Virus record (IMG/VR): IMGVR_UViG_3300033145_001550
Span: 1-26,347 of that record
Length of the DNA stretch: 26,347 nt
Origin: a virus
Strand: one strand, 5' to 3'
Under the pieces are notes generated by a model. It was not told where the DNA came from, did not search any database, and saw nothing but the letters and a program-made list of their open reading frames with translations. Of this stretch, positions 1-26,347 are shown piece after piece. The translations under genes and the position numbers were made by a program. The stretch's first letter is position 1. Each line of letters begins with the position of its first letter.

Positions 1-148
1 CTTCTAATATAAATTTTTTAACCAAACCCTTGCTAAATCTTTTCTTTTTATATAATGATTTCAGAAATATTTTCATTTCTTTGCCATACTCTACTTCAAT
101 ATTTAAAGTTTTGTTTTTGTTTTCTTTAGTTCCTATAACTTTAATCAT
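1..148 (-). CDS. Partial hypothetical protein, cut by window edge
   Basis: An open frame starts at ATG 148-146 and runs off the left end of the window after 49 codons. It begins MIKVIGTKENKNKTLNIEVE and is rich in Lys. A clear AAAGGAG lies 7 nt upstream of the ATG, which supports the start. It follows the 145-aa gene by about 15 nt, so it belongs to the same operon. No family is recognised from the fragment. Confidence 0.7.
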   Translation of the reverse strand, partial: MIKVIGTKENKNKTLNIEVEYGKEMKIFLKSLYKKKRFSKGLVKKFILE

Positions 149-163
149 TTTATTCTCCTTTAA

Positions 164-601
164 TTAATCCCATAGATTGTTAAAATATTTTTTGAAGAGT
201 TTCCAACCTTCATCATATTCTTTTTCTTCTTTTTTTGTAAAATTACGTGTATCGATTAAAGCTAGTTTAAATACCTTTCTAATCTTTCTTAAAATACTTT
301 CCCATTCTTCTATATTTTTTAAATCACAAGGATATCCATGTACATCTTTTATTAATTTATCTATCCCTTTTGAAATAACAGTTGATAAATAATAGTCAAA
401 TCCCCAAACATCTCTATCAGCGTACCCTCTTCTTCCTCTTTGCACAAATGCTTTAATATCATATAAGAAAAAATCTCCTATTTTTATAAAGAATCTATAA
501 ATAACATAATATATTTTTTGTAATTTGGCTAACACTAGATGCTCTTTTTCCCATTTTTTTTCTTCTTTAAACATATCTTTTACAGATTTATATACTTTCA
601 T
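164..601 (-). CDS. Conserved phage hypothetical protein (RGYADRDVW type)
   Basis: This 145-aa protein is preceded by GGAG 7 nt before the ATG and starts 1 nt after the primase-helicase stop. The central segment, RGRRGYADRDVWGFDYYLS followed by a DVHGYPCDL and an EEWESIL motif, resembles a hypothetical protein family that recurs in tailed-phage genomes. I know of no assigned function for that family. The protein has a charged N-terminal helix, an aromatic middle and a Lys/Glu-rich C-terminus, with no signal peptide or clear membrane span. The family match is from memory of the motif and not from a search. Confidence 0.75.
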   Translation of the reverse strand: MKVYKSVKDMFKEEKKWEKEHLVLAKLQKIYYVIYRFFIKIGDFFLYDIKAFVQRGRRGYADRDVWGFDYYLSTVISKGIDKLIKDVHGYPCDLKNIEEWESILRKIRKVFKLALIDTRNFTKKEEKEYDEGWKLFKKYFNNLWD

Positions 602-602
602 A

Positions 603-2633
603 TTATTTCTCCTTTTTCTTACTAATATTTTTCTTTTCTTCTTCAGATAATTCCTCTACTAATTTAACTTCTTTTGATTTCCAATCGTAAATACATGGTA
701 CTTCTATATTACTTCCTTGTATTTTTGGTTCTCTTATTTTTTTAAATGTAAATTTAGTATATGTACCATCATCACTTTCGTACACATATTTGGCTAATAC
801 TGTAGGATATTGTCCGATTTGGTCTTTAGCAAAAAATGAATCATCTTCCCTTAATTGAACAAAACAGATTAAAAAAGAATCAGTCTTCTCTGCTTTCTCT
901 ACTAATTTATCAAATAATAAATCGGTTCTTGCAAATCCTTGTTCTTTATTTGGTCTTACCCAATCATATATAGTTACAGAATTTGGTCTTAAAATTACAT
1001 TATCAGGATTGCTACAACGAGCAGAGAAAAAACTACCTTCTCTTAATCCTAAATGTTCTGCGGTGCGAGCAAATCTGCCACCCTGTTTTTCTGAATATAT
1101 ATAATAAGGTTTTATATTTTGGTCTACTAATCTTTTAATTATATTTATCGCCAATGTAGATTTTCCATATCCAAATTTACTACCTATGATTATAATATCT
1201 CCTTTACAAAAATATGCATAGTCATTTAAATAAGGTACTTTAAAATCTACAGGGGCTCCTATATCTAGCAAAGTGTCCTTCCAATCTAAATCTTCTATTA
1301 TTTTTATTTTTTTACCTACTTGAGTAATTTTTTCTTCTTTGATTAAATATTGTATAATTTTATTAAATCTTTTTTTAGATTCTCCTTTAGTCCATTCACC
1401 AGCAATAGATAATTCTAAATCAGATTTTGTTATTTCTTTAACTTCTTTTATATGTTTTAAAACTTCATGTGCTAATTCTTGTTCATCATTAAAATCATAT
1501 TTTTCTAGTTCTCTACACATTGCAGAAATAGTTCTTCTATCCATTGGTTTCTCTAATAAATGAGTATTAAAAGTTTGCAAAACAAATTCTGTTTGATTAG
1601 GATTCAATTCTTGTCTTATAATACCTCCTAAACTAACAATAGAACTATTGCATGTGTTTTCTAACCCATTATTTTTTAATTGAAAATCATTAGGTTTAAC
1701 TTTAAAATTACCCGTTTTAATATTTTCTTTTATAATTTCGCTATTAGTTTTTCGAGGAATTGTAATTTTATTTTTTAAATATTTTTTTAAATTATCTGAC
1801 ATTTTAGGAATTAGTTTTAATTCTTTAAATGTTCTTGCTGTAATACCTATTTTTGATGGTTCTATTAATATATAACCGCCGTCATTTTCTATATCAATAT
1901 TAATATTAGCTATTTTTGCTTTAGTTTTAGGAAAATCTTCTTCATATTGATAAATTAAATGGGTTCCTCCTAAATTTTCTTGAATTAAAGGACTTCCCAT
2001 TATATCTTTTATTTCATTATATACTATATTTAATCCTTCTATTCTTTTATCTAATAATTCTTTTTTTCTATTTACAGTCATTTTTTTAAATCTAAATTCT
2101 TTTTTTTCTTCTTTAGTTAGAATATCTATATCAATTACAGTAATATTTGAAGCTTTTCCTGTTCTGGCTCCCAAATTAAGGTCATCTTTTACCCAGCTAC
2201 TCCATTGGTCTTTGTTTCTATATTCTTTAGCAGTCCAATCTTTCATTTGAGCTACAGGAATTTTACTATTAGGACTTATTGCTAACAAAGACCATTTATT
2301 TTTATCGTAGAAATCTAACAATTTATCAGTATCTTGTATATCTTTAGGAGTAATAATTTCTACATTAAAAGACTCTTTTATATATTGTAATATTTCTTCT
2401 TCAGATAAATTTACTTTATCTATTTCTACTGCTCTAATTACATCTATCAAATTATATTTTGTCTTACAATGGAAGCAATTAATTATTGAAGTATTGGGAA
2501 TAATTGTAGCAGTTCTTCCCTCTCCCTCGCATAAAGGACAATTTAGCATTACTGTTTTGCCAGTTTTTTTATAATCAATATTTTTTAATTTAAAATAGTC
2601 TATAATATGTTTTAAAAGGATATTTTTATACAT
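603..2633 (-). CDS. Primase-helicase (zinc ribbon, prim-pol, RecA-like ATPase)
   Basis: This 676-aa protein likely primes and unwinds DNA at the element's replication fork. Residues 32-56 form a CHC2-like zinc ribbon (CPLC at 32-35, CFHC at 53-56). Residues about 105-290 match an archaeo-eukaryotic-type primase-polymerase: LGARTGKASNITVIDIDI carries the catalytic acidic pair, and a GGTHLIY motif follows. A primase C-terminal-like helical segment and a winged-helix-like linker come next. From about residue 470 there is a RecA-like ATPase with Walker A GSKFGYGKST. The walker-B-like strand (SFLICFVQL) is less typical. The architecture resembles phage and plasmid primase-helicases. AGGAG lies 8 nt before the ATG. 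It is the last large gene of the operon before the left edge. Confidence 0.9.
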   Translation of the reverse strand: MYKNILLKHIIDYFKLKNIDYKKTGKTVMLNCPLCEGEGRTATIIPNTSIINCFHCKTKYNLIDVIRAVEIDKVNLSEEEILQYIKESFNVEIITPKDIQDTDKLLDFYDKNKWSLLAISPNSKIPVAQMKDWTAKEYRNKDQWSSWVKDDLNLGARTGKASNITVIDIDILTKEEKKEFRFKKMTVNRKKELLDKRIEGLNIVYNEIKDIMGSPLIQENLGGTHLIYQYEEDFPKTKAKIANINIDIENDGGYILIEPSKIGITARTFKELKLIPKMSDNLKKYLKNKITIPRKTNSEIIKENIKTGNFKVKPNDFQLKNNGLENTCNSSIVSLGGIIRQELNPNQTEFVLQTFNTHLLEKPMDRRTISAMCRELEKYDFNDEQELAHEVLKHIKEVKEITKSDLELSIAGEWTKGESKKRFNKIIQYLIKEEKITQVGKKIKIIEDLDWKDTLLDIGAPVDFKVPYLNDYAYFCKGDIIIIGSKFGYGKSTLAINIIKRLVDQNIKPYYIYSEKQGGRFARTAEHLGLREGSFFSARCSNPDNVILRPNSVTIYDWVRPNKEQGFARTDLLFDKLVEKAEKTDSFLICFVQLREDDSFFAKDQIGQYPTVLAKYVYESDDGTYTKFTFKKIREPKIQGSNIEVPCIYDWKSKEVKLVEELSEEEKKNISKKKEK

Positions 2634-2644
2634 TTATTTGCTCC

Positions 2645-2881
2645 TTACTTAATAGTATCTGTGCCAAATGCCATCTTCTGCCCATTCTTATCAGTATAAA
2701 TCATATGATAAAATTTCTGAACATAAATGCCAGTACCTTCACATCTTTTACAAGGTATCACTTCAAATTGAGCATTTGTTTTTGTTTGTATAATCTTTTT
2801 TAAATTAAATCCTAAACCATCGCAAAAATAACATAATTTGTTAGTATGTTGTGGAACAACTTCAAGTTTTACGTCTTTCAT
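2645..2881 (-). CDS. Small DnaJ-type zinc-finger protein
   Basis: This 78-aa protein has two CxxCxGxG-type knuckles, CYFCDGLGF and CKRCEGTGIY, as in the cysteine-rich domain of DnaJ, so it probably binds one zinc ion. No J domain is present. I chose the start at 2881 because GGAGG lies 7 nt upstream. An in-frame ATG at 2902 has no ribosome binding site and lies inside a dyad. Isolated small proteins of this kind are common in phage genomes and usually have no assigned role. The stop is 11 nt before the primase-helicase start. Confidence 0.8.
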   Translation of the reverse strand: MKDVKLEVVPQHTNKLCYFCDGLGFNLKKIIQTKTNAQFEVIPCKRCEGTGIYVQKFYHMIYTDKNGQKMAFGTDTIK

Positions 2882-2896
2882 AATAACACCTCCATT

Positions 2897-2915
2897 ACGC
2901 ATTATGCGTTACGCA
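2897..2915. promoter_or_regulatory. Tandem dyad ACGCATTATGCGTTACGCA (operator-like or leader hairpin)
   Basis: Two overlapping perfect inverted repeats with single-base centres, ACGCAT-T-ATGCGT and TGCGT-T-ACGCA, make three alternating half-sites spaced 7 bp apart. They lie in the 49-nt gap before the zinc-finger gene, 3 nt upstream of its GGAGG. The arrangement could bind a regulator as DNA, or fold in the RNA next to the ribosome binding site. I see no strong promoter hexamers around it. Confidence 0.5.
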
Positions 2916-2930
2916 CAATGTATAATATAA

Positions 2931-3380
2931 TTATTTTTTTATTTTTTTCTTATTAATAGTTTCTATTTTAATTTTAATATATTTAAGTTTTAAAATAAAA
3001 TAGATAAATGTTGTTGAAGCGATAGCTAATACAAATTCTCCTAATCCGCACATGATTCCTATACCAACTATTGTCCAAATACAAGCAGAAGTAGTTACTC
3101 CTTTTAGTTTTCGTTTATCAGATATTACTACCATACCAGCTAAAAATCCACAGCCTCCAATAATATAAGATAAAATTCTACTGAAATCAAAACTAAAGTC
3201 CATTTGTTTAGCAATAGGTAATAAAAGGAAAGGAAGTAATGTAAAAATAGTAGCTCCTAAACCTATAAGCATTATAGTCCTCATCCCTGCCGATTTATCC
3301 TGTTGTTCTCTCTCATAGCCAATAATAAAACTAAGCACAAGAGAAATTAACAATCTAACAATATAAACAATTTCTATCAT
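2931..3380 (-). CDS. MgtC/SapB-family membrane protein
   Basis: This 149-aa protein matches the membrane domain of the MgtC family: GYEREQQDKSAGMRTIMLIG, then GGCGFLAGMVVI and GVTTSACIWTIVGIGIMCG, with about four to five hydrophobic spans. It lacks the cytoplasmic ACT-like C-terminal domain of full-length MgtC and ends in a Lys-rich tail. MgtC proteins in bacteria act in magnesium stress and in modulation of the F-type ATPase; whether this short form does so is unknown. AAAGGAG precedes the ATG by 6 nt. It follows a SemiSWEET gene and forms part of a run of transport-related genes that is unusual for a phage. Confidence 0.85.
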   Translation of the reverse strand: MIEIVYIVRLLISLVLSFIIGYEREQQDKSAGMRTIMLIGLGATIFTLLPFLLLPIAKQMDFSFDFSRILSYIIGGCGFLAGMVVISDKRKLKGVTTSACIWTIVGIGIMCGLGEFVLAIASTTFIYFILKLKYIKIKIETINKKKIKK

Positions 3381-3432
3381 TTTAACTCCTTTAAAAATTT
3401 AATTTCTTTATCTACCTTTTTTTTCAAACGTT

Positions 3433-3723
3433 TTAAATACTTAATTCTTTTTTTCTATGTTTTCTTAAATTTTTATATTTCAAAATTAAACTTATCATAA
3501 TAGATAATCCTATAATTGAGGGAATATGTGCTATTACAATATTCCACTGTTTTAATAATATATTTCCAGCAATATACAATATGTATGCTAATGTACATAC
3601 AGTAAAAAATGCAAGACTTATTCCTTTGACATTTTTGCTTCTATATGTCTTTATTAGTTGAGGTATTAATTCAACACCCCATAAAATACCAGCTACATAA
3701 ATTAAAATATCTGCTATATTCAT
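3433..3723 (-). CDS. SemiSWEET-like PQ-loop transporter
   Basis: This 96-aa protein has three predicted membrane helices. The PQ motif lies in the first unit, within IPQLIKTYRSKNVKGIS, followed by an LAFFTVCTLAYILYI segment, as in bacterial SemiSWEETs of 85-100 aa. SemiSWEETs work as dimers and move sugars across the inner membrane. The substrate cannot be told here. The tail is basic (LRKHRKKE). GAGG lies 5 nt before the ATG, and the start overlaps the preceding stop by 4 nt. The following 52 nt to the MgtC-like gene hold no complete ORF. Confidence 0.85.
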   Translation of the reverse strand: MNIADILIYVAGILWGVELIPQLIKTYRSKNVKGISLAFFTVCTLAYILYIAGNILLKQWNIVIAHIPSIIGLSIMISLILKYKNLRKHRKKELSI

Positions 3724-3944
3724 TTTATCCTCTCTATTACTATTTTTCCTTTGCGAGCTTTAATTTTAACATTACAATCTTCTATTCCTAAATAAGTTAT
3801 TAATAAACTTATTACATTATAATGATTTAAGTCAAATCCAACTACTTCCCATTCCCCCCATATATCTTCAAATTCTTTTTTCCAAATTTCTTGTTTTCCT
3901 AAACATTCATCAGCTATCTTTTTAGCTTTATTTAATTTATTCAT
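3720..3944 (-). CDS. Hypothetical small protein
   Basis: This 74-aa protein has no family I recognise. It has an N-terminal Lys-rich helix, a Trp-rich middle (IWKKEFEDIWGEWEVVGFD) and a basic beta-like C-terminus. AAGGAGG precedes the start. The gene overlaps the aminopeptidase upstream and the SemiSWEET downstream by 4 nt each, so the three are translationally coupled. Confidence 0.75.
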   Translation of the reverse strand: MNKLNKAKKIADECLGKQEIWKKEFEDIWGEWEVVGFDLNHYNVISLLITYLGIEDCNVKIKARKGKIVIERIK

Positions 3945-5017
3945 TTTAAAATCCTCCTTAATTCTCTACTTAAACAAAAATGTTTTAACAAATTTATACC
4001 GTACTCTAAATCCTTTAAATTAATGGTCTCAACTACAGAGTGCATACTTCTTAAAGGAGGAGAAATTATAACCACTCTATCACATAAATCTACTACCGAG
4101 GTAGCATTATATCCAATATTTCCCACTGAAGCCTGATACTGTACTTTTATTTTATTTTTTTTAGCTATACTACTCAAAAGTTTTACAGTATCATTATGAA
4201 TATTTACCCCCCTATACATTACAACCCCTTTTCCTAACTCACATCTTCCAACTTCTTTTTCTAAAGTATCTTCTCCATAGTCTGTAGCAAAAGTTACATC
4301 AAGTCCAACATACAATTCTGGTTTTAACTCGGCTGTCAATTTTCTAGGTGGATTCCCAATTTCTTCTCTTGCTGAAAATACAAAATGCAAAGTATAATTT
4401 GGTTTCTTTTTACTTTTAATTATTTCTTTAATAGTTTCTATAAGAATAAAAACCCCTGACTTATCATCAAATCCATAACCAGATACAAACTGACCTTGAT
4501 TCTTATCTTCTGAAAGACTTCTAAAAAATGGTTGATATACTATAGGGTCTCCTACTTTGACTTTTCTACCTACTCTTTTCCTACCTCTTATACCTATATC
4601 TACTTGAGCTTCGCTAATATCATCTATTTTTTCATTATCTTCATCATCTATTAAATGAGCATGTTTTCTATTAATAACAGCATTAACAATCCCTTTAGAA
4701 GTTAGAATATTTAAATGTCTAGCACTTAATATTTGTTTGCATCCACCGCCTATATATTGCATGCTAATTAAACCATTTCTATCTACATTGGTAACGATAA
4801 ATCCTATAGTATCATGATGTGCTTCTAATACAATTGATTTTTTTAGTTTTCCTTCTATCGTAGCTATAACATTTTTTTGATTATCAATTCTAACTTTTGA
4901 TTTGGGAAGAATTTTCAATAGTTCTTTTTTAATAAATTCGCCTATTCCGGTTTCAAAGCCAGAAGGAGAAGGAATTTCAATTAAATTTTTTAATAGCTCA
5001 ATCTTATTTTTTCTCAT
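3941..5017 (-). CDS. M42-family metallo-aminopeptidase
   Basis: This 358-aa protein is close to the usual M42 length of about 350 aa. M42 enzymes are dinuclear metal aminopeptidases that form tetrahedral particles and trim peptides in the cytoplasm. Expected residues are visible: EAHHDTIGF (H67, D69), GYGFDDKSG (D184 or D185), SAREEIGN (E218 catalytic, E219 ligand), GLDVTF (D240) and RSMHSVVETI (H326). The N-terminal IEIPSPSGFE is also typical. AGGAG precedes the ATG, and the gene overlaps both neighbours by 4 nt. A full-length and apparently intact host-type peptidase is unexpected in a phage. It could recycle peptides made by the proteases encoded upstream, but that is inference. An endoglucanase-type annotation is possible for M42 members and is less likely. 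Confidence 0.88.
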   Translation of the reverse strand: MRKNKIELLKNLIEIPSPSGFETGIGEFIKKELLKILPKSKVRIDNQKNVIATIEGKLKKSIVLEAHHDTIGFIVTNVDRNGLISMQYIGGGCKQILSARHLNILTSKGIVNAVINRKHAHLIDDEDNEKIDDISEAQVDIGIRGRKRVGRKVKVGDPIVYQPFFRSLSEDKNQGQFVSGYGFDDKSGVFILIETIKEIIKSKKKPNYTLHFVFSAREEIGNPPRKLTAELKPELYVGLDVTFATDYGEDTLEKEVGRCELGKGVVMYRGVNIHNDTVKLLSSIAKKNKIKVQYQASVGNIGYNATSVVDLCDRVVIISPPLRSMHSVVETINLKDLEYGINLLKHFCLSRELRRILK

Positions 5018-5634
5018 ATCAACTCTCCTAATATTTTAATTACATCATTATTTGAATCTACTAAGCGAACATATTTATCTATATCTTTAGCATCTATTGC
5101 ATTGTTTTTAGCTAAAATATTTTTCCACCAATTAAACATATCTTTATAATAACTTTTATTTACAAAAATAATTGGTCTTAATTTAATTTTATTAGTCTGT
5201 ACAAGAGTCAAATGTTCATAAGCTTCATCCATTGTTCCCCATCCGCCAGGCAATACTACTGTAGCTTTAGATAAATAAGTTAAAAAGAATTTACGAATAA
5301 AAAAATACCTGAATGTCATAGCTTTAGTAGTATAATTATTAGTTGTTTGTTCATGAGGTAATCTGATATTTAAACCAATACTTTTACCTTTTGCCTCATA
5401 AGCTCCTTTATTAACAGCTTCCATAGTACCTAAACCACCACCGCTTATAACTACATAACCTAATTTTGACAATCTATAACCTAAACTAAGAGCTTTTTTA
5501 TATCGTAGACTTTCTACTGAACTTCTAGCACTTCCAAATACAACTATACCTTTGTCATATCTGGTAAATAATTCAAAAGCTTTAGTAAACTCTTGCTCAA
5601 TTCGTTCTAAACGTGCTTTATTGTTTTTGTCCAT
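5014..5634 (-). CDS. LOG-family nucleotide phosphoribohydrolase-like protein
   Basis: This 206-aa protein has a Rossmann-like fold with GIVVFGSARSS at the N-terminus, ISGGGLGTMEAVNKGA and the signature PGGWGTMDE. The family (lysine decarboxylase-like/LOG, TIGR00730 type) cleaves nucleoside monophosphates into base and ribose 5-phosphate; in plants and some bacteria the product is active cytokinin. In this context a role in nucleotide salvage or in supplying a modified base is possible but unproven. The start overlaps the phosphoesterase by 17 nt and has only a weak ribosome binding site (GAAGAAAAA), which suggests coupling. Confidence 0.88.
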   Translation of the reverse strand: MDKNNKARLERIEQEFTKAFELFTRYDKGIVVFGSARSSVESLRYKKALSLGYRLSKLGYVVISGGGLGTMEAVNKGAYEAKGKSIGLNIRLPHEQTTNNYTTKAMTFRYFFIRKFFLTYLSKATVVLPGGWGTMDEAYEHLTLVQTNKIKLRPIIFVNKSYYKDMFNWWKNILAKNNAIDAKDIDKYVRLVDSNNDVIKILGELI

Positions 5635-6178
5635 TTTTTCTTCTACCTGTTTTATACAGTAAAGATATTAATGATATAGGAGTATAATTAATTTGTTCAA
5701 CTGATACATTAGCTAAAATACAATTTTTTCTTTTACGTATCATTTTAAGTTTATTATGAATATGACCATGAATTATAAAATCATGTTTCTTTATATCTTC
5801 TGAGGTTATTTTATTAGGGTCATGAAGAAACAGTATTTTTTTATGATTATAATACCAATCAAATCGTTCACAAATAAAATCAAACCCATGAGATAAATAA
5901 AATGAATAAGATTTTCTATCGTGATTTCCTTTTACTAATATTTTTCTTCCTTTTAACTGTTTAATTATTTTAAAAATTTTACTACTTTCTCCTTTTGTAA
6001 ATACTATATCTCCCAAACTAATAACAATATCTTGTTCTCTAATTGTATTATTCCATTTTTTTATCATTGTTCTATTCATCTCGTCAAGACTTCTAAATCT
6101 CCTCTTGCAATATTTGTTAATATTCCAATGATTAAAATGGTTGTCTGATATTATATATATATTAAATAATGGTCGCAC
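5618..6178 (-). CDS. Calcineurin-like metallophosphoesterase
   Basis: This 186-aa protein carries all motifs of the fold in order: IYIISDNHFNH (D-x-H), VISLGDIVF (GD), LVKGNHDRK (GNHD), FLHDP and IIHGHIHNK (GHxH). It is expected to bind two metal ions and hydrolyse a phosphoester. Short phage and bacterial versions act on nucleotides or nucleic acids, but the substrate is not visible here. The start is GTG at 6178, preceded by AAAGGGG at 6 nt; no better ATG exists before the first motif. Its end overlaps the LOG gene by 17 nt. Confidence 0.88.
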   Translation of the reverse strand: MRPLFNIYIISDNHFNHWNINKYCKRRFRSLDEMNRTMIKKWNNTIREQDIVISLGDIVFTKGESSKIFKIIKQLKGRKILVKGNHDRKSYSFYLSHGFDFICERFDWYYNHKKILFLHDPNKITSEDIKKHDFIIHGHIHNKLKMIRKRKNCILANVSVEQINYTPISLISLLYKTGRRKNGQKQ

Positions 6179-6214
6179 AATTTACCCCTTTAACTTATTA
6201 TTTTTTCTATTTTT

Positions 6215-6511
6215 TTATCCATTAGTCTCCTTATATTCTCTTATTTCATAATTGCCAGCCATAACACAAGTAATATATATTTCTATTTTTTTGTAATTGA
6301 TATTAAAAGTTCCTGTTAAGGCTAGTTTAGTGCCATCAATAAAAGTTATTATAGTTGTAGTTCCACCAACTAATCCTCCAGTACCAATATAATTTACTTC
6401 TTGAACTTCTCCACTTTTTAATAATTGTGGTTCGCTTAGACATCCGTTTGACTGACATCCAGTAGTCAAAATTAACATTAACAAAAGGGTAAATATAAAT
6501 AATTTATTCAT
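6215..6511 (-). CDS. Small lipoprotein
   Basis: This 98-aa protein has a short basic N-terminus, a hydrophobic stretch and the lipobox LTTGC with Cys19 as the lipid attachment site. It should therefore be exported and anchored to a membrane. The mature part is about 80 aa, beta-rich, with a GTGGLVGGTTTIITFIDG segment, and is not a family I recognise. AGGAG precedes the start, which overlaps the end of the MFS transporter by 8 nt. The pairing suggests an envelope role, such as changing surface or transport properties of the host. Confidence 0.8.
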   Translation of the reverse strand: MNKLFIFTLLLMLILTTGCQSNGCLSEPQLLKSGEVQEVNYIGTGGLVGGTTTIITFIDGTKLALTGTFNINYKKIEIYITCVMAGNYEIREYKETNG

Positions 6512-7712
6512 TTTGTTCTCCTATCTTCAAAAACGGTATAAAAAATATACATAGCAATGTTAATCCGCTTGAAATTATAACATTAGCATTATATCCTATC
6601 TTATCATAAATTATACCACCCAAGAAATTTCCTCCTCTAGCTGCAAAATTATTAACCGAAGTTACCAATGCATAAAAGAAAGCTTCACTTCCAGAAGGAA
6701 TAATTTTAACAAAGAAAGCAAGGAGCGTCATAAAGGTTATGCCTCCAAACGCTCCAAATAATAAATTATAGATAACCAGAAACCACTTATTTGGAATATA
6801 TAAATAACACAAATTAGTTAATCCAGCAAATACTAACATAAAATATAACAGTTTTTTCATAGGAAATTTATAAGCCCATTTATAATATATCATATAACCT
6901 ATCACTCCTAATACAGTACCCATTGCCCCTAAATAGCCTAAAAACATTTTATCTACGTGCATTACTTCTCGAACTCTAATCATCAATGCAGTTCCAAATG
7001 AAGGGCAAAAATTTAAACAAGCTATAAACAACAACCCAATCAATAATCTTTTACTTTTTAATTTATTAAAATTATTTTTCAATATCTTAATAGGATTAAC
7101 TTTCTTCAACGTCTTTACAGTTTCTTCTTTAAAATATTTAATAAGATAAAATAACATTCCCAATGGTATAATACCTGCTAATCCATAAGCTACTCTATAA
7201 TTAACATGTTCTGGAAAAACTTTTGCAACCCAAGCTCCTACTATTGCTACAACTAATCCGGCTAATCCTAATGCTGTCCATTGAATACTTTGTACTCTAC
7301 CTTCTATTCCTAATTTCTTTTCTGTAATTACCATATGCCTATCTGTACTTACATCTGCAAATGCAATACAAATATTAATTATAATTCCAGTAATTATCAG
7401 TGTTACTAAATTTAATCCAAAAGTTATAATAAATATATAACTAAGTAACAATAATAAATAACTCCCAATTAAATAGTAAGTTGTTCTCTTTCCTCGAATA
7501 GGGACATTATCTACAAAATAAGCAAATGCAATTTTCAAATACCAAGCAATTCCTACTACCCAACCAATTAAGCCAATCATAGTAGCAGATAAACCCCAAT
7601 GCTCTCTCGTAAGGTAATACAGGCACTGCTGTGGCAAGCTAGAGATTCCCTGTGAGGCGTACTGACCTGCACACAAAAGTACTATTAATAAGGGTATTTT
7701 TTTATTTTTCAT
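6504..7712 (-). CDS. MFS transporter (BT1/AmpG-like)
   Basis: This 402-aa protein has about 12 hydrophobic helices. The N-terminal part reads like the BT1/AmpG branch of the major facilitator superfamily: SSLPQQCLYYLTREHWGLSA, then IAWYLKIAFAYFVDNVPIRG and KRTTYYLIG. Members carry folates, muropeptides or related solutes, and the substrate here is unknown. I chose the start at 7712 because GAGG lies 6 nt upstream; an in-frame ATG 12 nt earlier lacks one. It overlaps the zinc-finger gene by 11 nt and the lipoprotein by 8 nt. A complete 12-helix transporter is rare in phage genomes. Confidence 0.85.
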   Translation of the reverse strand: MKNKKIPLLIVLLCAGQYASQGISSLPQQCLYYLTREHWGLSATMIGLIGWVVGIAWYLKIAFAYFVDNVPIRGKRTTYYLIGSYLLLLLSYIFIITFGLNLVTLIITGIIINICIAFADVSTDRHMVITEKKLGIEGRVQSIQWTALGLAGLVVAIVGAWVAKVFPEHVNYRVAYGLAGIIPLGMLFYLIKYFKEETVKTLKKVNPIKILKNNFNKLKSKRLLIGLLFIACLNFCPSFGTALMIRVREVMHVDKMFLGYLGAMGTVLGVIGYMIYYKWAYKFPMKKLLYFMLVFAGLTNLCYLYIPNKWFLVIYNLLFGAFGGITFMTLLAFFVKIIPSGSEAFFYALVTSVNNFAARGGNFLGGIIYDKIGYNANVIISSGLTLLCIFFIPFLKIGEQNE

Positions 7713-7902
7713 TTCTATCCTCATCTAATTCTTCTTCGATAACATAACCCCTCTCTACTATCCTATCGTGAGTTTCTTTAGATACTTCTTTTCCACCTAT
7801 ACCATAAGTAAATGCACTTCTTAAATCTTCGTAACAAGGTAAACATACATACTCATTTACCAATAATTTTTCCTTTTTACAAACTTTGCATTTTCCTTTC
7901 AT
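7702..7902 (-). CDS. Small zinc-ribbon protein
   Basis: This 66-aa protein has paired knuckles, CKVC near residue 5 and CLPC near residue 20, followed by an acidic helical tail ending ELDEDRNEK. It probably binds one zinc ion. AGGATT precedes the ATG, and the gene overlaps YopX by 4 nt. No family or function is recognised. Confidence 0.75.
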   Translation of the reverse strand: MKGKCKVCKKEKLLVNEYVCLPCYEDLRSAFTYGIGGKEVSKETHDRIVERGYVIEEELDEDRNEK

Positions 7903-8225
7903 ATTAATAATCCTGTATTTTCGTAGATATTGCCGATTATTTCTGCTAATTTTTCAGGGTAAAGGGTTCCCATTCTATAGCCAAAAAAATCTGCATATTC
8001 TATTGTATAGTTTTCATAAATAGGTTTATTATCAAAAGTCATTTTAACTCTAACAATATCCCCTTCATATATCTCTTTCCCATTCTTGCCCTTAAGACCA
8101 GTATATTCTTGAGATTCTTTTTTGACGTAATCTGCTAATAAACAAGTAGGAAAACTATCAGTTATACCCCAATAGAAAAATTGTTTTGTTTCTATATCCC
8201 AAATTCTGTATTTTTTCTCTTTCAT
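7899..8225 (-). CDS. YopX-family protein
   Basis: This 108-aa protein matches the YopX family of phage and prophage proteins. Signatures are the YRIWD start, EYTGLKGKNGKEIYEGDIVRV in the middle and AEIIGNIYENTGLL at the end. The function of the family is unknown. The start at 8225 is preferred over an ATG at 8237 because GGAGG lies 5 nt upstream of it. It overlaps the deformylase stop by 4 nt. Confidence 0.9.
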   Translation of the reverse strand: MKEKKYRIWDIETKQFFYWGITDSFPTCLLADYVKKESQEYTGLKGKNGKEIYEGDIVRVKMTFDNKPIYENYTIEYADFFGYRMGTLYPEKLAEIIGNIYENTGLLI

Positions 8226-8644
8226 CCTCTCCTCCATTTTCTATCGAGAATAGTAATCCCATTCATATGGTCTACCTCATGGGCTATACAAACTGCTATA
8301 ATCCCTTTATATCTTTCTTGTTTACCGTTATTAACAATATCAATTGTAGCGTATCTTTTAGTATCTAACTGTAAATTAGGAAAACTTAAACAACCTTCTT
8401 TTATCATTCTAAATTTATCTATTCTATGTATTATAACAGTGTTAATTAAATCTAATCTTAATTCTTTAATTCTAATTATACCTACTCTTTTTGCTACTCC
8501 AATTTGGATAGCAGATAATCCTATACCTCTTTTAGTATCAAGACTATCTTCTAAATCTTTAATAATACCTTTAGCTTCTTTATAAGAAACTTCTTCACTT
8601 ATTACTTTCAAAGCTTTTATATTTGTTACTATTTCTTTTTTCAT
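8222..8644 (-). CDS. def: Peptide deformylase
   Basis: This 140-aa enzyme removes the N-terminal formyl group from new proteins using an active-site metal. All three family motifs are intact: GIGLSAIQIG, EGCLSFPN (metal Cys) and CIAHEVDHMNG (HEVDH, two metal His plus the catalytic Glu). The C-terminus stops soon after motif 3, as in short marine-phage deformylases. It lies directly after the site-2 protease with a 13-nt gap and has a weak ribosome binding site. In phages this enzyme may speed maturation of short-lived or membrane proteins, which is inference here. Confidence 0.92.
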   Translation of the reverse strand: MKKEIVTNIKALKVISEEVSYKEAKGIIKDLEDSLDTKRGIGLSAIQIGVAKRVGIIRIKELRLDLINTVIIHRIDKFRMIKEGCLSFPNLQLDTKRYATIDIVNNGKQERYKGIIAVCIAHEVDHMNGITILDRKWRRG

Positions 8645-8657
8645 AATATTAATCTTT

Positions 8658-9305
8658 TTATATAAACCAAATCCAACCCAATAATATTATTTGTGCTATC
8701 ATTAAAACCCAAAATCCTATCTTAGTTATTTTTTCTAAAAATGAAACGAATTTATTCTTTAACTTTTTTTCCAATAAAAATAACCAAACATACCCACCAT
8801 CCAATGCTGGTATAGGAGCAATATTAGTTATAAAAGCAGCTAAACTCATAAAACTTAATTGTAATAAAAATAAATTAGGTCTTACTGCACTTATCAATAA
8901 ATATATACCATAATGATTTTTAGTAATAAGATACTTCATTAATAAAAAGTCAGTTTGCAGTCCTATACTAATTGATTTAAAATTAATCCAATAACATATA
9001 AAAGCAGTTAATAAATTAACAGTTACTCCAGCTAAAACTATTACTAATTTTTTTGAGTATCTTTGAGTCAGCCATCCTGTTTTTACCTTACCTTTTTCTC
9101 CTTCTAATCTACAGTATCCGCCTAAAGGAATCATACTTAAACGAAAATCTATCCCCCATAATTTTTTATGTAATAAGACTTTACCAAATCCTACGCTAAA
9201 AGCTTCTACTTTTACTCCACATAAAAGAGCCGCTACCATATGCCCTAATTCATGGGATACTATGATAATTAATAATGATACAAACATATACAATATTCCT
9301 AACAT
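8658..9305 (-). CDS. Minimal site-2 protease (M50, RseP-like without PDZ)
   Basis: This 215-aa integral membrane zinc protease should cut substrates inside the membrane. The first helix carries IIVSHELGHMVAALL (H18, E19, H22), and a later helix carries NIAPIPALDGGYVW, with N161 and the third metal ligand D169. The segments FSVGFGK, RLSMIPLGGYCRLEG and LAGVTVNLLTA are typical of RseP-like enzymes. RseP is about 450 aa with two PDZ domains; both are missing here, so substrate gating must differ. AAAGGTG precedes the ATG. It sits two genes after the DegS-like protease and three after ClpP. Confidence 0.92.
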   Translation of the reverse strand: MLGILYMFVSLLIIIVSHELGHMVAALLCGVKVEAFSVGFGKVLLHKKLWGIDFRLSMIPLGGYCRLEGEKGKVKTGWLTQRYSKKLVIVLAGVTVNLLTAFICYWINFKSISIGLQTDFLLMKYLITKNHYGIYLLISAVRPNLFLLQLSFMSLAAFITNIAPIPALDGGYVWLFLLEKKLKNKFVSFLEKITKIGFWVLMIAQIILLGWIWFI

Positions 9306-9322
9306 TTATTCACCTTTTTTCA

Positions 9323-9400
9323 CTATTGTAATTTTTCCATTCCAGTTAAACAAAATAAAATAATTAACAATCCTAATATTTTTTTCATATTAATCATCAT
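9323..9400 (-). CDS. 25-aa hydrophobic microprotein between two proteases
   Basis: The ORF starts at ATG 9400-9398, overlapping the TAA of the protease gene by 1 nt (TAATG). GAGG lies 8 nt upstream, within the last codons of the protease. A second in-frame ATG follows at once, and a third at codon 5. The peptide has the core MKKILGLLIILFCLTG and ends MEKLQ. It looks like a signal peptide or a single membrane helix, with a lipobox-like LTG but no Cys after it. Its position between the trypsin-like and site-2 proteases makes a regulator or substrate possible. It could also be a decayed gene. Confidence 0.5.
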   Translation of the reverse strand: MMINMKKILGLLIILFCLTGMEKLQ

Positions 9401-10161
9401 TATAGTAACCTCAAGTCTTTTAAAAATAATTTCACACTTAGTCCATCAATTGCCAAACCGTGTGCTACATCTACTTGACCCCAACCAAAACCATTAATAG
9501 CAAATATGACTCCTATTAATTCTCCGTCTTTATTACATACTGCAGAACCAGAATTACCATATAACGTTGGTATTTGAATAATATCGTAAAGTCTGTCATA
9601 CCCTGCAAAAACCCCTTCTCCATAAACATACTTTCTACCAAGATGATGCCCTACTAAATAAACAGAGTCTTGAGGAGAACCAAATGAAAATCCTTTTACA
9701 GCTTGTTTTCCTTTCAAGGTTCCTTCAATTTTAATAACAGCCAAATCTACTAAATTACTTTTATGAAAAGCAACAAGTTCAGCTTCTTTTGTTTGTAATC
9801 CTTCTTCTACAAAAAGAGTTACTCTATCTCCTTTATCCCTTCCAGCTACATGAGCATTTGTTAAAATATAAGTATAATCTTTATCTATTTTAATAATTGA
9901 ACCTGTACCACCCCACACTTGACCTATTGTAATAGAATCATCTTCTTCTTTTTTTTCAGAAACTTCTCCTGTAATATAAACAGTAATAGATTTAAGATAT
10001 TTATAAGATGGTTTTACAGGTTTTACAATATTTGAAGTTACAATCTTCTTTGTTTTTACATCTATTTTTAAATTTGAAAAGGTATCAAAAACAAATAATC
10101 CTCCTACAAAAATAAAAGTAACCGAAGCAACTATCAAAATTGTCGAATAAAATTTACGCAT
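9400..10161 (-). CDS. Membrane-anchored trypsin-like serine protease (DegS-like, no PDZ)
   Basis: This 253-aa protein has one N-terminal membrane span at about residues 6-26, a 35-residue linker and a chymotrypsin-fold protease of the HtrA/S1C type. The triad is visible as TNAHVAG (H104), LVDLAVIKI (D139) and YGNSGSAV (S204). With the N-terminal anchor it should face the periplasm or outside, as DegS does. DegS has a C-terminal PDZ domain and about 355 aa; this protein ends right after the protease fold, so peptide sensing by PDZ is absent. AAGGAGG precedes the ATG. The upstream neighbour is ClpP and the downstream genes are a microprotein and a site-2 protease. Confidence 0.92.
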   Translation of the reverse strand: MRKFYSTILIVASVTFIFVGGLFVFDTFSNLKIDVKTKKIVTSNIVKPVKPSYKYLKSITVYITGEVSEKKEEDDSITIGQVWGGTGSIIKIDKDYTYILTNAHVAGRDKGDRVTLFVEEGLQTKEAELVAFHKSNLVDLAVIKIEGTLKGKQAVKGFSFGSPQDSVYLVGHHLGRKYVYGEGVFAGYDRLYDIIQIPTLYGNSGSAVCNKDGELIGVIFAINGFGWGQVDVAHGLAIDGLSVKLFLKDLRLL

Positions 10162-10175
10162 GTTACTTTTCCTCC

Positions 10176-10760
10176 TTATTTAATTACCGCTTCAACAATA
10201 CCTTTTTTAACACAATCTTCTGCATATAGCCATAATTCTTCATTTCTAGCTTTAGTCAAATCTACTACAGATAACTTAGTTTGTTCAGCTAAATAAGCAA
10301 AACTTCTTTTCTGTAACTCTTTACTAAAGTCAGCTCTTGATAAAAATTTAGTAACATAATCATAATTAGCAGTTGCCATATCGTGAGCCATCCATACGCT
10401 ATGTTTAGTTATAAGTCTTGCTTTTCCAGTAACAGAAATTAATCCTGCCATACTACAAGCTTTTCCCATAATTAAAGTAACTATAGGCGACCTACATCCT
10501 CTCATAGTATCTATAATTGCAAATCCGTCTTGAACGCTTCCACCTCCAGAATTAATTAATATTGTAATTGGTTTATGAGATAATTTGTCTAAAATTAAAA
10601 GTTCTTTAATTACTCTACTTGCCATTTGTTCATCAATAGTACCAAAAATCATAATTTGTCTTGACTGTAATATTAATTGGTCTGGTTCTATTTTAGCACG
10701 TGAACTTCTTTCTTTTTTTGATAATTTTTTAGTTAATTTTTTCTTAACTTTTTTAGACAT
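10176..10760 (-). CDS. clpP: ClpP-like serine protease
   Basis: This 194-aa protein has the crotonase-like ClpP fold. Visible motifs are ILINSGGGSVQDGF (oxyanion region), GKACSMAGLI (catalytic S103) and KHSVWMAHDM (catalytic H126). In the place of the catalytic Asp of E. coli ClpP the best alignment gives E176 (NEELWLYAED), so the triad may be Ser-His-Glu or may use another acid. The first 25 residues are very Lys/Arg-rich, unlike the usual axial loop. ClpP needs an AAA+ partner (ClpX or ClpA), and none is in the window, so it may use the host's or a partner elsewhere. AAGGAG precedes the ATG. Confidence 0.9.
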   Translation of the reverse strand: MSKKVKKKLTKKLSKKERSSRAKIEPDQLILQSRQIMIFGTIDEQMASRVIKELLILDKLSHKPITILINSGGGSVQDGFAIIDTMRGCRSPIVTLIMGKACSMAGLISVTGKARLITKHSVWMAHDMATANYDYVTKFLSRADFSKELQKRSFAYLAEQTKLSVVDLTKARNEELWLYAEDCVKKGIVEAVIK

Positions 10761-10768
10761 ATTTCTCC

Positions 10769-11272
10769 TTATTTATTTTCTACTAATCCCAAAATAGTAT
10801 TATAAACTTCTGTAAAAATATCTTTTACATTCTTAGGTTCTATATGTCCTTGAAGCCCTATCATAACTCTTGATGTTGCATGAGCTACTGCTTCTCTTTT
10901 AATAAGTTCATCTTTTGAAGTAACAGCTACTTTCGCCGGATTCTTTTGGTTACAAGTGTAACACTTCTTATATCTATCGTCTTTTAAAGGTTTTCCACAT
11001 TCTTCGCAAACAAATTTTAATTCAGGTTGAACTCCTTGAGGAGGAGATTCTTTAGGAGTAGTTTGTTGACTTTCTCCTTTTCCTTTTGTAATATATGTAA
11101 TAGTAGATTTTCCACCGCTTCTATCGTATTTAATTGTTACTTCATCACCATTAGAAATATTATCTTTTACAAAATTAACTACAGGGTCAGCTAAAAAATA
11201 CCATGTAGCGTCATTTTCGTTGGTCCCTATCTTTAACATTTTACCAGTTCTCATTATTGCGATAACTTTCAT
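10769..11272 (-). CDS. OB-like protein with zinc ribbon (possible ssDNA-binding protein)
   Basis: This 167-aa protein starts MKVIAIMRTGK. I chose this start because GGAGG lies 9 nt upstream; an in-frame ATG 54 nt earlier lies inside the upstream gene. Residues 1-65 look like a compact beta-barrel with a GDEVTIKYD strand. A Gln/Pro-rich linker follows, then a zinc ribbon (CEECGKPLKDDRYKKCYTC) and a helical tail. The layout is compatible with a single-stranded-DNA-binding or replication accessory protein, and the adjacent FEN exonuclease fits that. The assignment is inference, as no diagnostic motif is present. Confidence 0.7.
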   Translation of the reverse strand: MKVIAIMRTGKMLKIGTNENDATWYFLADPVVNFVKDNISNGDEVTIKYDRSGGKSTITYITKGKGESQQTTPKESPPQGVQPELKFVCEECGKPLKDDRYKKCYTCNQKNPAKVAVTSKDELIKREAVAHATSRVMIGLQGHIEPKNVKDIFTEVYNTILGLVENK

Positions 11273-11292
11273 TTTACTTTTCCTCCTTAATT

Positions 11293-11478
11293 TTAGTAGT
11301 TTATTAATTGGTATATATCTCTCCATACTTTATTAAAATATGAAATGTATCCTTTTTTACTATTAAATTCTCCTTTCTTTATTTCATCAAGAGTTATTCT
11401 TAATCCATTTATTGTAATTATGGTATTATTTATGTTATAAGAAATATTTCTTTTTTTTAACCAGTTTAAAACTTTCAT
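11293..11478 (-). CDS. Hypothetical small protein
   Basis: This 61-aa protein starts MKVLNWLKKRNISY and has short beta-like segments (NTIITINGLRITLDEI) and an aromatic C-terminus. GAGGAG precedes the ATG, and the start overlaps the exonuclease stop by 4 nt. It is not recognised. It is probably expressed with the exonuclease and the zinc-ribbon protein. Confidence 0.7.
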   Translation of the reverse strand: MKVLNWLKKRNISYNINNTIITINGLRITLDEIKKGEFNSKKGYISYFNKVWRDIYQLINY

Positions 11479-12293
11479 TTCTTTTCTCCTCTTTTTGCAG
11501 CTTTTTTCTTGGCTAATTTTTTCTTTTTTCTTTCATAATACTTAACACTTTTTTCATAAGGTTCAGTACCATTATTATAAATACTCATAAATCTATCTCT
11601 TATATTATCAAATGGTATTTCTTCTACATTAATATCTTTCTCTTGCAAATTATTAAGACTTTCTCTAATAGGTATCTCTACAAATTCTGGTAACTCTAAT
11701 AAATTAATTACTTTCTCTCTATTATCAAAATCTTTAGTTGATAAAATAGGATTAACCAAATTATCTGCTACTTCTTTTCGTACTTTTGATGATATTAATT
11801 TATAAACATTAAAATTTTCAGGTTTGATTTTATATCTATGGGATTTAAAATGAGGGCTAAATATTTTAACATTTGGATAATACCACATTTGTTCCATATC
11901 AGAATCAGAAGTTATTAAAATTACTTCATTATCTTTATAATATTTACACCCAACCGCCATAATATCATCTGCTTCTAAATGTTCGATTTTTATAAAATGC
12001 CAATTAGTTGCAATGTTTATTTTTTCTACTAATTCATCAAATTCTTTATATTTTTCTTTTGGTAAATGTTTTCTTCCTTCTTTATATTGTGGCTCATAAT
12101 CTTTTCTCCAACTACTTAAAAAATCCATAGCTATTATTATTTTATCATCAGGGTCAATTCCTATTTTTTTTAAATTGCTTATAACCATATTTAAACAATT
12201 ATGAGGGGCATATAATTTAGGATTAGTTACAGAAGCCCAGCCAGCGGTGTGTATAAAAAATCCCCAATCTATAAAAACTACTTTATTCTTCAT
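11475..12293 (-). CDS. FEN-type 5'-3' exonuclease / RNase H-like nuclease
   Basis: This 272-aa PIN-fold nuclease should remove RNA primers or 5' flaps during replication, as T4 RNase H does. Metal-binding acids are visible in VVFIDWG, IIIAMDFLSSWRKDYEPQYK (with the R/K-rich arch), EHLEADDIMAVG and ITSDSDMEQ. The last 30 residues are almost all Lys, Arg, Ala and Glu, a likely DNA-binding tail. GAGG lies before the ATG, and the start overlaps the end of a homing endonuclease gene by 4 nt. Confidence 0.9.
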   Translation of the reverse strand: MKNKVVFIDWGFFIHTAGWASVTNPKLYAPHNCLNMVISNLKKIGIDPDDKIIIAMDFLSSWRKDYEPQYKEGRKHLPKEKYKEFDELVEKINIATNWHFIKIEHLEADDIMAVGCKYYKDNEVILITSDSDMEQMWYYPNVKIFSPHFKSHRYKIKPENFNVYKLISSKVRKEVADNLVNPILSTKDFDNREKVINLLELPEFVEIPIRESLNNLQEKDINVEEIPFDNIRDRFMSIYNNGTEPYEKSVKYYERKKKKLAKKKAAKRGEKK

Positions 12294-12985
12294 ATTTTAA
12301 TCCTCAAGTTTTCAAAATCTTTTTTCATTAATACTTTTATATTTTCATTTGGATATAATTTTCTAAATAATTTAAATCTCTTTTTACTTTCTTCTCTCCA
12401 ATAACCTTTTATTTCTATATATTTATCCATTTCTGGTAAATAAAAATCGGGGCAATAGGTACAATCTTTAAAATAAAATCGTTTTGACTCGTATGACCAT
12501 TTTATATTATTGTTATCTAAATATTTGGCATATGCGGTTTCCCAACTACTTCTCATACAAATACCTCTATAATAAATACGTTTACCATGAGGAGTTATTT
12601 TACCATACATAGGATTATTTTTACCTTCATGAGCTTTAGATTGTTTTATTTTGGTCTCTTTTGTATGTCGCCTTCCTATATTTAATTTGATAAATATTTT
12701 ATTATAGCATTTGTTGCATTTGTTGCATTTTTGAGAACGATAATTAATCTCTTTTCCGCATTGGCAATAATTTGGAAACATGGTTTTTCCATGTTTAAAA
12801 TTTATATTTTTTTTACCTTTCATTCTAATTTTCATTTTTTTAATAATTTTAAAATTGCATTTTTTGCCTTTTTGAACACAAGACCTGCATTTATGACTCC
12901 CATATAAAGCTGATTGATAACTAATTTTATTATCACAATCAATGCAATAATATTGTTTGATAGATATTCTATTTTCTTTATTCAT
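12290..12985 (-). CDS. Free-standing homing endonuclease (zinc knuckles, NUMOD3, PD-(D/E)XK)
   Basis: This 231-aa protein has N-terminal zinc knuckles (CIDC, CRSC), an INFKHGK motif with CQC and CNKCNKC cysteines, a NUMOD3-type DNA-binding repeat (HTKETKIKQSKAHEG, NNPMYGK) and a PD-(D/E)XK nuclease domain: RSSWETAYAKYL, YCPDFYLP, YIEIKGYW. It should cut a specific DNA site lacking the gene and so spread by gene conversion. The start at 12985 is chosen because ATGAATAA overlaps the stop of the 53-aa gene; an upstream ATG at 13048 would lie inside that gene. Its end overlaps the exonuclease start by 4 nt. Intron ends were not found, so it appears free-standing. Confidence 0.85.
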   Translation of the reverse strand: MNKENRISIKQYYCIDCDNKISYQSALYGSHKCRSCVQKGKKCNFKIIKKMKIRMKGKKNINFKHGKTMFPNYCQCGKEINYRSQKCNKCNKCYNKIFIKLNIGRRHTKETKIKQSKAHEGKNNPMYGKITPHGKRIYYRGICMRSSWETAYAKYLDNNNIKWSYESKRFYFKDCTYCPDFYLPEMDKYIEIKGYWREESKKRFKLFRKLYPNENIKVLMKKDFENLRIKI

Positions 12986-13139
12986 TATCTTCTGGAAAAT
13001 AACAATTTTCCAATTTATTGTCTCTACTGTAATGATAATACACTCCATCTACAACTATATAACTTTCTCCTTCATAAATTGCATCACGGCAATAACCACA
13101 AAAAGCAATTATGGTTTTTTCAAATCTGTCGCTACACAT
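12978..13139 (-). CDS. Small cysteine-pair protein, 53 aa
   Basis: The ORF starts MCSDRFEKTIIAFCGYCRDA, and the rest has an EGESYIVVDGVYYHY segment and a last Cys near residue 46. The arrangement is that of small phage proteins with one incomplete zinc ribbon. AAAGGGGG precedes the ATG. The start overlaps the upstream stop by 8 nt and the end overlaps the homing endonuclease start by 8 nt, so it fills the gap exactly. No function is known to me. Confidence 0.75.
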   Translation of the reverse strand: MCSDRFEKTIIAFCGYCRDAIYEGESYIVVDGVYYHYSRDNKLENCYFPEDNE

Positions 13140-13683
13140 TTTTCCCCCTTTCCTCATTATAAGTATCTCTGTCTCCTCCCTTTAATTTAATATCCCTCTC
13201 CCATACAATATAAGCTAATACAAAAATCTCCAACAAATCTTTTTGAGATACATCTTTAAAATCTATTGTTTTGAACTCTTTTAATAAAACATAAATAGTA
13301 TCTAATTCCAATGAGCCTTCAAATGCTAAATCATCAAGGTCTGCTCCAATATAATATCCTATTTCTTTTCTAAATTTATTAAAATATTTGCTTTTAACCC
13401 TTACTGTAGTATTAATAGATTCTGGGGAACCTTCTCTTGTTAAATGAAATCCCCTTTTTAACCATAAAATAAACATATAGCATGAAATTTTTAAAAGGTC
13501 TCTTTCTCTTGCGAGATTAGAATATCTTTTAACATATTTAGCTATTGTTCCAAATAACCAATTTTTACCAAAGTCATCGAATAAGACATCTGTAGCTTCT
13601 TTAGTTTCTGTTTGAGCGTATTTCTGTCCGCCATATTGAAATTGATTTTCGATTAATTCAAAAAACTGTTCCAAATTATTCAT
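13132..13683 (-). CDS. Helical protein, nucleotide-metabolism-like (DUF3310-like segment)
   Basis: This 183-aa protein carries EATDVLFDDFGKNWLFGTIA followed by KYVKRYSN and DLLKISCYMFILWLKRGFHL. This resembles an all-alpha family, common in phages, in which a KYv-R motif and DLlKa helix recur (DUF3310 and MazG-like or dATP/dGTP-pyrophosphohydrolase neighbours). The C-terminal half is another helical segment. GGAG precedes the ATG and both ends overlap neighbours. The class is likely. The enzymatic role is uncertain. Confidence 0.65.
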   Translation of the reverse strand: MNNLEQFFELIENQFQYGGQKYAQTETKEATDVLFDDFGKNWLFGTIAKYVKRYSNLARERDLLKISCYMFILWLKRGFHLTREGSPESINTTVRVKSKYFNKFRKEIGYYIGADLDDLAFEGSLELDTIYVLLKEFKTIDFKDVSQKDLLEIFVLAYIVWERDIKLKGGDRDTYNEERGKNV

Positions 13684-13976
13684 TCTTTAATCTCCTGTTG
13701 TTTTAATTTATAAGAAGCTTTTATACTTTTTAATAAGTCATTTACTTCTTTTTTTCTCAGTTGGAACAAAAAGTTATAAACTTTTTTACAGTTCTCACAT
13801 ATTTCTTTGACTTCAAGTTTCTGGTCTTTTTTGTAGTTATCTTGAGCGTACTCATAATAGTCTCTATATTCTTTAAAATTTAACACCTCTTCTATAGTTT
13901 CCTTAGATACTATCATAAATTTCTTACAGCCAATTTTAATTAAATTCCCACATACATCGCAAAAAGATGATTGCAT
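13680..13976 (-). CDS. Small zinc-ribbon protein with helical insert
   Basis: This 98-aa protein has FCDVCGNL near the N-terminus and ICENCKKVYNF near residue 60, forming a split C4 zinc site around a charged helical insert. A Lys/Gln-rich helix follows. AAGGAG precedes the ATG. It overlaps the following gene by 4 nt. No function is recognised. Confidence 0.75.
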   Translation of the reverse strand: MQSSFCDVCGNLIKIGCKKFMIVSKETIEEVLNFKEYRDYYEYAQDNYKKDQKLEVKEICENCKKVYNFLFQLRKKEVNDLLKSIKASYKLKQQEIKE

Positions 13977-13984
13977 ATCACTCC

Positions 13985-14596
13985 TTATATTTTATATTTT
14001 TCTTGTATATATTTGATACAGTCTTCTGTTTTATAGAAAGTTATTAATTTTCCATTGTTTGCAATTTGGTTTCCAAATAATAAAGAGGAATTAGTTTCTG
14101 TTTTTGGACAGTCAGGTAAAATTAAATAAATAGGAATTCTAAATAAAAATGCAAATACCACTTCAAAAATAGTTCCTACTGTTTTTACAGCTTTAGGCAT
14201 ATATACAATAATAAAATCACTCCTTACTACCGCTTCACTGTCTCCCCAATATTTAATGTCCTCATGACGATTTCCGTCAATATGTTTTCTCATACGAAGA
14301 GCTGTCAATAAATCAATTAAATCTGTATTTTCTCCTATCTGTCCATACCAAATTTTCCACATTTCAGTAAAAAATAAATTCCATTTACCAGCTCTCTTTA
14401 ATCCTTTGATATATTCAATTTGTTGTCCAGATTGTTTGCCAACTTTTGAACTTTCTTGTGTTACAGGGTCATAAATTAATAAATCAGGGCTTTCAAGCTT
14501 TTCGGTAATTTGGTCTCTCCAAGATTTCATTTCAGCTTCTGTGACGTGTTCGATAGCCCCAGCAAGGTATGTAGTATATTTAATTCTGTCATTCAT
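13985..14596 (-). CDS. Nucleoside 2-deoxyribosyltransferase-like protein
   Basis: This 203-aa protein has YLAGAIEHV near the start and WGDSEAVVRSDFIIVYMP with VGTIFEVVFAFLFRIPIYLI later. These match the fold and typical positions of the nucleoside 2-deoxyribosyltransferase family, including the catalytic Glu region (GTIFEV). Such enzymes swap bases on deoxyribose or hydrolyse modified nucleotides. A long insert (GKWNLFFTEMWKIWYGQIG) is like that of a phage subfamily. AAAGGAG precedes the ATG. It may act with the helical nucleotide-type gene downstream. Confidence 0.78.
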   Translation of the reverse strand: MNDRIKYTTYLAGAIEHVTEAEMKSWRDQITEKLESPDLLIYDPVTQESSKVGKQSGQQIEYIKGLKRAGKWNLFFTEMWKIWYGQIGENTDLIDLLTALRMRKHIDGNRHEDIKYWGDSEAVVRSDFIIVYMPKAVKTVGTIFEVVFAFLFRIPIYLILPDCPKTETNSSLLFGNQIANNGKLITFYKTEDCIKYIQEKYKI

Positions 14597-14688
14597 AATT
14601 TTACTCCTTTAGCTAAAATAATTAACATTAGAAATATACTTATAAATGAAATTCCATAAAACAATAGTAATTTTCTTATTTTAGACAT
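14593..14688 (-). CDS. 31-aa single-TM microprotein
   Basis: The ORF starts MSKIRKLLLFYGISFISIFL and ends with a hydrophobic stretch and AKGVKL, giving a basic N-terminus and one membrane helix. It fills the gap between two genes and overlaps the next start by 4 nt (ATGA). The ribosome binding site is modest (GTGGA). Its existence rests on fit and composition, and its function is unknown. Confidence 0.6.
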   Translation of the reverse strand: MSKIRKLLLFYGISFISIFLMLIILAKGVKL

Positions 14689-14690
14689 GA

Positions 14691-15050
14691 TTATTCCACA
14701 TCACCGTTTTGAGAACATTTCAAGTCCTCATATTTGGCTATTCTATTATCATAATGTTCAAGAACTATCATTAAAACATATGCATCTAACTTTAATTTTC
14801 GTTTAATTTCTTTATAACATCTAACTAAACAACCTGTCATATCGTTATATCGTTGATAATTAGGTTTTTCTCCTAAAAATCTTTCAACAAAATTAAAAAT
14901 AACACCGGCTCCCAATAAACTTTCTGTTACAGTAAATTTATTGTGCTTTACATAATAAAAAATCTGATAATTCAATTCTCCAGCGGTTTGAGCTTCTTTA
15001 CCTTTTCGCAATTCAGCTCGCCTACCGTCATATGTATTAATATATGGCAT
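14691..15050 (-). CDS. MPY...GELNY family protein (DUF6899-like)
   Basis: This 119-aa protein begins MPYINTYDGRRAELRKG, contains GELNYQIFYYVKHN, then YNDMTGCLVRCYKEIKRKL and ends YDNRIAKYEDLKCSQNGDVE. This order (MPYI, GELNY, a central helix, then Y-x-x-K-x-x-NGDV) is that of a family of short phage and bacterial proteins that I know as DUF6899; the function is unknown. GGAGG lies 8 nt before the ATG. A truncated relative lies just upstream and a longer paralogue at 15642-16313. Confidence 0.8.
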   Translation of the reverse strand: MPYINTYDGRRAELRKGKEAQTAGELNYQIFYYVKHNKFTVTESLLGAGVIFNFVERFLGEKPNYQRYNDMTGCLVRCYKEIKRKLKLDAYVLMIVLEHYDNRIAKYEDLKCSQNGDVE

Positions 15051-15066
15051 TGTTATTTCCTCCTGC

Positions 15067-15150
15067 TTACTTTATCTCTAGTAATTTGCTTTCTAATACT
15101 GTTAAAATATCTTGAAATTTAGGTCTATCATTTTGTTCGATATATGGCAT
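15067..15150 (-). CDS. 27-aa truncated MPY-family peptide, repeat copy A
   Basis: The ORF starts MPYIEQNDRPKFQDILTVLE and ends after SKLLEIK. It matches only the N-terminal part of the MPY...GELNY family and stops where GELNY would follow. AAAGGAG lies 8 nt before the ATG, so it may be translated. Most of it lies in a 53-bp direct repeat. It may be a functional short peptide or the remnant of a duplicated gene. Confidence 0.6.
   Translation of the reverse strand: MPYIEQNDRPKFQDILTVLESKLLEIK
15074..15126. repeat. 53-bp exact direct repeat, copy A
   Basis: A 53-bp sequence is identical to 16337-16389, 1263 bp away, in the same orientation. It encodes RPKFQDILTVLESKLLEI in both copies. The two copies bracket the cupin gene and the 223-aa MPY-family gene. 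The identity at silent positions points to a recent duplication or to gene conversion. Confidence 0.95.
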
Positions 15151-15165
15151 AGTTGTTTTCTCCTT

Positions 15166-15645
15166 TTATTTTAAATTATTTAATATTTTATAAGCTTTAT
15201 TTAAATGCAATTTACGATTTCTTCCCCAATCATATAATCTATAGGTTTGGCAACTATGACACATATTACAAAAAGAACATTGAAAATTAGGACTTATAAT
15301 TTCTATTATGGTTCCTTTTAATAAGCAATGAACTATACCTCCTTTAATATAAAAAATATCTCCTTTTTTTGCTATTATTTTATTCAAATACTTGTTTGGA
15401 AGTACTTTTTCTTTACAATCTGCTATAAAATCAGGAAGTACTTTTTTATCATTAAATCCTAAATATAATTCGCCTTCAGTTTCAAAATAATAAATTTCAT
15501 GATAATCTAAAGGATGTACATGAATAGAAAGAGGAGAAAAAACTTGCAAAACTTCTATTTTCATTTTACTTCCTTTAAAACATTTAATCATATCTGATTT
15601 AATTCCCCAAGGTCTGAATTCTTTAATAAATTTAATTTTCATCAT
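15166..15645 (-). CDS. Phosphomannose-isomerase-like cupin with CxxCxxCxxC insert
   Basis: This 159-aa cupin starts IKEFRPWG and has PLSIHVHPLDYHEIYYF, with H42, H44 and E50 as likely metal ligands, then GELYLGFN and GIVHCLL (H106). The ending TYRLYDWGRNRKLHL is the signature of class I mannose-6-phosphate isomerases, which have about 390 aa; here only the catalytic cupin remains. Between EIISPN and TYRLYDW, where the isomerase has a short strand, lies CSFCNMCHSC (C123, C126, C129, C132). That could bind zinc or an Fe-S cluster. The first metal ligand is His in place of the usual Gln. It overlaps the upstream gene by 4 nt. Confidence 0.8.
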   Translation of the reverse strand: MMKIKFIKEFRPWGIKSDMIKCFKGSKMKIEVLQVFSPLSIHVHPLDYHEIYYFETEGELYLGFNDKKVLPDFIADCKEKVLPNKYLNKIIAKKGDIFYIKGGIVHCLLKGTIIEIISPNFQCSFCNMCHSCQTYRLYDWGRNRKLHLNKAYKILNNLK

Positions 15646-16313
15646 TTTTCTATTCTAAATTTTCCAGAAACATCTTTATTATCATAATTTTCTCGTTTAA
15701 TCATTACTTCAATGTGCCCTACAACTTTATCATTTTGGTCTATTACTTCAGCTGGTTGAGTTAAATAAGGAGTATTATAACAATCTCCAGATTTAATAAT
15801 CTGAGCAACTTCGTAAGAAGTATTTACTCTACGTTTATATTCATCTTTAATATCCTCAAATACCCCGCCAATACCATACATTTGTGGTAATCTATTAAAG
15901 TAATAATTTGCTCTTGTTAAAGCCTCTACTGTATAAGCATAAATGAAATATCTCAATTCACTTTTTTGCTTGTCTTGTTCAACTAATCTCTTAGGTACTT
16001 CTTGAATCAAACGAGTAATAGCGTAGTTCAATTCTCCCAAAAAAGCCCCCTCATAATTATATTTTTTAGCTACTCTATGGTAAATAGTTGAAGCTAATTT
16101 TTCTATAGGAGTTGACCATTTAGTTATTACTTCTTGTTCATAATTTAATAATAAAGTTCCTATTTCTATAAATGTCGCAGTATATGCCAAAAGTATATCT
16201 CGATTTGTATTAATATCTTTTGCTATAATATTTGAAAATTCAACTACTTTTTCATCAATCAAAATTCTATCCTGACTTTTTCCATCTGTTTTAACACTTG
16301 GTACGTATGGCAT
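15642..16313 (-). CDS. Long MPY...GELNY family protein (DUF6899-like)
   Basis: This 223-aa protein starts MPYVPSVKTDGKSQDRILID. In the middle it has GAFLGELNYAITRLIQEVP, then RANYYFNRLPQMYG and EYKRRVNTSYEVAQIIKSGD. These match the family order seen in the 119-aa protein, with an insert of about 90 residues before GELNY and a C-terminal extension rich in beta strands (VVGHIEVMIKRENYD). AAGGAG precedes the ATG. It lies between the two copies of the 53-bp repeat. The function is unknown. Confidence 0.78.
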   Translation of the reverse strand: MPYVPSVKTDGKSQDRILIDEKVVEFSNIIAKDINTNRDILLAYTATFIEIGTLLLNYEQEVITKWSTPIEKLASTIYHRVAKKYNYEGAFLGELNYAITRLIQEVPKRLVEQDKQKSELRYFIYAYTVEALTRANYYFNRLPQMYGIGGVFEDIKDEYKRRVNTSYEVAQIIKSGDCYNTPYLTQPAEVIDQNDKVVGHIEVMIKRENYDNKDVSGKFRIEK

Positions 16314-16317
16314 AATA

Positions 16318-16395
16318 TTATTCTCCTTCTGTTTTAATCTCTAGTAATTTGCTTTCTAATACTGTTAAAATATCTTGAAATTTAGGTCTTATCAT
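16318..16395 (-). CDS. 25-aa truncated MPY-family peptide, repeat copy B
   Basis: The ORF starts MIRPKFQDILTVLESKLLEI and ends KTEGE. It lacks the MPY start but continues a few residues further than copy A, stopping just after GE of the expected GELNY motif. GGAGG lies 6 nt before the ATG, and the start overlaps the upstream gene by 14 nt. The terminal GGAGAA also serves as part of the ribosome binding site of the next gene. It is a small peptide or gene remnant. Confidence 0.55.
   Translation of the reverse strand: MIRPKFQDILTVLESKLLEIKTEGE
16337..16389. repeat. 53-bp exact direct repeat, copy B
   Basis: This is the second copy of the repeat at 15074-15126. The flanks diverge at once on both sides: copy A is followed upstream by codons giving MPYIEQND, whereas copy B runs straight into the end of the preceding gene. 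That makes copy B the more likely derived, truncated copy, although direction cannot be proved here. Confidence 0.95.
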
Positions 16396-16585
16396 TATTT
16401 CCTCCATTTCCATTAGTATTTTTGATTTCTTCTAAATCATCTGTTAATTTTTGTAATTCATCTAAAGCCAATTGACCTAATCTTTCTCTTTGTTTCTTAT
16501 CTTTCTCATCTCTCAATATAGGCACAATCCTAGAAAGGCGTTTTAAATCATCAATAAGTTTATGCATATCATATGAAGTTATCAT
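16382..16585 (-). CDS. Small helical protein
   Basis: This 67-aa protein starts MITSYDMHKLIDDLKRLSRI, with a heptad-like charged helix to about residue 55 and an Asn/Gly-rich tail (NGNGGNND). It probably forms a coiled coil. AAGGATAAGGA precedes the ATG. Not recognised. Its last codons overlap the start of repeat-borne peptide B. Confidence 0.7.
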   Translation of the reverse strand: MITSYDMHKLIDDLKRLSRIVPILRDEKDKKQRERLGQLALDELQKLTDDLEEIKNTNGNGGNNDKT

Positions 16586-16610
16586 TTTATTCCTTATCCT
16601 TCGCCTTTAA

Positions 16611-17357
16611 TTAAAATCTAAATTTATAATAAACTATGATACGATTTGAAGCATCAAATCCTTTCCCTGCACCAATTCCTAAACCAGAATTATCTGTTAT
16701 TTGATAAGAGGTTCCCAAATAAACTCCTCTATTAGTTAAGAAAGCATCGAGTTTCCATTTCCAATATTTAATAAAAGACACTCCAGCTCCACCTTCGAAT
16801 CCACTATTATCTCCACCTGCTCCATATCCAGCTATTCCTATAGGTTCTAAAATAAATCCAATAGGTTTAAGTGCTTTAGCAAGTAAAGGGAAATCTTTAG
16901 CTTTAATATTTTTAATTATATTGCCTTTACTGTCCATAACATATAAATCTTGGCTGTTTTTTGGTTTTACAAGAAAATGACCGTTAAGTTTCATTTTAAA
17001 TTCTCTTGTATATTCTAAATTAATTTTAATAGGAGTATTGGCTTTACCTTTAAAATAACCATATCCGAATATACAACTTAAAATTATACTATATACAACT
17101 AATTTCCTAACATTAAATAACCCTACAATATCTTTAGCCCAACCTACAGGGTTCGATAATCCTTTAAAACCAGAAAAGAATTTTTTCCAAGTAAAGGCTT
17201 CTGTTCCATCTACTTTATAAGTATTTCCTATATTACAATTAAAACCTGTAATATCTTTAGTAGTTTTCTTAGCTCTATTTATAATAAACTTTCTAATATA
17301 AGTAAAAGCTACAACTGCTAAAAGCGTTGTAAATAAACCTACTATAAATTGTATCAT
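16611..17357 (-). CDS. Membrane protein with beta-barrel-like C-terminus
   Basis: This 248-aa protein has two hydrophobic helices, at about residues 3-20 and 86-104, separated by a basic loop with VDGTEAFTWKKFFSGF. The last 75 residues are Gly- and aromatic-rich with alternating strands (GIAGYGAGGDNSGFEGGAG, LGTSYQITDNSGLGIGAGKG) and end YYKFRF. A terminal aromatic after alternating strands is typical of outer-membrane barrel proteins, yet only about 5-6 strands are present. It may assemble as an oligomer or only mimic a barrel. GGAGG precedes the ATG, which overlaps the upstream stop (TAATG). A role in envelope passage or lysis is possible. Confidence 0.65.
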   Translation of the reverse strand: MIQFIVGLFTTLLAVVAFTYIRKFIINRAKKTTKDITGFNCNIGNTYKVDGTEAFTWKKFFSGFKGLSNPVGWAKDIVGLFNVRKLVVYSIILSCIFGYGYFKGKANTPIKINLEYTREFKMKLNGHFLVKPKNSQDLYVMDSKGNIIKNIKAKDFPLLAKALKPIGFILEPIGIAGYGAGGDNSGFEGGAGVSFIKYWKWKLDAFLTNRGVYLGTSYQITDNSGLGIGAGKGFDASNRIIVYYKFRF

Positions 17358-17533
17358 TATTCATACCTCCATATATCACTATATTCTTCACGAAGTTCTT
17401 TTATCTCTTGTATTATAGTTTTTTTACTAGCAAAGAAAATAAACCAAACAAATAACAAACTTAAAAATAATTGAAAAAGAGTTATAAGTATTCTTACAGG
17501 AATAGTTAATATATATCCAATTAATTTAATCAT
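17357..17533 (-). CDS. 58-aa single-TM protein
   Basis: The ORF starts MIKLIGYILTIPVRILITLF and is followed by a strongly hydrophobic stretch and an acidic helix (EIKELREEYSDIWRYE). The topology looks like a small inner-membrane protein with a cytoplasmic or periplasmic coiled tail. AGGAG lies 6 nt before the ATG, and both ends overlap neighbours. It is likely a partner of the barrel-like protein that follows. Holin- or spanin-like roles are only conjecture. Confidence 0.7.
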   Translation of the reverse strand: MIKLIGYILTIPVRILITLFQLFLSLLFVWFIFFASKKTIIQEIKELREEYSDIWRYE

Positions 17534-17670
17534 CTTTTTCTCCTATAATACAGCTGTGCTATTTTTACTATTATCATTTCTATAATATTATATAATTTTT
17601 TATAAATAAATTTAATCCCCAACCAAGGCAAACACAGCACGTATAATATACAAAAAACTTCTAATTTCAT
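17530..17670 (-). CDS. 46-aa membrane microprotein
   Basis: The ORF starts MKLEVFCILYVLCLPWLGIK and ends with a basic RRKR. There is one hydrophobic N-terminal helix and an amphipathic second segment. GGGA precedes the ATG, which overlaps the stop of the upstream gene by 4 nt; its own stop overlaps the 58-aa gene by 4 nt. Function unknown. Confidence 0.65.
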   Translation of the reverse strand: MKLEVFCILYVLCLPWLGIKFIYKKLYNIIEMIIVKIAQLYYRRKR

Positions 17671-17993
17671 GACATTCCCAATACAGTAGTCTTACGAAAA
17701 GAAGAACCGCTTTCTCTTTCTTTACCTGCTTCTTTTAATTTATAATTTTTTAAAAAACTTTCTTGAGTAGAATAATTATCGCAGAAAAACTTTTTACATT
17801 TAGGTCGTTTGACTTCTGGTAAAGTAAGATAGACCTCTTTTGCTTTAAGACTATTGTGATATAAACGATTATATTGGGAGGTTAATTTATTGAGTTTATT
17901 TAGGTAGGTTCTTGTAGTTCTGGCGTGAGCCCTACTTCTCAAACTTTTCTTTTTTTTCTTACTTATTAAAGATGTTTTGTTATTATCTCTCAA
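17667..17993 (-). CDS. Basic hypothetical protein, TTG start
   Basis: This 108-aa protein starts at TTG 17993-17991, with AAGGAG exactly 6 nt upstream. The N-terminus is highly basic (KKKKKSLRSRAHARTTRTY) and the middle carries a CKKFFCDNY pair. It may bind nucleic acid. It is the first gene after the strong promoter at 18035-18064 and heads the operon that continues leftward. Not recognised. Confidence 0.75.
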   Translation of the reverse strand: MRDNNKTSLISKKKKKSLRSRAHARTTRTYLNKLNKLTSQYNRLYHNSLKAKEVYLTLPEVKRPKCKKFFCDNYSTQESFLKNYKLKEAGKERESGSSFRKTTVLGMS

Positions 17994-18034
17994 AATATCT
18001 CCTTACTTTACCTAGACTTTTCCTTACTAATTAG

Positions 18035-18064
18035 AGTATAACATATTGCTATGTCACCTGTCAA
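18035..18064 (-). promoter_or_regulatory. Strong promoter TTGACA-18-TATACT with extended -10
   Basis: On the minus strand, TTGACA at 18064-18059 and TATACT at 18040-18035 are separated by 18 bp, and TGT precedes the -10. Transcription should begin near 18028 and reach the TTG-start gene at 17993. The -10 region shares 19 of 22 bases with the promoter at 25970-25991. Confidence 0.8.
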
Positions 18065-18067
18065 GAG

Positions 18068-18088
18068 TAGGGTAAATATTTAACCCTA
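18068..18088. promoter_or_regulatory. Inverted repeat TAGGGT-N9-ACCCTA upstream of promoter
   Basis: Six-base arms TAGGGT and ACCCTA flank an AT spacer that itself contains the palindrome TAAATATTTA. The repeat lies 4 bp upstream of the -35 box and 23 bp after the recombinase stop. No T-run follows, so it is not a standard terminator. It could be a regulator site or part of a recombination site. Confidence 0.55.
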
Positions 18089-18110
18089 TCAGTATCAAGG
18101 ACTTATAAAC

Positions 18111-18890
18111 TTATTTAATTTTGTTATTATATACCTCTTTTATTAGGGTAATATCTGTCTGCAAATACCTCATTGTAGTTTGTATATTACTGTGCCCCAA
18201 CAACTTAGAAACAATTGTTACATCAACTCCTTTCCTAAGTAAATGAGTCGCAAACGAGTGTCTCAACAAATGAGGTCTTAATTTAATATCCATAAAATAG
18301 GGCTTTAAGGTCTTAAAAATGTCTGATATAGCATATTTGCCCACATTAAAGGCGTTTTCTACCTCTCCCTCGGAGTTAAAATACTCTAATAAAATCCTTC
18401 TAATTCGTTTAGGAAACACCGCTAAACGCTCTTTTTTGGTCTTTTTTTCATAAACCTTTACCATACAAGACTTTATGTCAATATCCTTTCTTTTAATAGG
18501 AGCCAACTCGCTTTGTCTAACCCCTGTATAAAACATAAAATAAAGTAAAGCCTTTACTCTCAATGGTTTAGAGAAAATATCCTCTAACATTGGTATAATA
18601 TTACCCTCAAAATATTCTTCGGTTATACTATCCGGTAATTTATGAATACATCTGCTAAGTTTAGGCATTTCTATATCTAACTCTTTGAAGCGAATATAAG
18701 CCTTAATCGCCTTAATATTCAGATTGACATATTCGGTAGAGTAACGCTGTTTAAGGCTCAGAATATGGTTATAGAGTAGTTCTTTGGTCGGTGTTTTAAT
18801 ATGGGTCAGTAGGCGGTTCACAATCCCCACATATACCGAGCTGGAATGTCCATTTGCCTTGAGGTAGTCAGAAAAATTAATGTTTCTCAT
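18111..18890 (-). CDS. Tyrosine recombinase / phage integrase
   Basis: This 259-aa XerC/D-like recombinase has an N-terminal SAM-like core-binding domain (to about residue 75) and a catalytic domain with TGVRQSEL (R125), the beta-hairpin Lys (about K149-K153), [12 protein letters not shown] (H207, R210), [10 protein letters not shown] (H233) and RYLQTD (nucleophile Y242). All catalytic residues are present. Its short N-terminus, without an arm-binding domain, is more like a Xer or simple-element recombinase than a lambda integrase. AAAGGAG precedes the ATG. It sits between the two longest non-coding gaps. The base composition of the 5' half seems richer in G+C than the neighbours. It may integrate the element or resolve multimers. 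Confidence 0.93.
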
Positions 18891-18923
18891 TTCTAAGTTC
18901 TCCTTTATATTGCTAAAGAGAGT

Positions 18924-18949
18924 AGAACACTCTTGTAAGAGAGGGTTCT
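18924..18949. promoter_or_regulatory. Hairpin in recombinase leader
   Basis: On the minus strand AGAAC pairs with GTTCT and CTCTT with AAGAG, around a small internal loop and tight apex. It lies 34 nt upstream of the recombinase ATG in its untranslated leader. It could be a regulator or recombinase binding site, or an RNA hairpin that limits recombinase translation. Confidence 0.45.
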
Positions 18950-18972
18950 ATGAACGTAGTGAATATATCTAT

Positions 18973-18994
18973 ATATACGTAGTATAGTATATTG
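18973..18994 (-). promoter_or_regulatory. Candidate recombinase promoter (-10 TATACT in CAATAT context)
   Basis: The minus strand reads CAATATACTATACTACG, resembling the CAATRTGTTATACT motif of the two better promoters but lacking the TG extension. No good -35 box is seen. It would give an 80-90 nt leader containing the hairpin. This region, 18891-19022, also holds two direct ACGTAGT repeats 24 bp apart and no ORF. Confidence 0.4.
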
Positions 18995-19017
18995 TTATTA
19001 TCTTATAAGTATATACA

Positions 19018-19059
19018 ATATATTATATATTATTAATATTATATATATTATATATTAAA
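19018..19059. other. Pure A/T tract
   Basis: About 42 bp contain only A and T in repeated TATATTA-like units. The tract covers the end of the VRR-NUC gene (coding NIYNINNI) and the start of the non-coding gap. It would melt easily and could mark an origin, a recombination hot spot, or just drift. Confidence 0.5.
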
Positions 19060-19586
19060 GTGCTAAATTCTTGAATTGTTTTAATTACTTTATATTCAAA
19101 ACCTAATTTTTCACTTAATTGTTTAAATTGTTTTTGATTTTTATTTAATACTGTTTTTCTCTTTAATTCGATAAATACTGTTTTTCCTTTGGGTAAAAAA
19201 ATAATGTAATCTGAATATCCAGCTTTACCTATTTGATATAATTTATCTTGAAAATTAAAAAGCCCATTAGCCACTCTTAAAAATGTTAATTTTTCTTTTT
19301 TTTCTAAATACCATAAAACAGTTCTAACTTTTTGTTGTAAATCTTTTTCTGTTAATTGGTCATTTAATTGGTTAAACAATAATTTTTTTTCATAATCATT
19401 TAAGTTTAATAAGTTTTTAGCACAGTCTAAATGAAATCTTTTCCAAGTATGAAAATCTTTTCCTTCTATTTTATCTACTTTACACCTACCAAAATAATAA
19501 TTTTTATATGTAATTGCTTTTTTACATTTTTCACATATCCATTCTTTTTTTGATAATATTAAATATGTGCCTGTTATATAATTCAT
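19023..19586 (-). CDS. Zinc-finger protein with VRR-NUC nuclease domain
   Basis: This 187-aa protein has an N-terminal cysteine site (CEKCKKAITYKNYYFGRC, then HLDC) and a C-terminal VRR-NUC domain: GKAGYSDYIIFLPKGKTVFI, ELKRK, NKNQKQFKQL and EYKVIKTIQEFSTL. The PD-(D/E)XK-like residues are the D of SDY and the E and K of ELK. VRR-NUC nucleases of phages act on branched or flapped DNA. The last residues (NIYNINNI) run into an A/T-only tract, so the original C-terminus may have been altered. AAGGAG precedes the ATG, which overlaps the upstream gene by 4 nt. Confidence 0.85.
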   Translation of the reverse strand: MNYITGTYLILSKKEWICEKCKKAITYKNYYFGRCKVDKIEGKDFHTWKRFHLDCAKNLLNLNDYEKKLLFNQLNDQLTEKDLQQKVRTVLWYLEKKEKLTFLRVANGLFNFQDKLYQIGKAGYSDYIIFLPKGKTVFIELKRKTVLNKNQKQFKQLSEKLGFEYKVIKTIQEFSTLIYNIYNINNI

Positions 19587-20086
19587 AATCCTAACTCCTT
19601 TTTAAATTCCTTTAACTTTGGTAATGTTGTTTTTTGATATTCTTTTGAATATTCTTTTATTAGCTCCAAATATAATCGGTCAAGGAAAGTTAATTTTTTT
19701 TCATTTAATTTATTATGAAATGTTTTATAGTCTATTTTCTCAAATTCTATTATTTCTTTTTCAGTTTCCCCACTTAACCATTTATAGAATATTTTTCTTT
19801 TAACTTCATATACTTCTGGTTCTATTTTAGATAAAACCCGTCTAAAATCAAAAGTATGTGTAAATTGAAAATAATTAGTGCTTAACCAATCAAGAAAATC
19901 TAAAGAAAATAGATAATGCCTTAAAGATTGTATGTATTCGCACTCATTTTCATAATGTTGTTTTTTTAAATAAAGACCAGTTATTTCATCAGCAATAGAT
20001 ATTAAACCACAATAATCTTTACCCATTTTAGCTTTTAAATTATGTTCTACTTTTGTTAGTAAATCTTGAAACTGTCTATTTCTCAT
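19583..20086 (-). CDS. Hypothetical protein, helical
   Basis: This 167-aa protein starts MRNRQFQDLLTKVEHNLKAK. It is mostly helical, with an aromatic middle (YFQFTHTFDFRRVL) and a charged C-terminus with a GETEKEIIEFEKIDYKTFHN segment that could be a helix-turn-helix. GGAG precedes the ATG. Its coupling to the VRR-NUC gene suggests a DNA-related role, but no family is recognised. Confidence 0.72.
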   Translation of the reverse strand: MRNRQFQDLLTKVEHNLKAKMGKDYCGLISIADEITGLYLKKQHYENECEYIQSLRHYLFSLDFLDWLSTNYFQFTHTFDFRRVLSKIEPEVYEVKRKIFYKWLSGETEKEIIEFEKIDYKTFHNKLNEKKLTFLDRLYLELIKEYSKEYQKTTLPKLKEFKKELGL

Positions 20087-20289
20087 TATGCTCCTTTAGT
20101 TACAAAAACTTCCCCTATAAAATAATTTTTACCTATTCTTCTATATTTATCTTTGTATCTTAATGCTTCTTTTTTGGTCTTATATAAACCACCAGAATAA
20201 TGTAATAGTTTATCACCATAACGATACTTATATAAATTAATATACCCTACAAATTTTTTATCATTTTCTGATATGACTGTTTTTTGCAT
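20086..20289 (-). CDS. Hypothetical small basic protein
   Basis: This 67-aa protein starts MQKTVISENDKKFVGYINLY. The start at 20289 has AAAGGAG at 8 nt, while an upstream in-frame ATG does not. It has a YSGGLYKTKKEALRYKDKY segment and looks like a small beta-alpha domain seen in phage proteins. Not recognised. Confidence 0.7.
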   Translation of the reverse strand: MQKTVISENDKKFVGYINLYKYRYGDKLLHYSGGLYKTKKEALRYKDKYRRIGKNYFIGEVFVTKGA

Positions 20290-20302
20290 ATTGTTTGCTC
20301 CT

Positions 20303-21469
20303 TTATTTATCAAACCTGATTGTTTTCCCCACAGGGAAGCGAGGGATGCCGTCCTTACTCAAATTTTGATATTTTATTGTCAACGACTTGCCAAGATATT
20401 CCTTTGGATTTTCAAAAAGATATTTTAACAAACTCTGCTTGCCTTCCATTTTAGCCTTTATAGTTCCTTTAGTAGTTCCAAATTTAAAAGTCTTATTTCC
20501 TAAGTCTTTTAATACCCTATTAGGCTCTATTTCACACACAAATGCCCCAATATGTCCGGCTAATATACCCTTGCCTTCTTCTGCTCCCACAATAATAAAT
20601 TCATCATCTACAAATTCTTTATACTTTAATAAGTTATAACTCCTTTTTTGTTCATAAGGCATAAACTCATTTCTAAACATAATACCTTCATAACCTTCTT
20701 CAATATAATCTTTATATATTTTCATAGCTTCTTCAAAATTATTAACTTCTAATGTATGAACTTTAATTATATTATGGCAAAGAGTGCAATCAAATAAGGA
20801 AAATCTTTTATCAAATGTTTCTTTTTCTTTTAATTCTCCAATACGAGGGCAGTCATAAATATGATATTGTATTTTTTTAGTTGCTTCTTGATTTATTTTC
20901 TTACTTGCTCTTATAGCTCCTGTAAAACTATTAAAATCCTCATTGTGTATATATAGTTCACCATCAAAAATATCTCCTTCTTTCATAACTAAATCTAATT
21001 CATTAGCTATATGCTCCATTGTAATAATTTCTTTACCAGACCTAAACCAAAGTTTAACTCCTTTATCATTTTTCGTGCTAATACAGCGTAAACCGTCGAG
21101 CTTCGGTTGTACATAACAAGGATATTTTAAATGTCTTTCAGCGTGTTTATTAAAAGACTGTGCTAACATTGGTAAATAACCACCCCTGTTTGCTATCTTA
21201 GTTTTTGTATTACATTCTGCAACAGTTAAATGATAATCCTTATTATGCTTATACTCCCATTTAGATTTAGCCTCGGCTTCTGCTTGCTGAGCCGGCGTAG
21301 TCTCATTACTTCTACCTATGTTTTTACCTTCTTTAATGGTCTGTTCATACCGTTGTTTTTTACCGTCAACTTGACCTTGGATAACAATAAGTTTATTGTC
21401 CTCAGTAGAGATATCCCATTCTTGAATTTTGCCAGAAGAAGTTAATTTATATAATTTTGGTAATTTCAT
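20303..21469 (-). CDS. ATP-dependent DNA ligase with WGR-like N-terminal domain
   Basis: This 388-aa enzyme seals nicks in DNA. The adenylation motif QPKLDGLRC contains the nucleophile K123; further motifs are GDIFDGELY, EGYEGIMFRN and LLKYKEF, followed by an OB-fold ending RFPVGKTIRFDK. Residues 1-75 (LYKLTSSGKIQEWDI, GKKQRYEQTIKEGKNIGRSN) resemble a WGR-like DNA-binding domain that some phage ligases carry. AAGGAG precedes the ATG. It overlaps the 82-aa gene by 23 nt. It fits with the FEN exonuclease and primase-helicase in lagging-strand processing. Confidence 0.92.
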   Translation of the reverse strand: MKLPKLYKLTSSGKIQEWDISTEDNKLIVIQGQVDGKKQRYEQTIKEGKNIGRSNETTPAQQAEAEAKSKWEYKHNKDYHLTVAECNTKTKIANRGGYLPMLAQSFNKHAERHLKYPCYVQPKLDGLRCISTKNDKGVKLWFRSGKEIITMEHIANELDLVMKEGDIFDGELYIHNEDFNSFTGAIRASKKINQEATKKIQYHIYDCPRIGELKEKETFDKRFSLFDCTLCHNIIKVHTLEVNNFEEAMKIYKDYIEEGYEGIMFRNEFMPYEQKRSYNLLKYKEFVDDEFIIVGAEEGKGILAGHIGAFVCEIEPNRVLKDLGNKTFKFGTTKGTIKAKMEGKQSLLKYLFENPKEYLGKSLTIKYQNLSKDGIPRFPVGKTIRFDK

Positions 21470-21695
21470 TTTGAACTCCTTGCTTTCTTTCCCATTGTCC
21501 TTTTCCTATTGATATACAATATTTTTTAAGATATGTATATAATGTAGTTTCTGATATTCCATATCTTTTTATATTAAATTTTATATCATATTTTCCAAAA
21601 AGCTCTTGCATTTTAGTCCATATCTCAACAAGATTAAATATTTCTGGCATATAATCTAAGGCAATTTTAAAGTTCTTATCGTGCTTTGTTTTCAT
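21447..21695 (-). CDS. Small protein with possible helix-turn-helix
   Basis: This 82-aa protein contains IKRYGISETTLYTYLKKYCI, which looks like a helix-turn-helix recognition unit, after a helical N-terminus with IFNLVEIWTKMQELFG. GGGGA precedes the ATG. The start follows the previous stop with no gap. It may bind DNA. Confidence 0.65.
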   Translation of the reverse strand: MKTKHDKNFKIALDYMPEIFNLVEIWTKMQELFGKYDIKFNIKRYGISETTLYTYLKKYCISIGKGQWERKQGVQNEITKII

Positions 21696-21866
21696 TTAAA
21701 ATCCCCAAATTATTTTATAAAATAAAGATGTAGTTATAAGCCCACTCCCTGCCCCTAGAAAACACCCAACTATAAAGGCATGAGAAGGGATTAATAATAT
21801 TCCAATTAGAATTAAACTTATTCCACCCAAAATACATTTCCAAAATAAAATATTTAATCCTTTCAT
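21696..21866 (-). CDS. 56-aa membrane protein, two predicted helices
   Basis: The ORF starts MKGLNILFWKCILGGISLIL and has a second hydrophobic, Gly-rich helix (FIVGCFLGAGSGLITTSLF). AAGGAG lies 6 nt before the ATG. It ends directly against the next start. Function unknown; it is one of many small membrane proteins in this window. Confidence 0.75.
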   Translation of the reverse strand: MKGLNILFWKCILGGISLILIGILLIPSHAFIVGCFLGAGSGLITTSLFYKIIWGF

Positions 21867-21877
21867 TTTAAGCTCCT

Positions 21878-22504
21878 TCAGTATTTATCTTTTTTGCTTC
21901 TATTTTCTGAGACAGTCAATGCTTGCAAATTACTATAATTAAAACATTTAATTTGCTCTTCTGGTTTACTTAAATCAAAACGGCAACAAGGTTTGATATG
22001 GTCAATTTCCCAAACTTTACCATAATTCTTCCAATTCATATTTTCTGTAAAAGTTTTTTCTAAGTGTTTTTTTAATTCTGATATTGTACAGCCTAATAAT
22101 TGTAATGTTGATTTTGATTTTGTTTTTTGTTTTAATGCTCCGCATAAACGACTTCTTAAATTAGACCTCATTTTATAATTTATATCGGTTTTTCGTTTAA
22201 ATATATGATATAGATTTTTATTTTTACATTTTCCATGTTTAAAATTTGGATTGTTTTTTCCTTTGCGTATCATTCCCAAACATTTTCTACATAATTTAGC
22301 ATAATAATTACCTAATTGTTTATCGCAATTTTGACAAATAGGAAATTCACAGCATTTCCCATGCCTAAAACCATTTGAAAACTGTCTTTTTTTTCCTTTC
22401 ATAGTTTTACTTTGTCTTTGTTTGCTTTTTTCACTTCGTTTATGTCCTATTAAAGATAAACTAATCTTTTGTCTAGTTTCTTGGGTATGATGTCTTTTAT
22501 TCAT
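21878..22504 (-). CDS. Free-standing HNH homing endonuclease with NUMOD3 repeats
   Basis: This 208-aa protein has N-terminal NUMOD3 repeats (HTQETRQKISLSLIGHKRSE, KQRQSKTMKGKK), two FxHGK motifs around a zinc site (CQNCDKQLGNYYAKLCRKC), and an HNH domain with LGCTISELKKHLEKTF, WEIDHIKPCC and YSNLQALTVSENRSKKDK. It should nick or cut DNA at a specific site. It starts with ATGAATAA overlapping the RuvB-like stop. The N-terminal module resembles that of the other homing endonuclease in this window although the nuclease domains differ. Confidence 0.9.
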   Translation of the reverse strand: MNKRHHTQETRQKISLSLIGHKRSEKSKQRQSKTMKGKKRQFSNGFRHGKCCEFPICQNCDKQLGNYYAKLCRKCLGMIRKGKNNPNFKHGKCKNKNLYHIFKRKTDINYKMRSNLRSRLCGALKQKTKSKSTLQLLGCTISELKKHLEKTFTENMNWKNYGKVWEIDHIKPCCRFDLSKPEEQIKCFNYSNLQALTVSENRSKKDKY

Positions 22505-23657
22505 TTTTTAATTCCTTTAATAGATCGATACCTTTTTCAGTAATTACTCTACCTCTTGGAGTTCTAGCTATAAATTCTTTTCTTACTAAAAATGGTTCAA
22601 TAAAATATTGATAAGTTAAATTATCTGTATTTAAAATTTGTGTTAAAGTAGTAGCCCCTACAGGAGTAGTTTGTTTAGCTAAATATATTAATAACAATAT
22701 ATCTTTTTCAGTTATACCATTTTTATGAATTTTAAGGTTTTCCATTTTTTGAATAGCAATTTCTTTATCTATTTTGGTAATCTTTTTATATTTAGCATAA
22801 TAATAAATATTATCTAATAATCCTAATGATAGTCTTGGAGTTTGTTTACTTCTTGAAGCAATTTCTAATAAAGCCTCCGGCGTAAATTCTAAATCCCTTT
22901 TCTTTGCTTGGTTGTTTATAATAGTTGCCAATTCTTCATCTATATAAGGTCTTAAAATAAATTGTTGTTTACATCTATCTACTAATGGGCTTAATTTTTT
23001 AGTAAGAAAACCCAAATCAGTAGTAGCCCCCGCCAATGTAAAATAAGGAATTGGTTTATTTGCTACTTTGAATAACTGCACAGCAGGTAATAATAATTCT
23101 CCTATTTCTTTTTTCAATCCATGAATTTCGTCAATAAAAATTATAGAATAGGGTGGTTCTTTTTTTAATTGGCTAAATAATTTATAAATATCATCTGGCT
23201 TTTCCAAATTACCTGCAACAGTTTCTATTAAATGCAATCCGCTTTCTTTTTCAAGTAAGTGAATAAGAGCAGATTTACCATAACCTGCATTGCCACTTAT
23301 AAGAATATGCGGATAAGGAATTGTATTATCATTTTTGATAGCTTGTAAAGTTTCTTTTATTGTATCTTTTACAGCCTCTTGCCCTATATATTCTTTCCAA
23401 CATTTCGGCTCAGTATCCAATTTGTTGTCTTTTCTATCTACAAAAAAATCATATTTTTCTAAATTTTCGTGAGGGCTTATAATTTCAACCTTCAAAGGCT
23501 TTTCTTCTTCTCCAAAATTTCTAATTTCTTCCTCGGTAGGGGCATTTCCAAATTCTATATCACTACCCCTTAAAGGGTCAAAAACATAAACTACACTTTT
23601 ATAAGCTAAAACTACCACCACTATAAATATAAGAATTATTAATAATATACTAGCCAT
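22497..23657 (-). CDS. Membrane-anchored RuvB-like AAA+ ATPase
   Basis: This 386-aa protein matches RuvB from about residue 85 on: IGQEAVKDTI, Walker A GNAGYGKS (122-129), Walker B IIFIDEIHG, sensor 1 GATTD, DRC in the arginine-finger place, TPRLSLGLL (sensor 2) and a winged helix with FIARTPRGRVITEKG. RuvB normally drives branch migration with RuvA. Two features are unlike RuvB. Residues 3-19 form a membrane span, supported by a GAGG site 7 nt before the ATG, and residues 20-85 are a charged linker. The hairpin between PAVQLF and FTLAGATT is about 15 residues shorter than in RuvB, where it contacts RuvA. The preceding gene overlaps by 1 nt. Confidence 0.9.
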   Translation of the reverse strand: MASILLIILIFIVVVVLAYKSVVYVFDPLRGSDIEFGNAPTEEEIRNFGEEEKPLKVEIISPHENLEKYDFFVDRKDNKLDTEPKCWKEYIGQEAVKDTIKETLQAIKNDNTIPYPHILISGNAGYGKSALIHLLEKESGLHLIETVAGNLEKPDDIYKLFSQLKKEPPYSIIFIDEIHGLKKEIGELLLPAVQLFKVANKPIPYFTLAGATTDLGFLTKKLSPLVDRCKQQFILRPYIDEELATIINNQAKKRDLEFTPEALLEIASRSKQTPRLSLGLLDNIYYYAKYKKITKIDKEIAIQKMENLKIHKNGITEKDILLLIYLAKQTTPVGATTLTQILNTDNLTYQYFIEPFLVRKEFIARTPRGRVITEKGIDLLKELKNE

Positions 23658-23827
23658 TATTTATCCTCTTTATACTTTTTTAAAAAGTCCGTCAAATCTT
23701 TTTTCGCTTTTTGCAATTTAGCATACTCTTTCATAATCTCTTTGATTTTCCTTTTCACATATAGAAGATACTCATAAAAGAGCCATAACAAAACTACCAA
23801 ACTAAATAAACAACCCCATATATTCAT
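23657..23827 (-). CDS. 56-aa TM plus coiled-coil microprotein
   Basis: The ORF starts MNIWGCLFSLVVLLWLFYEY, a membrane helix, followed by a Lys/Glu-rich helix that likely forms a coiled coil (KEIMKEYAKLQKAKKDL). AGAGG lies 8 nt before the ATG. It ends in TAATG shared with the RuvB-like start, so the two are coupled and may interact at the membrane. Confidence 0.75.
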   Translation of the reverse strand: MNIWGCLFSLVVLLWLFYEYLLYVKRKIKEIMKEYAKLQKAKKDLTDFLKKYKEDK

Positions 23828-23913
23828 AGTCTAAACCTCTTTTTACTATGTTTATATTCTAAATACCAAATTAAAATAACAAGTATAATTATAAGCAATA
23901 TTCTTTCTAACAT
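23824..23913 (-). CDS. 29-aa single-TM microprotein
   Basis: The ORF starts MLERILLIIILVILIWYLEY and ends HSKKRFRL, a membrane helix with a basic tail. The ribosome binding site is weak (AAGAAG). It overlaps the 56-aa gene by 4 nt (ATGA). Real translation is likely but not certain. Confidence 0.55.
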   Translation of the reverse strand: MLERILLIIILVILIWYLEYKHSKKRFRL

Positions 23914-23922
23914 TTAACTTCT

Positions 23923-24087
23923 TTATTTTCTAAATTCGATAGCAGACTCTATACAATAATTATTATTAATATTTCCTGTTCTTAACTGCTTCTCAACTGT
24001 ACTTTGAGCCAAATACAAAGATGAATGTCTTGATATTAACTTACCCTCGCACCAAATTTTATGTACAATTCGTTTTATTTTTCTCAT
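23923..24087 (-). CDS. 54-aa hypothetical protein
   Basis: The ORF starts MRKIKRIVHKIWCEGKLISR and continues HSSLYLAQSTVEKQLRTGNI. It may be a small helix-turn-helix protein. The start overlaps the 35-aa gene by 4 nt. No family recognised. Confidence 0.65.
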   Translation of the reverse strand: MRKIKRIVHKIWCEGKLISRHSSLYLAQSTVEKQLRTGNINNNYCIESAIEFRK

Positions 24088-24191
24088 AATGTAAATATAA
24101 GCTGAAAACTCCCACTAATAACACCAGTAGCAAAACCTATTGCAATCAAAATTACTACGACAAAACACAATGCTCTCCAAAATGTATTCAT
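24084..24191 (-). CDS. 35-aa single-TM microprotein
   Basis: The ORF starts MNTFWRALCFVVVILIAIGF and continues ATGVISGSFQLIFTL. It is almost entirely hydrophobic. AAAGGAG lies 6 nt before the ATG, and both ends overlap neighbours by 4 nt. Confidence 0.7.
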   Translation of the reverse strand: MNTFWRALCFVVVILIAIGFATGVISGSFQLIFTL

Positions 24192-24406
24192 TTTAATCTC
24201 CTTTTCTTTTTAATAATATCAATATGCTTTTGCAATTGTACAATAGAATATTTAGCCAAGTTTATATTCAATGCCTTATATTCAGGCTGTAATTTAACAA
24301 TAAGCTCTATAAGTTTAGCCTTTTCCGGCTCAATATATTTCAACTGCTCCCTTAACTTATCACTATTTTTAGTTCCTTTAGGGCGACCCCTACCTCTTTT
24401 TTTCAT
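24188..24406 (-). CDS. Small AT-hook protein
   Basis: This 72-aa protein has the AT-hook core RGRGRPKGTKNS at its N-terminus, which binds the minor groove of A/T-rich DNA, then a helical segment and a basic tail (IIKKKRRLK). GAGG precedes the ATG. It may organise the element's own A/T-rich DNA or act as a repressor-like protein. Confidence 0.78.
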   Translation of the reverse strand: MKKRGRGRPKGTKNSDKLREQLKYIEPEKAKLIELIVKLQPEYKALNINLAKYSIVQLQKHIDIIKKKRRLK

Positions 24407-24618
24407 TTTCTTTCCTCAAATTTATGACCTCTAAAACATCCTTCACAACCTGTCTCATTATCACGCCACCTTTTACAATTATTACAACTTACTACAGTTT
24501 TCCCACAGCTAGGGCAATGAGTTTTTACAAATTTAGTATCAAATACATTACCACATTCACTACACCATTCCTCTGATTTTCTTTTCATTGTTGTGTCGCC
24601 TATAATAATTTTATTCAT
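24403..24618 (-). CDS. Small multi-zinc-ribbon protein
   Basis: This 71-aa protein has four cysteine pairs (CSEC, CPSC, CNNC, CEGC), enough for two zinc sites. AAGGAGG precedes the start at 24618. It overlaps the AT-hook gene by 4 nt. The fold is common in nucleic-acid-binding phage proteins; its partner is unknown. Confidence 0.75.
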   Translation of the reverse strand: MNKIIIGDTTMKRKSEEWCSECGNVFDTKFVKTHCPSCGKTVVSCNNCKRWRDNETGCEGCFRGHKFEERK

Positions 24619-24628
24619 ATAGCCCTCC

Positions 24629-24787
24629 TTAAAATTTTATCCACTCTCTTTTTCCAGTTTCTTTATCTAATATAACAGCCCTCTTAATATCTTTCTGTTC
24701 TAATATAAACTGGTCACACTCTGCCCTAGTTTTAAAGTTCTTTCCAAAATGCTCTCCAGATTTGAACATTATCGCAATTCTAAACAT
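24629..24787 (-). CDS. 52-aa hypothetical protein
   Basis: The ORF starts MFRIAIMFKSGEHFGKNFKT and continues with RAECDQFILEQ and an ILDKETGKREWIKF end. The alternation of strands and one helix suggests a small alpha/beta fold. AGGAA precedes the ATG. It lies 10 nt before the zinc-ribbon gene. Confidence 0.75.
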   Translation of the reverse strand: MFRIAIMFKSGEHFGKNFKTRAECDQFILEQKDIKRAVILDKETGKREWIKF

Positions 24788-24804
24788 AATTTTTCCTATA
24801 ATTT

Positions 24805-25089
24805 TTATTCAATATATTCTTTAATACTAGCTATCCAATCTATAGATAATGTTGTGATTTCTTTCTTGATTGTTAAAAGAGTAACAAATGTTCTAGTTTT
24901 CTTATCTTTTATATCCACTATATCAATTACTCTCCCTATTATAGTGTTTACTTGACTAGTTATTTCATTATATATATGTATAATAACTATTTTACCCGAA
25001 TATTCCTCGATTTCTGATTTATCATAAGCCCAACCATTAACAGAAAGTAAAAGTAAACAAATCATTAACATAATCATTTTTTTAAACAT
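24805..25089 (-). CDS. Exported small protein with signal peptide
   Basis: This 94-aa protein starts MFKKMIMLMICLLLLSVNGW with likely cleavage after AWA or AYD near residue 21-22. The mature part is beta-rich (GKIVIIHIYNEI, GRVIDIVDIKD, TFVTLLTIKKEI), compatible with a small SH3- or OB-like barrel. GGGAGG precedes the start, within the end of the upstream ORF. It should act in the periplasm or outside. Confidence 0.75.
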   Translation of the reverse strand: MFKKMIMLMICLLLLSVNGWAYDKSEIEEYSGKIVIIHIYNEITSQVNTIIGRVIDIVDIKDKKTRTFVTLLTIKKEITTLSIDWIASIKEYIE

Positions 25090-25254
25090 CTATTCCTCCC
25101 TTTTTAACACAATAGCCCTTATTTCTTTAGTTCTCGGCACTCCATACTTCCCTTTAATCCAATTATCAAAGTCCTCTCTTAACTCCTTCTCCTTCTTAGG
25201 ATTATTAGGATATAGTTCTTTAATTTGAAGGTCAATATCTTTCATATAACCCAT
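25090..25254 (-). CDS. 54-aa charged hypothetical protein
   Basis: The ORF starts MGYMKDIDLQIKELYPNNPK and ends VLKREE. It is a short helical charged protein with DNWIKGKYGVPRTKEIRAIV. AAGGAG lies 10 nt before the ATG, which is long but acceptable, and an alternative start at codon 4 exists. It ends against the next start. Confidence 0.7.
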   Translation of the reverse strand: MGYMKDIDLQIKELYPNNPKKEKELREDFDNWIKGKYGVPRTKEIRAIVLKREE

Positions 25255-25255
25255 T

Positions 25256-25408
25256 TTATTTAATCTCCTTAATTTCTATAACTTGATTGATATTAGATTT
25301 TTCTAATTGTTTATATAAGGCAACTAAGTTTTTTGCTTCTATTTCAATAATTTCTCTAACTTCTCTTTTGTTTTTTCCTTCTTTATAAATTATTCTATAT
25401 TTAACCAT
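25256..25408 (-). CDS. 50-aa charged hypothetical protein
   Basis: The ORF starts MVKYRIIYKEGKNKREVREI and continues as a helix-forming Lys/Glu-rich chain with NLVALYKQLEKSNI. GAAGG precedes the ATG, which lies 1 nt after the stop of the upstream gene. Its beta-beta-alpha pattern resembles small phage proteins without known role. Confidence 0.7.
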   Translation of the reverse strand: MVKYRIIYKEGKNKREVREIIEIEAKNLVALYKQLEKSNINQVIEIKEIK

Positions 25409-25409
25409 A

Positions 25410-25616
25410 TTAGCCTTCTGTTTCTTCTTCTTCACTTTCTACTAATTCAACAACCGTTCTACTTTTGACCTCGTAACCTCTTCTATTAGCTTCTTGATAG
25501 AGCAAGTCTAATTCATTTAAATCATTAATACCAAAGCAATGCTCCATTGCGCACTGTATCCCATTGATTTGATTTTCTATTTCTTGCTTAGTTAAATCTT
25601 TGATTTCTTTGCTCAT
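25410..25616 (-). CDS. 68-aa acidic hypothetical protein
   Basis: The protein starts MSKEIKDLTKQEIENQINGI, with a central helix and an acidic tail (ELVESEEEETEG). AAAGGA precedes the ATG. The stop is 1 nt before the next start. Not recognised. Confidence 0.72.
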   Translation of the reverse strand: MSKEIKDLTKQEIENQINGIQCAMEHCFGINDLNELDLLYQEANRRGYEVKSRTVVELVESEEEETEG

Positions 25617-25629
25617 TTTTGCTTTTCCT

Positions 25630-25947
25630 TTAGTTTATTTCGCCCCCCGCCTTAAAGAATAATCTGCGATATTCTAACCTAATTTTTGGGTTCTTATAGC
25701 TTTCAATAAACTCCCAAACCTTCTCATTGCCTACAGTTTTTATCTCATGTCGAATAGACGTTATCCAACTAGGTTCTAAAACATCTAGTTTAGGGTCTTG
25801 TATTTCGGCTTCTATAGGGGGTTGTATATCGCCTTTATCTGGCAACATTTGAGTTTTGCACATAAAACAAATAGTTTCATCTGGCAGTAAATTAGTAGTA
25901 GAAAGTATAATTCTATCAGTTCCACATTTCGGACAAGTAAATGTCAT
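25630..25947 (-). CDS. Zinc-ribbon protein, 105 aa
   Basis: The start at 25947 is set by AAGGAG 8 nt upstream and by the promoter behind it; a longer frame to 26007 would extend across that promoter. The protein begins MTFTCPKCGTDRIILSTTN and has CFMC near residue 30, making a C4 ribbon, followed by an acidic linker and a C-terminal helix. It is the first gene after the promoter at 25978-26007. It may be a transcription or DNA-linked regulator. Confidence 0.8.
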   Translation of the reverse strand: MTFTCPKCGTDRIILSTTNLLPDETICFMCKTQMLPDKGDIQPPIEAEIQDPKLDVLEPSWITSIRHEIKTVGNEKVWEFIESYKNPKIRLEYRRLFFKAGGEIN

Positions 25948-25977
25948 TGTATATACTCCTTTTTTAATTCTACTTAA

Positions 25978-26007
25978 AGTATAACACATTGGCAATAGGT
26001 TTACCAA
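25978..26007 (-). promoter_or_regulatory. Promoter TTGGTA-18-TATACT with extended -10
   Basis: On the minus strand TTGGTA at 26007-26002 and TATACT at 25983-25978 are 18 bp apart with TGT before the -10. Transcription should begin near 25971, about 24 nt before the zinc-ribbon start. The bases around the -10 match the promoter upstream of 17993 in 19 of 22 positions. Confidence 0.7.
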
Positions 26008-26010
26008 ATT

Positions 26011-26178
26011 TTATAGCTTTATTACTTTTAAAGTATTAGAGATTTTTCTATTTTTTTCTTGTAAATCTAAGAACCTTCTGATTTTAACTGCTCTATCAAT
26101 GAGATTAACTGTTTCATTGGGTTTATTTAATAACCCTTCCCTTTTTAATTGTGTTTCGGCTAAACCAAAAATGTTCAT
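26011..26178 (-). CDS. 55-aa basic hypothetical protein
   Basis: The ORF starts MNIFGLAETQLKREGLLNKP and continues helical and basic (LIDRAVKIRRFLDLQEKNRK). AAGGGGGG lies before the ATG at a good distance. It ends just before the promoter of the next gene. Not recognised. Confidence 0.75.
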   Translation of the reverse strand: MNIFGLAETQLKREGLLNKPNETVNLIDRAVKIRRFLDLQEKNRKISNTLKVIKL

Positions 26179-26210
26179 ATAGACCCCCCTTATATTTTAA
26201 ACCCCTTTTT

Positions 26211-26318
26211 TTATTTTATAATAGCAATAATTATTTTATACTCTTTAATTTCTTCTTTACTATATCCTTCTTTTTCTCCTAACCTACTGCCTAACTTTAA
26301 CCACCTACTTTTAGTCAT
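26211..26318 (-). CDS. 35-aa hypothetical protein
   Basis: The ORF starts MTKSRWLKLGSRLGEKEGYS and ends EYKIIIAIIK. The ribosome binding site is weak and distant (GATAGG, 10 nt), and an in-frame stop lies just upstream. Bases 26319-26347 hold nothing I can call. Confidence 0.5.
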   Translation of the reverse strand: MTKSRWLKLGSRLGEKEGYSKEEIKEYKIIIAIIK

Positions 26319-26347
26319 AGTAATACAACCTATCTGTATATCTTTAC

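Follow-up and report, generated by a model that had tools for sequence, protein, structure and literature searches.

In Escherichia coli, sigma-E is set free by three proteases that act in turn on RseA: DegS cuts it in the periplasm, RseP cuts it in the membrane and ClpXP degrades the rest. PDZ domains gate both DegS and RseP. Other site-2 proteases (S2Ps), such as mjS2P of M. jannaschii and SpoIVFB of B. subtilis, have the S2P core without the PDZ tandem of RseP; SpoIVFB has a CBS domain, which the phage S2P described here lacks. The PDZ tandem of E. coli RseP is a size filter. Through it, site-2 cleavage is delayed until site-1 cleavage has taken place, and its impairment permits cleavage independent of DegS (PMC7728848). 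RseP also clears signal peptides (PMC4597795). Among phages, ClpP is already known: for that of jumbo phages (for example, Cronobacter phage GAP32), host proteins have been suggested as the target (Iyer et al. 2021, PMC7824862). Annotations of M50 peptidases exist for a few uncultured phages, A0A6J5SMS1 and A0A6J5RHB6 of uncultured Caudovirales among them.

Here, we describe a little-known lineage of tailed phages carrying a peptidase cluster that appears suited to clip membrane proteins in the infected cell. Like the E. coli pathway, it has a tethered HtrA-type protease, an RseP-type S2P and ClpP. It also differs from that pathway: the phage genes are clustered, whereas those of E. coli are dispersed; the phage S2P is optional; and a peptide deformylase (PDF) sits in the cluster. 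PDZ-less mini-RseP proteins linked to HtrA-type proteases appear to be undescribed in phages. Our literature search on phage-encoded S2P, M50, HtrA or regulated intramembrane proteolysis, mostly confined to openly accessible journals, found nothing relevant beyond jumbo-phage ClpP and no report of a phage in which a site-2 protease is paired with one of the HtrA type.

An island among the replication genes

The island lies on the minus strand of the window, by which we mean the whole 26,347-nucleotide stretch analyzed, taken from a virus record (Table 1). Every gene is where a sequence-only reading of this DNA had placed it. The slot that holds the island is bounded by an exonuclease-like and a primase-like gene, that is, it lies among replication genes, and both anchors were found in all eight close relatives. 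The zinc-ribbon gene g185 is present in seven of the eight and, beyond them, in the majority of the further records mapped. Pattern scans of the island gave no terminator-like site on the minus strand and promoter counts at the level of chance. Other cargo of the slot includes MFS transporter, MgtC-like, M42, DprA-like, phosphoesterase, Fic and homing-endonuclease-like genes. Further peptidases lie close by, M42 (in six of eight close relatives) and an M78/IrrE-like type.

Table 1. Features of the island and its flanks (positions in the window)
Feature	Position	Strand	Remarks
ClpP-like gene	10760..10176	-	194 aa; Pfam CLP_protease (PF00574), 2.5e-32
Trypsin-like gene	10161..9400	-	253 aa; Pfam Trypsin_2 (PF13365), 1.5e-16
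25-aa hydrophobic ORF	9400..9323	-	between trypsin-like and S2P genes
S2P gene	9305..8658	-	215 aa; Pfam Peptidase_M50 (PF02163), 1e-33
PDF gene	8644..8222	-	140 aa; Pfam Pep_deformylase (PF01327), 8.8e-25
g185, zinc-ribbon protein	10769..11326	-	conserved upstream neighbour; left boundary of island
5'-3' exonuclease-like gene	11475..12293	-	PF02739, 3.9e-17; left anchor of slot
Primase-like gene	603..2633	-	PHROG DNA primase matches; right anchor of slot

One supposed member fell away. The 25-aa peptide had been put forward as a part or substrate of the cassette, a role we reject: the peptide is not conserved, and in three records (L004, L007 and L024) the trypsin-like and S2P genes touch or overlap, leaving no space for it. 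At its place, L001 has a reading frame, unstarted, whose signal resembles that of a lipoprotein. The ORF may be what is left of a small lipoprotein.

The proteases and their missing PDZ domains

Searched against the PDB, the family profile of the trypsin-like protein finds HtrA/DegS (about 1e-22 to 4e-24), and the fold of its AF2 model (pLDDT 81) matches HtrA/DegS, including DegS delta-PDZ (2qf3/2qf0). The triad of H104, D139 and S204 is invariant in 10 sequences from eight phages. There is a single N-terminal TM helix (model residues 2-29, hydrophobic segment 7-25), and the chain stops after the protease domain, with no C-terminal PDZ in either the Pfam scan or the model. Because the N-terminus is basic, the protease domain is predicted to face outward and should lie outside the cytoplasmic membrane.

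The S2P profile finds RseP (8e-29), as does Foldseek with the AF2 model (pLDDT 89; matches to 7w6x and 9j82), in which TM1, an MRE-beta hairpin, TM2, TM3 and TM4 are arranged as in RseP. The protein has HELGH, the MRE-beta-like hairpin (33-67), NxxP, LDGG and four predicted TM segments. Its HExxH (18-22) and N161..P164..LDG (168-170) motifs are invariant in seven sequences, including residues H18, E19, H22, L168, D169 and G170; HExxH and LDG are shared with RseP. TM1, the membrane-reentrant beta hairpin and TM2 align with E. coli, Kangiella and Aquifex RseP at 28-36% identity. What is absent is the PDZ region between TM2 and TM3, where the RseP profile match splits into two stretches and a short helical linker joins the helices. 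The size differs accordingly: 214-232 aa in the close phage set and 189-240 aa across the lineage, against 343-747 aa in 83 full-length relatives from fetched bacterial and unverified phage loci. We class the protein as an RseP-like S2P, and not as RseP, because it has no PDZ and is 215 aa long rather than 343 or more. Sequence and fold match mjS2P and SpoIVFB more weakly than RseP, and identity to the two M50 proteins of uncultured Caudovirales is just 18-19%.

ClpP is matched by its PDB profile at 1.8e-35 over positions 20-189 of 190, so that, with PF00574, homology covers nearly the whole protein; the N-terminus is lysine-rich. Ser and His of the canonical triad are kept (S103 and H126, invariant in eight aligned lineage sequences). 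The third position, aligned with Asp172 of S. aureus ClpP, is Glu175 in all eight, whereas two bacterial ClpPs and most other phage ClpPs aligned have Asp. Its best INPHARED matches, the jumbo-phage type included, are from another lineage and no more than 32-38% identical. PDF has its motifs intact (GIGLSAIQ, EGCLS and HEVDH, that is, GxGxxAxQ, EGCLS and HExDH). Catalytic residues of the island proteases stay invariant at identities down to 21%.

The sequence-only reading had proposed a ClpP, a membrane-anchored DegS-like protease and a minimal RseP-like S2P, the latter two without PDZ domains. The enzyme types are borne out by Pfam and profiles, and for the membrane pair also by fold and motifs (and, for the trypsin-like protein, by the N-terminal helix); the loss of PDZ is borne out by profile, length and model. 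The reading erred on the ClpP acid, which it took to be not intact; a conserved Glu occupies that position. With PDZ domains missing from both membrane proteases, the phage pair is predicted to have neither the stress sensing of DegS and RseP nor their requirement for site-1 cleavage.

When the phage S2P profile was run against about 85,000 species genomes of bacteria and archaea, the best 80 loci were ordinary long RseP, with no prophage among them (one locus is cut by a contig end). INPHARED, searched with the S2P and the trypsin-like protein, yielded no close relative; several of its M50 matches are in unverified or bacterial-looking records, and the four we read are 354-452 aa, the size expected with PDZ.

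Distribution in the phage lineage

Besides the window, the search yielded 41 related phage contigs, which makes 42 records; for 34 of the 41, the primase-like gene served as query, so that sampling was done without regard to the cassette. All are fragments of one related lineage of tailed phages. ClpP occurs in 18, the trypsin-like protease in 22, S2P in 12 and PDF in 13. The site-1 and site-2 types are not obligate partners, since in these fragment records only 11 of 42 have both. All three proteases occur in 10 records, lying within 6 kb of one another in eight, and S2P is within 3 kb of the trypsin-like gene in nine of the 12 records that have it. Order is another matter: ClpP-Tryp-S2P-PDF in the window becomes ClpP-PDF-Tryp-S2P in L024 (genes overlapping or touching), Tryp-S2P-..-ClpP in G002, Tryp-..-PDF-..-S2P-..-ClpP in G023 and PDF-..-S2P-..-ClpP in G032. 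In G032 and G035, one gene of the complete set (S2P or trypsin) is 12-19 kb off. Six records (G003, G021, G022, G024, G026 and G044) keep ClpP and trypsin without S2P, among them G021 and G022, which are about 100 kb long. The adjacency expected from the sequence-only reading holds for most complete sets, but not as a fixed order, nor in G032 and G035, nor with S2P as a constant member.

Non-random clustering of the peptidase genes is nevertheless supported, persisting as it does through these changes of order. It is partly shared ancestry, because all the records belong to one lineage. A naive random-placement probability for the S2P-trypsin distance was set aside, the records being related and picked through these genes. 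As comparison, 13 unrelated ClpP-bearing viral contigs have M50 in none and trypsin in two, and around the best 80 bacterial rseP loci HtrA is near in one, ClpP in three at most and both in none.

What the island may do

We tentatively favor a peptidase island without a sensor, serving to strip membrane proteins in the course of infection, over a copy of the sigma-E circuit. In this view, the HtrA-type protease, tethered by its N-terminal helix, would trim membrane proteins on their outer side and the mini-RseP would cut transmembrane segments; fragments dropping into the cytoplasm would be cleared by the ClpP-type enzyme, to which a host Clp ATPase probably delivers them. Because neither membrane protease has a PDZ, the set is predicted to act from the moment of its synthesis. 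Most likely its use would be destructive, against host membrane proteins that hinder infection, such as small membrane toxins or defence effectors bound to the membrane; signal-peptide debris may be removed too. Joint action has evidence against it in the six records with ClpP and trypsin alone and in the unclustered G032 and G035; with S2P missing from several records that have the other two, the proteases do not necessarily cooperate. Should it prove active, the mini-RseP would be an RseP-like enzyme of very small size, handy for probing the role of PDZ domains, and the island would be evidence of phages turning intramembrane proteolysis on their hosts.

Somewhat less probable is that the enzymes serve the phage's own proteins, with PDF deformylating nascent chains, S2P disposing of phage signal peptides (as RseP does) and the HtrA-type protease and ClpP removing misfolded products. 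PDF speaks for it. A recurrent island member, it lies within 1.5 kb of trypsin in 10 of 13 PDF-bearing records, a linkage as tight as that of S2P (nine of 12). Small membrane proteins are also numerous in these phages, which encode some lipoproteins as well and have the M42 and M78/IrrE-like peptidases nearby. Against this, the host should already supply such functions, and the patchy composition is unlike a housekeeping need.

It is unlikely, though the variety of cargo (MFS transporter, MgtC-like, DprA-like, Fic and so on), the varying set and the 12-19 kb separations are in its favor, that these are independent accessory genes brought together by a tolerated site and shared expression, with no joint function. 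The peptidases remain close through changes of order, and trypsin and S2P genes overlap or touch in L004, L007 and L024, which suggests translational coupling.

A more specific version of the membrane-stripping reading is doubtful: that HtrA-type protease, mini-RseP, ClpP and PDF form a portable sensor-less system disarming host defences that act on the membrane, for example pore-forming toxins or transmembrane abortive-infection effectors. Were it true, it would be counter-defence by intramembrane proteolysis, previously undescribed.

We think it improbable that the island is a phage-borne cascade of the sigma-E type, in which trypsin cuts an anti-sigma-like membrane protein of host or phage, S2P and then ClpP follow, and a transcription factor is freed. 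The sequence-only reading had proposed such a cassette, and its enzyme types (all three of the E. coli set), their clustering and the loss of PDZ stand; a fixed three-enzyme cascade does not, S2P being optional and the genes scattered in two records. Because the PDZ filter of RseP is lost, an ordered, signal-dependent cascade would be less likely than unregulated cleavage. Profile scans of the eight close relatives gave neither a sigma-70 region 2 domain nor a ClpX-type AAA_2 unfoldase above cut-off (a weak AAA_2 match is the clamp loader), no membrane-anchored regulator was recognized among short TM proteins read by eye alone, and PDF plays no part in the sigma-E pathway.

That ClpP is a head maturation protease whose nearness to the others is incidental is highly improbable: such PHROG families score best, and each of the seven records searched among the close relatives has just one ClpP, but G029 (104 kb) and G034 (90 kb), among the additional records searched whole, have none, and the protein matches canonical ClpP nearly end to end from within the replication block, with the tape-measure and adjacent structural genes of G004 on the opposite strand from ClpP.

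The protease island and its catalytic residues

The five open reading frames picked out by the sequence-only reading lie in the window where it had placed them, and its enzyme types were borne out by Pfam, NCBIfam and PDB profile searches in agreement: ClpP, an HtrA/DegS-type trypsin, an RseP-type site-2 protease (S2P) and a peptide deformylase (PDF). The window, a complete IMG/VR virus record of 26,347 bases, is low in GC (25–30%), carries nearly all its plausible genes on the minus strand and is probably a piece of a larger genome. With S2P, trypsin and ClpP as queries, seven contigs were recognised as related (L001, L004, L006, L007, L008, L009 and L024). Across these and the window, the eight close relatives, ClpP and trypsin occur in all, S2P in seven and PDF in five. 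Two trypsin genes stand in tandem in L006 and L007; in L004 and L007 the S2P gene shares 4 bases with a trypsin gene, and in L024 the two genes abut. Among 13 other ClpP-bearing viral contigs searched, none had an M50 (S2P-family) gene and two had a trypsin gene. Jumbo phages are known to encode ClpP, for which host proteins have been suggested as targets (PMC7824862), and M50 peptidases are already annotated in a few uncultured phages. We found no report of phages linking an S2P with an HtrA-type protease in the literature searched, which omits most subscription papers.

The trypsin triad (H104/D139/S204) is invariant across the close relatives despite identities of only 21–29% for some trypsins, and neither the HExxH and LDG motifs of S2P nor S103/H126 of ClpP vary. 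The ClpP acid, thought lost, is not: Glu175 fills the Asp position in 8/8. At this position Asp is found in two bacterial ClpPs and in most of the other phage enzymes aligned; the lineage ClpP has a putative Ser-His-Glu triad in place of Ser-His-Asp.

AlphaFold2 models, built from alignments of this phage lineage only, show the trypsin as a PDZ-less HtrA-type protease domain with a single N-terminal helix (pLDDT 81), and S2P as four helices plus a beta hairpin of the membrane-reentrant type (pLDDT 89); the transmembrane assignments of both combine hydrophobicity with these models. Structural matches included DegS with its PDZ removed for the trypsin, and RseP structures for S2P. Against RseP, the S2P profile match falls in two stretches. 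Phage S2P measures 214–232 aa in the close set and 189–240 aa in the wider lineage; all 83 relatives from the bacterial loci and unverified 'phage' loci retrieved, bar one cut by a contig end, measure 343–747 aa. Judged by its length, the phage S2P has no room for a PDZ domain; the view that both membrane proteases lack one holds. In E. coli, the paired PDZ domains of RseP act as a size filter, keeping uncut RseA out until it has been cleaved by DegS; when they are impaired, cleavage can proceed without DegS (PMC7728848). By analogy, since that filter is missing, the phage S2P would not be expected to require site-1 cleavage on PDZ grounds.

Gene content and order across the lineage

Because the first set had been found through the proteases, we drew a second sample by way of two other genes of the lineage, primase and exonuclease. 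The 34 further records, some of them distant (those reached through exonuclease alone), yielded counts of 5/34 for M50, 14/34 for trypsin, 10/34 for ClpP and 8/34 for PDF. Pooled counts, not independent given shared kinship, were S2P 12/42, trypsin 22/42, ClpP 18/42 and PDF 13/42. Six records (G003, G021, G022, G024, G026 and G044) have ClpP and trypsin but no S2P; most records are probably fragments, so a lone absence proves little, but two of the six reach about 100 kb.

All three proteases occur in 10/42 records. In eight of the ten they fall within 6 kb, but not in G032, where about 19 kb separates trypsin from S2P, or G035, where a ClpP–trypsin pair lies about 12.5 kb from S2P. S2P is within 3 kb of trypsin in 9 of 12 S2P records (window, G001, G002, G004, G005, G006, G020, G023 and G034), and PDF within about 1.5 kb in 10 of 13 PDF records (window, G003, G005, G006, G020–G024 and G026).

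The usual order runs from exonuclease through g185, a zinc-ribbon gene, to ClpP, trypsin(s), PDF and S2P in varying number and order, then other accessory genes and primase. We saw ClpP-Tryp-S2P-PDF (window), ClpP-PDF-Tryp-S2P (L024), Tryp-..-PDF-..-S2P-..-ClpP (G023), Tryp-S2P-..-ClpP (L004) and PDF-..-S2P-..-ClpP (L241, G032). Genes that stay close through such changes point to a functional group more strongly than simple synteny would; against that reading, the same slot also carries MFS, MgtC-like, M42, DprA-like and other genes.

Possible roles of the island

The most economical reading, by analogy, is that the island would remove host membrane proteins or debris. We favour it because RseP degrades small membrane proteins, neutralises the HokB toxin (PMC10470546) and clears signal peptides (PMC4597795). 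The trypsin would face outwards, S2P would cut transmembrane segments, ClpP would work with a host ATPase, and the set would act without a sensor.

The sequence-only reading had proposed a phage-borne cascade of the sigma-E type. Its three enzyme types and their clustering stand, and a full signalling cascade is possible in records with all three proteases; as the island's general role it is unlikely, because S2P is optional. In the eight close relatives, neither sigma-70 region 2 nor a ClpX-type unfoldase matched above cut-off, and no anchored regulator was recognised among their short membrane proteins, listed and read by eye.

Other genes in the window and its relatives

Coordinates of further genes in the window, related contig stretches (L) and related phage records (G)
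Feature	Position	Remarks
MgtC-family membrane protein	window 2931-3380 (-)	6/8 close relatives; same block as M42
M42 aminopeptidase	window 3941-5017 (-)	6/8 close relatives; same block
MFS transporter, BT1/folate-biopterin type	window 6504-7724 (-)	6/8 close relatives; no INPHARED match
g248	window 16611-17357 (-)	homologues in L001, L006, L008, L009, L153, L154, L169; window copy without PHROG or Pfam match
Tyrosine integrase	window 18111-18890 (-)	PHROG 1e-29; conserved in G003, G006, G020
Clamp-loader-like AAA+ protein	window 22497-23657 (-); L126 1968-3092; L124 8621-9730	
Open frame between trypsin and S2P	L001 8386-8595	lipoprotein-like signal LFMSNGC; no ATG/GTG/TTG upstream of hydrophobic part
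56-aa lipoprotein	L004 7524-7694	after S2P
Metallophosphoesterase	L007 10138-11718	526 aa; apparent intein-like or homing-endonuclease-like insert
IrrE/M78-like HExxH metallopeptidase	L007 11711-12151; L006 13111-13533; L008 10345-10674; L009 13443-13925	downstream of island; weak Pfam match in L007
Fic/DOC-family protein	L008 8484-8945	between trypsin and PDF; PF02661 2e-13
Papain-family (C1) peptidase	L117 2805-3650	structural region of G004; PF00112 7.8e-22

The conserved g248 protein has one or two transmembrane segments and an aromatic residue at its C-terminus (...YYKFRF). This might point to a host that has an outer membrane, and the protein is a possible substrate. In three of four relatives, the clamp-loader-like protein has a hydrophobic helix at its N-terminus, and this would anchor a replication factor to the membrane. 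As the tyrosine integrase is conserved, phages of this lineage may be temperate.
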